The position numbers were made by a program, and so were the translations under genes. 64,000 bases of DNA from contig NBMC01000003.1 in the NCBI GenBank assembly GCA_002084805.1, positions 1 to 64,000 on the forward strand, read 5' to 3'. Of the stretch, positions 1 through 64,000 are shown piece after piece; the stretch's first letter is position 1, and each line of letters starts with the position of its first letter. The stretch comes from Spirochaetaceae bacterium 4572_59 (GTDB lineage: Bacteria > Spirochaetota > Spirochaetia > DSM-2461). The notes under the pieces are model-generated. The model did no database searches and was not told the origin of the DNA. It saw only the letters and a list, made by a program, of their open reading frames with translations.

Positions 1-66
1 CATCTTTATTTGTACTACCAGTTAATTGCGTTCCTCAACCTCGCGGGCCTGCGGTACGCAATCGGC

Positions 67-121
67 TTGACTTTCGTCAAATACTTTAATTTCCCTTCTC
101 TAATTCCTTTGTAAAAGAACG
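67..121 (-). promoter_or_regulatory. rRNA-type leader: boxA-like site and GAAA-loop hairpin
   Basis: Reading leftward from the strong promoter, CGTTCTTTTACA (110-121) matches the antitermination boxA consensus TGCTCTTTAACA at 9 of 12 positions. Next comes a small hairpin TTGAC-GAAA-GTCAA (67-80) closed by a GNRA-type loop. An ATTGCGT/ACGCAAT inverted repeat lies further left (about 25-63). These elements fit a nut-like leader of a ribosomal RNA operon. The 16S gene itself is not visible, so this is inference from arrangement. Confidence 0.5.
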
Positions 122-165
122 CTTAGTTCAGTGCGTCAGCAACTTGTCTGCCCGAACGCTCCGTG

Positions 166-194
166 AATATATAACTATCCCGCTTTTGTGTCAA
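166..194 (-). promoter_or_regulatory. Strong sigma-70 promoter, stable-RNA type
   Basis: On the minus strand a perfect -35 TTGACA (189-194) is followed after exactly 17 bp by TATATT (166-171). An A-rich tract just upstream of the -35 resembles an UP element, and the sequence after the -10 is G/C-rich (CACGGAGCG), as in stringently controlled rRNA promoters. Transcription would run leftward from about position 159 and leave the window. No coding region follows inside the window, so the target is inferred to be an rRNA or tRNA operon beyond position 1. Confidence 0.75.
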
Positions 195-361
195 CAGAAT
201 CTTTTATTTTTTTCACTTTTTTTTAATCCGATAGTCCTTACCTATCCCTATATATGTTTTAAAACATTATACCATATAATTTTAGACAGACCTATAAGTA
301 TAAGGACAGATCTATTAAAAAGGACCAATAGTCCAGACTCTCTTTGTTCCATCCTTAAATT

Positions 362-396
362 TAAAAAAGGCTGCTACATATATTGTGAAGCCGCCA
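362..396 (-). terminator. Probable intrinsic terminator of pyrG
   Basis: About 28 nt after the pyrG stop, the minus strand forms GGCGGCT...AGCAGCC (389-395 with 369-375, one mismatch) followed directly by six T. The stem is short and imperfect, so strength is uncertain. Confidence 0.5.
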
Positions 397-423
397 GCTA
401 CAAATCAATTACTTATCTTTAAA

Positions 424-2046
424 TCAGAGTTTCCCACTGTTTTTAAGACTATGCTGAATAAAATCCTTGAACAATGGCCCGGCTTTTATAGGAGAAGAAC
501 AGAATTCGGGATGAAACTGAACTCCTACACTCCAGGGATGATCAGGCCATTCCACTGATTCCACAAGGGATTTATCACTGGTAGTTCCTGAAATAATAAG
601 CCCTGCTTCTGCTAATTGTTCTCTATATTTATTTGAAACCTCATATCTATGGCGGTGGCGTTCAAATATGGACGCAGTTCCGTAAGCCTTATAGATATTA
701 GTTCCTTCTTTAACCACAGATTCACTCAGTCCGAGTCTCATGGTTCCGCCGTAGGCTGTAACATCCACCTGTTCTTCCAACAGAGAAATAACAGAGTTAT
801 CACCTTCAGGACGAAATTCTGAACTGTCGGCGTTATCAATCCCCAAAACAGACCGGCTGTATTCAACAACCATTATCTGTAGACCGAGACAGATTCCCAA
901 ACAGGGAATTTTACTTATCCGGGCATAACGGACAGCCTGAACCATTCCAAGGATTCCCCTGGAACCGAAACCACCGGGAATCAGGATGCCATCAAAGCCA
1001 TCAAAAAGTTCGGAGAGATCTTCTCCATCAGCTACTTTCCTCTCAATTAATTCAGAATCAATTTTTTCGAGATCAAGACGGACTCCATTCGCCATGGCAC
1101 CATGGACAAGCGCCTCATCTACTGATTTATAGGCATCGCCGAGTTCGATATACTTACCGACCATGGCAATCTTTACAGACTGTTTAGCATTTTTATGTAT
1201 ATCGGCCAGTTTTTCCCAGGCTGAAATTCTGGCTTTCCTGCTTCTCATTCCCAGCTTACGACAAACCACCTCATCCATTCCCTGTTTATGATAAACAACA
1301 GGGATTTCATAGATAGTCGTATCTACATCATGGGCAGACAGAACACAATCATAATCGATATTGGTAAATTGAGCGATTTTCCTTTTGAGATCAACCGGCA
1401 ATTCTTTCTGACATCGGCATAAAAGAACATCAGGCTGAATACCAATCTCCCGCATATCTTTCACAGAGTGTTGGGTCGGTTTTGTCTTCACTTCACCACC
1501 AGTTACGGTGGGCACCAGAGTCAGATGAACAGAAAGGGCATTCTCATGACCTTTTTCATGGATGATCTGACGAACCGCTTCCAGAAAAGGAATAGACTCA
1601 ATATCACCTACGGTTCCACCGATTTCTACGATAGTTACATCGATTTCCGGTTTTTCTCCCAGAGAGATAATACGCCTTTTGATCTCATCTGTAATATGCG
1701 GGACGACCTGAACACATTTTCCCAGAAATTTGCCTTCCCGCTCTTTCCGGATAACGCTGTCATAAACCTGTCCGGTTGTAATGGAATGGGCCGCACTGAG
1801 AGGCGAATGGGTAAAACGGGCATAATTCCCTAAATCAAGGTCGGTCTCAGCACCGTCATCGGTAACATATACCTCTCCGTGCTGATAAGGGCTCATAGTA
1901 CCCGCATCGACATTAATATAGGGATCTATTTTTATCATACAGACGGAAAACCCACGGCTTTCCAAGAGTGTTCCCAATGATGCGGATGCCAGTCCTTTTC
2001 CAAGACTGGAACAAACTCCGCCAGTTGTAAAAATGTATTTCTTCAT
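424..2046 (-). CDS. pyrG: CTP synthase
   Basis: Converts UTP to CTP with ATP and glutamine, the last step of cytidine nucleotide synthesis in the cytoplasm. The 540 residues match the usual family length. The N-terminal amidoligase domain opens with TTGGVCSSLGKG (residues 7-18), the nucleotide-binding loop. The C-terminal class I glutamine amidotransferase domain shows the nucleophile in GICLG (Cys386) and the HPE catalytic His512/Glu514. It is monocistronic by appearance: its own promoter overlaps the start and a terminator follows. The ATG at 2046 lacks a Shine-Dalgarno sequence and lies 8 nt from a -10 box, so the mRNA is probably leaderless. No pyrimidine attenuator is visible. Confidence 0.97.
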   Translation of the reverse strand: MKKYIFTTGGVCSSLGKGLASASLGTLLESRGFSVCMIKIDPYINVDAGTMSPYQHGEVYVTDDGAETDLDLGNYARFTHSPLSAAHSITTGQVYDSVIRKEREGKFLGKCVQVVPHITDEIKRRIISLGEKPEIDVTIVEIGGTVGDIESIPFLEAVRQIIHEKGHENALSVHLTLVPTVTGGEVKTKPTQHSVKDMREIGIQPDVLLCRCQKELPVDLKRKIAQFTNIDYDCVLSAHDVDTTIYEIPVVYHKQGMDEVVCRKLGMRSRKARISAWEKLADIHKNAKQSVKIAMVGKYIELGDAYKSVDEALVHGAMANGVRLDLEKIDSELIERKVADGEDLSELFDGFDGILIPGGFGSRGILGMVQAVRYARISKIPCLGICLGLQIMVVEYSRSVLGIDNADSSEFRPEGDNSVISLLEEQVDVTAYGGTMRLGLSESVVKEGTNIYKAYGTASIFERHRHRYEVSNKYREQLAEAGLIISGTTSDKSLVESVEWPDHPWSVGVQFHPEFCSSPIKAGPLFKDFIQHSLKNSGKL

Positions 2047-2054
2047 GGGATTAA

Positions 2055-2084
2055 ATTATTTACCGGATGAACATCCATTGTCAA
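2055..2084 (-). promoter_or_regulatory. pyrG promoter, predicted leaderless transcript
   Basis: The -35 is TTGACA (2079-2084) and the -10 is AATAAT (2055-2060) with 18-bp spacing; TAAATA at 16 bp is an alternative. Only 8 nt separate the -10 from the pyrG ATG, so the predicted start site falls on or next to the A of ATG. The sequence between -10 and ATG has no purine-rich ribosome binding site. Confidence 0.65.
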
Positions 2085-2205
2085 TCAAGTGATTTGCTTT
2101 TTTAGATAGGAAATGGGAGATTTTTTCCTAAATATATTTCTTCCGGACAAGAATAAATATAGTAAGGTGAAAACAAGATACGGGATTAACAGCTGCGATA
2201 CTGAA

Positions 2206-2892
2206 TCAGCTGATCCAAATCTCCCCGAAAAACTCGGGCCTATGAAAATCCGGATATTCAGTTTCGATTTTATTCCAGCTCAAATAATGAGGAAGCGAAA
2301 GATCATCACCGCATTTATAAAAATTGCCTCTGAACTTCTGACCAGATAATGTTTCAAAATCATCCCGGACAAAACACTGAACAGGAATGGCCACAAGCAA
2401 GCTCCAAGGCTTCGCTTCCTCCAGAACTCCTTCCGAATAAATACAACAGCTTTGCTGCCCGAGAGAAGGAATCCGGGAAATACCTTCCAGGATCTCAGAG
2501 CCAATATACTCTCGATTATTCCTATCTGTACCGACCTGAGCCAGACAAGTCCCCAGGCAGTTAAACTCAAAATTATAATAATAATTACTTCCCTGAGGGG
2601 ATAGAAAGATCTCTACACAGCTATCCAGATAGACCGGTTCATTATCTTTTTTAAAACGTCCCAAGACCTCTCTTTCCCTGATATGAAATTTTACAAACAG
2701 ATATTCATCACTGCTTGCAATTCGCACAGAGACTTCCGGCCTTTCTGGATAATCCATCCAGGACCGCTTATCTACAGCACAGGGCCTGCCCAGCTGATCA
2801 AAATGAGAATTAAACGATTCCAACTCCTCCGGATCAAGAAGGTTCAGATAATGATTCGAGACCGTAGGGACTATTATTTTTTTATTTTCCAT
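2206..2892 (-). CDS. Carbohydrate-binding family 9-like protein
   Basis: A 228-residue protein without a signal peptide that I recognise as the CBM9-like (DOMON-type beta-sandwich) family. Typical signs are the aromatic-rich strands around residues 55-110 (LDSCVEIFLSP, NFEFNCLG) and the terminal block with NFYKCGD, HYLSWN and DFHRPEFFG. In secreted enzymes such domains bind sugars; stand-alone bacterial copies have no settled function. It starts 16 nt after the kinase-like gene with an AGGAAA ribosome binding site, so the two are probably cotranscribed. The enzyme or ligand is unknown. Confidence 0.75.
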   Translation of the reverse strand: MENKKIIVPTVSNHYLNLLDPEELESFNSHFDQLGRPCAVDKRSWMDYPERPEVSVRIASSDEYLFVKFHIREREVLGRFKKDNEPVYLDSCVEIFLSPQGSNYYYNFEFNCLGTCLAQVGTDRNNREYIGSEILEGISRIPSLGQQSCCIYSEGVLEEAKPWSLLVAIPVQCFVRDDFETLSGQKFRGNFYKCGDDLSLPHYLSWNKIETEYPDFHRPEFFGEIWIS

Positions 2893-2908
2893 TTCATTTT
2901 CCTAGTTA

Positions 2909-4543
2909 TCAGTATGGCTGAGCCAGTAAGTTATCACCAATATGCTGGATAACATAAGCGTACTGACCCGATGATTTAACAGTGATTTTTTTTTCCAGAA
3001 CAGAATTTCCAGTAATCCACTTCAATTCATACTCTCCCGGAGAGAGTTGCCATTCATAAGAGCCCGCAGAAACAGATCCAAACTGCAGAAGCTTTTTTTC
3101 CGCTCCGCCCCCGATAATCCTCTTCTCCCCATTCACCAGAAAAGTCAAGTCTTCCAGGTCATGCCGGATAGAAAGGATTCCGGGAAGTGGAATAAGCTGC
3201 ACCTGCAAATTCAGCTCATTCTGATAAAACTGCAGAGGAATATTTAGATAACGTGGATAGTATCCGGAACAGAATATTTTAAAACTATAAGCATTCCCGC
3301 TCAACAGAGACAAATCATCCACAGAACTCCAGGAATTACCGTCTTTCTGAACTAGAACAGCTGAGAAATCAGACAAATTTTCCCCTGTTAGGGCATCACT
3401 GACATAAGATCTGATATTCAGAACTTTCCTGGGGATCCGGGGGCTTTGAATCTCAAGAATAGAATCTTCTTGCTGCCGGGACATTGGTGGAAGATAGAAC
3501 AGGATCCACTGAACCTGACTTCCCCAACGAACCATAATCCTGTAATTTCCTGTTTTCAGATAGTATTTATCAGAATAATCATAATTACGGGATAGATCCA
3601 CTTCTTTAACAGACTCAAGATAACGGGATCTGTCCCTGTAGATATGCAAATCTCCTGTATGAAGAAAAGAATCATCTTCTGAGAGGATATGCAGTTGAAA
3701 AACACCCCGGCTTTCCCGGGAAAAAAAGCGATAAAAATTACCCGTATATAGAGAAAGAGAAAAGCCAGAGGCCAGCAGAAGAATAAAAATTATAAGAAAA
3801 AAGAGAAATCCCCTCCCCTTTTTTTTTACAGAAGGAGAAACAGGATGAGCGTTATGATCAGGACTTGAGCCCTTCTTTTCCCCTGTAACAGCTTCTACCA
3901 GAACCTTCAAACCCGCCAGGGCTTCGGCATCCCGGGATTTAGAAGCCGTAAGTTTCAAAAGACGCAGAATCGGCTGGACTCCTGAAAAACGAAACCCCTG
4001 GTGACGAAAAAGACTCTTCCGCACAATCCAGTACAGAAAAAAACCTTTCTCTTTAATCAGAGGAAAGAGAGAAACATGCTTACCTTTCAAGATATTCCGT
4101 CTGAGCTCATCAAGGGAAGTCCCGTCAAAGAGCTTCTCTGAGGTCAGGATTTCATACAAACTGACACCTAATGCATACACATCGGTACGCTTTGTAATTC
4201 CCGCCCTGGGTAGAAACTGCTCGGGGGCCATATAAGAGGGAGTCCCTATAGGGATAAACTCAGTGCTGCTTTCATTCTCACTTTCCAGCTGAGCAATTCC
4301 GAAATCTCCCAGTTTAACATCTCCTGTAGAAGATATAAATATATTGGATGGTTTTATATCCCGATGGATAATATTCCTTGAATGAATGTATTTAATCGCC
4401 AGACAGCAACTTGAAAGAATATAACGACTGGCACCGGAAGGCAACGGAATATTAATATAGCATGGTTTTAAAAACAGTCGAAGTAGGCATTCTCTTTTAA
4501 AAAATACACAAACTAAAAACCGCTTCCTACTGGAAGCGGCCAC
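2909..4543 (-). CDS. Ser/Thr protein kinase-like membrane protein lacking the N-lobe
   Basis: The open frame holds only the C-lobe of a Hanks-type kinase: HRDIKPSN (60-67), DFG (80-82), APE (106-108). A linker, one membrane helix (about 245-265) and an extracytoplasmic beta-rich, PEGA-like region follow. The N-lobe (glycine loop, VAxK lysine, helix C) is missing: dnaJ stops only 17 nt upstream, and the first codons lie inside the dnaJ terminator. The true start is unclear. A TTG at 4444 is the first codon that aligns with the kinase fold (just before helix E), and a promoter-like TCGACT-16-TATATT lies just before it. Most likely a 5' deletion remnant, possibly an assembly junction. Catalysis is not expected as it stands. 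Likely cotranscribed with the CBM9-like gene. Confidence 0.7.
   Translation of the reverse strand: MAASSRKRFLVCVFFKRECLLRLFLKPCYINIPLPSGASRYILSSCCLAIKYIHSRNIIHRDIKPSNIFISSTGDVKLGDFGIAQLESENESSTEFIPIGTPSYMAPEQFLPRAGITKRTDVYALGVSLYEILTSEKLFDGTSLDELRRNILKGKHVSLFPLIKEKGFFLYWIVRKSLFRHQGFRFSGVQPILRLLKLTASKSRDAEALAGLKVLVEAVTGEKKGSSPDHNAHPVSPSVKKKGRGFLFFLIIFILLLASGFSLSLYTGNFYRFFSRESRGVFQLHILSEDDSFLHTGDLHIYRDRSRYLESVKEVDLSRNYDYSDKYYLKTGNYRIMVRWGSQVQWILFYLPPMSRQQEDSILEIQSPRIPRKVLNIRSYVSDALTGENLSDFSAVLVQKDGNSWSSVDDLSLLSGNAYSFKIFCSGYYPRYLNIPLQFYQNELNLQVQLIPLPGILSIRHDLEDLTFLVNGEKRIIGGGAEKKLLQFGSVSAGSYEWQLSPGEYELKWITGNSVLEKKITVKSSGQYAYVIQHIGDNLLAQPY
4512..4540 (-). terminator. Intrinsic terminator of the grpE-dnaK-dnaJ operon
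   Basis: A perfect 8-bp stem CCGCTTCC/GGAAGCGG (4520-4527 with 4532-4539) with a 4-nt loop is followed on the minus strand by TTTTTAGTTT. It begins about 20 nt after the dnaJ stop. The start of the kinase-like open frame overlaps it, which argues that those first codons are not translated. Confidence 0.85.
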
Positions 4544-4560
4544 TTTTCATAATTCTTGAA

Positions 4561-5688
4561 TTAAAGATCCTTCAGCCTGATAGGGTCCGGCTCGGCATCT
4601 AATCCATAATTTTCGCCAAACTGCTTCAGCAATTCTTTTTGTTTGCTATTCAGCTTTTTAGGCGTAACGATCTGCAGTTTCACATACATATCGCCCTTTC
4701 TGCCCGATCCATGAAGAACAGGCACACCTTCATTACGGATACGCAAAACCTTACCGGTCTGTGTTCCTGCGGCAACCTTCAGTTTAATTTTCTTATCATC
4801 CAATGTCCGGACAAAGATCTCACCACCCAAAGCTGCCTGTGGAAAAGAGATGGGAATGGCACAGTAAAGGTCATAACCGTCTCTCTCAAAAGAATCATGA
4901 TCCTTAATATGAATATACACATACAAGTCACCAGCAGGTCCACTTTTTGGACCGGCATCACCCTGGCTGTCCAACCTAATTCTCTTACCGGGAGCGATTC
5001 CCGCAGGAATCGTAACTTTCAATTTCTGACGATCTTTGACAACACCCTTACCATGACAGGCAGAACAGGGATTCTCAATGATTGTTCCTTCACCATGACA
5101 GGTTGAACAGGGAGACGCGATGGAGAAGAAACCTGAATTTCTTCTCACCTGACCGGAACCTCCACAGCTAGGACAGGTCTTTGTTCCTGTTCCTGAGGAT
5201 GCACCTGAACCATGGCAGACATCACAGACTTTCTGCTTGTAATACTCTACTTCGACCTTATCTCCGTAAACAGCATCTTTAAACTCAACTTCCAGATCGT
5301 ATCGAAGATCGCTACCTCTGGCAGGGCCACGCCGTCCGCCGCCGGACTGACGTCCACCCATACCGCCGCCGAAAAAGGAGTCAAAGATACCGGAAAAATC
5401 TCCTCCGAAAATATCTTCAAACCCCGAAAAGGCTGACGCATTGAATCCGGCTCCACCCATGTTATCCACACCGGCAAAACCGTACTGATCATAGGCCTGC
5501 TTCTTCTGAGCATCTGACAAGATCTCATAAGCTTCGGTAGCTTCTTTGAATTTATGCTCCGCATCAGTGCTGTTCTGATTTCTATCGGGGTGATATTTAA
5601 TAGCCAGTTTTCTATATGCTTTTTTTATTTCATCTGGAGCGGCATTTTTTTCAATCTCCAGAACTTCGTAATAATCCCTTTTTGACAC
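4561..5688 (-). CDS. dnaJ: Chaperone DnaJ (Hsp40)
   Basis: Co-chaperone that delivers unfolded substrates to DnaK and stimulates its ATPase. The order is J domain with HPD (37-39, counted from the upstream GTG at 5700), Gly/Phe-rich linker, four CxxCxGxG zinc-finger repeats and C-terminal substrate-binding domains, all complete. I prefer the GTG at 5688 (protein starting M-S-K-R-D-Y-Y), because the AAGGAA ribosome binding site abuts the GTG at 5700 directly but sits 12 nt from 5688. It is the last gene of the grpE-dnaK-dnaJ operon and is preceded by a stable intergenic hairpin. Confidence 0.95.
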   Translation of the reverse strand: MSKRDYYEVLEIEKNAAPDEIKKAYRKLAIKYHPDRNQNSTDAEHKFKEATEAYEILSDAQKKQAYDQYGFAGVDNMGGAGFNASAFSGFEDIFGGDFSGIFDSFFGGGMGGRQSGGGRRGPARGSDLRYDLEVEFKDAVYGDKVEVEYYKQKVCDVCHGSGASSGTGTKTCPSCGGSGQVRRNSGFFSIASPCSTCHGEGTIIENPCSACHGKGVVKDRQKLKVTIPAGIAPGKRIRLDSQGDAGPKSGPAGDLYVYIHIKDHDSFERDGYDLYCAIPISFPQAALGGEIFVRTLDDKKIKLKVAAGTQTGKVLRIRNEGVPVLHGSGRKGDMYVKLQIVTPKKLNSKQKELLKQFGENYGLDAEPDPIRLKDL

Positions 5689-5711
5689 GGATCTACACAC
5701 TTCCTTTAATA

Positions 5712-5740
5712 ATAATACCCCCGAAATACGGAGGTATTAT
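5712..5740 (-). promoter_or_regulatory. dnaK-dnaJ intergenic hairpin
   Basis: ATAATACC (5712-5719) pairs with GGTATTAT (5733-5740). After one mismatch CCG/CGG continues the stem around a 5-nt AAATA loop. It lies 13 nt after the dnaK stop. There is no T-run after it, so it is more likely an mRNA stability or processing element than a terminator. Confidence 0.55.
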
Positions 5741-5753
5741 ATTATAGTTTATC

Positions 5754-7548
<1,795 letters not shown>

Positions 7549-7554
7549 CTATTT

Positions 7555-8220
7555 TTATTCTTTAGTTTCTTCTGGTTTAGCTGCTGCCGGAGCGGCTGGC
7601 TTTCCAACTTTAACCTTTGCGGGTCTTAAGACCCGTTCATGTAATCTATATCCTGCCTGAAAATCTTCCAAAACTGTTGAAACTTCCAGGTCTTCCGATT
7701 CTTCCATCATCAGAGCTTCGTGGGAGTTGGGATCATACTCGGCACCCTTACAATCCATTTTCTCAAGGCCCCATTTGCTCTGAAGCATACCGGTAAACTG
7801 CTGTTCTATCATACTGATTCCCTCACGAAAAGAATCAAAATCCTGAGAATCCGCAGCAGATTTAATGGCTCTGTCAAAATTATCGATAATTTCAACCAGG
7901 TCTCTTATAAGTTCCTGATTACCATATTTTACAGAATCAGCTTTCTCACGGGCCATTCTTTTTCTGTAATTTTCAAAATCAGCATGCTTCCGCAGATACT
8001 GATCTTTCAGCTCACTATTCTCTTTCTTCAGAGATGCTACTTCCGCAGCCATCTCATCGGCTTCAGATAGATCACTCTCTTCGGCGGAAACATCAGAGTC
8101 ATCATCCTGCACTTCATACCCGGCAGCCTGGTTCTCCTGATTTTCTTTTTCCGTATTCCCTACGGGTGTCTCCGTCTGAACGGATTCATCCGTAGTTTCT
8201 TCACCTGTATTATTTGCCAC
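7555..8220 (-). CDS. grpE: Nucleotide exchange factor GrpE
   Basis: Releases ADP from DnaK. The 221 residues comprise a long acidic, disordered N-terminus (about 1-55), a dimerising coiled coil (about 60-110, with LRKHADFENYRKR) and the C-terminal beta domain that contacts DnaK (PNSHEALMMEE, LRPAKVKVG). The start is GTG at 8220 with GGAAGG 9 nt upstream. First gene of the grpE-dnaK-dnaJ operon, 21 nt before dnaK. Confidence 0.95.
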   Translation of the reverse strand: MANNTGEETTDESVQTETPVGNTEKENQENQAAGYEVQDDDSDVSAEESDLSEADEMAAEVASLKKENSELKDQYLRKHADFENYRKRMAREKADSVKYGNQELIRDLVEIIDNFDRAIKSAADSQDFDSFREGISMIEQQFTGMLQSKWGLEKMDCKGAEYDPNSHEALMMEESEDLEVSTVLEDFQAGYRLHERVLRPAKVKVGKPAAPAAAKPEETKE

Positions 8221-8272
8221 TTAATCAACCTTCCAGTTAAAAATATTATATATTTATTTAATTTCTGACTAA

Positions 8273-8302
8273 AAAATAATAATTTTAATGAATTAACGTC
8301 AA
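8273..8302 (-). promoter_or_regulatory. Candidate promoter of the grpE operon
   Basis: TTGACG (8297-8302) and TATTTT (8273-8278) are 18 bp apart; AATAAT read as ATTATT at 16 bp is an alternative -10. A roughly 50-nt A/T-rich leader follows. I see no CIRCE-type inverted repeat here, so HrcA control of this operon is not supported. Confidence 0.4.
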
Positions 8303-8472
8303 GAAAAAGGATATTTTATTTTGAACTAATTTTTTAAGAGACATACTGCGCCCTCCTATATCTGTAATAAAAGACCTTCTGGGCCATGATCCCTGATTTT
8401 GTTTCTGCGTTTTTTCATCACCCGTTAAAATGTTTATTGTCTTTCTCAAGTAGACCTGTTAGGATCAGACCA

Positions 8473-8784
8473 ATGATAAGAAATGTATATATAAATGGTA
8501 AAATAGATACTCTTCTCGTAATGGAAGAAGAAGGAAGTACTGAGTTTGTTCATCCTCTGGTAGAAGCACTGAGAGAACAGGCTGAAAGAATCAATACACT
8601 GGAACAGCAGAACGATGATCTGATGAAACAAGAAAAAATCCTTTTGAATCTTCTAGAACTCTCAGCAGCTACAGGGGAGATAATGGCTCGAAGTCTGAAA
8701 TCTCTTGAAAATCTCGAGAATACGCAGAAAAAGTCAAAAGGTGAGGGTCCTTCTGAACTGGAAGAGCAGGATCTTCTTGACTGA
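8473..8784 (+). CDS. Small acidic coiled-coil protein, unknown function
   Basis: I do not recognise this gene. From the ATG at 8473 it encodes about 103 residues: a short N-terminal strand region (VYINGKIDTLLVMEEEG), then a helical region rich in Glu, Gln and Leu from about residue 28 to 80 that looks like a coiled coil, then an acidic tail. The frame stays open back to 8386, but those upstream codons look non-coding and an AGGAT-like site precedes 8473. It is the only plus-strand gene between grpE and ptsI and converges on the AraC-like gene. Confidence 0.5.
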   Translation: MIRNVYINGKIDTLLVMEEEGSTEFVHPLVEALREQAERINTLEQQNDDLMKQEKILLNLLELSAATGEIMARSLKSLENLENTQKKSKGEGPSELEEQDLLD

Positions 8785-8792
8785 TAGATCTT

Positions 8793-8824
8793 CTGTTTAA
8801 ATAAAGCAGGGGAATTCCTCCTGC
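8793..8824 (-). terminator. Possible terminator at the end of the ptsI-to-AraC gene run
   Basis: GCAGG (8806-8810) pairs with CCTGC (8820-8824), with further pairs inside. The minus strand continues with TTTATTTAAACAG. The stem overlaps the last codons of the AraC-like gene. It could also end the opposing small gene, since the hairpin lies about 22 nt after its stop. Confidence 0.45.
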
Positions 8825-9597
8825 CTATCCGTTAAAATAATTGAACCAACCGTTGAGTTGGTCCATTTTCTGTAAGGGATACCGAAAAGATCCAGAAACA
8901 AACGATCAAGACCATCCAGCCCCGCTATACCGGACTGTCTTGTAAGAGAGTCCACAACGTTATCAGATAGTAGTTCCTGTTTTTCAAGCCTTTCGAAGAA
9001 AACCATAAGCCTTTGATGAAGAAGCCATGATTCCAGGGAGAACTCGGTTATTCTTTTAAACTGACCACTCAATTCTTCCATCCCCATCCCGCACAGTTCT
9101 GCCAGCCCCTTTGAAGAAAAAATATCCTTTTCAAGCATATGCTTCCGCAACTCCTGTATTAAAGGCTGATCGGGTCTCATGCGGGATTCTTTTCCGGTAA
9201 ACAGAAAAATAACCTGTTCAAATAGCTGTTTCAACTCAAAAGGAGCAATAGGTCTCACAACAGAAGGGATGATATTCGCTCCCGCAAAGCGGTCTTCCCT
9301 GGAAAAAACAGAGACAGCGGAGTCTTTCAAAACGGTAGATTTCAACAAATGCCCCGTATGAGAGTCGGGATAGATATAAAAACAGTACTGCCAGTCACCG
9401 TCCCCACTAATATAATGAGGAACAGCCACATCAAGAAGACAGAAGCGGACCTTATGCCACTCATTGTTCAATCTTATTCTAAAAGGGCGGTTAACACCGT
9501 AGATAAGCTGCATTGTCTGATGCTGTCGGACCTTATCGTCGCTTAAAAGACCAGCCTCGGCAAGCATAGTCTGAAAGACATAACCATGATGAAACAT
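8797..9597 (-). CDS. AraC-family-like transcriptional regulator
   Basis: A 266-residue protein with an unassigned N-terminal sensing region (1-155) and a C-terminal region resembling the AraC/XylS double helix-turn-helix: SSKGLAELCGMGMEELSGQFKRITEFSLESWL (about 168-199) as the first helix-turn-helix and recognition helix, ending in the degenerate GIPYRKW. The second HTH is divergent, so DNA binding is likely but not certain. It begins 1 nt after the coiled-coil gene, so it is translationally coupled to it and is the last gene of a long minus-strand run. Confidence 0.6.
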   Translation of the reverse strand: MFHHGYVFQTMLAEAGLLSDDKVRQHQTMQLIYGVNRPFRIRLNNEWHKVRFCLLDVAVPHYISGDGDWQYCFYIYPDSHTGHLLKSTVLKDSAVSVFSREDRFAGANIIPSVVRPIAPFELKQLFEQVIFLFTGKESRMRPDQPLIQELRKHMLEKDIFSSKGLAELCGMGMEELSGQFKRITEFSLESWLLHQRLMVFFERLEKQELLSDNVVDSLTRQSGIAGLDGLDRLFLDLFGIPYRKWTNSTVGSIILTDRQEEFPCFI

Positions 9598-9598
9598 A

Positions 9599-12500
9599 TC
9601 AGCCTTTCGGTGTAATTTCGAGGATAAGTTCGACCTCTCCCCGGCTCAGCTTCAGGGTTCTCGCAACATCTTCGGTTTTCCAGCCCAATCGGGCCAAGCG
9701 AAGGACCGTTTCTCTTGTATCCATGTCAGGAGATCCACCGGCTCTTGTAGATTCTGGACGGCCGTCCCGTTCTGCCAGACGACCGATCAGCTTCACCTGA
9801 TCCTGGGCCTGTTTGGCAACTCCGTCCATTCTGGTTTCCGTACGGGCAATCCACTCTCGGGCTTTATCAATTTTCTCTGTCCTTCTATCTAAATCATCCA
9901 GAATCTGAGAAAGGGATGAGATTTTATCATATATCTCTTCGGTCAGATCCCGGTTGGCCATAATAATCTGATCACGGGATTCAACCTCTTTCATCCTGGC
10001 ATTCAGAGGATCAACTTCATTCTTAACAGAGGTCAAATTATGTTCAATATCCGCCAGGATAGCGGTATAACGGTCTACGCTATCCACCGTCTGATCTACT
10101 ATTTTTGCCTTGGATTCAATTCTGGCAAAACGAGAGTCGATGGCATGATGCTGATCTTCCAGTTCCTTCACACGTACCTGATATTGCTGAAGCATTTCAT
10201 GAAGAGAGCTAATCTGATCAAGCTTGAGGTCCACCGATTTGGAAAGTCCCACCATCCGTGAGATTTTATCTTCCAGCTCATCAACTTTCTGCTTCTCATC
10301 CATAAAACGATTGATCTGATTTAGCACCTCCCGGTACTGATCCTGCACCTGTTCAAATCCGCCCTGATACTCCTGAAGCCGGTCCATATTACCTTCAACT
10401 TTCTGTATCTCTTTTTTAAGATCTATCAGATCCCGGTTCAGACTTTCCTTTAGCTGGTCAGCCTTATCAAAGACATGAGTCTGGGAGATAAACTCTTTCT
10501 GTTTCCGGTTAATCTCATCCAGATTATCCGACAGATGACGGGAATCGTCCTCAATACGGGTAAAAATCTTCTTCTGGAAGGTATCCATCTTTTCACGGGC
10601 ATCACTGGCTCCCTGCTTCATCTCGCGAATTTTCAGTTCAGCATCATTCTGAGAATCACGCATCTTCTTCTGGAATTCCAGGATAAACAGATTGTAATCA
10701 CTGTTAAACTTGTCCAGAGTCTGACTTGTTTTATCCTTTAGCTCGTTCTGAAGCTGGTATACTTTCTCACTAATAGAGGCCAAGTCCTGTTTCAGATCGG
10801 TTCTTTCCTCTGTCGTGGAAAGAATCAGTTCCTCTTTCTGGTATTTAAAATCATCCTGGATCTCCTGAATCTCTCCTGTAACAACATCCTTAAAATCACT
10901 GTAACGATCATTTATAGTGCTTTCCTGATCTTTTATCTGTTGCAACACCCGACTCTGCCAAGCACTGACATCAGATTGAATGGATTCACTCTGACTATGA
11001 AAATCCTTTTTATTCTGATCAAGCTCCACATATAGAGAGTCCATATTCTGAGTTAATTTTTTACTGCTTTCATCCAGGCGATCCTGAAGATCGGTTTTCA
11101 TCTTCTCCAGTATCCCGGTCATATAATCTATAGAATCCTGTTTCAGAGTTACAATCTCTCCGCTTAGATTATCCTGATAGGAAGCCACCATTCCGCTTCC
11201 TTCCGTCAGACCAGCCTCAATAGTATTTCTGAAAGAATCTACCTGAGTCTGAAATTTTTCCATCTGCTGATAAACCCTGGTCTGAACTTCACTTAAACGC
11301 TTATTCATTTCGGCAGAGTAACTCCGCTCTATCTCATCCCGATCCCGGGTTTGCTGATCCGCAATTTCGCTTATCTGTAAGTTCAGAGTATTCTGCCACT
11401 CTTTCAGACTGGTCTGCAGAGTATTATCCCGCTTCTTCAAATCTGCAAAAAAATCATCCTCAAAAACCTGCAACTGTTCGGAAACATTATCATAGGCACG
11501 GCTTTTCAGTTCATCCAGGCCCTGCTCAAGCTCTTTCATAGCCTGGTGGAGTTTTTCTGCCCGCGCTTCTGTTTCCTTCTCTTCATCAGACCTTAATCCC
11601 TGCATTTTCAGATCAAAGTGGCTAAAGTCCTCAATCACACTGGTCTGCACATCAGTCATGGTTTCCCGTAAAGACTCTTCCAGGGTATCCATATCTTCCA
11701 TAAACTGTTCCAGCCTGGTAAAACGGGGAAAGAAGCCACTTTCGTACTCTTTAAGTTTCATCTCTATGGCTTTCAATGATTCCAGTTGCAGAGTCTCTGC
11801 GGTATCTTCGATCCGTCCTGTAAAAGAAGTGGAAAAATCTGTCAGCCTTGTTTCAACATCGCTCCGATGGGCCTCCAGACGGGATTCCATTTTATCCAGA
11901 TCCTGATCCACCTCCTCCTTCACCCGGGTCATATTTGTCCGGGAGGCAGTAAAGGCCTGGAGCATAATCTCCAGCTCTTCCTTCATAGAAGAGAGAACAT
12001 GATCCTGCTCACCGGTAGTCTGTGAAAGGTGAGCGGAAGTTTTATCCATCTCTTCCCTGAGGGACGTCATATGGTCTTCCAGATAATTGCTTGTTTCATC
12101 GATTTTCCGGGAGAGGTTATCCGAACTGTCAGTCCATTTATTCTGTAAATCATCCCTATGGGATGAAAGCTTCTCTTTCAATTCATTAAAAACTTCAGAC
12201 TCTATGGCAACAGCTTCCTGGCTTACTTTTTCGATTCTTAAATTATAATCGTTTTCAACAAGAGCCATCTGCCGGGTAAAGTCCTGCATCTTTTCGGATG
12301 CGACTCTATCCCGCTGCTCCACCAGATCGGACACAGAATTCTGAAAACTGTCAAGTTGTCCCTGAAGAGTCTGAAACTCCTCCTGGAAATGCCGGTATTC
12401 CCGGGTCATTTCTCCGCTGAAAACATCTTTCAACTCATTCATACTGACAGTATTTTCGTCTTTGAAATTACCGACCAGCTCTTCCATGCCGACACGCAGC

Positions 12501-12937
12501 TCTTCCGATCTTTTTATCAGATCATTCAGACGGATACCTACAGAGTCAACATACTCCGACTCTTTCCGGATACGCTGCAGATTTTCATCCACATTACGGG
12601 TCAATTCATCCAGATCGGACAAACGATTTGTGGTTGTATCCAGCTGAGTACGGATGGTATCAAGTTCTTCTGAACGCTGCAGGGCCTCATTGTTGGCAGT
12701 TTGTATCCGTTTTAGGATTTCCCGGTTGGTCTTTTCCTGCAGTTCAATATCTATATTCAGATCATGGATCTCTGTTTTTTTCTCTTTTGTCAGTTTATCG
12801 AGTTCCGCCCTAACCTTATCAGCATACTTTCTGACTTTTTCAAGGGAGCGGTTATTCTTATCAAGCTGCCGGAAAAGAAAAAGGACAATCGCAACAATGG
12901 AGAGAACAATAAGATCAGCAGTATTGAAAGTTGTCAT
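9599..12937 (-). CDS. SpiroCoCo-type giant coiled-coil membrane protein
   Basis: A 1112-residue protein with one N-terminal membrane helix (about 8-23, DLIVLSIVAIVLFLF) and no cleavable signal, then about 1000 residues of almost uninterrupted heptad-patterned coiled coil (25 to about 1055), rich in Glu, Lys, Gln and Asp and poor in Pro and Gly. The last 40 residues contain a helix-turn-helix-like element (RLGWKTEDVARTLKLSRGEV). This architecture matches the spirochaete-specific SpiroCoCo family. By inference it is an inner-membrane-anchored filament or spacer linked to cell shape or envelope organisation. It sits 3 nt after the HAD gene and 1 nt before the AraC-like gene. Confidence 0.8.
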   Translation of the reverse strand: MTTFNTADLIVLSIVAIVLFLFRQLDKNNRSLEKVRKYADKVRAELDKLTKEKKTEIHDLNIDIELQEKTNREILKRIQTANNEALQRSEELDTIRTQLDTTTNRLSDLDELTRNVDENLQRIRKESEYVDSVGIRLNDLIKRSEELRVGMEELVGNFKDENTVSMNELKDVFSGEMTREYRHFQEEFQTLQGQLDSFQNSVSDLVEQRDRVASEKMQDFTRQMALVENDYNLRIEKVSQEAVAIESEVFNELKEKLSSHRDDLQNKWTDSSDNLSRKIDETSNYLEDHMTSLREEMDKTSAHLSQTTGEQDHVLSSMKEELEIMLQAFTASRTNMTRVKEEVDQDLDKMESRLEAHRSDVETRLTDFSTSFTGRIEDTAETLQLESLKAIEMKLKEYESGFFPRFTRLEQFMEDMDTLEESLRETMTDVQTSVIEDFSHFDLKMQGLRSDEEKETEARAEKLHQAMKELEQGLDELKSRAYDNVSEQLQVFEDDFFADLKKRDNTLQTSLKEWQNTLNLQISEIADQQTRDRDEIERSYSAEMNKRLSEVQTRVYQQMEKFQTQVDSFRNTIEAGLTEGSGMVASYQDNLSGEIVTLKQDSIDYMTGILEKMKTDLQDRLDESSKKLTQNMDSLYVELDQNKKDFHSQSESIQSDVSAWQSRVLQQIKDQESTINDRYSDFKDVVTGEIQEIQDDFKYQKEELILSTTEERTDLKQDLASISEKVYQLQNELKDKTSQTLDKFNSDYNLFILEFQKKMRDSQNDAELKIREMKQGASDAREKMDTFQKKIFTRIEDDSRHLSDNLDEINRKQKEFISQTHVFDKADQLKESLNRDLIDLKKEIQKVEGNMDRLQEYQGGFEQVQDQYREVLNQINRFMDEKQKVDELEDKISRMVGLSKSVDLKLDQISSLHEMLQQYQVRVKELEDQHHAIDSRFARIESKAKIVDQTVDSVDRYTAILADIEHNLTSVKNEVDPLNARMKEVESRDQIIMANRDLTEEIYDKISSLSQILDDLDRRTEKIDKAREWIARTETRMDGVAKQAQDQVKLIGRLAERDGRPESTRAGGSPDMDTRETVLRLARLGWKTEDVARTLKLSRGEVELILEITPKG

Positions 12938-12940
12938 AGT

Positions 12941-13609
12941 CTACTCTCCGTCAGCCAGTAGGAATTCAATTTTTTCAATAAAATTTTTATATGAGGTAAT
13001 AGAAAGATCCGCAGAGGGCAGATCCTGTTTTTTCCAGTTAATGTAAATGGTTTTCATTCCTGCGGCAGAGGCACCGGCTATATCATATTCGATACTGTTC
13101 CCTACATAGAGAACCTCTTCGGGAGCACAACCCAGCCGTTCAGCCAGAGCTAAAAAAGGTTTAGGGCTGGGTTTCAGATACCCCGTTTCCTCTGATGACA
13201 TAGTAACATCCCAATGTCCGTCTACACGGAAATAGTTCAGTTTGTTCCCCACGGGAAAATCCGAAAGGATTCCCAGTTTATATCCTCTTTCGCGAAGAGT
13301 GACCAGGGCGGTATTCAATCCTGAATAGGGCCGAACACGTTTGAAGATCCTTTCCCATTTTTTATAAATAATCCGTTCCAGAACATCCTGAGCCTTGGCA
13401 ACATCCAGACCTGTCTTCTGAGACAGCAGATTTGCCTGAAGCTCCCGAAAGTGATCAACCTTCTCAACTTTCCGGATATCCTTCCGGACCTGAGAAAAAT
13501 TCATCACAAGGTTCATATGAGAACAGAGAAAAGGAATGGAGTGAAACTTCATTCTCCAGTTGGGATACAATGTCCCGTCAATATCAAATGCAAGCGCTTT
13601 TACAGGCAT
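12941..13609 (-). CDS. HAD-family hydrolase
   Basis: Cytoplasmic phosphatase of the haloacid dehalogenase superfamily. The 222 residues show motif I DIDGTLYP (9-16, nucleophile Asp9), motif II in LGILSDF, a conserved lysine before KPFLALAERLG and motif III VGNSIEYDIAGASAAGM. The cap is helical, class C1. The substrate cannot be read from the sequence; phosphoglycolate-like or sugar phosphates are usual for this group. It is tightly coupled to the coiled-coil gene (3 nt), with a 75-nt gap upstream that may hold a weak promoter. Confidence 0.85.
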   Translation of the reverse strand: MPVKALAFDIDGTLYPNWRMKFHSIPFLCSHMNLVMNFSQVRKDIRKVEKVDHFRELQANLLSQKTGLDVAKAQDVLERIIYKKWERIFKRVRPYSGLNTALVTLRERGYKLGILSDFPVGNKLNYFRVDGHWDVTMSSEETGYLKPSPKPFLALAERLGCAPEEVLYVGNSIEYDIAGASAAGMKTIYINWKKQDLPSADLSITSYKNFIEKIEFLLADGE

Positions 13610-13644
13610 AAATTAGCTAAACCATCCATTAATAATATGTCTTT

Positions 13645-13673
13645 ACAGTACCGTAATGAGAAGGGATTTGCAA
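13645..13673 (-). promoter_or_regulatory. Weak candidate promoter before the HAD gene
   Basis: TTGCAA (13668-13673), 17 bp, TACTGT (13645-13650), in the only sizeable gap (75 nt) of the ptsI-to-AraC run. Each hexamer matches at 4 of 6 positions. It could give the coiled-coil module separate expression. Confidence 0.25.
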
Positions 13674-13684
13674 GCTGTTTTGAA

Positions 13685-14623
13685 TCATTCAAAGCGGTAT
13701 GTAAAACGACCCTTTATTTTTCGTGCTGTAGAATTATAATACTGAGAAGCCTCAAATCCATATAAGACCGCATCATCCAGATCACTATAACCGCAGGATC
13801 GCTCTAAATGAACCTCTTCGAGCAAACCCGTTCCCGGTACCACAGAAAATGAGAGAACCACCGGCCGAAGTGTACGATTATCCTTATACTCAGGATGAGA
13901 GAGGTCATAACCGGCTTTTTCCAGCATAACCCAGATTGTCCGCCGTTCCTCATAACTCATTCTGTCTGAAACACTTGTTTCCAGATAATACCCGGATCCC
14001 AGAGGACTCTCTTTATAGTATCGTAGAAGAATTTGTTTATACTCCTCCACCGTATTGAGAGCATCTCCTTTCAGATTATGAACATATCGCTCTTCCAGAT
14101 TTACCGGAAGAGGCATAAACAGACTGATGGGAATCCAGACATTCCGTCCCACATTACCCTCTTCAATAGAAAAAACTGTTTCATGGGCATTTCCATTTTC
14201 AGAGCCCTCAATCTTAACAGCTTCGGGTTTTACAGGCAGTGGCACAGGATCTGCGGCTGCCAGCACAGGCTGAGAACTTGTTGTTTCAGACTCTGAGGGG
14301 GGCCTCTTATCAGGGATATCTTCGGATACTAGCGATTCCGTTGGAATAGAAGCCGTTTCAGGGATCACAGGAGTTTCAGGGACTTCAGGAACAGGCTCTT
14401 CAGGAACTTCAATAATGTCAGAAGGTTCCGGAGGAAGGGGCAGATCTATCCCGGCAGGTTCACCCAACTTAACCAGAACCGGTCCTGAAAAATCTTCCAG
14501 CTCTTCTGTAAAGAGAAGATTATATAGCAAAATACCGCAAATTAGCAGAAAATGTAGCAGAAACGCAGCCAGAAAACTATTGAAAGTCCGCTTTTTCTGC
14601 CAAGCGATTTGATAGGCTGTCAT
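13685..14623 (-). CDS. TonB-like energy transducer
   Basis: A 312-residue protein with an N-terminal membrane anchor (about 15-36), a long Pro/Glu-rich periplasmic linker (about 55-135) and a C-terminal domain with RPVVLSFSVVPGTGLLEEVHLE and a late aromatic strand. These are features of TonB/TolA C-terminal domains, although similarity is weak. Together with the ExbB/ExbD-type proteins encoded just upstream (ATG overlaps the ExbD stop) it would pass proton-motive energy to an outer-membrane or envelope partner. No TonB-dependent receptor is encoded here. Confidence 0.7.
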   Translation of the reverse strand: MTAYQIAWQKKRTFNSFLAAFLLHFLLICGILLYNLLFTEELEDFSGPVLVKLGEPAGIDLPLPPEPSDIIEVPEEPVPEVPETPVIPETASIPTESLVSEDIPDKRPPSESETTSSQPVLAAADPVPLPVKPEAVKIEGSENGNAHETVFSIEEGNVGRNVWIPISLFMPLPVNLEERYVHNLKGDALNTVEEYKQILLRYYKESPLGSGYYLETSVSDRMSYEERRTIWVMLEKAGYDLSHPEYKDNRTLRPVVLSFSVVPGTGLLEEVHLERSCGYSDLDDAVLYGFEASQYYNSTARKIKGRFTYRFE

Positions 14624-15039
14624 CAGCTATCCCCATTTTTCTCACTGGTGACGAGATTCACAGCTTCATAGCCCTGACGACGCAGGGTATCCAGCATTTT
14701 AATCATCAATTGATAGGGAATACTCCGTTCCCCGTCCAGCACAACAACCGGATCTTCAATAAGATCTCTCTCCCGGACCAGAATTACAGTATCTTCCAGG
14801 GTATTAAGATCGCAAAGATCCTTATTTACATAAATTTCGTCTTCAGAAAGAACCGTCAGACGAAGTTCGCTTATCTCAACATTTTCTGAAGTGGATGATT
14901 CAGGCAGATCCAGGGTAATTCCAGGAGCCGTATTAAAAACACTTGAAATCATAAAGAATATTACCAGCTGAAACACCACATCAATAAGAGGAGTCAGATC
15001 AACGTTGATATGCGGCTTCAAGCGCCGCTCAAACATCAT
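14623..15039 (-). CDS. ExbD/TolR-family biopolymer transport protein
   Basis: A 138-residue single-pass protein. It has the family start LKPHINVDLTPLIDVVFQLVIFFMISS (residues 7-33), with the membrane aspartate of the LTPLIDVV motif that takes part in proton passage, then a periplasmic domain. It is the ion-conducting partner of the ExbB-like protein and starts 4 nt inside that gene's end. It overlaps the TonB-like gene by 1 nt, so the three are translationally coupled. Confidence 0.9.
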   Translation of the reverse strand: MMFERRLKPHINVDLTPLIDVVFQLVIFFMISSVFNTAPGITLDLPESSTSENVEISELRLTVLSEDEIYVNKDLCDLNTLEDTVILVRERDLIEDPVVVLDGERSIPYQLMIKMLDTLRRQGYEAVNLVTSEKNGDS

Positions 15040-15674
15040 AGGACCTCTCCCTCTGTGTCACCCCCGTCTTGCCCTCCCTTTAGAAGAAGGACCATTTCAT
15101 TTACCTGATTTTCCATTTTGATCAGGATAGTATCAACTTTATTGACTAGATAGTTATAGAAAATAACCGCCGGAATAGAAACGATAAGCCCCGCTGCTGT
15201 TGTAATCAGTGCTTCAGAAATCCCTTTTGCAAGAATGGAAGGATCTCCCAGAGAGCTTCCTCCACCCAGAATCCCGAAGGATTTGATATTACCGGTTACT
15301 GTTCCCAGAAGTCCGAGAAGAGGTGAAATATGAGCAATTGTCCCCAGAGGGGTCAGAAAATGTTCCAGTTGTGGGATTTCCTGCCTTGCGGCATCTTTTA
15401 GAACCTCTTTCTGAATAAGGTCAGGCTGATCCCGGTGGTTGATTCCCACTTTCATCAGTCCGGTCAGGGGAGAAACATTTGTATCACAAATGGAAAGAGC
15501 TTCATCAAAATGCTTTTTTTCAATGGCACCCTTAATCCGGTGAAACAGTTTTTCCTCATCTACTTTTATTTTTTTGAAATAGACCATTCTTTCTATGATA
15601 ATAGCCGTAGCCAATATAGACAGCCCAATAATTATCCAAAGGATCGGACCGCCTTTAATAATAACACTCATCAT
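15036..15674 (-). CDS. ExbB/TolQ/MotA-family proton channel protein
   Basis: A 212-residue inner-membrane protein with three membrane helices: about 10-28, then LTPLGTIAHISPLLGLLGTVTGNIKSF (107-133) and GISEALITTAAGLIVSIPAVIFYNYLV (149-175). The last two are the conserved MotA/TolQ/ExbB core. It forms the pentameric part of the energising channel with the ExbD-type protein. ExbB rather than TolQ is suggested by the TonB-like third gene; no TolA, TolB or Pal is present. Confidence 0.9.
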   Translation of the reverse strand: MMSVIIKGGPILWIIIGLSILATAIIIERMVYFKKIKVDEEKLFHRIKGAIEKKHFDEALSICDTNVSPLTGLMKVGINHRDQPDLIQKEVLKDAARQEIPQLEHFLTPLGTIAHISPLLGLLGTVTGNIKSFGILGGGSSLGDPSILAKGISEALITTAAGLIVSIPAVIFYNYLVNKVDTILIKMENQVNEMVLLLKGGQDGGDTEGEVL

Positions 15675-15692
15675 CAGTTTACTCCTGTTACA

Positions 15693-17018
15693 TTATTCAA
15701 AATTATTAGCTGGTATAAACGCATCAGCCCTGTCCAACTCTACAAGATGAACAAAACTATCGGGATACCTTAGTTTCAGATTCTCCAGGGAGGATTCACA
15801 GCCGGTTTCCAGAACAGACAACATAAAATCCCCCTCGTCCGTAAACCAGGGGAAAAAGAGAGTCACATGATGAAACTGCCACAAAACAGGATCCTCTCCA
15901 AAGAGAGAGTTGATCGCCCCCATATAAAATGCGCCCGGATTCTCTATGGCAAGAAGATACAGCACTGCCCTGATATTTTCCAGATCATATCCTATATTTT
16001 GCCTGTAATCGAAAAAGGGAACATCCTTAACATCCTGAGAGTCCCCCCCGGAAGAGATACGGACAGCTCTTTCTTTATTCAGAGTCAATGCCAGATTCCG
16101 AGTCCAGTCAAGACCAAAATAGGGATCCCTGTCCTGGTTGGCCATATTCCATTGATTCTGCAGACGGTCATCCTCTGCCTCAGTCGTGAGTTTCAAATCT
16201 TCAATATCAGTCAGAGATTCTCGCTCATCATCCAAACCAAGAAGAATTCCATCGACTACCCATTTAGCAAATCCGGAACAGTTCACACCACCTGGCTCAT
16301 CCTGAAGAACGCCATCTTCAATCCGCACAAAATGCCCCCGGGCATCCTGGGCACCGTCATCACTCTCGTAAAGCTGCCCCAACTCATTTGTTAAGATATT
16401 TACAAACCCTGCTGAGTCCGCCCATTCAGGATAGGAAACATCCGTAAAAAGATTTTTCCACTGAACGGTGCCCCGCGTCAAATGCATAAGACGGGAAAAA
16501 GAGCTAAGGGCCAGTTCTTCCAGAGCGACAGGAATCACAATACCCTTATAGAGCTGAGAACCATAGAGAACCATATCCATAATGGAACGCTGTTCATCCA
16601 GCGGAAAAAGACGAATAAAGGAGTTCTCATCGTTCTGAAAAAAGATCTTTATCTGCTGAAAATCCCCGGTTCTAAGATCTCTCTTGATAATATAATTCCC
16701 CCTGCCCCAGACAGGGTAGAGATAATTCTGCTCATTCTTAAAAAGCAAATAAAAGGACTCGGCTGACTTGCGAAGTTCAAACTCCACAGCCACCGGGGAC
16801 AATAGCTGTTCATGTATTTCTGATTGTCTGGTCAACAGAGAGAAAAAGGGAGCCATAATGGTCTCCTTCATCCCTGCCCGGACCTCAACATTCTCATAGA
16901 ACCTGGCCTGCCGGATTACCTGCTCTTCCTCATAAAAAGAAGTCTGTCCCCAAATATAAGGGGAAGATGCAGCCGACAGGAGAAAAAAAATCAGGAACCA
17001 GGCGGTTCGCTTAAGCAT
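15693..17018 (-). CDS. Exported protein with Cys-His peptidase-like signature, unknown function
   Basis: A 441-residue protein with a clear signal peptide (LFLI-type hydrophobic core 7-19, cleavage likely after YIWG, residue 24), so it should act in the periplasm. I do not recognise the family. A GGVNCSGF stretch (244-250, Cys247) resembles the nucleophile turn of NlpC/P60 and other papain-like enzymes, and a paired His (383-384, QFHHVTLFFP) later in the sequence could complete a Cys-His dyad. It is separated from exbB by 18 nt and from der by 25 nt. Co-location suggests that it works with the Exb/TonB system on the envelope. The enzymatic role is an inference from two motifs only. Confidence 0.6.
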   Translation of the reverse strand: MLKRTAWFLIFFLLSAASSPYIWGQTSFYEEEQVIRQARFYENVEVRAGMKETIMAPFFSLLTRQSEIHEQLLSPVAVEFELRKSAESFYLLFKNEQNYLYPVWGRGNYIIKRDLRTGDFQQIKIFFQNDENSFIRLFPLDEQRSIMDMVLYGSQLYKGIVIPVALEELALSSFSRLMHLTRGTVQWKNLFTDVSYPEWADSAGFVNILTNELGQLYESDDGAQDARGHFVRIEDGVLQDEPGGVNCSGFAKWVVDGILLGLDDERESLTDIEDLKLTTEAEDDRLQNQWNMANQDRDPYFGLDWTRNLALTLNKERAVRISSGGDSQDVKDVPFFDYRQNIGYDLENIRAVLYLLAIENPGAFYMGAINSLFGEDPVLWQFHHVTLFFPWFTDEGDFMLSVLETGCESSLENLKLRYPDSFVHLVELDRADAFIPANNFE

Positions 17019-17043
17019 ATTATTCTCCCGGATCAGTTAGCGC

Positions 17044-18390
17044 CTAGGAGCGTTCTTTCAACTCCAGGCTAATTGGAATCTTAGACATTCCGAACTCTTT
17101 GCGGATCTGATTCATTATGTATCTTTTATAAGAATCGGGAAATCCTGAGAATCTGTTAACAAATGCTAGAAATTTTACAGGATGAGAAGAAACCTGAGTC
17201 ATATAACGAATTTTATAACGTCTGTTTTTTACAGAAGGGATAGGAGTAAAATCCGTCCAAACCATCAAAGACTCATTAAGGACACTGGTTTCAATCCGTT
17301 TTGTCAACTGACGATAGACCTTCTGAACTTCATCCAGAAGCTTATCAACCCCGGTCCCTTTCAGTCCCGATACAGCCATAATAGGGGCAAAACTCAGTAT
17401 AGGAAATAGGAATTCAACCCTTTCCTTTGTTTTATCCCAGGTTTCTTTTGATCCGTCCGTTGTATCCCACTTGTTCAGAACCTGAATAACACCCTTTCCC
17501 TTATTGACAATCTGCTGGGTGATTTTCTTGTCCTGATCCGTAAGACCTTCATTGACATCAATCAGAAGCAGAATAATATCCGCATCATCAATCGCCTTAA
17601 AAGCCCTGTTAACAGAGTAGTATTCTACGTTTTCAACAACCTTCTTCTTTCTCCTGATCCCTGCCGTATCAAGAACTTTAAACTGCTGTCCCTTATAGGA
17701 AAAACGTCCTTCAACAACATCACGGGTGGTTCCGGCAATAGGAGAAACTATCGCATTTTCCTTACCAGTCAACTTATTTACCAGGGTGGATTTTCCAGAA
17801 TTCGGTTTCCCCAGGATGGCAATGCTGATATCAGGCTCATATTCGCTTTCTCTAGATCCGTCAAAACGGGAAAAGTCTATCATGGAGAGGATTTTCCCGT
17901 AAAGTTCTTCTATATTTCTTCCATGAGTAGCGGAAATACCGATAATTTCTTCAAACCCCAGAGAGTAGAGATTCCAGATTTCATTTTCTTTTTCGGGAAA
18001 GTCAACCTTGTTCACCACAATCAGAACCTTTTCCTTATGGGCTCTCAAGTGCTCAATAAAAGTTTCATCTTCACTGGTGATATCATTAACATCCATCATA
18101 AAGAGGACAAGATCCCCTTCTTGAAGCATGTTCAGACTTTTCTCGGAAACGAGTTCATCAAAGTCATCGTCCCGTTCCAGTTTGAATCCACCCGTATCCA
18201 TAAGCATAATCTCCTGACCTTTCAGAAAACAACGCTGTTTGATAGTATCCCGGGTAACACCGGGAGTAGGATCGGTTATGGCTTGTCTTTTTTTAAGAAT
18301 TCTATTAAACAGAGTGGATTTCCCGACATTAGGTCTCCCTGCTATAACAACCCGTGGTAAACGGGCAATTTTATCCTTTGATGATGTCAA
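17044..18390 (-). CDS. der: Ribosome biogenesis GTPase Der (EngA)
   Basis: A double-GTPase needed for 50S subunit maturation. The first G domain has GRPNVGKS (P-loop), DTGG and NKVD; the second has GKPNSGKS, DTAG and NKWD; a C-terminal KH-like domain ends the protein. Length is about 448 residues, normal for the family. I prefer the TTG start at 18390, which has GGAGG 6 nt upstream, over the ATG at 18417, which has no ribosome binding site. Either way the start lies inside the end of ptsI, so the genes are coupled. Confidence 0.95.
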   Translation of the reverse strand: MTSSKDKIARLPRVVIAGRPNVGKSTLFNRILKKRQAITDPTPGVTRDTIKQRCFLKGQEIMLMDTGGFKLERDDDFDELVSEKSLNMLQEGDLVLFMMDVNDITSEDETFIEHLRAHKEKVLIVVNKVDFPEKENEIWNLYSLGFEEIIGISATHGRNIEELYGKILSMIDFSRFDGSRESEYEPDISIAILGKPNSGKSTLVNKLTGKENAIVSPIAGTTRDVVEGRFSYKGQQFKVLDTAGIRRKKKVVENVEYYSVNRAFKAIDDADIILLLIDVNEGLTDQDKKITQQIVNKGKGVIQVLNKWDTTDGSKETWDKTKERVEFLFPILSFAPIMAVSGLKGTGVDKLLDEVQKVYRQLTKRIETSVLNESLMVWTDFTPIPSVKNRRYKIRYMTQVSSHPVKFLAFVNRFSGFPDSYKRYIMNQIRKEFGMSKIPISLELKERS

Positions 18391-20113
18391 ATCTATCCTC
18401 CATCCAAATGCGGACATAACGGTCGATATCCCTGAAACTTTTCATATCCATAAGAGCTCCCAGGAATTCTTCCGCTTCCAGTATAGTCGCAGAACGGATG
18501 ATTTTTTTAATCTCGGGTAGACTGAACGCACTCATACTGAATTCGTCCAGCCCTAATCCTAACAGAATAACAGTAGCTATAGGATCCCCGGCCATCTCTC
18601 CGCACATCCCTACGGGGATGCCGGCTTTATGCCCGTTGTCCACAATTATTTTTATTAAACGGAGAACTGCAGGATGAAAAGGCTCATACATGCTGGTGAT
18701 TTTTTCGTTTCCCCGGTCTACTGCTATTGTATATTGAATAAGGTCATTCGTTCCTATTGAGAAGAAGTCCGCCTTTCTGGCAAGAATATCAGATGTCATT
18801 GCTGCTGACGGTACTTCGATCATGCATCCTACAGGAATATGATCTGCATAGGCAATACCTTCGGCCTTCAATTCAGCTTTTACTTCATCTAACACTTCAT
18901 GAGCACTCTCAAGTTCTTCAATTCCTGAAATCATGGGAAACATAATACGGAGCTGACCATAGACGGAAGCTCTCAGCATCGCCCTGAGCTGAACTTTAAA
19001 GATATCCTTTCTCTCAAGACAAAAACGGATGGCACGCCATCCAAGAAGAGGATTCTTTTCTTCCTTCTGGGCTATTTCATGAATCAGCTTGTCACCACCC
19101 ACATCAAGAGTACGAATCGTAACAGGAGCACCTTCCATTCCTTCAAGGACTTTCCTGTACTCCAGGAACTGTGCTTCCTCATCATTCTCCTGTCCAGGCC
19201 GCATAATAAGGAATTCACTTCTAAAAAGGCCGATACCTTCGGCGCTGTATGTATGCACCGATTCCAGCTCTTCAGAAACTTCAATATTAGCTTTCAGAAA
19301 GATCTTTTTGCCGTCCTGAGTTTCTGCGGGAAGATTATTCAGATAAATAAGTTCGGATTCCCTTTTCAGGTACTCCATCTGCAATCTCAGATACTTTTCG
19401 AGGGTTTCGTTATCCGGCTCCAGAATGACACGGCCATGGAGTCCATCAATAATAATGGTATCTCCGTTTTTGACTTCCCTGGTGATACTCCGCAATCCTA
19501 GAACAGCGGGGATGCCGAAGGAACGAGCCAAGATAGCCGTATGAGACGTTCTGCCGCCGGCATCCATTACAATTCCCTTTACCATTCTTTTATTCATAAG
19601 AAGTGTATCCGAGGGAAGAAGATCCGGTGTAACCAGGATAAGTTCCATAGCCAGATCTGCAAGAGAGATTCTCTCCCTCTTCATGAGATGATTTATAATC
19701 CTTTTAGAAACATCATCAATATCCATGGACCGTTCACGGAGATAAAGATCAGGGGATCCGTTCAGCTTCTCCACAAGGTCGTTTACCACATTCTGAACAA
19801 CCCACTCTATGTTAGTCTGAACATGACGAAGCTTCTCATATATCTGATCCGTAAAAATAGGATCGTGAAGCATCAGAAGATGAGAATCCAGAAAACGGGC
19901 TTCATCATCGCTGTGCTCTTTTATTATTTTCTTCTTGAGATTATTCAATTCACCCGCAGCAACCTTAACAGCTTTTTTATAGCGGAGGATTTCATGCTCT
20001 ATATCTTCTTCTTTTATCTCATACCGGGGAACTGAAAAACTATCTTCATTGTAAAGAAACGCTTTTGAGATTACGATCCCGGGTGAAGCTGAGATTCCGT
20101 GAAATTCTTTCAT
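18371..20113 (-). CDS. ptsI: PTS phosphoenolpyruvate-protein phosphotransferase (Enzyme I)
   Basis: Transfers phosphate from phosphoenolpyruvate to HPr, the first step of the phosphotransferase system, in the cytoplasm. All 580 residues are present: the HPr-binding helical domain, the active-site His191 in GGRTSHTAILARSFG, and the PEP-binding TIM barrel (FRSEFLIMRPG, ATP/PEP motif near FSIGTNDLIQYT, active-site Cys in VGMCGEMAG). No ptsH or EII gene is nearby. A spirochaete without sugar EIIs could use the system for regulation only. The start has no Shine-Dalgarno sequence and lies 8 nt from the -10. Confidence 0.95.
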   Translation of the reverse strand: MKEFHGISASPGIVISKAFLYNEDSFSVPRYEIKEEDIEHEILRYKKAVKVAAGELNNLKKKIIKEHSDDEARFLDSHLLMLHDPIFTDQIYEKLRHVQTNIEWVVQNVVNDLVEKLNGSPDLYLRERSMDIDDVSKRIINHLMKRERISLADLAMELILVTPDLLPSDTLLMNKRMVKGIVMDAGGRTSHTAILARSFGIPAVLGLRSITREVKNGDTIIIDGLHGRVILEPDNETLEKYLRLQMEYLKRESELIYLNNLPAETQDGKKIFLKANIEVSEELESVHTYSAEGIGLFRSEFLIMRPGQENDEEAQFLEYRKVLEGMEGAPVTIRTLDVGGDKLIHEIAQKEEKNPLLGWRAIRFCLERKDIFKVQLRAMLRASVYGQLRIMFPMISGIEELESAHEVLDEVKAELKAEGIAYADHIPVGCMIEVPSAAMTSDILARKADFFSIGTNDLIQYTIAVDRGNEKITSMYEPFHPAVLRLIKIIVDNGHKAGIPVGMCGEMAGDPIATVILLGLGLDEFSMSAFSLPEIKKIIRSATILEAEEFLGALMDMKSFRDIDRYVRIWMEDRFDIIKG

Positions 20114-20121
20114 TGTTTTTA

Positions 20122-20150
20122 ATAATAAGCAAGTTTAGCAATACTGTCAA
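20122..20150 (-). promoter_or_regulatory. ptsI promoter, predicted leaderless transcript
   Basis: TTGACA (20145-20150), 17 bp, TATTAT (20122-20127): close to the sigma-70 consensus. The ATG of ptsI (20113) follows 8 nt after the -10, with only TAAAAACA between, so the mRNA should begin at or next to the start codon. This geometry is the same as at pyrG. Confidence 0.75.
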
Positions 20151-20212
20151 ACTTGTATCTTTTGAGCTTTTATTCTATTTCCCGAAGAGAACAGAGCCGA
20201 TAATCAATTAAT

Positions 20213-21088
20213 ATGAAGAATCAGGACAAATCCCGGGATCAATATAGAAGAATGTCAGCTCAAAGAAGCCAGAAGAGCTCAAGCACGGGACAAACTCCCC
20301 AAAGACGGAAAAAAGAGACGAATAACTACAGAACAAACACTCCGTCAACTCTCAAGGACAATAACGCAGTCAAAAAAAGCAGAATGAGATCTTCTCAGCT
20401 TACAATCATTATACTGTTACTCTTCATTGCTATGATACTGTCTCTACTGGTGTATCTATTTTTCCAGCCCGAACGGATTCAGCTATGGCAGGAGCAACTC
20501 ATACCATCCGTACAGAACAGTCATGGACTGCCAGATGTCAAACGACTTCTTCCTGAGGATAAAAAAATTCCTGAAATAACCGAACTTCCCAGCGCAGTGG
20601 ACGATCTTAAACCTGAAGAAACACAGGAAGCTAAAACTAGTGAACCGGCAAAGAGTACAAGAAATGCCAGACTTTTTTTTGTAAAAGTAAATATGGAAGG
20701 TCAAATTACCCTGAAAAGCATCATCCGGCCTGTCCTGTATAACTCATCACCTCTGACAGAAACTATAAATAGTCTCCTGAACGGCCCCTCTTCCGATGAA
20801 ATAAATAAGGGTTCTCTCACTCTGATACCTGATGGGACAAGACTACTATCAGCCCGGGTAGAAGAAACCACAGCCTACCTGAATTTTAATGAAGCGTTTC
20901 GTTTCAATTCCCTGGGAAGAGAAGGCTACACGGCTCAGTTAAAACAGATTGTTTATACAAGTACGGAGTTTTCTAATATTCAAATGGTACAGATTATGAT
21001 AGACGGAAGTATAAAAGAATATTTAGGCGGAGAAGGATTATTCGTTGGAGAGCCTCTCTCCCGAGAAACATTCCAGACAACACCTTAA
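20213..21088 (+). CDS. GerMN-domain membrane protein
   Basis: A 291-residue protein with a charged, Ser/Gln/Arg-rich cytoplasmic N-terminus (1-60), one membrane helix (about 63-84) and an extracytoplasmic GerMN domain (about 155-275). Family marks are SPLTETINSLLNGPSSDE, LIPDGTRLLSARVEETTAYLNFNEAF and YTSTEFSNIQMVQIMIDG. GerMN domains occur in spore germination and cell-wall proteins; in non-sporulating bacteria the role is unknown, possibly peptidoglycan-associated. It is transcribed divergently from ptsI with a 99-nt spacer. I could not identify a convincing promoter or ribosome binding site. Confidence 0.8.
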   Translation: MKNQDKSRDQYRRMSAQRSQKSSSTGQTPQRRKKETNNYRTNTPSTLKDNNAVKKSRMRSSQLTIIILLLFIAMILSLLVYLFFQPERIQLWQEQLIPSVQNSHGLPDVKRLLPEDKKIPEITELPSAVDDLKPEETQEAKTSEPAKSTRNARLFFVKVNMEGQITLKSIIRPVLYNSSPLTETINSLLNGPSSDEINKGSLTLIPDGTRLLSARVEETTAYLNFNEAFRFNSLGREGYTAQLKQIVYTSTEFSNIQMVQIMIDGSIKEYLGGEGLFVGEPLSRETFQTTP

Positions 21089-21112
21089 TCACAAAACAGA
21101 GTTGTTAGTATA

Positions 21113-21126
21113 ACCTGAATTCAGGT
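21113..21126. repeat. Perfect 14-bp palindrome between convergent genes
   Basis: ACCTGAATTCAGGT reads the same on both strands and lies midway in the 62-bp gap between the ends of the GerMN gene and tlyA. No T-run follows in either direction, so it is not a standard terminator. It could be a protein-binding site or chance. Confidence 0.35.
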
Positions 21127-21150
21127 AATTCCAATTTAGTATTTATCAGG

Positions 21151-21936
21151 TCAGTACTTTTTAAGATCAGCCTGAAGGGACTCTATCAGATCAGCCTTAT
21201 CGGGGTATGTCTGCTGAAGATCCGAAGAGATCCAGAATAGAAGTTCCCGGTTCCCCTTTCTTCCCGATACGGGAGAAGCAACAGCCTTAAGGACATAAGC
21301 GGACTCAGTGACAAGCTCATCTATGACGGCTTCAGCTATTTCAATAATTTTCTCAGAACTTGAGACAACCCCGCTGAAAGACTCGTCGGGATTCTTCCAT
21401 TCAAACTGAGGCTTTACCAGAGCAATCAGAAATTTTTCAGAAGTCAGATTTATAATATGTGAGGCGGCAGAACGAATACTGCGGAATGAAAGATCTGCCA
21501 CGGCCCAATGGGGGGCGGGAGCCAAGGTTTCAACATGCATGATATTCGTCTTTTCCATTACAACAACGGCCGGATTCGTCCTCAAAGAGTAATCAAGCTG
21601 ATTATACCCCACATCCACCGCATAAACGGATGAGGCACCATTTTGAAGCAGACAGTCCGTAAATCCGCCTGTAGAACTGCCCGCATCAAGAAGAATACGC
21701 CCCTTTACCGGAGCATCCCAGAGTTTTAGGGCTTTTTCAAGTTTATAGCCCCCGCGGGAGACATATTTTTTGGTATTCAACTCAAGAAGCGAATCACCCG
21801 GTACAGGGACTTTTGGATCCTTAAGAACCTGATTCTCAGCAAGTACTTCACCACAGAGAATCATGGCATAGAGTTCTTTTTCATCAATACCGGGGTAATC
21901 ATATTTTAGTTTCTGGAAGAGCGGGACCTTCTTCAT
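21151..21936 (-). CDS. tlyA: TlyA-family RNA methyltransferase
   Basis: A 261-residue protein with an N-terminal S4-like RNA-binding domain (about 8-65) and a FtsJ/RrmJ-type SAM-dependent methyltransferase domain with LLDAGSSTGGFTDCLLQNGA (motif I, about 90-110) and VADLSF. TlyA enzymes 2'-O-methylate rRNA and are often annotated as hemolysins; whether this one modifies 16S, 23S or both cannot be read from the sequence. It begins 4 nt after the YmdB-like gene, last in the rny-ymdB-tlyA operon. Confidence 0.85.
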   Translation of the reverse strand: MKKVPLFQKLKYDYPGIDEKELYAMILCGEVLAENQVLKDPKVPVPGDSLLELNTKKYVSRGGYKLEKALKLWDAPVKGRILLDAGSSTGGFTDCLLQNGASSVYAVDVGYNQLDYSLRTNPAVVVMEKTNIMHVETLAPAPHWAVADLSFRSIRSAASHIINLTSEKFLIALVKPQFEWKNPDESFSGVVSSSEKIIEIAEAVIDELVTESAYVLKAVASPVSGRKGNRELLFWISSDLQQTYPDKADLIESLQADLKKY

Positions 21937-21940
21937 CTAC

Positions 21941-22729
21941 CTAAAGCCCTTTTTCACGAACCCGCTTTATGGATTTAGTCTTTCCATCTTCAAGTTCAAC
22001 CAGAATACCGCAGATAAGCGGCATATTATCAATAACTTCCATTTTAATAGGAAGTTGAGTAAGACTTCTTTTGATAGACTGCTCAGGATCTGATCCTATA
22101 ACACTATGATCGGGACCGACCATACCGATATCTGTTATATATCCAGTTCCACCGGGCAGGATTCTCTCATCAGCGGTTTGAATATGAGTATGTGTTCCAA
22201 AAACAAGAGAAGCCATTCCATCGAGGTGATAAACAAGGGCCTCTTTCTCCATAGGATCTTCCGCATGAAAATCGATTATAAAATAATCAGCCCTAGAACT
22301 GAGCTTTTGAATAATTTTCTTTGCTGTACGGAAAGGACACTCTCCGCTAATTCCCATCCGGGAACGTCCCAGAAGGTTAATAACCGCGATTCTCTTACCC
22401 ATTTTCTCAATAATACAAAAACCGTGGCCGGGGACACCCGGAGGATAATTGGCCGGTCGCAGCAAGCGGTCCTCCGTATCCAGAGTTTCCAGAATCTCCT
22501 TTCTCTGCCAGATGTGATTTCCAGAGGTAATCACATCAACACCGGCAGAAAACAGCCGGTCTGAATCCTCAGGAGTCAGACCAAAGCCATCGGCTGCGTT
22601 TTCACCATTTACAATCACCACATCGGCCTTGTAATTTTTTACTAAATTTTTAAGTCCAAAGAAGAGCGCCCTACTCCCGGGAGAACCTACAATGTCTCCC
22701 AGAATAAGGACGCGTAATGCATCCGCCAA
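21941..22729 (-). CDS. YmdB-family metallophosphoesterase
   Basis: A 262-residue protein of the TIGR00282 family: LILGDIVGSPG (8-18), VIVNGENAADGFGLT (38-52), SGNHIWQ (70-76) and late DFHAE and GTHTHIQTAD supply the two-metal ligands. B. subtilis YmdB is a 2',3'-cyclic nucleotide phosphodiesterase affecting biofilm and sporulation gene expression. The pairing with rny is the same as in Bacillus, which supports a role in RNA turnover or signalling. It lies 10 nt after rny. Confidence 0.9.
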   Translation of the reverse strand: MADALRVLILGDIVGSPGSRALFFGLKNLVKNYKADVVIVNGENAADGFGLTPEDSDRLFSAGVDVITSGNHIWQRKEILETLDTEDRLLRPANYPPGVPGHGFCIIEKMGKRIAVINLLGRSRMGISGECPFRTAKKIIQKLSSRADYFIIDFHAEDPMEKEALVYHLDGMASLVFGTHTHIQTADERILPGGTGYITDIGMVGPDHSVIGSDPEQSIKRSLTQLPIKMEVIDNMPLICGILVELEDGKTKSIKRVREKGL

Positions 22730-22739
22730 ATTCTACTTC

Positions 22740-24269
22740 CTATCGGGCGTATTCAACTGCCCTGGTTTCGCGAATAATAGTAACCCGAATACGTCCGGGA
22801 TACTTCAGTTCGCTCTCGATTTTCTTGGCGATATCCTTGGCCAGGAGCTGAGATTTCTGATCATCAATCTTATCATTGTTAACCATAATCCGCAGTTCTC
22901 TACCCGCCTGGATAGCAAATACTTTTTCTACTCCATCAAAACTCATAGCTATTTTCTCAAGATTTTCAAGTCTTTTGATATAATTATCCAGAGTTTCACG
23001 TCGGGCACCGGGTCTGGCTGCAGATATAGCATCTGCTACCTGAACGATAATTCCTTCAATGGAAGTAATCTCTATATCATTGTGGTGAGCACCAACTGCG
23101 TTAACAATCCTTGAATCCTCACCCATTCTTTTACAGAGCTCTGCACCAAGTTCAGCATGATTACCGTCACCATCGGTCTCAAGACCTTTACCAATATCGT
23201 GAAGCAATGCTCCTCTCTTGGCAATTTCCCGATCTGCGCCGACTTCTGCAGAAATCATCCCTGCAATAACCGCAACTTCCTTGGAATGTGATAGAACATT
23301 CTGTCCATAACTGGTTCTGAAATGAAGTCGACCAAGAGCCCGGATACCTTCCGGTCTGATGTTATGTATCCCCAGATCAAAGAGAACCTTCTCCCCTTCC
23401 TCATAGATGGTTTGACTGATCTCTTTTGTCACTTTCTGAACTACTTCTTCGATTCGGGCCGGATGAATCCGTCCGTCAGCGATAAGCCGTTCCAATGCAA
23501 TTTTGGCTATTACCTTACGGATAGGATCAAAACATGAAATAACAACAGCTTCAGGAGTATCATCAATAATGATATCCACACCGGTTAATGTTTCGAGTGT
23601 CCGGATGTTCCGGCCTTCCCTCCCGATAATACGACCTTTCATTTCATCATTCGGCAAGCTAACTGAGGTTACAGTTATCTCGGTACTGACATCTGTAGCC
23701 AGTCTCTGAATGGTAGTAATAATAATATCCCGAGCCCTTTTATCGGCTGTAAGATTAGCTTCCTGCTCAATTTTATTAACAAGAGCCTGAGCATCATGTT
23801 TGGCTTCATTCTCCAAACTTTGAATTATTAATTTCTTCGCCTCGTCTGTGGTCAGACCGGAGATTTTCTCCAGCTCCGCCTGCCAGCGGATTTCTTCATC
23901 AGCAACAGTTTCTTCTCTTTTTTCAAGAGACTTCTCAATATCCGAAATAGAGAACATTTTCTTTTCAAGAGTAGCAGATTTTTTATCAAGATTATCTTCT
24001 TTCTGCTGCACTCTTCTTTCATATTTCTGAACTTCGTTTCTTCTATCCCGGTTTTCCCGTTCAAGCTGACGACGTTCCTTCATAATCTGATTCTGTGCAT
24101 CAAGAAGAATACTTTTCTTTTCCTGTTCTGCGTCTTTAACTGCGTCCTGTTTCAATCTTAAAGATTTCTGCTCTGAAGAAGAGAGCTGGTATCTGGCATA
24201 TAGCCATCTAATTGTCCAACCTAGAAAAATTCCAACGAGGGGAAGAGTTACAATATAGACATTAGCCAT
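22740..24269 (-). CDS. rny: Ribonuclease Y
   Basis: Membrane-anchored endoribonuclease that starts mRNA decay. Domains in order: N-terminal membrane helix (IVTLPLVGIFLGWTI), long coiled coil (about 25-190), KH domain (MKGRIIGREGRNIRTLE) and HD domain (LLHDIGKG). The start is the ATG at 24269 (protein M-A-N-V-Y), preceded by GGGGGAA. The in-frame extension upstream (to 24338) is excluded because a perfect promoter lies in it. From this start it has 509 residues, the normal size. Confidence 0.96.
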   Translation of the reverse strand: MANVYIVTLPLVGIFLGWTIRWLYARYQLSSSEQKSLRLKQDAVKDAEQEKKSILLDAQNQIMKERRQLERENRDRRNEVQKYERRVQQKEDNLDKKSATLEKKMFSISDIEKSLEKREETVADEEIRWQAELEKISGLTTDEAKKLIIQSLENEAKHDAQALVNKIEQEANLTADKRARDIIITTIQRLATDVSTEITVTSVSLPNDEMKGRIIGREGRNIRTLETLTGVDIIIDDTPEAVVISCFDPIRKVIAKIALERLIADGRIHPARIEEVVQKVTKEISQTIYEEGEKVLFDLGIHNIRPEGIRALGRLHFRTSYGQNVLSHSKEVAVIAGMISAEVGADREIAKRGALLHDIGKGLETDGDGNHAELGAELCKRMGEDSRIVNAVGAHHNDIEITSIEGIIVQVADAISAARPGARRETLDNYIKRLENLEKIAMSFDGVEKVFAIQAGRELRIMVNNDKIDDQKSQLLAKDIAKKIESELKYPGRIRVTIIRETRAVEYAR

Positions 24270-24300
24270 ATTTCCCCCTAAATTTACAAAGATGTTTATG

Positions 24301-24328
24301 ATTATATAAGTAACTATCCATTTGTCAA
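24301..24328 (-). promoter_or_regulatory. Consensus promoter of rny-ymdB-tlyA
   Basis: TTGACA (24323-24328) and TATAAT (24301-24306), both perfect, separated by 16 bp. A leader of about 25 nt leads to the GGGGGAA ribosome binding site of rny. Confidence 0.85.
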
Positions 24329-24390
24329 GTGAAACCATTTTTTAACAATTCTTTAAAGAATCTCTTATTATGGTTATTTTAATATTAATT

Positions 24391-27300
24391 TTATGAGATT
24401 TTTTCCATAAAACAAGAACTAGGATCCTTAAATCCAAGGTAAATAAAATCAAAACTATGTGTGCTTTTTAAAGGAATAAAAACCCCAGTATTGAATAAAC
24501 TGAAATCCAAATGTTCAAAATAAGAATTGTAATCAGATTTCTTTCTATCCCGGATATAAACAACCTGATCATCCTTTAACAAATCAAATAATTTTTTCCC
24601 CATTGTATCTGACCGAAGAGAGTCTACACCCTCTTCGTTAATACCTATAGAGTGTACTGGTAACACATTACCATCACTCAACTCATACAAAACACCACTT
24701 AAAGCATCAAACTCTCTGGTTAGATCTCGTAGCGCTTTCAGAAGTCCCAGAGGACCTTTTTTATATGAGTCTCTAAAATGATCAAAATCCAGACCTTCCG
24801 GAACAAAACGGAGTCGACCATGCTCAGTTATTTCAGAACGATCTTCATCTTCATTATAGTCTTCATCATTACCAAGAGGAAGTAAATCATCAGTCATTGT
24901 CTGTATAAGACCAGCTATTCCGGAGCTTTCATTATCAGCAGTGACAGATTCATCAGAACTCATAAGCAGAGTACTATTATCAGCAGATGTAGTTTCAGAG
25001 TAGAAATAATCGGATAAAGAAATAAAGTCGGAGTAATCTATTATCAGCTGAGCAGAGATTTCTTCCAGTTCTTCCAGTTCTTCCAGTTCTTCCAGTTCTT
25101 CCAATTCTTCCAATTCTTCCAATTCTTCCAATTCTTCCAATTCTTCCAATTCTTCCAGTTCTTCCAATTCTTCCAGTTCTTCCTGTTCTTCCTGTTCTTC
25201 CTGTTCTTCCTGTTCTTCCTGTTCTTCCTGTTCTTCCAGTTCTTCCAATTCTTCCTGTTCTTCCAGGGATGATTCATTTTTTATATGATCTGTTGTATCA
25301 ATGTTTTTTCTTTTAGATCCATCACCCATTTCGTCCTCACTTGTTATAGCCTCAGAATCAGGAGAAGGATTTCTTCCAAACGGCCCAGGAATACCACGGG
25401 CCCCATAGTGTTCCCATGGACTAATTATATCTAATTCGATAAGCTTATCTGTATCATGATTATTACTGTTAGTTTCCTGATCAATAATCATAGTTGCATT
25501 AGATGGGATAGATTTAGGAACATCTACACTATTCAGTTCCATACTTTTTTGTGCTATCAAACTATAATTAAGGTTATATCCATCACACAGATCCAAAACA
25601 TGTATTGATTCAAAATTATCAGAATTTATTTCTATTAAATCATATACATCAAGACCTTCATCATAATCCGGCAGATACTCCAGTTTTTCAAAAAGTGTTT
25701 CTTCCACTAATGGGGAAATTTCAGGAAAAACTTCTAGTTCTTCAAGTTCGTCATCCTGAGAGGAGTTCATATCGCTAACTAAATTATTGTATCGGTTTTC
25801 TAGATTCTTAGATATTTCATCAACATCCATGGATGCAATCAATTCATCTATATTAAAATCGATACTTTTATCATCCAGATTAATTTCTAATTCAGGCGTT
25901 TGATTTGACTTATTTTTAAACTCAGCATTGTCTTCTACATTATTGATCTCACCCGAAACTTCAATGCTTTCAATCGCTTCAGTTTCAATTGGTTCTACGG
26001 AAGCTTCAAGTTCCTCAAGTTCTTCCAGCTCCTCAAGTTCTTCCAGCTCCTCAAGTTCCTCAAGTTCCTCAAGTTCTTCCAAGTCATCAGAATCCCCTGA
26101 CTCATCAAGCTCCTCTACGTCAACTGGCCTACCTTGAACTTGAACGGCTTCATCTTCCAGCTCATCAAGTTCTTCCAGCTCATCAAGTTCTTCCAAGTCA
26201 TCAGAATCCTCTGACTCATCAAGCTCCTCTACGTCAACTGGCTGCATTGGCCTCGCAGCAGCTGGAATGGCTTTGTGTAAGGACTGAGCCGAAAGATTCT
26301 TCACGTCTGCATTTTCAATTGTAAAATGCGCATCAGTAAGAGCCGACTTGATCATCTGCTCCATATCACTTACAGAAAATTGAGGTTCATCGGGCTCCTG
26401 AATCTTTTTACTCTTTAAAACCTGGATAATCTCTACCCATCTACTGTCAATAAGGGAATCAATCTTCTCTTTATTATTTTCTTTATATTTTACAGAAAAG
26501 CCCTTGAGTAATTCTTTCTTGACTTCTTCTTTACGAGATGCAAACTCTGATTCATAGCTTTCCCAATCAAGAGTTTCTTGTGCATCAATCAACTCTTTCA
26601 AAAATGTCAGTTGAAATTTTCTAACTTTCTGCCTGAGGGCAAGATCGTTATCCTGCTTTAAATTAAATAAAAGAAAAAGAAGCAGAAAAACAGTTACAAA
26701 AAGAGTCCCAAGCAAGAGAATCTTATATTCAATACCAAGCTCAAGTTCATCACCGGACACGGCCATAATAGATGGCTTGCCATTTTCCGGAACTTCCTGA
26801 ATAAGATAATATTCACTCTCATTCATCGCTGCAATATGCTGAATATAGTTCCCCTGTCCTGCATTTGTAATAAACTGACTAAGATTATCATTTAATAATT
26901 TTTTTTGACTTGAAGAGAGGTTATAGAGTATGGTTTCTGAATTTAAAAGCTGCAGGCGATCAATATCTGATACACCACCATTTCTAAAAAGATGATCTTG
27001 CATTCCGTTGATGGAAAAATAAAAAACGACAGTCCCCTTGAACAACCCGTATTGATCAAAAGCAGGGAAGAAATAAAGTATACGCTTTGATAAATGATCA
27101 TACTCATAGCGGCCATCACTATTTTCTGATTTAATGAAAGAAAGATCTTCATTATAGTCTGGACTGTTTTTCCAGAGTTTATAGAAAATACGGTTAGAGT
27201 TTCTCTGCCTGACATCCTGATCATCAGAACTATAAAGAATAGATAAGCCTTTATCATCAATAATTTTCACAGACTGAAAACCTATTAACTCATCTTTGAG

Positions 27301-27597
27301 ACGGCCGAAAAGGTTTATTCTTTCATTGATGTCTGATTTTTCCTGGGTAGGGTCATATACATTCTTTAAAAAATTCAAGCTCAATAGGTTTTCAAGTCTT
27401 GTAAGGTTAGCTTCATGGTAGTCCTGAACCAGATGTTGATTATCCCGTAATCTATTTTGTTGATTTTCAATGATATGCTGACTGAAATATTGACTTTCAA
27501 GATAATGAAAGAAACCTGCGAACGCAACAAAGCTAAAGACACTGACAAGAAGCAACGAGACAATTAATGAAATTAAAATTTTATTTATTTGTCGCAT
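24391..27597 (-). CDS. Large membrane protein with sensor-like ends and hyper-acidic repeats, unknown
   Basis: I do not recognise this 1068-residue protein as a whole. Visible in order: membrane helix (about 8-30), an extracytoplasmic domain of about 260 residues resembling a Cache sensor, a second membrane helix (about 290-312), a cytoplasmic helical region, then several hundred residues of extremely acidic low complexity dominated by EEL and EEQ triplets and by VDVEELDES blocks, and finally a GAF-like domain (about 925-1068). No histidine kinase, GGDEF, EAL or methyl-accepting domain is visible. The ATG at 27597 has AAAGG upstream but follows the rplQ terminator by only 15 nt, leaving no room for a promoter between them. 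The repeats are DNA tandem arrays, so copy number may vary. Confidence 0.7.
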   Translation of the reverse strand: MRQINKILISLIVSLLLVSVFSFVAFAGFFHYLESQYFSQHIIENQQNRLRDNQHLVQDYHEANLTRLENLLSLNFLKNVYDPTQEKSDINERINLFGRLKDELIGFQSVKIIDDKGLSILYSSDDQDVRQRNSNRIFYKLWKNSPDYNEDLSFIKSENSDGRYEYDHLSKRILYFFPAFDQYGLFKGTVVFYFSINGMQDHLFRNGGVSDIDRLQLLNSETILYNLSSSQKKLLNDNLSQFITNAGQGNYIQHIAAMNESEYYLIQEVPENGKPSIMAVSGDELELGIEYKILLLGTLFVTVFLLLFLLFNLKQDNDLALRQKVRKFQLTFLKELIDAQETLDWESYESEFASRKEEVKKELLKGFSVKYKENNKEKIDSLIDSRWVEIIQVLKSKKIQEPDEPQFSVSDMEQMIKSALTDAHFTIENADVKNLSAQSLHKAIPAAARPMQPVDVEELDESEDSDDLEELDELEELDELEDEAVQVQGRPVDVEELDESGDSDDLEELEELEELEELEELEELEELEELEASVEPIETEAIESIEVSGEINNVEDNAEFKNKSNQTPELEINLDDKSIDFNIDELIASMDVDEISKNLENRYNNLVSDMNSSQDDELEELEVFPEISPLVEETLFEKLEYLPDYDEGLDVYDLIEINSDNFESIHVLDLCDGYNLNYSLIAQKSMELNSVDVPKSIPSNATMIIDQETNSNNHDTDKLIELDIISPWEHYGARGIPGPFGRNPSPDSEAITSEDEMGDGSKRKNIDTTDHIKNESSLEEQEELEELEEQEEQEEQEEQEEQEEQEELEELEELEELEELEELEELEELEELEELEELEELEELEEISAQLIIDYSDFISLSDYFYSETTSADNSTLLMSSDESVTADNESSGIAGLIQTMTDDLLPLGNDEDYNEDEDRSEITEHGRLRFVPEGLDFDHFRDSYKKGPLGLLKALRDLTREFDALSGVLYELSDGNVLPVHSIGINEEGVDSLRSDTMGKKLFDLLKDDQVVYIRDRKKSDYNSYFEHLDFSLFNTGVFIPLKSTHSFDFIYLGFKDPSSCFMEKIS
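25060..25266 (-). repeat. About 23-copy 9-bp tandem repeat inside a coding sequence
   Basis: On the plus strand the unit is TTCTTCCAG, with variants TTCTTCCAA and TTCTTCCTG, running without gaps. In the sense frame the units encode Glu-Glu-Leu or Glu-Glu-Gln. Variant types are clustered (a block of CAA units, a block of CTG units), as expected from slippage or unequal exchange. Because the unit is 9 bp, copy changes keep the frame. Confidence 0.95.
26005..26080 (-). repeat. Second 9-bp EEL-type repeat block
   Basis: A shorter array of TTCCTCAAG, TTCTTCCAG and CTCCTCAAG units coding for Glu/Leu triplets in the same protein. It is more degenerate than the block at 25060. Confidence 0.8.
26071..26242 (-). 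repeat. 58-bp near-identical direct repeat pair
   Basis: Copies at 26071-26128 and 26185-26242 differ at one base. They are offset by 114 bp, an exact 38 codons, and both encode the PVDVEELDES-(E/G)-DSDDLEEL segment. An in-frame segmental duplication within the acidic protein gene. Confidence 0.9.
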
Positions 27598-27611
27598 TCA
27601 ACCTTTCATTC

Positions 27612-27658
27612 CTAAAAAAAATAAGGAAGACACTCCTAAAAAGGAGAGTTCTTCCTTA
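27612..27658 (-). terminator. Terminator after rplQ (end of the S10-spc-alpha cluster)
   Basis: A long stem TAAGGAAGA/TCTTCCTTA (27650-27658 with 27622-27630), extended by an imperfect CTCTCC/GGAG part, is followed on the minus strand by TTTTTTTTAGG. This is the strongest terminator in the window. The ribosome binding site of the next gene follows immediately. Confidence 0.9.
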
Positions 27659-27721
27659 CTAATATCGTGAAATTAATGATGTAACCTTAGAAATTAATTA
27701 AGATTTGCTTTCAGCAATATC

Positions 27722-28120
27722 TTATTTCTCTGCAGATTTTTTTGCAGAACTCTCTTCGGAATTTACTTTTTCCACCAGTTCGAGGAGTACCATTTCGGCA
27801 GCATCTCCCTGACGAAAACCCAATTTAAGGACTCTGGTGTAACCACCAGGCCTTTCTGTAAAACGGGGTGCAATCTCAGTAAAAAGCTTATTAAGGATAT
27901 CTTTATCCCAAATTGCTTTTGCTACTATTCTACGATTGTGCACAGAATCAACTTTAGCTCTGGTAATCATTTTTTCAGCTGTTTTTCTGATTTCCATAGC
28001 CTTAGTTTTAGTGGTTTTAATTCTCTCATGCTTGAACAGAGAAGTAACCATGTTTCTGTGAAGGGCTTTTCTGTGACTGGCTTTACGGCCTAGTCTGTTA
28101 AAACCGATTCGATTATGCAT
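27722..28120 (-). CDS. rplQ: 50S ribosomal protein L17
   Basis: A 132-residue L17, with the typical start [20 protein letters not shown] and the [19 protein letters not shown] signature. A Lys/Ser-rich tail ([11 protein letters not shown]) extends beyond the core fold. It lies 2 nt after rpoA and closes the ribosomal gene cluster before the strong terminator. Confidence 0.97.
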
Positions 28121-28122
28121 GA

Positions 28123-29163
28123 CTATTCTTCCTTATTATTTTCAAGTTTAATTGTTTTCTTCAAAACGCTGTAGTCAACCATTCCAAGAGAAAGATTCCA
28201 TTCCTTCAGTTTTTCTTTAATTTCCATCAAAGATTTCTTACCAAAGTTTCTGGTTTTTGCAATATCTTCCTCGGTTCTCCTGGTCAAATCACCAATAGTT
28301 TTAATATTAGCATTTTTCAGACAATTACTTGAACGTACAGACAGTTCCAGTTCTTCAACTGGTGTATCCAGAAGAGCTTTAATACGCTCTTCTTCTTCAT
28401 CAACTTCATCATCTCCAACCACATCATCCTCATCAAAATTGATGAATATAGTGAAATGATCTTTTGCAATCTTTGCTGATTCAGCCAGAGCATCTTCAGG
28501 AGAAATAGTACCGTCAGTCCAGATTTCAAGAATGAGCTTATCAAAGTCAGATCTCTGTCCAACACGGGTATTTTCTACTTCATAGCGCACTTTTTTAATT
28601 GGTGAAAAAATTGAATCCACAGGAATGGTTCCAACAACATCAATGTATTTCTCATTGAGTTCGGAAGGAACATATCCCCGACCGAGATCGATTTGTATTT
28701 CGAATTCTAGATCGGCATTTTCCATCAAAGTACAAAGCTGAAGATCTTTATTTGTAACAACCACACCATCTTTTTCAAGATCAGCACCGGTTAATGTACC
28801 AGCACCTTTCCATTCAATCAGTATAGTTTTTTCCTCAATATCTTCCGGCAGGCTTAATTGCAGTGATTTTAAATTACTAATAAATTCGGGAGTATCTTCT
28901 ACAACCTCAGGAATAGATTCAAATTCACTTGTTATGACATGAGCATTACCGTCTTTATTATAGCTGGTAACCCTCACAGCTGTTATGGCATATCCCTGAA
29001 TCGAGGATAACAGGATCCGGCGCAAGGAATTTCCTATTGTCGCACCATATCCCCTCTCAAAAGGATAAGCCATAAACTTCCCATAATTTGATTCTTGCTC
29101 ACCATGTTCAAAGGTGATACCTTTTGGTCGTTTAAATCCCTTTAAAAGGTTTTTACGTGCCAT
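28123..29163 (-). CDS. rpoA: RNA polymerase alpha subunit
   Basis: 346 residues. The N-terminal dimerisation domain (about 1-235, with [24 protein letters not shown] near residue 26) nucleates RNA polymerase assembly. A linker rich in Asp and Glu follows, then the C-terminal domain (about 265-335; [22 protein letters not shown]), which contacts UP elements and activators. The A-rich tract above the promoter at 166 would suit it. It lies in the alpha operon between rpsK and rplQ; rpsD, often located here in other bacteria, is absent. Confidence 0.97.
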
Positions 29164-29217
29164 TTCTGCTCCTTACTAAGAATAAGCGATCCTGCTGGTT
29201 TTCCTGATTAATTCAGT

Positions 29218-29246
29218 AAAATAATCCTGCTATCACTATATTACAA
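29218..29246 (-). promoter_or_regulatory. Possible internal promoter before rpoA
   Basis: TTGTAA (29241-29246), 17 bp, TATTTT (29218-29223) in the 83-nt rpsK-rpoA gap, unusually long for this cluster. Each box matches at 4 of 6 positions, so support is weak. Confidence 0.25.
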
Positions 29247-29633
29247 TTAGACTCTTCTACTCTTTTTAGGTCTGCATCCGTTATGAGGAATGGGAGTAAT
29301 ATCTTTAATTGATCTTACTTTTAATCCTAAGCCGCCAAGTGATCTAATGGCAGATTCTCTACCGACACCGGGACCTTTAACGAAAACATTCACTTCCTTG
29401 AGACCGAAATCCAATGCTCTGTTTGCAGCAGTTTCAGCAGTTGTCTGCGCTGCATAAGGAGTAGATTTTTTAGCACCCTTAAAACCAAGAGAACCAGCAC
29501 TACTCCATGATATAGCATTACCTTTCAAGTCGGTAATTGTTACTATTGTATTATTAAAGGTAGCCTGAATATAGACATTACCCTCATATATACTTTTCTT
29601 TTCTTTTCTTTTTTTTGCCTTAGCCAATTTCAA
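29247..29633 (-). CDS. rpsK: 30S ribosomal protein S11
   Basis: 128 residues. The core [30 protein letters not shown] and the C-terminal [13 protein letters not shown] are standard for S11, which lines the mRNA exit cleft of the 30S platform. The N-terminal KAKKRKEKK stretch is rRNA-binding. It follows rpsM by 15 nt. Confidence 0.97.
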
Positions 29634-29648
29634 AAACCTCCAACCGCT

Positions 29649-30014
29649 CTACTTTTTCTTCTTAGCGACGGTTTTAACTTTACCCTTTCTGGTACGGGCA
29701 TTTGTCTTGGTTCTCTGTCCGTTAACGGGGAGACCTCTCCGATGACGAAGACCCCGGTAACAACCGATATCCATTAGTCTCTTGATATTCAAGGCGACTT
29801 CAGATCTCAGACGACCTTCTACTTTATATTCATTTTCAATCAACTTACGAAGTTCATTAACTTCTTCAGCTGTGAGATCGTTAATTCTTTTTTCAGGATC
29901 AACACCAGTTTTTGCACAGATATCTTTAGCAGAAGTTCTACCTATACCAAAGATATAAGTCAGTGCAATATCTGTATGCTTGTTAGGTAAATCATTACCT
30001 GCGATACGAGCCAC
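29649..30014 (-). CDS. rpsM: 30S ribosomal protein S13
   Basis: 121 residues, with the helix-hairpin region [14 protein letters not shown] and the C-terminal [25 protein letters not shown] that contacts tRNA and h41 in the 30S head. It lies 12 nt after rpmJ and is the first 30S gene of the alpha segment. Confidence 0.97.
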
Positions 30015-30026
30015 TTATGGTCCCTC

Positions 30027-30140
30027 CTACTTTTGTCTCTGTTTATGTTTTGGGTTTTCACACACGATTCTCAGGACACCCCTTCTCCTGATTACCTTAC
30101 ACTTATCGCAAATAGGTTTTACACTTGCTCTAACTTTCAT
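30027..30140 (-). CDS. rpmJ: 50S ribosomal protein L36
   Basis: A 37-residue L36: begins [20 protein letters not shown] and ends NPKHKQRQK. Cys11 and Cys14 with Cys27 and His32 form the zinc knuckle, so this is the zinc-binding (C+) form. It sits between secY and rpsM, as in most bacteria, with a 13-nt gap to secY. Confidence 0.95.
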
Positions 30141-30153
30141 TATCATTCACCTC

Positions 30154-31485
30154 TTATAGGTTTCTTGTTCTCAGTTTCCCTCGTTTCACAAGCCCGTCAT
30201 GATGATGCATCTTAAGATGACCTTCAATCTGACTCATTGTATCAAGGTCAACACCGACCATGATCAACAACGAAGTACCTCCCATCAAATATGCAACCTG
30301 CTGGGGAAAACCAAACAGATTTATGATAAAGGAAGGAATCAATGCAATCAATGCCAAAAATATAGCTCCGGGTAAAACAATACGATTAAGTACTCTAGAA
30401 AGGTACTCTTCCATGTTTTCGGAACGAATTCCTGGTATTGAACCGCCATTTTCTCTTATTTGCCTAGCAATTTCAATAGGATTCATAGAAACCTGAGTGT
30501 AAAAGTAAGCAAAAAAGATAATTAACAACGAATATAAAACAAGGTAGGGGGCGCCGTTCGGCCGGAGCCAACTGGCAATCTGAGACCATGTTTTACTGCT
30601 GCTACCTAAAGTTCCTGCAATCTGCAGGGGAAAAGTCAGAATGGATGATGCAAAAATTACAGGTATTACTCCACTAGGATTGATCTTGATAGGGATGTAG
30701 GTATTCTGCGCCCCATAGATCTTTCTTCCAACAATTCTCTTAGCATAATTAACAGGAATTTTTCTTTGTCCCTGCTGTTCGTAGATCACCAGCATAATGA
30801 TACCAACAAACATAAGCAGAGCGAATATAACAAAAACCGGGTTAAGACTTCCACTGCGAATCTCTTTTCCCAGGACACTAAACGCACCAGGCATTCTAGC
30901 AACGATACCGGCAAAAATCAGCATTGAGATACCGTTTCCAATACCCTTTGCATTGATCTGTTCACCAATCCACATCAGAAACATAGTTCCTGTTGTAACG
31001 GTTAACATAGCGACAACTGTGTATCTCCAGCCAACCATAGAAGGAATAATCGCATCCGGTATCCTGCTGGCATAAACTGTTACAGCGTATGACTGAATAA
31101 TACAGACAACAACTGTTCCAAAACGAATAAGTTTCTGAATCTTCTTTTTACCACCGTCCTCTTCCGATATTTTTTTTAACATTGGAAATACCAGTAGCAA
31201 AAGCTGCATGATAATGGACATGGAAATATAGGGCATAATACCCAACATAAAGATAGAGAAGTTCTTAAAAGCTCCACCGGCAAAAAAGTCAAGATACTCA
31301 GTAATTCCCATAGAAGAACCAGATTGAGCCTGGTTCAAAAAGTAAATACTAAGCGCCGAAGCATCAATACCGGGAATCGGCAATATAGCACCAAGCCTGA
31401 AGACAATCAGCATACTAAGAGTGAAGAGGATTTTAAACCTCAGCTCTTTGATTCGAAACACATCGTAAAGTGGATTACCTGCCAT
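30154..31485 (-). CDS. secY: Preprotein translocase subunit SecY
   Basis: 443 residues with about ten membrane helices; central channel of the Sec system, partner of SecE (gene at 53579) and SecA. Family marks: DFFAGGAFKNFSIFMLGIMPYISMSI near the plug and TM2, and the cytoplasmic loop with NPIEIARQIRENGGSIPGIR. It lies after rplO (10 nt), the standard spc-operon position. adk, map and infA, which often follow secY, are absent. Confidence 0.96.
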   Translation of the reverse strand: MAGNPLYDVFRIKELRFKILFTLSMLIVFRLGAILPIPGIDASALSIYFLNQAQSGSSMGITEYLDFFAGGAFKNFSIFMLGIMPYISMSIIMQLLLLVFPMLKKISEEDGGKKKIQKLIRFGTVVVCIIQSYAVTVYASRIPDAIIPSMVGWRYTVVAMLTVTTGTMFLMWIGEQINAKGIGNGISMLIFAGIVARMPGAFSVLGKEIRSGSLNPVFVIFALLMFVGIIMLVIYEQQGQRKIPVNYAKRIVGRKIYGAQNTYIPIKINPSGVIPVIFASSILTFPLQIAGTLGSSSKTWSQIASWLRPNGAPYLVLYSLLIIFFAYFYTQVSMNPIEIARQIRENGGSIPGIRSENMEEYLSRVLNRIVLPGAIFLALIALIPSFIINLFGFPQQVAYLMGGTSLLIMVGVDLDTMSQIEGHLKMHHHDGLVKRGKLRTRNL

Positions 31486-31495
31486 ATATTACCAA

Positions 31496-31957
31496 CTATT
31501 CCTGTACGGATTCTGTTAATGCGACTTTACCACCGGCTTTTTCAATTTTATCAACTGCTCCGGCAGAAACCTTTTTAATCTGGACATCCAGCTTCTTAGT
31601 GAGATCACCGCTGCCAAGAATCTTGACATTGGTTTCAGATTTTTTGATCAATCCTTTTGCAACTAAGGTTTCAAGAGAAACAACTTCACCATCACTGTAG
31701 TTTTTCTCAATAAGAGAAAGATTCACAGGAACGTATACTTTCTTGAAAGGCATGTTGGAGAAACCCCTTGACGCAACACGGCGATAAATGGGCATCTGTC
31801 CACCTTCAAAACCGGGTCTGACATTTCCACCAGAACGTGAATTTTGTCCCTTATGACCTCTACCGGAAGTTTTTCCGGTACCGGCACCATGACCGCGGCC
31901 GAGAACTTTCTTGTTACGATTAGCACCTGCAGGTGCTTTCAGTTCAAAACTACTCAT
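31496..31957 (-). CDS. rplO: 50S ribosomal protein L15
   Basis: 153 residues. Glycine-rich RNA-binding N-terminal arm (KVLGRGHGAGTGKTSGRGHKGQNSRSGG) and C-terminal globular domain. It follows rpmD by 2 nt. Confidence 0.97.
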   Translation of the reverse strand: MSSFELKAPAGANRNKKVLGRGHGAGTGKTSGRGHKGQNSRSGGNVRPGFEGGQMPIYRRVASRGFSNMPFKKVYVPVNLSLIEKNYSDGEVVSLETLVAKGLIKKSETNVKILGSGDLTKKLDVQIKKVSAGAVDKIEKAGGKVALTESVQE

Positions 31958-31959
31958 AA

Positions 31960-32154
31960 CTAGTTAATCTCCTCAACTTCAATCAAGTGTGAAATCGACT
32001 CAACCATACCCATTACAGCAGGATTTACATCCTTCTCCACTACGGAGTTCAGTTTACCAAGCCCAAGAGCTTTTACTGTTTTTTTCTGTTCAGGTTTACG
32101 ACCGATTGTACTACGAACGAGCTTTACCCGAATTTTTTTCGATTTAGCTGCCAT
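31960..32154 (-). CDS. rpmD: 50S ribosomal protein L30
   Basis: 64 residues with the L30 core [30 protein letters not shown]. It starts 1 nt after rpsE. L30 is one of the dispensable large-subunit proteins and is missing in some bacteria; here it is complete. Confidence 0.95.
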
Positions 32155-32155
32155 A

Positions 32156-32662
32156 TCAACCCCACAACTCTTTTATGGATTTACCACGACCAGCGGCAAG
32201 TTCTCCAGCATCAAAAATATTTTCAAGACCGTTAAAAACACTTTTAACAATGTTCATTGTATTTTTTGAACCGAGAGATTTTGCCAGAATATCATGGATA
32301 CCAGCTGCTTCCATTACCGCACGAACTGGTCCACCGGCAATAATACCGGTACCAGGTGCTGCAGGTTTCAGCAGTACTGATGCACTCTTAAACTCACCCA
32401 GGATTTCATGAGGAATAGTGGCTTTCTTCAAAGGAACCATTATCAGGTTCTTCTTTGCTTTATCAACACTTTTCCGTATCGCTTCAGCAACATCATTGGC
32501 CTTACCGAATCCGTAACCTACACGACCTTTGCCATCACCAATAACCATTAGAGCAGAGAAGGACATTTTCCGTCCTCCCTTAACAGCTTTGGAAACCCGG
32601 TTCAGTCTAATGAGTTTTTCTGTAAACTCTTTTTCTTCTTTGTTTCTTTCTTTAAACGCCAT
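32156..32662 (-). CDS. rpsE: 30S ribosomal protein S5
   Basis: 168 residues: double-stranded-RNA-binding-like N-terminal domain ([32 protein letters not shown]) and C-terminal domain with [20 protein letters not shown]5 takes part in decoding fidelity. It follows rplR by 11 nt. Confidence 0.97.
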
Positions 32663-32673
32663 ACCTCAACCTC

Positions 32674-33033
32674 TTAAAACTGAATGCCTTCTTCTCTGGC
32701 AGCGTCGGCGAGTGCTTTGATAACACCATGGTACATATAACCGTTTCTATCGAATACGATTGTAGTAATGTTAGCAGCTTTCATCCGCTCACCAATGATC
32801 TTTCCCATTATCGCTCCACCCTCAACATTAGTTTTGGTGGCGGAGAGATCCTTTTCAAGAGTTGATGCACTGACTAGAGTATGGCCTTTAATATCATCAA
32901 TAACCTGAACACTCAAGTTCTTGTTACTCTTAAATACAGTCAGACGAGGTCTTTCAGCGGTACCGGAGATTTTTTTCCGGACATGTCCTTTTCTCTGCAG
33001 TCTTTTAGCCTGCTTCTGTTTAATCCTATCCAT
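32674..33033 (-). CDS. rplR: 50S ribosomal protein L18
   Basis: 119 residues. Binds 5S rRNA with L5; the basic N-terminus (KQKQAKRLQRKGHVRKKISG), RPRLTVFKSNKNLSVQVIDD and the ending FDRNGYMYHGVIKALADAAREEGIQF are typical. 10 nt after rplF. Confidence 0.97.
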   Translation of the reverse strand: MDRIKQKQAKRLQRKGHVRKKISGTAERPRLTVFKSNKNLSVQVIDDIKGHTLVSASTLEKDLSATKTNVEGGAIMGKIIGERMKAANITTIVFDRNGYMYHGVIKALADAAREEGIQF

Positions 33034-33043
33034 ACCCTATAAC

Positions 33044-33580
33044 CTACTTAACACCGGATTTACCGACTTTACGTCTGATATGTTCAGTTTCATACTTGAT
33101 ACCTTTACCTTTGTAAGGTTCGGGAGGTCTAAGACCGCGAATCTCACTGGCAACAAGTCCAACTTTTTCTTTACTGATACCGGAAACAGTAACTTTGTTT
33201 CCTTCAACGACAGCTGTAATACCCTCGGGCATCATGTATTCAATAGAAGTAGAATACCCCAGGCTGAAAAGAATACTCTTTCCTTTTACTTCTGCTCTAT
33301 AACCAACACCGTTGATAATCAGAGCTTTACTGAAACCATTGGTTACACCAGTAACCATATTCTCCAGTAATTTCCTGTAAAGGCCGTGCATGGATTTAGC
33401 ACGTTTGGAGTCATCTTTTCTACTTACAACGACTTCACCGTCTTTAATATCAAAACTGACTTCAGGAAGGAAGTCCTGATTCAGTTCTCCCTTTGATCCC
33501 TTTACTGTCAGCAGATTATTTTTTACTGCAACAGTTACCCCTTTGGGGACTGTTACGGGTTTTAAACCGATACGAGACAT
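33044..33580 (-). CDS. rplF: 50S ribosomal protein L6
   Basis: 178 residues with two repeated alpha/beta domains; begins MSRIGLKPVTVPKGV and ends with the conserved RPPEPYKGKGIKYETEHIRRKVGKSG. It sits near the sarcin-ricin loop in the 50S subunit. 13 nt after rpsH. Confidence 0.97.
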   Translation of the reverse strand: MSRIGLKPVTVPKGVTVAVKNNLLTVKGSKGELNQDFLPEVSFDIKDGEVVVSRKDDSKRAKSMHGLYRKLLENMVTGVTNGFSKALIINGVGYRAEVKGKSILFSLGYSTSIEYMMPEGITAVVEGNKVTVSGISKEKVGLVASEIRGLRPPEPYKGKGIKYETEHIRRKVGKSGVK

Positions 33581-33593
33581 ATAATGCTCCCCC

Positions 33594-33992
33594 TTACCAA
33601 ACTTTACAGATTATTTCCCCACCAACTTTATTCAAAGTTGCTTTTTTACCAGTGGTTACACCGGTAGATGTGGAGACAATCAGGGTACCGAAACCATTCA
33701 GTACACGGGGCATATCCCGATATCCTGTATATACACGCCGACCGGGTGTAGATATGGACTGAATACCATGAATGATAGCATTTTCTTTTTCATCATACTT
33801 TAAGAATACACGAATAACACTATTGTCGTCCTGTGTAACTTTCTTAAAGTTTTTGACAAAACCTTCATTCTTTAAGATTTTAATAATTTCCAGCTTGATC
33901 TTGGAAGGATCGATATCAACCTTCTCAAATTTTGCCGAGCTGGCATTTCTTATCTTAGTGAGCATATCCGCTACTGGATCTGAAACACTCAT
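33594..33992 (-). CDS. rpsH: 30S ribosomal protein S8
   Basis: 132 residues. Begins [26 protein letters not shown], ends [26 protein letters not shown]; binds h20-h21 of 16S rRNA. In enterobacteria S8 represses the spc operon; whether that occurs here is not visible. 9 nt after rpsN. Confidence 0.97.
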
Positions 33993-34001
33993 TACTTTCT
34001 C

Positions 34002-34187
34002 CTACCAGCTTGATTTTGTAACGCCGGGAATCATGCCTTCATTTGCTAGCTTTCGAAAGCAGATTCTGCACATCTGAAATTTTCTCATATAACCCCGAGG
34101 TCTACCACAGATACGACAACGGTTATATTCCCGTGTGCTGTATTTGGGGGTTCTCTGGGATTTAACGATCATGGATTTCTTTGCCAT
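34002..34187 (-). CDS. rpsN: 30S ribosomal protein S14, zinc-binding type
   Basis: 61 residues, the short type Z form with [10 protein letters not shown]...CRICFRK, a four-Cys zinc site, rather than the longer zinc-free paralogue of about 100 residues. Located between rplE and rpsH, the standard position. Confidence 0.97.
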
Positions 34188-34197
34188 CTATAGACTC

Positions 34198-34749
34198 CTA
34201 TTTACTGAAGGGCATTCCGAACTTAGCCAAAAGTGATCTAGCTTCGTCATCCGTTTTCGCCGTTGTTACAATGGCCACATTTAGACCGTTGATCTGTTCA
34301 ATCTTATCGTAGTCAATTTCAGGGAAAATGATCTGTTCGGTAATACCGAGAGAATAATTTCCTCTTCCGTCAAAGGCTTTAGATTTAACTCCTCTAAAGT
34401 CTTTGACACGAGGAAGAGATATATTTATTAGCCGATCCATGAACTCGTACATTTTAACACCGCGAAGTGTTACTTTTGCACCAATTTCTTGTCCCTCACG
34501 GATTTTAAAACCCGCGATTGATTTTCTGGCTTTTGTCTTCATTACCTTCTGACCAGTAATAAGTGACAACTCTTCCACTGCAGCTTCCAACAGCTTCTTG
34601 TTGGTAATTGATTCACCAACACCCATGCTGACTACGATCTTCTCAACCTTGGGAATCTGCATATTGGACTTATATCCAAACTCAGAAAACATTTCCTGAG
34701 CGATCTTATCTGTGTAAACAGTTTTTAATCTTGGTACGTATCCAGCCAT
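34198..34749 (-). CDS. rplE: 50S ribosomal protein L5
   Basis: 183 residues from the ATG at 34749 (MAGYVPRLK), which overlaps the rplX stop in a TAATG junction. An in-frame extension to 34767 lies inside rplX and is not used. Conserved core: [19 protein letters not shown] and the C-terminal [33 protein letters not shown]5 binds 5S rRNA and contacts S13 across the subunit interface. Confidence 0.97.
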
Positions 34750-35066
34750 TATAAGGATTCCCCACACTTTTTACAAATTCTAACTTTGCTATCTCCGTCA
34801 ACTTTAATACCAATCCGAGTGGGTCCGCATTTTTTACAGAGAACCTGTACATTAGAGATATTGAGGGGAGCTTCTAATTCGATGATGCTGCCTTTTTCGC
34901 CCTGGCTTTTTGGCTTCTGTGCCTTTTTCACCATATTAAGACCTTCAACGATCACTCGCCCGGTATCTCTCTGAATTTTAAGGATTCTACCAGTCTTGCC
35001 ACTGTCTTTTCCAGCCATGACTTGAACCTGGTCACCCTTTTTCACTTTGTATTTCACTTCTGCCAT
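34749..35066 (-). CDS. rplX: 50S ribosomal protein L24
   Basis: 105 residues with a KOW motif ([23 protein letters not shown]) and a C-terminal pair of Cys-x-x-Cys motifs (CKKCGPTR...CKKCG) that form a zinc ribbon. L24 starts 50S assembly at the 5' end of 23S rRNA. The stop overlaps the rplE start by 1 nt. Confidence 0.97.
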
Positions 35067-35078
35067 CTTAAATATCTC

Positions 35079-35447
35079 CTAGAGTACTTCCGGTGCCAGT
35101 GAAACAATCTTCATAAAGTCCACATCTCTCAGCTCACGGGCTACCGGGCCGAAGATACGCTTTCCTACGGGATTGTTACTAGCATCGATGATAACACAAG
35201 CATTGTCATCGAAACGGATATATGTTCCATCCGGTCTTCTGTACTCTTTATGAGTCCTTACAATAACTGCTTTCTTAACTTCACCCTTTTTAATAGGGGC
35301 ATTAGGAAGGGCATCTTTTACTGCCACGACAATGATATCGCCAACACTGGCATACTTTCTCTTACTTCCGCCGAGAACCTTGATACACATAACCTTTTTT
35401 GCACCAGAGTTATCAGCTACATTTAAATATGTATTATCCTGAATCAT
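35079..35447 (-). CDS. rplN: 50S ribosomal protein L14
   Basis: 122 residues: begins [33 protein letters not shown], a five-stranded barrel that sits at the GTPase-factor side of the subunit and forms an inter-subunit bridge. 15 nt after rpsQ. Confidence 0.97.
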
Positions 35448-35462
35448 AACTTGCCTCCGGTG

Positions 35463-35732
35463 TTATTTGGCTCTCTCAAGGATTTCCTGAAGAGACCAGC
35501 TTTTATCTTTACTGACAGGTCTGCATTCTTGAATGCGGACAGTATCACCAATATTAGCATCATTCTTTTCATCATGTGCTTTATATTTAACCGATTTGGT
35601 CACATATTTTTTATACAGCGGGTGCAGTTTCTTAGTAGAAATCTGAACAACAATGGTTTTATCCATCTTATTGCTTGTCACCACGCCGGTAAAAACTTTT
35701 TTATTTGTCTTTCTGGATGTCTCTTTTTCCAT
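35463..35732 (-). CDS. rpsQ: 30S ribosomal protein S17
   Basis: 89 residues with the OB-fold core [31 protein letters not shown] and the [13 protein letters not shown] motif. 8 nt after rpmC. Confidence 0.97.
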
Positions 35733-35740
35733 GACTTCCC

Positions 35741-35941
35741 CTACGCTTTTCTGATTCCGAGCTTATGCTCATGAATCATAGTATTCAGACGGGCAACACT
35801 TCTTCTCAGATTCCGTTTTTCCATCCGGTTCTCTACGTGACCCAACACCATATCAAATCTGATCTTTTGCAGTTTCTGAGTCAGCTCATCACGTTTTGCG
35901 ACCAGCTCTTCAACTGACAAATCGTTATATTTCGCTTTCAT
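35741..35941 (-). CDS. rpmC: 50S ribosomal protein L29
   Basis: 66 residues forming a helical hairpin ([32 protein letters not shown] then [17 protein letters not shown]), beside the nascent-chain exit. 3 nt after rplP. Confidence 0.96.
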
Positions 35942-35944
35942 TAA

Positions 35945-36358
35945 CTACCTCGCTTCCTTAGTTACAAACTTGGTTTTGATAGGCAGTTTCTGACCAGCCA
36001 ATTCCATTGCTCTTTTTGCAAGTTCAATGTCAACTCCGCCGATTTCGAACATAACTGTTCCAGGTTTAACTGCTGCAACCCATTTCTCTGGGTTACCTTT
36101 ACCTTTACCCATTCTGGTTTCAGCGGGTTTTTTAGTATAAGGAATATCCGGAAAAATACGAATCCAAACTTTACCACCTCTTTTGATATGACGAGTCATA
36201 GCAATACGGGCAGCTTCAATCTGTCTAGCAGTAATCCATTTATGATCCAACGCAACCAGTCCGCATTCACCAAAATTGATAGAATTACAACGGGTCGCAT
36301 TACCTTTCATAACGCCTCTCATGCGCTTTCTGTATTTCGTTTTCTTAGGACTCAGCAT
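35945..36358 (-). CDS. rplP: 50S ribosomal protein L16
   Basis: 137 residues: [53 protein letters not shown] start and [29 protein letters not shown] core. It sits near the peptidyl transferase centre and elbow of A-site tRNA. 4 nt after rpsC. Confidence 0.97.
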
Positions 36359-36362
36359 CTAC

Positions 36363-37064
36363 CTAGCTCCTTGCACCTTTATCGCGTTGATTACGACTTA
36401 CAAGCAGACCGGCATCATCTTTCTGTTCATGACCATAAACTTCGCCTTTGAAAACCCATACTTTAACACCGATAACACCAAAGGTTGTATGAGATTCTGC
36501 GAATCCATAATCAATGTTAGCTCTGAGAGTGTGCAGAGGAATTCGTCCCTCTTTCACTTCCTGAGTACGAGCCATTTCCGCTCCACCAAGTCTTCCGGAA
36601 ATCTTAATTTTGACTCCCTTTACACCGGCTTTCATAGCATTTCCAGCAGTCATTTTCAAAACTCTCCGAAAAGCTGCTCTACCCTTCAACTGACGGGCAA
36701 TACCTAATGCAATGATCTGCGCATCTGCTTCAGGTTTTTTAACTTCTTTAATCTTAACCTGGATCTTTTTATCAGTCAGCTTCTGCAATCTGATTCCGAT
36801 CTTTTCAATATTGGCACCTTTAGTACCGATAATAACACCGGGTCTTGCAGTATAGATCATCATAGTGATTCTCTGAGGCTGTCTAATGATTTCGATATCA
36901 CCGATTTCAGCACCCTTTGCTTCAGGGCTATCCATCAGTGCTTTTCTCAAAGACAGATCTTCATGCAAACAATTTGCATAGTCTCTGGGATCTACATACC
37001 ATTTAGACTTCCAGGTTTTATTAATTCCCAGTCTGAGACCGTAAGGATTTACTTTCTGTCCCAT
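36363..37064 (-). CDS. rpsC: 30S ribosomal protein S3
   Basis: 233 residues: N-terminal KH domain (ARPGVIIGTKGANIEKIGIRLQ) and C-terminal domain with SGRLGGAEMARTQEVKEGRIPLHTLRANIDYG. S3 sits at the mRNA entrance. It begins directly after the rplV stop. Confidence 0.97.
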   Translation of the reverse strand: MGQKVNPYGLRLGINKTWKSKWYVDPRDYANCLHEDLSLRKALMDSPEAKGAEIGDIEIIRQPQRITMMIYTARPGVIIGTKGANIEKIGIRLQKLTDKKIQVKIKEVKKPEADAQIIALGIARQLKGRAAFRRVLKMTAGNAMKAGVKGVKIKISGRLGGAEMARTQEVKEGRIPLHTLRANIDYGFAESHTTFGVIGVKVWVFKGEVYGHEQKDDAGLLVSRNQRDKGARS

Positions 37065-37424
37065 TTATTCCCCCGCACCTATTTCTTCAACGACTACAGA
37101 AATATGAGAAGATCTCTTCAGCAGTCTATCAGCTCTACCACGAGACCGTGGCCACATTCTTTTCTGAATAGGTCCACCATCTACCATCAGCTCTTTAATA
37201 TACAGAGAGTCCTCATCCAGCATGTTGTTCTGGTTGAGAGCATTAGCTGCTGCTGATTGAATAACCTTCTTAAGGAACTTAGCGCCCTTATTGGGAAGAT
37301 TCTCCAGGATAGCAATAGCTTCTGAATAAGGTTTTCTCCTGATATTATCAGCAATAGGTCTGATTTTGAAGGGAGACATGGGCAGATTTTTAGCAAATGC
37401 TTTATATCCTTTTTTAGCTTCCAT
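37065..37424 (-). CDS. rplV: 50S ribosomal protein L22
   Basis: 119 residues, with KNLPMSPFKIRPIADNIRRKPYSEAIAILENLPNKGAKFLKKVIQSAAANA and a beta-hairpin tip near WPRSRGRADRLLKR that lines the exit tunnel, where macrolide resistance changes usually occur. 8 nt after rpsS. Confidence 0.97.
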   Translation of the reverse strand: MEAKKGYKAFAKNLPMSPFKIRPIADNIRRKPYSEAIAILENLPNKGAKFLKKVIQSAAANALNQNNMLDEDSLYIKELMVDGGPIQKRMWPRSRGRADRLLKRSSHISVVVEEIGAGE

Positions 37425-37432
37425 AACTCAAC

Positions 37433-37711
37433 TTACCTCTTTGACTTCTTGTCTGAGCCAGCATGTCCTCTGAACATCCTGGTCGGAGCAAATTCACCGA
37501 GTTTATGACCAACAAGGTTCTCAGTTACATAAACAGGGACCCAAGTCTTACCGTTATATACAGAAACCGTTATACCTACCATCTCAGGAAGGATTGTTGA
37601 AGTCCGGGAAAAGGTTTTTATCATACCCTTAGCACCAGTCTTTTTATGCTCAACAATCTTCTTATAAAGACTTTTAGCAATAAACGGTCCTTTTTTAATT
37701 GATCTTGACAC
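37433..37711 (-). CDS. rpsS: 30S ribosomal protein S19
   Basis: 92 residues: [19 protein letters not shown] start, [28 protein letters not shown] end. Binds with S13 in the 30S head. 9 nt after rplB. Confidence 0.97.
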
Positions 37712-37720
37712 GCCTGACTC

Positions 37721-38545
37721 CTACTTCCGTCTCTTGACAATAAATTTGCCAGAACTTTTATGTTTCTTTCTAGTTTTAAAACCTTTTGTAGGTTTACCCC
37801 AGGGAGAAACGGGATGACGACCACCGGAAGTTTTACCTTCACCACCACCATGAGGGTGATCAACAGGGTTCATTACAACACCTCTGACTTTAGGTCTTTT
37901 ACCCATCCATCTTGATCGACCAGCCTTACCGATTTTCACATTCATGTGATCCTCGTTTCCAACTTCACCGATTGTTGCTATACATTTATTGAGCACCAAT
38001 CTCATCTCACCGGAAGGCATTTTCAAAGTAACGTACTTTCCTTCCTTAGCAGCGATAAGAGCGGATCCACCAGCGGTTCTAACCATCTGTGCACCTCTTC
38101 CGAGCTGAAGCTCGATAGCATGCACCAGACGACCGACTGGAATATACTCAAGGGGAAGTGCGTTTCCAACTGCAATGGGTGCATCAGCTCCACTGATAAT
38201 CTTATCGCCAACCGTTAGGCCCTTAGGACAAATAATATATCGTTTTTCACCATCAACATAATGGATTAGAGCGATATTCGCACTTCTATTCGGATCGTAC
38301 TCAATTTGAGCAACATTTCCAGGAACACCATATTTTTCTCTTTTAAAATCGATGACCCTATATTTTCGTTTATGTCCACCGCCACGGCGACGTACACTTA
38401 TCCGTCCACCAGCACCGCGGCCGGCTTTAGATGATTTTCCGGAAGACAGTGATTTCTCAGGAGTACTCCGTGTAATGTCATCAAAAGTCAGACTCTGTCT
38501 GTATCTCTGGGACGGTGTTCTTGGGTTATATGTTTTAATAGCCAC
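37721..38545 (-). CDS. rplB: 50S ribosomal protein L2
   Basis: 274 residues with the OB-like and SH3-like barrels and the C-terminal [34 protein letters not shown] region close to the peptidyl transferase centre, including the conserved histidine in HPHGGGEG. 14 nt after rplW. Confidence 0.97.
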
Positions 38546-38559
38546 AGAATCCTCCTACC

Positions 38560-38886
38560 TTATACACCTTCAAAAGCATCGATCTTCTCACCAGAAGTGA
38601 GAGTTACAATTGCTTTTTTCCAGCTTGCTGTTCGGCCAAAACCTCTTTTAAAACTCTTGGCAGAAACAGGAACGTTTGCTTTTTTCTTTCCGCTAACATT
38701 CACAATGTTGCAGCTCACAGGATTTACAGAGAAGAGGTCTTTGACGGCACTCATAACCTGGATCTTGTTCGCTTTTTTATCAACCTTAAAGACATACTTC
38801 TTAGATTCACCTTCACGGAGAAAATTAGTTTTTTCTGTCAATACAGGCTCAATGATTACTTTATATGAATCCATATCAGACCTCAT
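38560..38886 (-). CDS. rplW: 50S ribosomal protein L23
   Basis: About 105 residues; the ATG may be that giving MDSYKVIIEPVLTEKTNFL (a few codons into the frame) because the first residues MRSD overlap the end of rplD. Core VLTEKTNFLREGESKKYVFKVDKKANKIQVMSAVKDLF. L23 forms the docking site for trigger factor and SRP at the exit. Confidence 0.95.
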   Translation of the reverse strand: MRSDMDSYKVIIEPVLTEKTNFLREGESKKYVFKVDKKANKIQVMSAVKDLFSVNPVSCNIVNVSGKKKANVPVSAKSFKRGFGRTASWKKAIVTLTSGEKIDAFEGV

Positions 38887-39509
38887 CCACCATAAAATTC
38901 GTTCAGCTTAGAAGCCGCGCCTTCCATAACAACAACATTTTTTCCGTAGAAAAGAGTATGTGCACTCAGCCTGTTATAGGAGAGGAATCTTACGTTAGGC
39001 AGATTCCGTCCGGCTCTTCTGATCAGTTTGTCGTCGTCTTTCAAAACGACAACTGTTTTTTCACCATTTGTCAGGGCATTCAAGATATTAAGCATATCTT
39101 TTGTTTTTCCTGTCTCAATAGTAAAATCCTCAACTATTTTAAAACTATCATCATTCTGAGCTTTCATACTCAAAATAGATTTCATTGCAAGCTGTTTAAT
39201 TTTTTTAGGCATAACGTAGCTGTAATCTCTTGGTTTAGGACCGAAAACGATACCACCACCAACCCAAACGGGTGATCTTCTACGCCCGGCTCTAGCACGA
39301 CCGGTACCTTTCTGTCGCCAGGGTTTCGCAGTTGTTCCACGAACTTCCGCCCGGCTTTTTGTGCAGGCTGTACCTACTCTTCTATTTGCAAGCTCATTTC
39401 TAACAGCGTTATATATTGAGCCTTCGCTTATTTCACGAGCGAATACTGAATCGTTAAGAGTAATAGTACGAAGCTCTTTGCCTTCAATTGAAAAGACTTT
39501 TTTGTCCAT
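38883..39509 (-). CDS. rplD: 50S ribosomal protein L4
   Basis: 208 residues. The extended loop KPWRQKGTGRARAGRRRSPVWVGGG reaches the exit tunnel. In E. coli L4 also represses the S10 operon; an equivalent leader structure cannot be asserted here. 14 nt after rplC; overlaps rplW by 4 nt. Confidence 0.97.
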   Translation of the reverse strand: MDKKVFSIEGKELRTITLNDSVFAREISEGSIYNAVRNELANRRVGTACTKSRAEVRGTTAKPWRQKGTGRARAGRRRSPVWVGGGIVFGPKPRDYSYVMPKKIKQLAMKSILSMKAQNDDSFKIVEDFTIETGKTKDMLNILNALTNGEKTVVVLKDDDKLIRRAGRNLPNVRFLSYNRLSAHTLFYGKNVVVMEGAASKLNEFYGG

Positions 39510-39523
39510 AATTATCTATCCTC

Positions 39524-40144
39524 TTATTTCTTTTTAGCAGTACGCACTAAAACGATACTATTCTTTGTACCGGGAATGGCGCCTTTAACCAATACGATTT
39601 TCTTTTCAGCATCTACACGAACAACTTCTAGATTCTGAACTGTCTTTTTCTCTCCACCCATACGGCCGGCCATTTTAGTTCCCTTGATAACCTTCGAAGG
39701 GTATGCTGCCATACCGGTAGAACCACCGACTCTATGAAATTTCGAACCGTGTGTTGCACGACCACCACTAAAATTGTGGCGCTTCATAACACCTTGAAAA
39801 CCTTTACCTTTGGAAGTTCCGACAACATCTACATATACTAGATTCTCTATTAATTCCACTCCGAAAGAATCGCCAACATTACATTCTTTCTCAAAATCTC
39901 GAATTTCTATCACATGTTTTTTAGGTGTTACGTCGTTTTTAAACTGACCCGCATAAGGTTTTGTAACATTACTGGATTTCATCTCTACAGACCCAAGCAC
40001 TACAGCGTTGTAACCATCTTTTTCCAATGTTCTACTGGCTACAACAACATTAGGCTCTACTTCAATTACAGTAACAGGAGTTAATGTGCCTTCTTCATCA
40101 AACACCTGGGTCATTCCAGCTTTTTTGCCAATCAAACCAATCAT
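39524..40144 (-). CDS. rplC: 50S ribosomal protein L3
   Basis: 206 residues: MIGLIGKKAGMTQVFDEEGTLTPVTVIE start and FHRVGGSTGMAAYPSKVIKGTKMAGRMGGEKKTVQNLEVV toward the C-terminus, reaching the peptidyl transferase centre. 24 nt after rpsJ. Confidence 0.97.
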   Translation of the reverse strand: MIGLIGKKAGMTQVFDEEGTLTPVTVIEVEPNVVVASRTLEKDGYNAVVLGSVEMKSSNVTKPYAGQFKNDVTPKKHVIEIRDFEKECNVGDSFGVELIENLVYVDVVGTSKGKGFQGVMKRHNFSGGRATHGSKFHRVGGSTGMAAYPSKVIKGTKMAGRMGGEKKTVQNLEVVRVDAEKKIVLVKGAIPGTKNSIVLVRTAKKK

Positions 40145-40168
40145 TTAATACCTCAACAATCTACTTAC

Positions 40169-40477
40169 TTACTGCTTGATCTCTACATCAACTCCAGCGG
40201 GCAGCTCGAGTTTCATGAGAGCATCCATAACAGCAGAGGTTGGCTCTAAAATATCTATCAATCTTTTGTGAGTCCGCATTTCAAATTGCTCTCTAGACTT
40301 CTTATTTACAAAAGTTGACTTCAAAACGGTAAACTTATTAATTCTCGTAGGGAGAGGGATCGGTCCAGAAACCTTACTACCCTGCTTCTGAACAGCTTGA
40401 ACAATTGCTTTCGCACTCTGATCAATCAATTCAACGTCAAATCCTCTTAGCCTGACGCGTATCCGTTCCTTAACCAT
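40169..40477 (-). CDS. rpsJ: 30S ribosomal protein S10
   Basis: 102 residues from the ATG at 40477 ([27 protein letters not shown]). A further ATG at 40480 and an in-frame extension to 40504 exist, but the extension lies in a terminator hairpin and the GGAGG ribosome binding site (40482-40486). S10 also acts as NusE in antitermination, relevant to the boxA-like leader at 110. First gene of the S10 cluster after tuf. Confidence 0.95.
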
Positions 40478-40485
40478 CATTCCTC

Positions 40486-40517
40486 CAGAAAAAACACCCT
40501 GCATTCATTCAGCAGGG
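40486..40517 (-). terminator. Terminator/attenuator between tuf and rpsJ
   Basis: CCCTGC (40512-40517 on the minus strand) pairs with GCAGGG (40497-40502) around a 9-nt loop and is followed by TGTTTTTTCTG. The T-run touches the GGAGG ribosome binding site of rpsJ. It would end part of the tuf transcripts and let the rest continue, giving more EF-Tu than ribosomal protein. Confidence 0.75.
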
Positions 40518-40531
40518 CGACTCTAATAATC

Positions 40532-41719
40532 TTATTCGATAATCTCTACTACCTGTCCGGAAGCAACGGTTCTACCACCTTCACGAATAGCGAAGCGAAG
40601 ACCTTTGTCCATAGCGATAGGATGAATCAGCTCGGAAGTAATGTCTGTATTATCACCAGGCATAACCATCTGTTTATCTTCAGGAAGAGTAACTGTTCCT
40701 GTAATATCAGTAGTTCTAAAGTAGAACTGAGGTCTGTATCCAGAAAAGAAAGGATTATGACGTCCACCCTCTTCTTTAGTCAGACAGTACAGAGCTGCTT
40801 TAAATTTCGTATGAGGAAGAATTGAACCGGGCTTACAAAGAACCTGTCCTCTTTGAACCTCTTTCTTGTCAGTACCACGAAGAAGAGCACCGATGTTATC
40901 ACCTGCTTGACCTTCATCCAGAAGTTTGTTGAACATTTCAACACCGGTACAAGTTGTTGTCTGTGTATCACGAACACCAACGATCTCAATGGTATCACCA
41001 ACATGAAGGACACCTTTTTCGATACGACCAGTCACAACAGTACCACGACCGGAAATAGAGAAGACATCTTCAATAGGCATCAGGAAAGGCTGATCAACAG
41101 CTCTTTCAGGAATTTCAAAGTAAGAATCCATTGCATCAAGAAGTTCTTGAATACAAGCAGTCTTTTCACCATCTTCAATGTTAGACATTGCTTCAAACGC
41201 AGAACCCTTAATAATAGGAGTATCATCTCCAGGGTATCCGTATTCATCAAGAAGTTCACGAACTTCCATCTCGACCAGATCAACCAGTTCAGGATCAGCC
41301 AAATCAAGTTTGTTCATAAAAACAATCATGTTCGGAATACCAACCTGACGTCCAAGCAGAATGTGCTCTCTAGTCTGAGGCTCGGGTCCAGAATCTGCAG
41401 CTACGAGAAGAACAGCACCGTCCATCTGTGCAGCACCGGTAATCATATTCTTAATGTAGTCAGCATGTCCAGGACAATCTACGTGAGCATAGTGACGCAA
41501 GGGTGTTTCATACTCAACATGTTTCGTATTGATAGTAATACCACGCTCTTGTTCTTCAGGGGCGTTATCAATATCTTCATAGCTCATGATTTTACCACCA
41601 GCTTTGGCGGCGCAATACATAGAGATCGCTGCAGTAAGAGTTGTTTTACCATGATCAACGTGACCAATAGTTCCAACATTAATATGTGGCTTGGTTCTCT
41701 CAAATTTGTCTTTAGCCAT
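40532..41719 (-). CDS. tuf: Elongation factor Tu
   Basis: GTPase that brings aminoacyl-tRNA to the ribosome. All 395 residues are present: G1 GHVDHGKT (19-26), DCPGH, NKLD (G4) and SAFE, then beta-barrel domains 2 and 3 ending [11 protein letters not shown]. It heads the S10 cluster rather than following fusA, as in treponemes. It has its own promoter and a good AGGAGG ribosome binding site. Confidence 0.98.
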
Positions 41720-41783
41720 TTCTACCTCCTAGGCATTTTAAAAAAAACACTCATCTGTTTACCTCTTTTGGGCATCAGAGCAG

Positions 41784-41813
41784 ATAATAACAAAAAACGT
41801 TAAATCAGCTCAA
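41784..41813 (-). promoter_or_regulatory. Promoter of tuf and the S10 cluster
   Basis: TTGAGC (41808-41813), 18 bp, TATTAT (41784-41789). The start site would be near 41777, giving a leader of about 57 nt before tuf, including a run of eight or more T at about 41740-41750. Confidence 0.6.
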
Positions 41814-42093
41814 TATCTCAGGGCAACAAAGATGAAATTTTGGCAGAATTTTTCACTAATAAACAGAATAAAAGGAGATAATACCTTCATGTTTCCTACA
41901 ACAACTCATTCAACCACCTATTTTGTTTTCCAAAAACGGTTTGGTACTTTGAATAACTCTGCGGCCTTTGCCGGTTGTTATATTGAAAACCTCTGCTACA
42001 GTAGCGGTCTCCATCACTTCAGAAGATCAGGAGGCATTCTGCCGAGGGAAGTCATCTACCCAAGGAGGGTAAACAACTTCTATAATCAGACTC
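41814..42093. other. Gap between rpsG and tuf without a recognised gene
   Basis: About 280 bp upstream of the tuf promoter. fusA, which lies here in many bacteria, is absent. On the minus strand a 34-residue open frame (ATG at about 42014, protein start METATVAEVFNITTGKGRR) has no ribosome binding site. On the plus strand AAAGGAG precedes an ATG at 41889 opening about 90 codons that run antisense into rpsG. Neither resembles a family I know. No clear terminator for rpsG is seen. Confidence 0.4.
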
Positions 42094-42570
42094 TTACCAC
42101 TTATAGTGGGAAAAAGCCTTGTTTGCTTCAGCCATTCTATGAGTATCTTCTTTCTTTTTAAAAGCAGATCCAGTAGAATTAAAAGCATCCAGAATTTCAG
42201 CACTGAGTTTTTCACTCATGCTTCTTCCACTCCGACCTCTTGCAGCTGCAATCAGCCATCTCATAGCCAGAGCTTCTCTTCTGGAATCCCGAATTTCAAC
42301 GGGGACCTGATAAGTTGAACCACCAACTCTACGGGATTTTACTTCCACAGCAGGTTTTATGTTCTCCAGTGCTTTCAGAAAGATATCAAGCTCACTTTCT
42401 TCACCGGTTTTCTTATTTTTAACAACTTCCATAGCGCCATAAAGGCAACTGGAACTTGTTGATTTTTTACCATCATTCATCATTCTTTTAATGAATTTTT
42501 CAACGGTGGTATTACTGTATTTTGAATCGGGCATTACCGGTCTAACCGTGGCCGCTCTTCGTCTTGCCAT
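42094..42570 (-). CDS. rpsG: 30S ribosomal protein S7
   Basis: 158 residues: [37 protein letters not shown] start and [25 protein letters not shown] core; ends [15 protein letters not shown]. Organises the 30S head near the E site. 12 nt after rpsL. Confidence 0.97.
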
Positions 42571-42582
42571 TTCTACCTCACC

Positions 42583-42957
42583 TTAAGCCTTAGGTTTCTT
42601 AGTTCCATATTTGGAACGAGCTTTCTTACGACCATCTACACCAAGGGTATCTTTTGCACCACGGATAATTCTGTAACGTACACCGGGTAGATCTTTCACT
42701 CTTCCACCTCTCAGAACAACAACAGAGTGTTCCTGAAGATTGTGTCCAATTCCTGGAATATAGGCCGTAACTTCGATACCATTAGTTAATCTAACTCTTG
42801 CAACTTTACGAAGCGCTGAATTAGGCTTTTTAGGAGTAATGGTCATAACTCTTGTACATACACCTCGTCTCTGAGGGCAGGATTGAAGGGCCGGAGAGTT
42901 AGTCTTCTTAACAGAAGCTTTCCGTCCATTCCTGATTAACTGATTTATTGTGGGCAT
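42583..42957 (-). CDS. rpsL: 30S ribosomal protein S12
   Basis: 124 residues from the ATG at 42957 ([13 protein letters not shown]), preceded by GGGAGA; the frame extends to 42969 but without a ribosome binding site. The decoding loop [17 protein letters not shown] keeps the lysine whose change gives streptomycin resistance, and the [13 protein letters not shown] motif is intact. Confidence 0.97.
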
Positions 42958-43003
42958 TCTAAACACCATCTCCCTTTACAATCATTTACTCAAAAGCAAG
43001 TGG

Positions 43004-43033
43004 ACTTTAACCGATATCTCAAGTTAGAGTCAA
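43004..43033 (-). promoter_or_regulatory. Promoter of rpsL-rpsG
   Basis: TTGACT (43028-43033), 18 bp, TAAAGT (43004-43009), with an A/T-rich tract above it. A separate promoter would uncouple rpsL-rpsG from rpoC, whose stop lies about 130 nt further upstream. The intervening stretch has only weak hairpins. Confidence 0.45.
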
Positions 43034-43161
43034 CAGCTTACATAATATATATCTATTTTTCATCAAAAAAAGGTGAAATTCAGTCTTTTTCAATGAAAAA
43101 TGTTATCAGGGGTCAGCATAGGCCCCCGTTTGTTACTTAGGCCTTCGGCTCAACCGCTTTC

Positions 43162-46100
43162 TCATCTCTGAACATGCGAATCCAAGTCCTGGCTGTCTTT
43201 GTTAAAAAGTTTCATATCCCGGTATTTTCTCATACCAGTACCGGCAGGAATCATATGACCGATAACAACATTTTCCTTCAATCCTCTCAGCTGATCCGTC
43301 GATCCGGCGATAGCCGCATTTGTCAGAACCCTTGTAGTTTCTTGAAAGGAAGCAGCAGAAATCCAGGAATCAATATTAAGTGACGCCCTTGTAATACCAA
43401 GCAGCAGGGGTTTTGCGACGGCGGATTCTCCACCCTCTTTCAGAACCTTTTCATTTTCCTTACGAAAATTGTATTTATCAATCTGCTGTCCGTAAATAAA
43501 GTGAGTATCACCCACATCCATAATTTCTACTTTCCGCATCATCTGACGAATAATGACACCGATATGCTTGTCGTTTATGTTTACACCCTGCATTCTGTAA
43601 ACTTCCTGTACCTCATCAACAAGGAACTGCTGAAGAGCATTAGCACCGGAGATATCCAGAATATCATGAGGATCATTCATACCATCACAGAGAGACTCGC
43701 CAGCTTCCACGGTATCACCGTCTCTTACGAGAAGGTGTTTACCCATGGGAACCTGGTGTTTCAGCTCACCTCCATAAGGATCAACAACATCAATAATGCG
43801 TTTACCTTTTACAATGCCCTGAAAACGAACGGTCCCGGCTATTTTGGAAAGAATAGCCCCCTCTCGGGGCCTTCTTGCTTCAAACAGCTCACCTACACGA
43901 GGCAGACCTCCGGTAATATCCTGAGTTTTTGCACTCTCTTTCAGCATTTTTGCCAAGGTATGCCCGGCTTTAACAACCGTTCCATCATCTACGTTCAGAT
44001 AAGAGTTACCAGGCAGATAATAGTTTGCTATTTCATTACCACCATCATCTTCAATAATGATACGAGGCTGGAGAGATTCCAGAGAAAAATCGGTAATTTT
44101 CTTTTCAACATTACCTGTATCTTCGTTTATTTCCTCTCTCAGGGTTGTTCCAATAATAATATCTTCGAAACGGACTTTACCATCCTGCTCTGCAATAATC
44201 GGATCACTAAAGGGGTCAAAATAAGCGAGAACTTCTTCCGCACTGATAATCTGCTCAGGATGAGCCATCACGGTAGATCCATTTCTAATTTCCAGCTTCT
44301 GATCCTGTGCTACAAGCAGAAGCTTGTCGTCAACCAGACTTACCACTGCAATTTCATCAGAGGCAACATCGTTACCATCCTGAATAAGTACAATTTCACC
44401 CTTAAGAACTTTCTGTCCCTCATTAACCAGAACTTTAGATTTCTTATTGATATCAAAAGATTCGAAAATCTTTGCAACCATAAGAGAACCTTTTCTGGTA
44501 AAAAGGTTATTTCCATTATCTAGGGCAACATGAGTACCGGTCATAGACCGTACCAGCACAGGATAACGCATGGTAATTTTATTATCTTCGGTTGCTGTAC
44601 TGGCAACACCACCAACATGGAAAGTTCTCATGGTCAGCTGTGTTCCGGGCTGCCCAATGGACTGAGCAGCAATAATACCTACAGCTTCACCTATATTAAC
44701 GGTTTTCTTAGTTGACAGGTCTCTACCATAGCATTTACGACAGACACCATGTTTAGCTTCACAGGTAAGTACGGTACGAACCTTAACGGACTCCACACCG
44801 ATTTCTTCAATGGCTCTGGCAATTTCATCTGTTATTTCTTCATTAACATCGATAATTACTTCACCAGTAATGGGATGTTTAACTCTTTCAAGAGTAAAAC
44901 GTCCGGAGATTCTATCAGCCAGAGATTCAACAATTTCTTCTCCGTCTTTCAATGCAAAGGTATCGATTCCGTTAATGGTACCGCAGTCTTCTTCGTTAAC
45001 AACCACATCCTGTGCAATATCAACAAGACGACGGGTAAGATAACCGGCATCCGCTGTTTTCATAGCTGTATCTGCAAGTCCCTTACGGGCACCATTTGTC
45101 GAAATAAAGAACTCAATTACCGATAGACCTTCTTTAAAGTTTGAACGTATAGGAAGCTCGATAATATCACCGGAAGGCTTAGCCATCAAACCACGCATAC
45201 CCGCCAACTGACGGATCTGATTCCTAGAGCCTCTCGCTCCGGAGTCGGCCATCATAAAGACGTTGTTAAATCCGCCTTTATCATTTTTAAGGACGTCCAT
45301 CATCACATTGGTCAACTCTTCGTTGGTTTTACTCCAAACCTCTACTACACGGTTATAGCGCTCTTCCTGAGTAATATGACCATCAAGATACTGCTTCTGA
45401 ATCTTCCGAACTTCCATATCGGCTAATTCAATAAGCTCCTTCTTTTCATCAGGAACTATGATATCGTCCATACCAATGGAAGCACCGAATTTAGTTGCGT
45501 ATTTGTATCCGGTATCTTTAACAATATCCAGCATTTTAACGGTTGTATAAGATCCATGAATCTCATGAGTCTTAGTAATCAGATTTCTGATTTGCTTATC
45601 ACCCAGAGTCTCATTTACAAAATCCACCACTTCAGGAAGAAGCTCATTAAAAATAACACGTCCGGGAGTTGTTTCAACAAACTCACCATCAATCTTCACT
45701 TTCATCATTGCCTGATAGGCAACAGAGTGGGCGTCAAGAGCCAGGAGTACTTCATCCGCACTGGAGAAATACCGGCCCTCCCCTTTTGCACCGACGCGAT
45801 GTTTGGTCAGATGATAGATACCGAGAACCATGTCCTGAGAAGGGAACACTACGGGCTGACCGTTAGCCGGGTTCATCAGGTTTGTATCTGAAAGCATCAA
45901 CGTCCAGCACTCAATCTGAGCCGCATGGGTCAGTGGGACGTGAACAGCCATCTGGTCACCGTCAAAGTCGGCATTAAAAGCATGACAGACGAGAGGATGA
46001 AGACGAATAGCCTTTCCCTCTACAAGAACAGGTTCAAAAGCCTGGATTCCAAGACGGTGAAGAGTAGGAGCACGGTTCAGAAGAACAGGATGCTCTTTTA

Positions 46101-47313
46101 CTACCTCATCCAACACGGTCCAGACTTCAGGGGTTTCCTGCTCAACCAGAGTTTTAGCTTTCTTTATATTGTAGACAATGTCCTTGTCTACCAATTTTTT
46201 CATAATAAAAGGCTTGTAGAGTTCCAGAGCCATTTTCGCAGGAAGCCCACACTGATGAAGTTTCAGATTAGGTCCTACAACAATTACGGAACGACCGGAA
46301 TAGTCTACACGTTTTCCGAGGAGGTTCTGTCTGAACCGGCCCTGTTTACCCTTAAGAAGATCTGAAAGCGATTTAAGAGGCCGGTTGGACGCACCTTTCA
46401 CAACTTTTTTCTTTTTGGAGTTATCAAAAAGGGCATCTACCGCTTCCTGAAGCATCCGTTTTTCATTCCGGATGATAATATCAGGGGCATTTAGAGCCAT
46501 CAATCTTTTCAGACGGTTATTTCTGTTAATAACTCTCCGATACAGGTCATTCAGGTCGGAAGTCGCAAAACGGCCTCCATCCAACTGTACCATAGGTCTC
46601 AGTTCTGGTGGAATTACAGGAATGACATCTAGGATCATCCACTCAGATCTATTTCCCGAATCACGGAAATTTTCAACAATTTCAATTCTTTTCAGAAGTC
46701 GTTTGTCAGCCTTGGGTCCTTTTTCAACCATTTTGGCACGCAACTCAATTGATAATGCGTCCAGATCAAGACCTTCCAGCAGGCTTCTTACGGCTTCAGC
46801 ACCGATACCGGCTGTAAAAGACATACCATAACGATCCTGAGATTCATTAAACTCCTCTTCAGAGAGAAGTTGCATCTTCTTAAGATCTGTATCTCCAGCT
46901 TCAATAACGATATATTTCTCATAGTAGAGAATAGACCGTAATGACGCTATTGAAAGATCAAGCAAAAGTCCCATTCTTGAAGGAACAGAACGATAGTACC
47001 AGATATGAGAAACTGGCGAAGCCAATTCAATATGCCCCATTCGTTCACGACGAACCTTGAAATGGGTAACTTCTACACCACATCTGTCACAAATAACTCC
47101 TTTGTAACGGATGGATTTAAATTTACCACAGTAACATTCCCATTCTTTGGTAGTACCGAAGATTCGCTCACAAAACAGTCCGTCCTTTTCAGGTCGAAGG
47201 GTTCTGTAGTTAATTGTTTCTGGTTTTTTGACTTCACCGTAAGACCAGGCTCTGATCTGTTCCGGCGAAGCCAGTTTTATCTGTAGACTGTCAAAATCCT
47301 GAATATCTTTCAT
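43162..47313 (-). CDS. rpoC: RNA polymerase beta' subunit
   Basis: 1383 residues, complete. N-terminal zinc finger (C60, C62, C75, C78), the absolutely conserved catalytic NADFDGDQM (447-455) holding the Mg ion, the bridge helix and trigger loop region ([25 protein letters not shown]) and a second zinc cluster ([16 protein letters not shown]). The C-terminus DLDSHVQR is short compared with many proteobacterial forms. 12 nt after rpoB. Confidence 0.98.
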
Positions 47314-47325
47314 TCATCCCCCCTG

Positions 47326-50300
47326 CTAGAATCGGCTTCCCTGTCTGCTGATCAATTCTTCGTCCCTTTCGGTGAAAGGAATTTGTTTCCCCTTCGTGTC
47401 GAAGATCCGCACATCCAGGGCTAGACCCCGCAATTCCTGTACAAGAACATTGAAGGACTCGGGAATACCGGCAGCCGTAGTGGCATCGCCCTTCACAATA
47501 CTTTCATAAATCTTAGCACGACCGTTCATATCATCAGATTTGATGGTCATAAGCTCCTGCAACGTATTAGCTGCACCATAGGCCTCTAGGGCCCACACTT
47601 CCATTTCTCCCAGTCTCTGTCCACCAAACTGGGCTTTACCACCTAGGGGCTGCTGTGTAACCAGCGAATAAGGACCGGTAGAACGGGCATGCATCTTATC
47701 ATCAACAAGGTGATGCAGTTTCAGGTAATACATATACCCTACAAAAACGTTATTTTCAAAAGGCTCTCCGGTATAACCATCGAACAGCTTAATCTTGGAA
47801 GCGGCATTGAGTCCTGATGCTTCAAGTTCTGCAGAGATTTCTTCTGTAGAAGCCGAATTAAAAACGGGTGTCTCATACATTTTTCCCAGCTGAGCACCAG
47901 CCATTCCGAGCATGGTTTCCATGATCTGACCGATATTCATACGGGAAGGTACACCAAGAGGGTTCAGACAGATTTCCAGAGGAGTTCCATCTTCCATATA
48001 AGGCATGTCCTCTTCAGGAAGAACACGGGCTACAACACCCTTGTTTCCATGACGACCGGCCATCTTATCACCTTCTTTCAACTTCCGTTTGGTTGCAATA
48101 AGAACCTTAACAACTTCATCAACACCGGGAGACAGATCATCACCCTCGGAACGTTTCAAACGCTGTACATCAATGACTGTTCCTTCTACACCATGAGGAA
48201 GTTTCAGAGAGGTATCACGAACTTCTTTAGCTTTCTCACCAAAGATAGAGTTCAAAAGCTTGAATTCCGGCGTGGTTTCGGTTTCCGACTTGGGAGTAAC
48301 CTTACCAACAAGGATATAGCTGGATTTCACTTTGGCACCGACTCTTACGATTCCTTCCTCATCCAGCTGCTCAAGAGATTTTTCAGAAGTATTGGGAATA
48401 TCCCTAGTCAGTTTTTCTGGACCAAGTTTTGTTTCTCGTACTTCCGTTACAAACTCTTTAATATGAATAGACGTATAATAATCGTCTTTTACAACTTTTT
48501 CAGATATCAGTACGGCATCTTCGTAGTTGTATCCGTTCCAGGGAACGAATCCTACAAGAAGGTTTCTACCCAGAGATAATTCTCCATTTTTAGTAGAAGG
48601 ACCATCAGCCAGAACAGCAGCTGCAGAAACCTTTTCACCGAGGCTTACAATCGGTTTCTGATTAAAACAGGTATCCTGGTTGGTTCTCTGATATTTGATC
48701 ATAGGATAAACATCACGAACATCAGCTTCTTCACCTTCAGGCTGGATCATAACTTCTTCTGAAGTTACATGAACAACCGTTCCGGCTCGTTTGGCCTTAA
48801 CACAAACACCTGAATCATAGGCAGCCTTCCCCTCCATTCCGGTACCAACAAGGGGTGCCTCGGGAAAGAGCAGAGGTACAGCCTGACGCTGCATATTACA
48901 ACCCATGAGCGCACGGTTAGCATCATCGTGTTCCAAAAAGGGAATCAGTGATGCTGCGGTAGAAATAATCTGCCGGGGTGACACGTCCATGTATTTAATT
49001 TCACTAGGACTCTTGATTGTATAATCACCGGACTTTCTAACAGCGACCAAGTCATCTGTCAGATTCCAGTCTTTATCCAGAGTTGCACTTGCCTGTGCAA
49101 TATAACATCTCTCTTCATCCATAGCCGAAAGATACTCAACTTCATGAGAAACCCTTCCATCTACAACTTTCCGAAAGGGTGTTTCGAGAAATCCATAATC
49201 ATTAACCCGGGTAAAGTTAGCCAATGAAACAATCAGACCAATATTTGGTCCTTCAGGAGTTTCAATAGGACACATTCTACCATAGTGAGTGTAATGTACA
49301 TCACGAACCTCAAAACCGGCTCTATCGCGGGAAAGACCACCAGGCCCCAAAGCATTCAACCTTCTCTTATGAGTCAACTCGGAAAGAGGGTTAACCTGAT
49401 CCATGAACTGAGAAAGCTGGGAAGAACCGAAAAATTCTTTAACCGCAGCCACAATTGGTTTAATGGAGACAAGATCCTGAGGCTTCAGAGATTCTGTCTC
49501 TTTAAGGGACATTCTCTCTTTAGCAATTCTTTCCATTCTGGAAAATGCAGTTTTCAACGCATTACAGAGAAGTTCACCGACAGATCTGACACGCCTGTTA
49601 CCAAGATGGTCAATATCATCAATGGAAGCCTCACCGTCAAAAACACGAATTAAATAAGCCATGGTATTAACAATATCAGCCCTATCCAAGACATGAGAAT
49701 CTTCAGGATTTTCATAATTAAATTTCTTGTTCAGCTTATACCGTCCAACACGACCGAGGTCATATCTCCGGGTTGAAAAGAACATAGAAACCAGATCTTT
49801 TTCCGCACTCTCCACAGTAATAGGTTCACCGGGCATCAAGACGGAGTAGATTGATGCCAAAGCATCTTCTTTGGTCGGTTCATCCTGGTCGGGATCATCC
49901 TGATTGTATTTAGATTCTTCACGCTCAAAACAGTTCAGAATCAGAGTAGTATTCAACGATTCGGGATGGGCAAAGTCAATTACTTCAATTTTAGTAATCT
50001 GAGAATGAATCAATTCATCCGTATCATGAGGATGGATCTTTTCACCGGCACGATACAATTTTTTCTTGACACCATCTACTTCAGTATAAACAGCACGCCC
50101 GAATATCATACCAACGAGAGAGCCTGCACCCTCTCTTTTATTGTTAACCTTTACTGTTTTAATTTTATAAAACTCATCTATAATTTTCTCTCGGGTATCC
50201 AGACCTAATGCTCTTAGGAACAGAGAACCAAGAATACGTTTTTTTCGATCAATTTTTGTATAAATCAATTCCTTCTTATGATCGATTTCGAACTCAAGCC

Positions 50301-50823
50301 AGGAACCTCTATATGGAATTATCCTTGAAGAATAAACACCTTTCTCTTCTGAAAATATAACACCGGGTGATCTATGAATCTGCGAGACAACAACACGCTC
50401 AGCACCATTTATAATAAAGGTACCTCGGTCAGTCATCAGCGGAATATCACCCATATAAATCTCTTTCTGTCGAATTTCACCAGTAGATTGAAAAATCAGA
50501 TTGATACGAGCTTTGATTGGAACAGCGTACGAAAGTCCTTTTCGCTTACATTCAGCCTCAGTAACTTTCACGCTTTTATAATCGAGATTATAATAATCAT
50601 AATCCAGCACCAGCTCTCCGTTGGCACTTTCTATGGGAAAAGTAGCCCGGAATACTTCTTCCAGACCCTGATCATTTAACTCTCCGTCCCCTTTCAGGGC
50701 AGCAATCTGAAGAAATTTTTCATATGAAGACAACTGGATATCAATGAGATCAGGCAACTCTATAGCTTCTTCATACTCTTTACCGATATAGCTTCGGCGA
50801 TCCAACTTATCCCTAACAAACAC
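47326..50823 (-). CDS. rpoB: RNA polymerase beta subunit
   Basis: 1165 residues with all conserved regions; rifampicin cluster I reads [30 protein letters not shown]. Asn490 replaces the Ser found at E. coli position 531, the change associated with natural rifampicin resistance in Borrelia and Treponema. Start is GTG at 50823 with AGGGGG 7 nt upstream. A strong hairpin separates it from rplL. Confidence 0.98.
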
Positions 50824-50843
50824 TCAAAACCCCCTGATAACAC

Positions 50844-50876
50844 TTTACCACAGGAACACATAGCCCCTGTGGTAAA
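50844..50876 (-). promoter_or_regulatory. rplL-rpoB intergenic hairpin
   Basis: Perfect 11-bp stem TTTACCACAGG/CCTGTGGTAAA (50866-50876 with 50844-50854), 11-nt loop, ending 20 nt before the rpoB GTG. No T-run follows. In E. coli the same gap holds an attenuator and an RNase III site, so a processing or attenuation role is likely here. Confidence 0.8.
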
Positions 50877-50911
50877 TGAGAAAAAGTCAATTTAGATATA
50901 AAAAAGTACTA

Positions 50912-51283
50912 CTATTTAATCTCAATAGTTGCGCCGACAGCTTCAAGCTGTTCTTTAAGCTTAGCAGCATCTTCTTTAGAAACGCCTTCTTTGATCACAG
51001 AATCGGATCCTTCAACCATTTCTTTTGCTTCTTTAAGACCAAGACCAGTAAGACCTCTAACCTCTTTGATTACACCAATTTTCTTTCCATCGGCAAATCC
51101 TTTAAGAATCACGTCAAATTCAGTCTGTTCTTCTACAGCTTCACCTGCGGCAGCAGGAGCTGCAGCTGCAGCTACGGGAGCGGCAGCAGTTACACCAAAT
51201 TTGTCTTCCATAGCTTTTACCAGCTCTGAAACTTCCAGTACTGTCATGTTTGCAATTGCATCAAGCATTTCTTCAGTTGTCAT
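50912..51283 (-). CDS. rplL: 50S ribosomal protein L7/L12
   Basis: 123 residues: N-terminal dimerisation part binding L10 ([31 protein letters not shown]), Ala-rich hinge ([17 protein letters not shown]) and C-terminal factor-binding domain ([37 protein letters not shown]). Complete, in contrast to its partner L10 just upstream. Confidence 0.97.
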
Positions 51284-51361
51284 ATTATCTTCTCCTTAGA
51301 GTTTTTTATTTTATTGCAGCGATAGCATTACAACTATTAGAAGACTAACGCCACAAGTTTT

Positions 51362-51801
51362 TTATTTTTCACCCTTCTTGTCTGCAACAGCAGCAAGAGT
51401 TCTAACCAGTTTTTCTGTAACACCATTCATAACAAAAGCCACACTCTGAACAGGTGCATTCATAGTGCCCATAAGTTTTGCAATAAGCTCCATTCTTGTA
51501 GGCAATTTGGAGAATGCTACAACTCCGGACTCGTCAAAAACGGCTCCATCGAAGTATCCACCTTTTAGTTCTATTGGTGAATACCATCTTTTCCAAGATC
51601 CTTGAAAGCTATCTTTGCCAGGTTGTTTTTGATTACATGATATTCAGCATTCTGAGCACGCAATTTGCCCCGCAGTTCAGTCACCTGTTCTACAGTCAAA
51701 CCTCTGTAATCAGTAAAGATAAAATTTTCAACTCCGTCAAACTGTCCCCGAAGAGCAGCTACGGCGTCAATTTTATTCTGTTGTACTTTTTTTTCAGCCA
51801 T
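51362..51801 (-). pseudogene. rplJ: 50S ribosomal protein L10, interrupted by an internal deletion with frame loss
   Basis: L10 anchors the L7/L12 stalk. The first 75 residues (51571-51801; DYRGLTVEQVTELRGKL, VIKNNLAKIAFKDLGKDGIHQ) are normal and then hit a stop. The C-terminus continues in another frame from 51571 to 51362 with PIELKGGYFDGAVF, KLPTRMELIAKLMGTMNAP and GVTEKLVRTLAAVADKK. Relative to typical L10 about 30 residues of the middle domain (GPTA-type region) are missing at about 51570-51580. As it stands neither piece can be functional, which is implausible for a living cell unless another copy exists. A sequence or assembly deletion is the likely cause. Confidence 0.85.
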
Positions 51802-51804
51802 CTC

Positions 51805-52479
51805 TTACTCCTTTACTGAAACCTTGACACCAGGACCCATTGTTGAAGAAACCGCGATAGATTTAACAAAATCACCTTTTATATCGCTAGGTCTCTTTTT
51901 AAACAGATCATCAAGGAAAACGTCATAATTTTCTTTAATCTTAGCGGCATCCATAGAAACCTTACCAACAGCCAAGTGAACAACACCTGTTTTGTCAGCG
52001 CGATATTCTACACGACCTTGTTTCAGTTCGACAATAGCACCTTTTACATCCATTGTTACCGTTCGAGTCTTAGGGTTAGGCATTAGGCCTCTCCGACCAA
52101 GAACAGGACCAAGTTTACCAACTTCCCTCATCATATCAGGAGTAGCAACACAAATGTCAAAATCCAACCAGCCGTCTTTAATTTTAGCAACGAGATCTTC
52201 ATCACCGACATAAGTGGCACCAGCTTCCTGAGCTTCTTTTGCTTTAGCACCCTTAGCGAAAACCAGAATCTTCTTTTCAGCAGTAAACTGATTGGGAAGG
52301 CTGACGGTATCACGAACAGAGTGATTCTTTTTAATATTCAGTTTTACAGAAACCTCTACAGTTTCATCAAACTTTGCATAAGCCATTTCTTTAACAAGTA
52401 ATAAAGCATCCGCACATTCGTATTGTTTTTCAGCTTCTACCTTCGCTACAGCAGCTTTATAGTTCTTACTTCTTTTCAT
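51805..52479 (-). CDS. rplA: 50S ribosomal protein L1
   Basis: 224 residues: [14 protein letters not shown] start, then the two-domain fold with [18 protein letters not shown] and the C-terminal [19 protein letters not shown]. It forms the mobile L1 stalk at the E site and in many bacteria represses translation of its own operon. 3 nt after rplK and 3 nt before rplJ. Confidence 0.97.
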
Positions 52480-52482
52480 CTC

Positions 52483-52914
52483 TTAACCCTCTACCCTAAT
52501 TCCCATACTACGAGCAGTACCGGAAACAATACTTATTGCAGCATCGATATCATTGGCATTCAAGTCGGGCATTTTCACTTCCGCGATAGCCTGAACCTGT
52601 TTACGGGTTACGGTTGCAACTTTAACCTTGTGAGGCTCAGCAGAACCCTTCTCAATCTTTGCAGCTTTTCTCAGAAGAACTGCTGCAGGAGGGGTCTTTG
52701 TTACAAAGGTGAAACTTCTATCATTATAAACAGTTATAACAACAGGAATTGTCAGCCCCGGCTCAAAGCTCTTAGTTCTATCATTGAATTGCTGAACAAA
52801 CTGAGGGGCAGAAACTCCATGAGGACCGAGTGCCGGGCCTACTGGAGGAGCGGGGGTTGCTTTTCCCGCAGGTACTTGTAGCTTTATTAAGGTTGTTACC
52901 TTTTTCTTAGCCAT
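52483..52914 (-). CDS. rplK: 50S ribosomal protein L11
   Basis: 143 residues: [36 protein letters not shown]-terminal domain (thiostrepton region) and RNA-binding C-terminal domain ending [13 protein letters not shown]. Preceded by an 80-nt gap with two hairpins. Confidence 0.97.
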
Positions 52915-52938
52915 TTAAATCTCCTTATGGTTCTAACA

Positions 52939-52989
52939 TCCGTTTATCAAACGGACTCCCATTTATATAAAAGCAGTAGACAATCTGCT
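52939..52989 (-). promoter_or_regulatory. Two hairpins in the nusG-rplK gap
   Basis: TCCGTTT/AAACGGA (52939-52955, 7-bp stem, 3-nt loop) and AGCAG/CTGCT (52972-52989, 5-bp stem). The gap is where L1-binding control elements of the L11 operon lie in other bacteria. Whether these mimic the L1 site is unknown. Confidence 0.45.
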
Positions 52990-52994
52990 ACTTT

Positions 52995-53549
52995 CTACAC
53001 TTTTTCAACTTGAGAAAAATCCACTTCTACAGGAGTACTTCTTCCGAAGATACCAACCATAACACGAAGCTTTCCCTTATCAAGATTAACAATTTCAATA
53101 TTTCCGGTAAATGACTCAAAAGGTCCTTCAATCACACGAACTTCTTCACCAACAGCAAAATCCTGTTTTGCCTGAAAGTGTTTCTCCGCTTTAATCGCAC
53201 CAGTTTTTTGCAGTATAGATTTCGCTTCATCATGACTGATAGGCTGTGGTTTAGATCCTGAGGCATAACCCACAAAACCTACAACGCTCTGGATTTTCTT
53301 GATCTGAGAACAGACCTGCTTCCAACCACGGTCAGGAAGGTCCATTTCCAACAGGATATATCCCGGTAGAAACTTTTTGGAAACAGTGCGTTTTTTACCA
53401 TTTCGGACTTCAACTACATCCTCAGCAGGAACTTTTATATCAAGAACAGCCCCACCGAGAGTTCCGTCTTCCATGTAAAGCCGGATAAATTTTTCTACTT
53501 TGTTTTCATACCCTGAATAAGTATGAAGGACATACCAACCTTTCGCCAT
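52995..53549 (-). CDS. nusG: Transcription termination/antitermination factor NusG
   Basis: 184 residues: NGN domain starting KGWYVLHTYSGYENKVEKFI with FLPGYILLEMDL, and a KOW domain (VGEEVRVIEGPFESFTGNIEIVNLDKGKLRVMVGIFGRSTPVEVDFSQVEKV). It binds the RNA polymerase clamp and couples to S10 or Rho. 29 nt after secE. Confidence 0.97.
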   Translation of the reverse strand: MAKGWYVLHTYSGYENKVEKFIRLYMEDGTLGGAVLDIKVPAEDVVEVRNGKKRTVSKKFLPGYILLEMDLPDRGWKQVCSQIKKIQSVVGFVGYASGSKPQPISHDEAKSILQKTGAIKAEKHFQAKQDFAVGEEVRVIEGPFESFTGNIEIVNLDKGKLRVMVGIFGRSTPVEVDFSQVEKV

Positions 53550-53578
53550 TACCTTTCCTTTGCTCTAATGCAGACTGA

Positions 53579-53776
53579 TTAAAAAATAAAGAAAAGCCCT
53601 TTTACCAGCAGGAAGTCAACAACACCAAAGAAGAGAGCAAAAAGTACAGTCGAAACCATAACAACTTTTGTAGAAGACGCAACAGACTCTCTGCCCGGCC
53701 ATACAACCTTTTTCAACTCTCCGTAGCTTTCCGCAAAAAAAGCCTTTATTTTTTTCATAATAAGCTCCCGGTTCAA
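53579..53776 (-). CDS. secE: Preprotein translocase subunit SecE
   Basis: 65 residues: short single-helix form with an amphipathic part (KIKAFFAESYGELKKVVWPGRESVASST) and one membrane helix (VVMVSTVLFALFFGVVDFLLVKGLFFIF). It clamps SecY. The start could also be the internal ATG two to six codons later. Its ribosome binding site follows directly on a terminator hairpin. Confidence 0.95.
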   Translation of the reverse strand: MNRELIMKKIKAFFAESYGELKKVVWPGRESVASSTKVVMVSTVLFALFFGVVDFLLVKGLFFIF

Positions 53777-53804
53777 AAAAACATCGACTTCAAACCGATG
53801 TTTT
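53774..53804 (-). terminator. Terminator-like hairpin directly before secE
   Basis: AAACATCG (53796-53803) pairs with CGATGTTT (53779-53786) around a 9-nt loop; with the flanking T the minus strand shows TTTTTTT after the stem. The secE ribosome binding site GGGAGC follows within about 10 nt. It would limit flow from the tRNA-Trp segment into secE-nusG. Confidence 0.75.
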
Positions 53805-53817
53805 ACTCATTGTGAAA

Positions 53818-53850
53818 AGACAAACAAACTCCGACCATAGGTCGGAGATC
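53818..53850 (-). terminator. Terminator-like hairpin after tRNA-Trp
   Basis: CTCCGACC (53840-53847) pairs perfectly with GGTCGGAG (53829-53836), 3-nt loop, followed on the minus strand by TTTGTTTGTCTTTTC. The first of two hairpins between tRNA-Trp and secE. Confidence 0.7.
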
Positions 53851-53879
53851 ATCACTTTCCATTTCAAAATATAAAAATA

Positions 53880-53953
53880 CAGGCCAGGTAGGACTCGAAC
53901 CTACAACATCCGGTTTTGGAGACCGGCGCTCTAGCCATTGGAGCTACTGGCCT
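53880..53953 (-). tRNA. tRNA-Trp (CCA anticodon)
   Basis: A full cloverleaf: acceptor AGGCCAG/CTGGCCT, D-arm with TAGCTCCAATGGCTAGAGC, anticodon stem-loop CCGGTCTCCAAAACCGG with anticodon CCA, T-arm GTAGGTTCGAGTCCTAC, discriminator G. The 3' CCA is not encoded. It lies between rpmG and secE, a common arrangement. Confidence 0.95.
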
Positions 53954-53964
53954 GTATAAATACC

Positions 53965-54141
53965 TTATTTAATTTTGGTTTCTTTATGCTCTGTTGAGCT
54001 TTTACACCACTTACAGTACTTTTGAAGCTCAAGTTTACCCTGAACATTTCGTCTGTTTTTTGTAGTAGTATAATTTTTTCTTTTGCAGCTTGTACACTGA
54101 AGAGCAACCAACTCTACAGCGCCTTTTTTACCTTTTGCCAT
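53965..54141 (-). CDS. rpmG: 50S ribosomal protein L33
   Basis: 58 residues: MAKGKKGAVELVALQCTSCK and C-terminal YCKWCKSST. The two Cys pairs make this the zinc-binding (C+) form. It lies between tRNA-Thr and tRNA-Trp and its ATG is preceded by AGGAGA. Confidence 0.93.
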   Translation of the reverse strand: MAKGKKGAVELVALQCTSCKRKNYTTTKNRRNVQGKLELQKYCKWCKSSTEHKETKIK

Positions 54142-54202
54142 TTTATCTCCTGCCTGAAAGACTTCTCAATAACGAAAAGCCGTTTAGAAAAATGTAAAAT
54201 AC

Positions 54203-54275
54203 AGCCTCCGATCGGATTTGAACCGATGACCCCAACCTTACCATGGTCGTACTCTACCAACTGAGCTACAGAGGC
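54203..54275 (-). tRNA. tRNA-Thr (GGT anticodon)
   Basis: Cloverleaf: acceptor GCCTCTG/CGGAGGC, D-arm GCTCAGTTGGTAGAGT, anticodon arm CGACC-ATGGTAA-GGTTG with anticodon GGT, T-arm ATCGGTTCAAATCCGAT. The 3' CCA is not encoded. First gene after the promoter at 54296. Confidence 0.95.
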
Positions 54276-54295
54276 ATTCTATGAAATGCTCAGAT

Positions 54296-54324
54296 AAAGT
54301 ACCAAAATGCTTTTTTTTTGTCAA
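54296..54324 (-). promoter_or_regulatory. Promoter of the tRNA-Thr/rpmG/tRNA-Trp/secE-nusG cluster
   Basis: Perfect -35 TTGACA (54319-54324), 17 bp including an A-tract, -10 TACTTT (54296-54301, 3 of 6). The start would lie about 14 nt before tRNA-Thr. No other strong promoter is evident down to rplK. Confidence 0.6.
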
Positions 54325-54417
54325 CAGTTTTATTCAAAAAAAACAAGCAATATTCATACCTATAATTATTACTCTATGCATAAAATAACTAAATACCCTA
54401 TTTACCGTAAAAAAGAC

Positions 54418-55815
54418 TTAGCTCCATAATCCTTTTTTATGCCCCGGAGAATCCATATAAAAAGCCTTCACGCCATCACACCTTTCCCGGTAACGAAGGT
54501 ATTTTGAATCATACAGCTTTTGCAGATCGGAATCAGGATTAATTTGATGTTTTATCTTTACAAGTTCATCCGAAGATTTAAGAATATCCGGATAACGGCC
54601 TAGTGCAACAGCAGCGAGACAGGCATCCCCCAGGAGCTCCGCATCCTCGATCTCAGGGATCAGAATTCTCTTGCCCGTAATATCAGCTTTCATCTGATTC
54701 CACACACGGCTTTTACCCTGCCCGCCCGAAATTCGGAGCTCTTCAACAGGCAGACCGAAAGACTCGAAAATCTCAAGACTTCTCCTAACAGCAAAAGCTA
54801 TGGCTTCCATAACGGCCCTGCCCAGCTCAAATTTACCCTGTCCGGGATCGAGACCGGTAAACATTCCGTTAGAGAATTCCCAAAGCAAGCCCTGTTTTAG
54901 GTTGGGAAAGAACACAGGATGCTCCTGCTCCGGAGAGGTATTGCGAACTCCTTCCATGGTTTCATCATAACGGAGGCCCTCCTGACCCGTCAGATGACGG
55001 TACCATTCAAACAAACTACCCGTAGAAGACAGAATAGCCGAAATATTAACCATCCCCTCAACAGCATGAGGAAGTTCTCTCAGATGAGGATTCCCCAGAG
55101 GCTTGGGGGAGCAGTAATTAATCCCTTCCGAAGTTCCCGCCCTATCACAGATCCTTCCAGGATAAACGGTCCCTGTTCCAATCAGCGAAGCCATAAAATC
55201 CGAACCGCAGGCAACCACAGGAGTTCCCGACTTTAAAGATGTCCTCAGAAGTGGATTTACTCTTACCTGCCCGGCGATACTACCCATATCAACAATCTGT
55301 GGAAAAGCGGAACGTTTCAATCCCAGAACGTCTAGAGACTCATCATCCCAGATAAAGGGAAGGAATTCTTTATGAGGAGAAACCATCACAGCTTCCCCCG
55401 TCAACAGATACATCAACAGTTCGGGACAAGAGAGAAAAAGCTCCGCTTTTTCATAGCGATCAGGATCATGAACCTGAAGCCACTTAATCTTCGGTAGATA
55501 GTAGGAGGAGGTTTTCCCGATACCTTCACTCTGATTAAAATGCCAGAGCAGAACAGAACCGAGAGGCATACCGTTTTTCCCGACAGGCACCATAGTCGGT
55601 CCATTACCACTAATAGCTACAGCAGAAACCTTCTCGGCACCGACAGCTTCTACAATCTCAGAAAATCCATCAATCCACAACTGAACAGAGAATTGCCCGT
55701 TGCCGCCGAGAGCTGTATGAGGGAATTTAACTCTATGATAAGAGAAAAGATATCCTTCGTCACTAATCAAACCGCCTTTCATGGAAGACGTACCGATATC
55801 CACCGTCAGTATCAA
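54418..55815 (-). CDS. FGGY-family carbohydrate kinase
   Basis: A 465-residue ATP-dependent sugar kinase of the FGGY family (xylulokinase/glycerol-kinase-like). N-terminal ATPase domain: VDIGTSSMKGG (5-15) and ISGNGPTMV; C-terminal FGGY domain: GGQGKSRVWNQMKADITG and DAELLGDACLAAVALG. The substrate cannot be told; pentulose or related sugars are typical. Start is TTG at 55815 with GAGGT upstream, 3 nt after the prs stop, so the two genes are coupled. A link with PRPP synthesis suggests a role in pentose or nucleoside use. Confidence 0.85.
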   Translation of the reverse strand: MILTVDIGTSSMKGGLISDEGYLFSYHRVKFPHTALGGNGQFSVQLWIDGFSEIVEAVGAEKVSAVAISGNGPTMVPVGKNGMPLGSVLLWHFNQSEGIGKTSSYYLPKIKWLQVHDPDRYEKAELFLSCPELLMYLLTGEAVMVSPHKEFLPFIWDDESLDVLGLKRSAFPQIVDMGSIAGQVRVNPLLRTSLKSGTPVVACGSDFMASLIGTGTVYPGRICDRAGTSEGINYCSPKPLGNPHLRELPHAVEGMVNISAILSSTGSLFEWYRHLTGQEGLRYDETMEGVRNTSPEQEHPVFFPNLKQGLLWEFSNGMFTGLDPGQGKFELGRAVMEAIAFAVRRSLEIFESFGLPVEELRISGGQGKSRVWNQMKADITGKRILIPEIEDAELLGDACLAAVALGRYPDILKSSDELVKIKHQINPDSDLQKLYDSKYLRYRERCDGVKAFYMDSPGHKKGLWS

Positions 55816-55818
55816 AGA

Positions 55819-57054
55819 TTACCTCTTTTTCAACATCCTCTGAATCATTTTACTGTTATCAAGCAGAGGTGAAACAGATCTATTGTGATGTACACGGGAA
55901 ATAGCCCGGGCAAAGAGATTGGAAACACTAGCTGAAAAAAACCACTCTTTATTGAGAATTTCATCAGACAAAGTTACAGCATTGGTTCCGACTATATAAT
56001 CAAAATACCCTTCGGCATAGGCCTCATCAAAATGTTTAACCGCATCTCCGGAGAACATGGGAAGAGAAACAGAACAGATAATCTTTTCAGCCCCCATCTC
56101 ACGGATTAGCTTCATGGCTTTAATAAGGGTTCCACCGGTACCGAGCATATCGTCCGCAATAAACACGGTTTTACCCTTAACATCGCCCAACAGTTTGGCA
56201 GAGATGATATTGGAATCCGATGCACTGCGGGTCAGTTTTGAATAATCTCTTTCTTTGTAAAGAAGGGCAAGAGGCTTCTTCAAGGAGTTCGCATAAAATT
56301 TATTCCGCTCTATCGCACCCGTATCAGGAGAAACAACGACCAGATCCTCTTTGATCAAATTTATATTCCCGCTTATCTGACGGAGAATTTGATAGGAAGC
56401 ATGAAGATTTTCAAGGGACAATTTCTGGAAAGTATGGGCTATCTCTTTTGAGTGAATATCCAGTGTAATAATCCGTTCGATACCCATATTTTCAAATATC
56501 CGCCCCAGAGTAGATGCGGTTAAACCTTCACGCCCTTTGGCTTTGTGCTGACGGCTGTAGGGATAGGTCGGAATAACAAGAGAGACTCTCCGAGCTCCCG
56601 ATTGAAAAGCTGCATCTATAGTAACAAAGAGATTCATCAGATGATCATTAATAGAACAGACAACATCTTCTTCTGAACCGAAGAATTTTACGGGATTGTT
56701 ATTGGAAAAATCCTGAACAATATAGATATCCATTCCACGAATAGAACGAAGGATTTCTGATTTAATTTCTCCATTGGCAAAACGGGTTGCTTTGCAGGGG
56801 ATCTTAAACGAAGGACTACGATAGCTGGCACCGTCCCCTACTCCGGTTACCCGATGAGACATAATATCATTTGAGAAATTCGCCTGCCGATACACCTCTT
56901 CTCTATCCATATTGTAGAGACGGGAGATATAACTTACTTTTTTGTCAAACCTTCTCCGATAAATCGACTTAAGATGAGAGGTCACCTCATCCGCAAATGC
57001 TTCACCACCGGGACAGGCTATGACACCGAGAGATGTCGGTTTAGAAAAGCTCAT
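55819..57054 (-). CDS. prs: Ribose-phosphate pyrophosphokinase
   Basis: Makes PRPP from ribose 5-phosphate and ATP. The 411 residues exceed the usual about 315; the N-terminal half carries an extra stretch (about 35-85) before the ATP-site ATRFANGEI. Catalytic marks: flexible loop SRQHKAKGRE, ribose-5-phosphate and PRPP loop VFIADDMLGTGGTLIKA. The longer form resembles the divergent PRS class seen in spirochaetes and Bacteroidetes. It is the first gene before the FGGY kinase. Confidence 0.88.
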   Translation of the reverse strand: MSFSKPTSLGVIACPGGEAFADEVTSHLKSIYRRRFDKKVSYISRLYNMDREEVYRQANFSNDIMSHRVTGVGDGASYRSPSFKIPCKATRFANGEIKSEILRSIRGMDIYIVQDFSNNNPVKFFGSEEDVVCSINDHLMNLFVTIDAAFQSGARRVSLVIPTYPYSRQHKAKGREGLTASTLGRIFENMGIERIITLDIHSKEIAHTFQKLSLENLHASYQILRQISGNINLIKEDLVVVSPDTGAIERNKFYANSLKKPLALLYKERDYSKLTRSASDSNIISAKLLGDVKGKTVFIADDMLGTGGTLIKAMKLIREMGAEKIICSVSLPMFSGDAVKHFDEAYAEGYFDYIVGTNAVTLSDEILNKEWFFSASVSNLFARAISRVHHNRSVSPLLDNSKMIQRMLKKR

Positions 57055-57091
57055 TCATCATCCTTTACAAACATATTTTCATTCTGCTAGA

Positions 57092-57121
57092 AACATACCA
57101 CAGCCCCTTTTCAGGGGTCAA
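57092..57121 (-). promoter_or_regulatory. prs promoter with internal palindrome
   Basis: TTGACC (57116-57121), 18 bp, TATGTT (57092-57097). The spacer holds the inverted repeat CCCCT-GAA-AGGGG, which could be an operator or a chance hairpin. The leader to prs is about 30 nt. Confidence 0.5.
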
Positions 57122-57261
57122 GAAGAAGCTGAACGATCCAGTACTTTACCCCCATCTGTATATAATTCATAATTTCTCCACACAAATAGAGTAGATTTAC
57201 TTATATTTTAAGATAAGGGATAGTGAATCAGCTACAATTTTTTTTAGGGAGAAACATAAAT

Positions 57262-58287
57262 ATGCATAAAAAACTGACAATACTATATATTGTCTCAATT
57301 CTTACAGCAGCAATCCTGATAACAGGGTGTAAACCTAAAGCAGTAGCTAAGGAGAATTCAGAGATTCAGCTGGCGGTGTTTGTACCGGGAGTTCTGGCCG
57401 GCAGCCCCACATACGAGATGATGGACAAAGGAGTCCGAAAGGCAGCGGAAGAAAAAGCTGCCGAAGTCAAAACCGTAGAAGGCGGCTTCAATCAAGCTGA
57501 GTGGAAATCTCAGATAATGGCTCTGGCTTCAGAAAAAAAATATGATATTATTGTTACTTCCAATCCGGCCATGCCCGAAATATGTCGGGAAGTCAAAAAA
57601 ATCTATACGGATCAATCCTTTCTAATCCTAGAAGGCAGTAAAATCGAAAATGATACGGTATCCACCTTTCTTTTCAGCCATCTGGAACTGGCCTACCTCC
57701 ACGGTTATTTTGCCGGTCTTGTTACCAGATCCGAAATGCCCGGAGCCAACAGCGACCTCAAAATTGGTCTTATAGCCGGTCAGGAATATCCTGAAATGAA
57801 TCAGAAAATCAGGCCGGGATACCTTCAGGGGCTTCAGGCTGCCGCAGCGGGAGCTGAGGTAGATTTCAGAGTGATCGGGAACTGGTATGACGCAACAAAG
57901 GCTTCAGATCTGGCAAAAAGCATGTTTGAATCCGGTGTGGATGTCATACTGACCATTGCAGGCGGTGCCAACCAGGGAGTCATCTCTGCTGCAAAAGAAG
58001 CCGGAAAGTATGTGTTGTGGTATGATGCGGATGGTTACGCCATCGAACCGGGAACAATTATCGGCAGTGGCATAATAAGAGAGGATATAGCAGCCTACGA
58101 GCAGACACAGTTGGCATTAAGGGGAGAACTCATAGAGGGGTCTTCCGTATATGTGGGAGTCCGAGAAGGTTTCATCGATTTCCTGACAGAAAGCGATCTG
58201 TACAAGAGCTATGTCCCCGAAAAAGTCCGGCTAGCCCAGGATAAAGTTATTAAACAGTTTAAAAACGGACAGCTTCAGCTGAGATAG
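57262..58287 (+). CDS. BMP-family (nucleoside-binding) lipoprotein
   Basis: Substrate-binding component of a nucleoside-type ABC importer (Bmp/Med/PnrA family). The ATG at 57262 is preceded by AGGGAGA; an upstream in-frame GTG (57223) is rejected. A lipoprotein signal ends in LITGC (Cys23). The mature part has the two-lobe fold with VFVPGVLAGSPTYEMMDKGV, LKIGLIAGQEYPEMNQ and LTIAGGANQGVISAAKEAGKYVLWYDADGY. In Borrelia and Treponema such proteins bind purine nucleosides. Operon with the ATPase and two permeases. Confidence 0.9.
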   Translation: MHKKLTILYIVSILTAAILITGCKPKAVAKENSEIQLAVFVPGVLAGSPTYEMMDKGVRKAAEEKAAEVKTVEGGFNQAEWKSQIMALASEKKYDIIVTSNPAMPEICREVKKIYTDQSFLILEGSKIENDTVSTFLFSHLELAYLHGYFAGLVTRSEMPGANSDLKIGLIAGQEYPEMNQKIRPGYLQGLQAAAAGAEVDFRVIGNWYDATKASDLAKSMFESGVDVILTIAGGANQGVISAAKEAGKYVLWYDADGYAIEPGTIIGSGIIREDIAAYEQTQLALRGELIEGSSVYVGVREGFIDFLTESDLYKSYVPEKVRLAQDKVIKQFKNGQLQLR

Positions 58288-58291
58288 AACA

Positions 58292-59803
58292 GTGACAGAA
58301 CCCGTCTCTTACAGCAGCATCGTACTAACAGAAATCACCAGAAGCTTCCGGAAAAACGGTATCAAAGCCTGTGATAACATCTCCTTTTCCGTCAAAAATG
58401 GCGAAATACTGGCAATAATGGGTGAGAATGGTGCGGGAAAGTCAACCCTGATGCATATTCTCTCGGGATTTATGAAAGCGGATAGAGGTTCTCTCGTTTT
58501 TCCTGCAGACCCGGACCAGAACCATCCCTCCGTTGGAATGATCCATCAGAAACCGATTCTGGCAGGGAACCTCAACGTTTGGGAAAATATAGCCCTGGGC
58601 CATCCGCAGAAATCCCTGGTGGTGAAACCGGCAGAACTGAGTTCCAGTATCCGCCGGATCCAGGAAAACTATGGATTAGCTCTGGATCTATCTATGAAAG
58701 GATGGGAACTGACTGCCGCTCAGATTCAGAGAGCAGAACTGCTGGAATGCCTTCTGCTGGACCGGAAAATCCTCATTTTTGATGAACCCACAGCCAGTCT
58801 TTCAGAACAACAGGCAGAAGAACTGCTACTCCTTCTGAAGCGTTTAAAAGGAGAGGGCCGCACCATACTCTATATTACTCACAAAATAAAAGAGGCCTAT
58901 CATCTGGCAGACCGGATTGCTGTTTTAAGAAAGGGAAAACTGAAAATGATCAGCCCCGTCGGAGAAATCAGTCCCGAAGCTGTATCAGAAGCTATGATAG
59001 GAAAGGGTGCGGAGATTCCCGATATGATAAGAAAGGCTGAGAGAAAAACCTTCAGCGAGGCGGTCCCCGTTCTGGAGTTGAAAAATATCAACTATTCTCA
59101 TCAGGGCAGTATCCGTCTGAAAGATCTCAGCCTGCAACTTCATGCCGGAGAGATACTAGGCATTGCGGGCATAAGAGAGAACGGCCTGGCCTGCCTGGAG
59201 GATCTGATAACCGGGGCAGTCCGTCCTCAGAGTGGAAAGATTCTCCTGAAAGGAAAAATGATTCCCTACCTAACCCCTTTCCGCTTCAGAAAACACGGCA
59301 TTTCCTACATCCCTGCGGATAGATTGAAACGGGGAGCCAGCCTCGACTCCACCCTGGGAGAAAATCTGATTTTGCTAAAACGGAAACTGGAAGGCAACGC
59401 TGGAAGCTATAAAACCAAGCTTATCCAATGGGCAAAAAAACTGATATCCAAAGGGGAAATAGAGGGACAGGCAGAACAGAAAGTACGAACTCTTTCCGGA
59501 GGAAACATACAAAAAATGATCCTTGTCAGAGAGATGCATGAAGCCCCCGCCCTTCTGATCATCTCCGAACCCAGCTGGGGACTTGATTTTTCAAGCAGGG
59601 AAAAACTTCATTATCAGATAAGCAACGCCCGCAGCAGAGACGCTGCCGTCCTGCTTCTGACAACAGACATAGATGAAATACTGATTTTATCCGACAGAAT
59701 TGCCGTTCTGACAGGGGGAGAACTAAGCGAAACAGCTCCGGCCGGACAGGACTGGAACAGAAAGACCATAGGAGAGAGAATGACAGGAGCTGACCGTTTA
59801 TGA
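58292..59803 (+). CDS. ABC transporter ATP-binding protein, nucleoside/sugar type (two domains)
   Basis: 503 residues with two tandem nucleotide-binding domains. The first has Walker A GENGAGKST (44-52), Walker B ILIFDEP (160-166) but a degenerate signature LTAAQ (140-144). The second has a degenerate Walker A (GIAGIRENGLACL) but a normal signature LSGGN. One composite ATP site is thus canonical and the other degenerate, common in RbsA-like proteins. It starts 4 nt after the BMP gene and its stop overlaps the permease start. Confidence 0.92.
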   Translation: MTEPVSYSSIVLTEITRSFRKNGIKACDNISFSVKNGEILAIMGENGAGKSTLMHILSGFMKADRGSLVFPADPDQNHPSVGMIHQKPILAGNLNVWENIALGHPQKSLVVKPAELSSSIRRIQENYGLALDLSMKGWELTAAQIQRAELLECLLLDRKILIFDEPTASLSEQQAEELLLLLKRLKGEGRTILYITHKIKEAYHLADRIAVLRKGKLKMISPVGEISPEAVSEAMIGKGAEIPDMIRKAERKTFSEAVPVLELKNINYSHQGSIRLKDLSLQLHAGEILGIAGIRENGLACLEDLITGAVRPQSGKILLKGKMIPYLTPFRFRKHGISYIPADRLKRGASLDSTLGENLILLKRKLEGNAGSYKTKLIQWAKKLISKGEIEGQAEQKVRTLSGGNIQKMILVREMHEAPALLIISEPSWGLDFSSREKLHYQISNARSRDAAVLLLTTDIDEILILSDRIAVLTGGELSETAPAGQDWNRKTIGERMTGADRL

Positions 59804-60837
59804 ATCCAAGCGAAAAAAAAGAGTTCAGACTGCCTCCGGTATTTCTCATTCTGCTACTATGCATTGCCGCCGCGACAGGACTCATCCTACTACTCAGCAA
59901 TGATCCGGCAGAAGCTCTCTACTATTTTTTCCCGGGGATTTTCAGCAACAGACTCTACCTGGGGAATTTTCTGAACTACTCTGTTCTTCTTTCCCTCACC
60001 GGTCTGGGTATTATTATAGCCTTCAACGCCGGTTCCTTCAACCTGGGAGGAGAAGGTCAGGTATATGCGGGGGCCATCTGTGCCATTGCCGCAGCCCTGA
60101 AGTTTCCGGATCTACCCTCCGGAGCCGGAATTATTATGATGACTCTGTGTGGAACGGCCGCGGGAGCTCTTCTGGCAGCCCTGTCGGGAATCATGAAATC
60201 CCGTTGGCAGGTGAATGAACTGATCAGCACCTTCCTTTTATCTGCAGGAATTACCAAGGTGATTGATTATCTCATTCTGGGACCACTCAGCAATCCGGAC
60301 AGCTATCTGATTACAACAGGGGAAATCCCCCTACAGTACCGGCTCCCCCCCATTATCCCACCCAGTCACTTTAATTTATCCTTTCTTCTGGTTTTCATCC
60401 TGATTCCGGCCTCTTATTTCTACCTCCACCACTCGCGGGGAGGATATGAGCTGCGGATGATCGGCTACAACAGGGAATTCGCCCGATTCGGAGGGCTGAA
60501 TCTGGGGATGTATGATACAGCCCCCCTGACCGTAAGCGGAGCACTCCACGGACTAACGGGAGCCATTGCCGTAAGCGGAACCTATTTTGCAGGAATACTG
60601 GGCTTTACTTTCGGCCTCGGCTGGAACGGAATAGCTGTTGCCATGATCGCATCACGAAATCCGGCTTACCTGTTGCCTGCGGTTCTGTTCTTCTCCTGGA
60701 TGACCCAAGGCGCCCGTGTCGCCGTACTGCAGTCGGACCTTTCGCTGGAACTGGGCAATATTATCCAGGGGGTTCTCTTTCTCCTTATCTCTTCCCAGGC
60801 CCTTAGGGGACTACAGAAAAAGAGAGATCCTTTATGA
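59800..60837 (+). CDS. ABC transporter permease, nucleoside type
   Basis: 345 residues with about nine membrane helices, the BPD_transp_2-type family (RbsC-like). Visible marks: LTGLGIIIAFNAGSFNLGGEGQVYAGAI (about 66-93) and SGALHGLTGAIAVSGTYFAG later. It pairs with the next gene to form the heteromeric channel. ATGA overlap with the ATPase gene. Confidence 0.9.
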   Translation: MNPSEKKEFRLPPVFLILLLCIAAATGLILLLSNDPAEALYYFFPGIFSNRLYLGNFLNYSVLLSLTGLGIIIAFNAGSFNLGGEGQVYAGAICAIAAALKFPDLPSGAGIIMMTLCGTAAGALLAALSGIMKSRWQVNELISTFLLSAGITKVIDYLILGPLSNPDSYLITTGEIPLQYRLPPIIPPSHFNLSFLLVFILIPASYFYLHHSRGGYELRMIGYNREFARFGGLNLGMYDTAPLTVSGALHGLTGAIAVSGTYFAGILGFTFGLGWNGIAVAMIASRNPAYLLPAVLFFSWMTQGARVAVLQSDLSLELGNIIQGVLFLLISSQALRGLQKKRDPL

Positions 60838-61661
60838 TCAGCGGAATACTCAACAACGCGGCGCCCTTACTACTTGCTGCCATGGGTGGTCTTTTTACAG
60901 AGTTGGCAGGAGTTCTCAATATAGCCATGGAAGGGATGATCCTGACCGGAGCTTTTACGGCTATTCTTGTGAGCAACTTCGGTGGCGGGCTATTGACCAG
61001 CACTCTGTGCGCAGCTCTGGCAGGCTTACTGACAGCCTGGGTCTTCAGCCTGACAAGCTTCAAGCTGAGAGGTAATATATTTATCACAGGCCTTGGTATC
61101 AATATACTGATGCCCGCCCTTACAGCTTCTTTTTCACAGAAAATATTCGGAAACCAGGGGATTATCCACCCTGGAAGCCTCAGACATATTCCGTCGACTG
61201 CAGGTTTGGACCTTTACACCTGGGGAACTCTGGCCTGTACCGGAGCAGTTATGTTTATACTCTACCGCACATACCCGGGGCTGACCCTCAGAGCCAGCGG
61301 AAGACAGAAGGATCTGTTGAAAAGCAAAGGGATCTCTCCTGAGAAAGTTCAGACAGCGGCAGTACTGATATCCGGTATGATGTGCGGGATTTCAGGAGCC
61401 ATTCTATCTCTGAGGCTGGGAGCCTATGTTCCGGGGATGTCTGCCGGCAAGGGGTGGATAGCACTGGTTGCCATCTATCTGGGGTATAAAAAGATTCCCG
61501 GAATAGTTGCAGCCTGCATCTTTTTTACCGCTGCCGAAGCGATTGCCAATCAGGCTCAGGGGATCCTGCAGATACCACCGTCATTAATTCTGAGTTTTCC
61601 TTATTTCTTCACACTTATGGGCTTAGGACTCTTTGCCATTCTAAAGAAAAGAAGACAATAA
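60834..61661 (+). CDS. ABC transporter permease, nucleoside type, second subunit
   Basis: 275 residues: AAPLLLAAMGGLFTELAGVLNIAMEGMILTGAF near the start and ISGMMCGISGAILSLRLGAYVPGMSAGKGWIALVAIYLG near the C-terminus, the signature loop of this family. It overlaps the preceding permease by 4 nt. The complete BMP-ATPase-permease-permease operon would import purine nucleosides. Confidence 0.9.
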   Translation: MISGILNNAAPLLLAAMGGLFTELAGVLNIAMEGMILTGAFTAILVSNFGGGLLTSTLCAALAGLLTAWVFSLTSFKLRGNIFITGLGINILMPALTASFSQKIFGNQGIIHPGSLRHIPSTAGLDLYTWGTLACTGAVMFILYRTYPGLTLRASGRQKDLLKSKGISPEKVQTAAVLISGMMCGISGAILSLRLGAYVPGMSAGKGWIALVAIYLGYKKIPGIVAACIFFTAAEAIANQAQGILQIPPSLILSFPYFFTLMGLGLFAILKKRRQ

Positions 61662-61761
61662 CCAGCAAAAAAGCCTCTTTTTCCTTTTTTACTAAGAATT
61701 TGTTAATTTTTTGCTAAATTATCCTTGTTCATAACAAACTCTGTAACTAAACTGAGACCAC

Positions 61762-61791
61762 TTGTCTGACGGCTTTCTCCGCAGATATTTT
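61762..61791 (+). promoter_or_regulatory. Promoter candidate of the Na/Pi-type transporter gene
   Basis: TTGTCT (61762-61767), 18 bp, TATTTT (61786-61791). The 168-nt gap after the permease gene otherwise holds an A/T-rich stretch; a weak T-rich region at 61680-61700 may end the importer operon. Confidence 0.4.
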
Positions 61792-61838
61792 ATCACCTTT
61801 TAAATATAGAAATTATTGAATCAGGAGTCTTGGCAACA

Positions 61839-63488
61839 ATGGTATTGATCAGCACGGTAATGGGAATCATAGGCTCTCTCGGTCTTTTTCTCTTCGGTAT
61901 GAAAGTTATGAGTGAAGGGATTCAGAAGGCTGCCGGAGAAGGGTTGCAGAAAACTCTGAACCACATCACGGCCAATCGTTTTGTAGCAGTTATAACCGGC
62001 TTTGTTATTACAGCAATTATACAGTCATCTTCTGCTACAACCGTTATGGTTGTCAGTTTTGTCAATGCAGGATTGCTGAATCTGACACAATCCATCGGAA
62101 TTATAATGGGTGCCAATGTTGGTACAACCATTACAGGATGGATAGTCTCCCTCTTAGGTTTCAAATTCAAAATAAGTGCTATGGCCCTACCCATCATCGC
62201 TATTGGTCTGCCTCTCTACTTCTCCAAGTCCAGCAGAAGACGGGACTGGGGTGAATTTTTCATCGGTTTCGGAATCCTCTTTCTGGGCCTTTCCTTTATG
62301 AAAGATTATATGCCCGCACTGAATGCAAATGATGTTTCATTCCTGACTCCTTTCACAGATCGCGGGGTTCTTTCCCTGCTGATTTTCATAATGGCTGGAG
62401 CATTGGTTACAATTATTGTGCACTCCTCCAGTGCCTCGATGGCCATAATATTGACCATGGCCCACAACGGGATTCTTCCTTTCGAAGCAGCCGCTGCCAT
62501 GGTAATGGGTTCCAATATCGGTACGACAATTGATGCCTTCCTGGCTTCTATCGGTGCCAATGTTAATGCAAAAAGGGCGGCAAGGGTTCATATTCTTTTT
62601 AATATTGCCGGTGTTGTAGTAATATCCTTTGTATTCAAGCCTTTTATCCATATGGTAAATGCCATTGTCCCGGGAACTGAAATCACAACCCACCTGGCCA
62701 TGTTCCATACCCTTTTCAATATTCTGAACACAGTGATTTTCATCGGATTTGTCAATCAGATTGCCGCCCTTGTGAAAAAACTGGTTCCTCCCGGAAAAAA
62801 CGAAGCAGGACTGGAAAAATACACCCTTCCCTACATTGAATCCACCATTCAGAATATCCCTGAAATCAACTTAATGAAAGCCAAGAGTGAAGTTGTTCAT
62901 ATGACACAGGTCGTGGAAGATATGTTTGATATCTATGTGGATGTTTTCAAACACCCTGACAAGAAAATGGGTTCCAAACTTGATAAAGTTAAAGGTCTTG
63001 AAGACTACAGCGATCAGATGCAGGAGGAGATCACGAAATTCCTGATATCCTGTTCCGCTGAAAATCTTAATGAAATCGGCAGAAAAAATGTAAGCGCCAT
63101 GATGCGTATTGTTAATGAACTTGAAAGTATCGGAGACTGCTGTTACAGTCTGATACTTCTCTCCAATAGGCGGTATAAAAAGGAAATTCCTCTGCATAAA
63201 AGTGCCATAGATGAGCTTGTTCCCTATACAAAAATGGTACAGCGCTTTTTGAGCTTTATCAAAGACCATATGAACGAACATCTGAATAAGGAAGAACTGG
63301 CCGAGGCTCACGTTCTCGAGAAAAAAATAGACAAAACCAGAAAGAGTCTTAAAAAAGAAGTCAGAAAAAATCTTAAGAGCGGTGCGGATATCAAGGGAGA
63401 ATTGCTGTATCTTGATATAGTACGTCATATAGAACGGATCGGAGACTACTGCCTGAACATTGCTCAGGCTCTAAGAACAGTCCACTGA
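61839..63488 (+). CDS. Na/phosphate cotransporter-family protein with PhoU-like tail
   Basis: About 549 residues from the ATG at 61839 (SD AGGAG at 61823, 11-nt spacing; a TTG at 61830 is too close to it). Two PNaS repeats: QSSSATTVMVVSFVNAG with GANVGTTITGW, and HSSSASMAIIL with GSNIGTTIDAFLAS. A C-terminal PhoU-like helical domain follows (about 345-549). It imports phosphate with sodium or is a phosphate sensor; pst genes are not seen. It is the first gene of a run continuing off the right edge. Confidence 0.88.
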   Translation: MVLISTVMGIIGSLGLFLFGMKVMSEGIQKAAGEGLQKTLNHITANRFVAVITGFVITAIIQSSSATTVMVVSFVNAGLLNLTQSIGIIMGANVGTTITGWIVSLLGFKFKISAMALPIIAIGLPLYFSKSSRRRDWGEFFIGFGILFLGLSFMKDYMPALNANDVSFLTPFTDRGVLSLLIFIMAGALVTIIVHSSSASMAIILTMAHNGILPFEAAAAMVMGSNIGTTIDAFLASIGANVNAKRAARVHILFNIAGVVVISFVFKPFIHMVNAIVPGTEITTHLAMFHTLFNILNTVIFIGFVNQIAALVKKLVPPGKNEAGLEKYTLPYIESTIQNIPEINLMKAKSEVVHMTQVVEDMFDIYVDVFKHPDKKMGSKLDKVKGLEDYSDQMQEEITKFLISCSAENLNEIGRKNVSAMMRIVNELESIGDCCYSLILLSNRRYKKEIPLHKSAIDELVPYTKMVQRFLSFIKDHMNEHLNKEELAEAHVLEKKIDKTRKSLKKEVRKNLKSGADIKGELLYLDIVRHIERIGDYCLNIAQALRTVH

Positions 63489-63507
63489 TCCCCTGCCCGG
63501 AGGAGTC

Positions 63508-63831
63508 ATGCTGGTAGAAATTGAGGGAGTAAGACAGATTCCTGAAGATGGACCCAGGAGATGGTTTGTTGATGAAAATATGGATCTGATTATCTGGTAT
63601 CAGCCTGATTTTAGTACAATTACCGGTTTTCAGCTCTGTTATGATAAGAAATCTGTTCAGCGCTGCCTTACCTGGCAGAGAGGGCGCGAAAGCAAGTCTT
63701 CTATCCTCAGCGCAGACGGTCAATTCAGCATAAAACGGGTTATCCGGCTTTTTGAAACAGCCTGTGGAAAATTACCGGATAAAGAGCTGAACCTCATTAG
63801 ACTCTGTTTAAAAGAGACAGAAAGGAGCTGA
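63508..63831 (+). CDS. Small hypothetical protein
   Basis: 107 residues I do not recognise. It starts 19 nt after the transporter with GGAGGAG upstream. A beta-rich N-terminal half (IWYQPDFSTITGFQLCYDKKSVQRCLTW) precedes a basic helical C-terminus. It overlaps nothing, and the next gene begins 1 nt after its stop, so the three form an operon. Confidence 0.65.
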   Translation: MLVEIEGVRQIPEDGPRRWFVDENMDLIIWYQPDFSTITGFQLCYDKKSVQRCLTWQRGRESKSSILSADGQFSIKRVIRLFETACGKLPDKELNLIRLCLKETERS

Positions 63832-63832
63832 T

Positions 63833-64000
63833 ATGAAGCAAGCTCTGAAATTCCTATCCTTTTTTATAATGGGAATCCTGCTGGCACTGGGACTTCTTTA
63901 TTTTTACGCGGATACTTTTTTTAATAGCCCTACTCCCGCTACGGAAATGATGCCCCAGAAGATAGATTCTGCTAAACCCGGTGATGCTGTTATCACCAGG
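63833..64000 (+). CDS. Partial protein with N-terminal membrane helix, cut by the window edge
   Basis: The ATG at 63833 follows AAGGAG. The 56 visible codons give a signal or membrane helix (FLSFFIMGILLALGLLYFY, about 7-25) and a short extracytoplasmic start. Function cannot be told from this fragment. Same operon as the two genes before it. Confidence 0.6.
   Translation, partial: MKQALKFLSFFIMGILLALGLLYFYADTFFNSPTPATEMMPQKIDSAKPGDAVITR

Follow-up and report, generated by a model that had tools for sequence, protein, structure and literature searches.

A near-perfect tandem repeat within an open reading frame raises the question of which properties of the encoded protein are kept as the repeat DNA is copied and replaced. 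We met this question in the window (the whole stretch of 64,000 nucleotides analysed here), whose host is a relative of Oceanispirochaeta. The gene concerned (24391..27597, minus strand; delineated from its ORF, its orthologs and gene order) encodes a 1068-aa membrane protein with a predicted dCache-like sensor, an acidic repeat linker and a GAF-like domain. An initial annotation of the window had described a membrane protein whose ends are sensor-like and which carries a 9-bp array of about 23 units. It proposed that recent slippage had produced the array and that copy change would alter the length of an acidic linker without switching the gene off.

Results

Anatomy and recency of the distal array

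Analysis by TRF placed the distal array at 25060-25266 (minus strand), the same coordinates as those initially annotated, with a period of 9, 23.0 copies, 94% matches, 0 indels and a score of 309. The array, which was further defined by unit order and clustering, encodes (Glu-Glu-Leu/Gln)n over aa 778-846. The coding (minus) strand contains 22 full units, each consisting of GAAGAA followed by CTG (A), TTG (B) or CAG (C). These are ordered C B A CCCCCC A B A BBBBBB AAAA, with CTG-GAA-GAA directly before them. The clustering of variant types that had been noted initially was reproduced statistically, as the units form 9 runs whereas permutation gives a mean of 15.6 (p=0.003). GAA accounts for all Glu codons within the array (46/46) as compared to 78/113 in this gene outside it. 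Where the same residue recurs one period later, its codon is also the same in 57 of 62 cases, with about 35 expected, and the same-codon rate one period apart is 0.82 against an expected 0.49. Together, the exclusive use of GAA, the clustered variants and the codon agreement indicate recent copying at the DNA level and not merely selection for acidic residues. The distal array is the youngest-looking part of the linker. Glutamine at the hydrophobic position is nearly confined to the window sequence when compared with units across the class, and the simplest account of the seven Gln units is a single CTG-to-CAG change that was then copied.

At -0.67 net charge per residue and without any Lys or Arg, the array agrees with its description as hyper-acidic. 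Its near-identical in-frame tandem units are those of a putative coding VNTR (minisatellite), and the slippage-type, in-frame 9-bp expansion that had been suggested is supported. The frame-shifting copy change of a phase-variable on/off contingency locus was not found. The units here are 9 bp, and the best arrays across the family have periods divisible by 3 in 41 of 41 cases. Uniqueness within the assembly was judged by matches to the degenerate pattern (GAR GAR NTN)x4; these were confined to the sensor-like gene in the 3.29-Mb assembly, and a reversed-pattern control gave 0.

Domain organization of the protein

The protein is laid out as a TM helix, a dCache-like domain, another TM helix, cytosolic helices, an acidic linker of roughly 500 aa and a GAF-like domain. 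The predicted periplasmic dCache-like sensor domain (approximately aa 32-288; 26734..27504, minus strand) was assigned through AlphaFold2, Foldseek and Pfam matches in orthologs. An AlphaFold2 model built with 38 orthologs gave a mean pLDDT of 84 for the N-terminal part, and a Foldseek search with the N-domain model retrieved the dCache domains 3lic, 6e0a and 4wy9 at E ~1e-4. Pfam dCache_1 was detected in 9 of the 38 orthologs (best 3.9e-9); a Pfam scan of the window protein itself did not match it. With a double PAS-like fold modelled outside the cytoplasm and a TM helix on either side of it, the protein would belong among dCache membrane sensors. Pfam and NCBIfam scans detected no kinase, MCP/chemoreceptor, cyclase or GGDEF/EAL output domain. 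The second transmembrane helix (approximately aa 289-312; 26662..26733, minus strand) corresponds to helix H289-312 of the model and is followed by basic residues, which take the form of a KKKIKKFQ-type motif in the closest relatives. Based on these residues and the positive-inside rule, the linker is predicted to lie in the cytoplasm. Directly after the helix comes a conserved cytosolic helical segment (approximately aa 313-400; 26398..26661, minus strand), which is helical in the model and includes Trp387, a residue nearly invariant among orthologs.

The acidic linker (approximately aa 421-920; 24838..26337, minus strand) was delineated by composition. It holds 172 D/E residues against 20 K/R, giving a net charge per residue of -0.30, and this composition suggests that it is disordered. 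Beyond the array initially annotated, it contains two more acidic arrays of a more degenerate kind. The array at 26004..26084 (minus strand; aa 506-531) encodes EEL repeats with mixed GAA/GAG codons and was resolved by TRF both as 9 bp x 7.9 (80%) and as 18 bp x 4.4 (88%). The first proximal 18-bp array lies at 26153..26229 (minus strand), encodes an ELDELE-type repeat and was scored by TRF as 18 bp x 2.8 to 4.1. Opposite the proximal repeats, an antisense ORF of 111 aa with a high content of Pro, Gln and Leu (25989-26324, plus strand) is very likely an artefact. A PADLOC match to MTase_II falls inside the acidic linker and looks like an artefact of composition.

The C-terminal GAF-like domain (approximately aa 935-1068; 24394..24795, minus strand) was assigned from the model, Foldseek and a profile match. 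Its model has a pLDDT mostly above 90, and Foldseek returned the GAF domains 3eea and 2w3h (E 4e-4 to 8e-4) with a TM-score by target of about 0.5. A profile comparison added a weak match to 3ci6, the GAF domain of PtsP (E 0.0044). The modelled GAF fold would make the domain a member of the GAF superfamily, and since Pfam GAF_2 was matched in a single family member (at 0.066), the relationship is a distant one. Weak Pfam/NCBIfam matches to KbaA and AggPromo_Cterm were below the cut-off. The predicted domains at either side of the linker are in accord with the sensor-like ends that had been ascribed to this membrane protein.

Acidic repeats across the class

To a sample of 47 full-length sequences, the window included, we applied a TRF score of at least 100 as the definition of a strong array. 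Strong linker arrays are present in 41 of the 47 sequences, and the period of the best array is a multiple of 9 bp in 37 of these 41, most often 18. Tandem repeats make up 10.7% of the gene, as opposed to 0.13% of the DNA that flanks it. The pattern is class-wide, which the initial annotation had not foreseen: relatives carry different repeats in the matching part of the gene, and common to all of them is a three-residue acidic rhythm. The class-wide unit is [L/V/A/I]-[E/D]-[E/D], with K/R and aromatic residues almost nil. At lag 3, the frequency with which hydrophobic residues recur is 0.61, against a base of 0.25. Outside the detected arrays this value is 0.41 against approximately 0.15 at lags 1, 2 and 4, and the rhythm therefore appears to outlast individual arrays. 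Four of the 47 orthologs, the probable Treponema pallidum one among them, have an acidic linker without an array, which indicates that the repeat is dispensable. Proline or glycine is present in 32 of 40 arrays, which argues against one continuous helix. A coiled coil was rejected on the same grounds, and also because the strict three-residue period is unlike heptads or hendecads.

Turnover between close relatives

Turnover was examined in pairs of sister genomes, with one genome per species. In the close pairs compared, either unit sequence or copy number differs. The N-domains of L053 and L099 share 95.9% DNA identity without gaps; both genes have a 36-bp unit, in 16.5 and 14.7 copies respectively, and their arrays have 3 common 36-mers among approximately 460. 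The two ends of the gene are 93.3% and 96.7% identical between L055 and L056, whose 18-bp unit is present in 11.3 and 17.4 copies respectively. L050 and L051 have equal copy number (31.6 each) and have 36 unit-mers in common, of 324 and 137. Length variation, which had been anticipated for this array, is thus seen between relatives, and identical copy number and unit order was not what sister genes 93-97% identical outside the array displayed.

Draft contigs end inside the gene in 13 of 40 genomes, where 6.3 would be expected from contig counts (P=0.003). Such breaks fit the presence of repeats and are no proof of polymorphism. Runs of N were observed in or after the array of L069 and L113. 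In L113 the repeat changes reading frame before the N gap, which may stem from faulty assembly or be a genuine frameshift.

Orthologs and gene neighbourhood

Orthologs were recovered in 40 of 60 relatives, and the N-terminal part was matched in 41 of 61 genomes when the window's own is counted. Sampling across the phylum gave an ortholog in 64 of 296 genomes, nearly all of them from the same class. A search of genome contigs with the window N-domain gave no match; a genus-level alignment search of genome contigs matched two MAG records. The gene comes after rplQ in 36 of the 39 ortholog loci scanned for neighbours, and rny-ymdB-tlyA is next downstream in most loci where the contig extends far enough. 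In the window, these conserved neighbours are rplQ (ribosomal protein L17; 27722..28120, minus strand) upstream and rny (RNase Y; 22740..24338, minus strand) downstream, both assigned from gene order across relatives; the true start of rny is probably downstream of the listed ATG. We considered whether ortholog-negative genomes might hide a divergent copy between rplQ and rny. This was rejected, since in several families rny comes immediately after rplQ and the gene is missing from this position. Among the Treponema-type loci that we examined, the gene adjoins neither rplQ nor rny.

The Treponema-like group of orthologs has no GAF domain and often keeps the array, a further feature beyond the initial annotation. 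The L097 ortholog, located at 645,987-647,804 of a 1,139,633-bp chromosome whose size matches T. pallidum, has 605 aa and neither a GAF domain nor a tandem array. This T. pallidum ortholog is probably TP0597, going by its 605-aa length and approximate position and not by comparison of the sequences. TP0597 has been listed at 605 aa (PMC3373638), and its detection in proteomes has been reported (PMC12687308).

A conserved C-terminal peptide of the FKxLVDSVL type ends the GAF-less orthologs L053, L097-L106, L109, L114 and L115, and a motif of the same type occurs just before the GAF domain in L050. Judged by its sequence, it looks like a docking peptide. In L050, the gene starting at 4001 has a single in-frame TAA at codon 103, within the N-terminal domain, which may be a mutation or a sequencing error. 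Tandem repeats of 15/30/45/60 bp were observed just upstream of the gene and after the rplQ match in L035 (3707-3857) and L058 (3294-3446; both in gene orientation), perhaps in a C-terminal extension of rplQ.

Discussion

Our favoured explanation, to which we assign a probability of roughly 0.55, is that the linker serves this sensor-like protein as a cytosolic tether, anionic and disordered, and that the linker DNA turns over in frame while charge, rhythm and reading frame are kept. The dCache-like domain would probably sense something in the periplasm, and the signal would pass through the second TM helix to the helical segment. The linker may then hold a C-terminal element off the membrane, this element being the GAF-like domain in the window protein and the FKxLVDSVL peptide in GAF-less relatives. 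Linker DNA would grow and shrink by in-frame slippage or unequal recombination. Since the unit length is almost always a multiple of 9 bp, replacement of the sequence in one lineage after another would leave frame, charge and the three-residue [hydrophobic]-[acidic]-[acidic] rhythm intact. Disorder, the tether role, the cytosolic location, sensing and the mutational mechanism are all inferred here. A pure GAF tether is too narrow a description, since the array is kept in GAF-less orthologs and must be more than that. The strict hydrophobic rhythm also exceeds what a plain spacer needs, and this counts against a tether.

For that last reason, a binding surface is a serious rival, even if we consider it an unlikely one. 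The acidic repeat could act as a multivalent surface on which a basic partner docks, such as RNase Y or a ribosomal or nucleoid protein, with copy number setting the valency. Such a role would explain why a hydrophobic residue appears in every triplet, also outside the arrays, and why the array survives where the GAF domain does not; the conserved neighbours rplQ and rny would likewise make sense. However, the hydrophobic position is permissive, accepting L, V, A, I and P as well as Q in the window, which is a poor fit to specific recognition, and the Treponema-type loci examined do not have the gene next to either of the neighbours in question.

Two other explanations seem improbable to us, and about equally so. 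One treats the array as a contingency-type length dial, in which copy number changes rapidly within a population and selection acts on variants of linker length. The near-perfect array with its clustered variants, the length differences between sister genomes and the excess of assemblies broken within the gene would all suit such a dial. Yet contig breaks reflect repeats and not polymorphism, and the array mixes unit types, which usually slow slippage. The other regards the repeats as a neutral by-product, with Glu-rich repeat DNA expanding by itself in a weakly constrained linker whose sole need is an intact frame. Strong turnover of unit sequence and length, together with the four orthologs that have no array, is what a neutral process would leave. 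It would account poorly for a charge and a three-residue rhythm that recur across many families despite differing DNA units, and that rhythm is also found outside the arrays. Moreover, the EE[hydrophobic] pattern occurs at no other locus in the genome, and the folded domains are conserved, the N-terminal side in all orthologs and the C-terminal side in most.

Returning to the tether, its extension to the whole class is a proposal that we hold at slightly less than even odds. It states that selection holds the three-residue acidic rhythm and the net charge and not sequence or length, with repeats regenerated time after time in one gene. The linker of this spirochaetal sensor-scaffold would then be a polyelectrolyte that renews itself.

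Coding repeats in spirochaetes and acidic linkers of conserved composition are both already known. The arp and tp0470 genes of T. pallidum are, like the window gene, spirochaetal genes with in-frame charged coding repeats; their repeats are length-variable and are left out of most genome assemblies (PMC9531955). In contrast to the window gene, they are proposed to encode periplasmic proteins with TPR or SPOR domains and no dCache or GAF domain, they are described in that work only from T. pallidum, and the tp0470 units are 24 bp and encode EAEEARRK, positive charges included (PMC9531955). The PopZ protein of Caulobacterales has an acidic disordered linker of conserved composition (net charge per residue -0.28), and both the length and the charge of this linker tune function (PMC9512792). 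The linker studied here resembles it in that acidic composition is conserved. PopZ differs in that it is the scaffold of a condensate, its linker is proline-rich and conserved in length, and it has neither tandem arrays nor a sensor domain. Finally, dCache histidine kinases and chemoreceptors share the N-terminal TM-dCache-TM layout and the fold match, whereas the cytosolic part of the window protein consists of an acidic repeat linker and a GAF-like domain. Within the literature that we covered, which is incomplete, we found no account of this protein family, nor of any class-wide repeat whose rhythm is retained as the underlying DNA is exchanged.

These results carry a warning that assemblies from short reads are prone to break within this sensor-like gene. 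They also point to an often syntenic spirochaetal membrane protein with TP0597 as its probable ortholog in T. pallidum. The approximately 40 homologous linkers form a natural series in which length and sequence vary and charge and rhythm are common to all, and which is suited to testing selection on the bulk properties of disordered regions.
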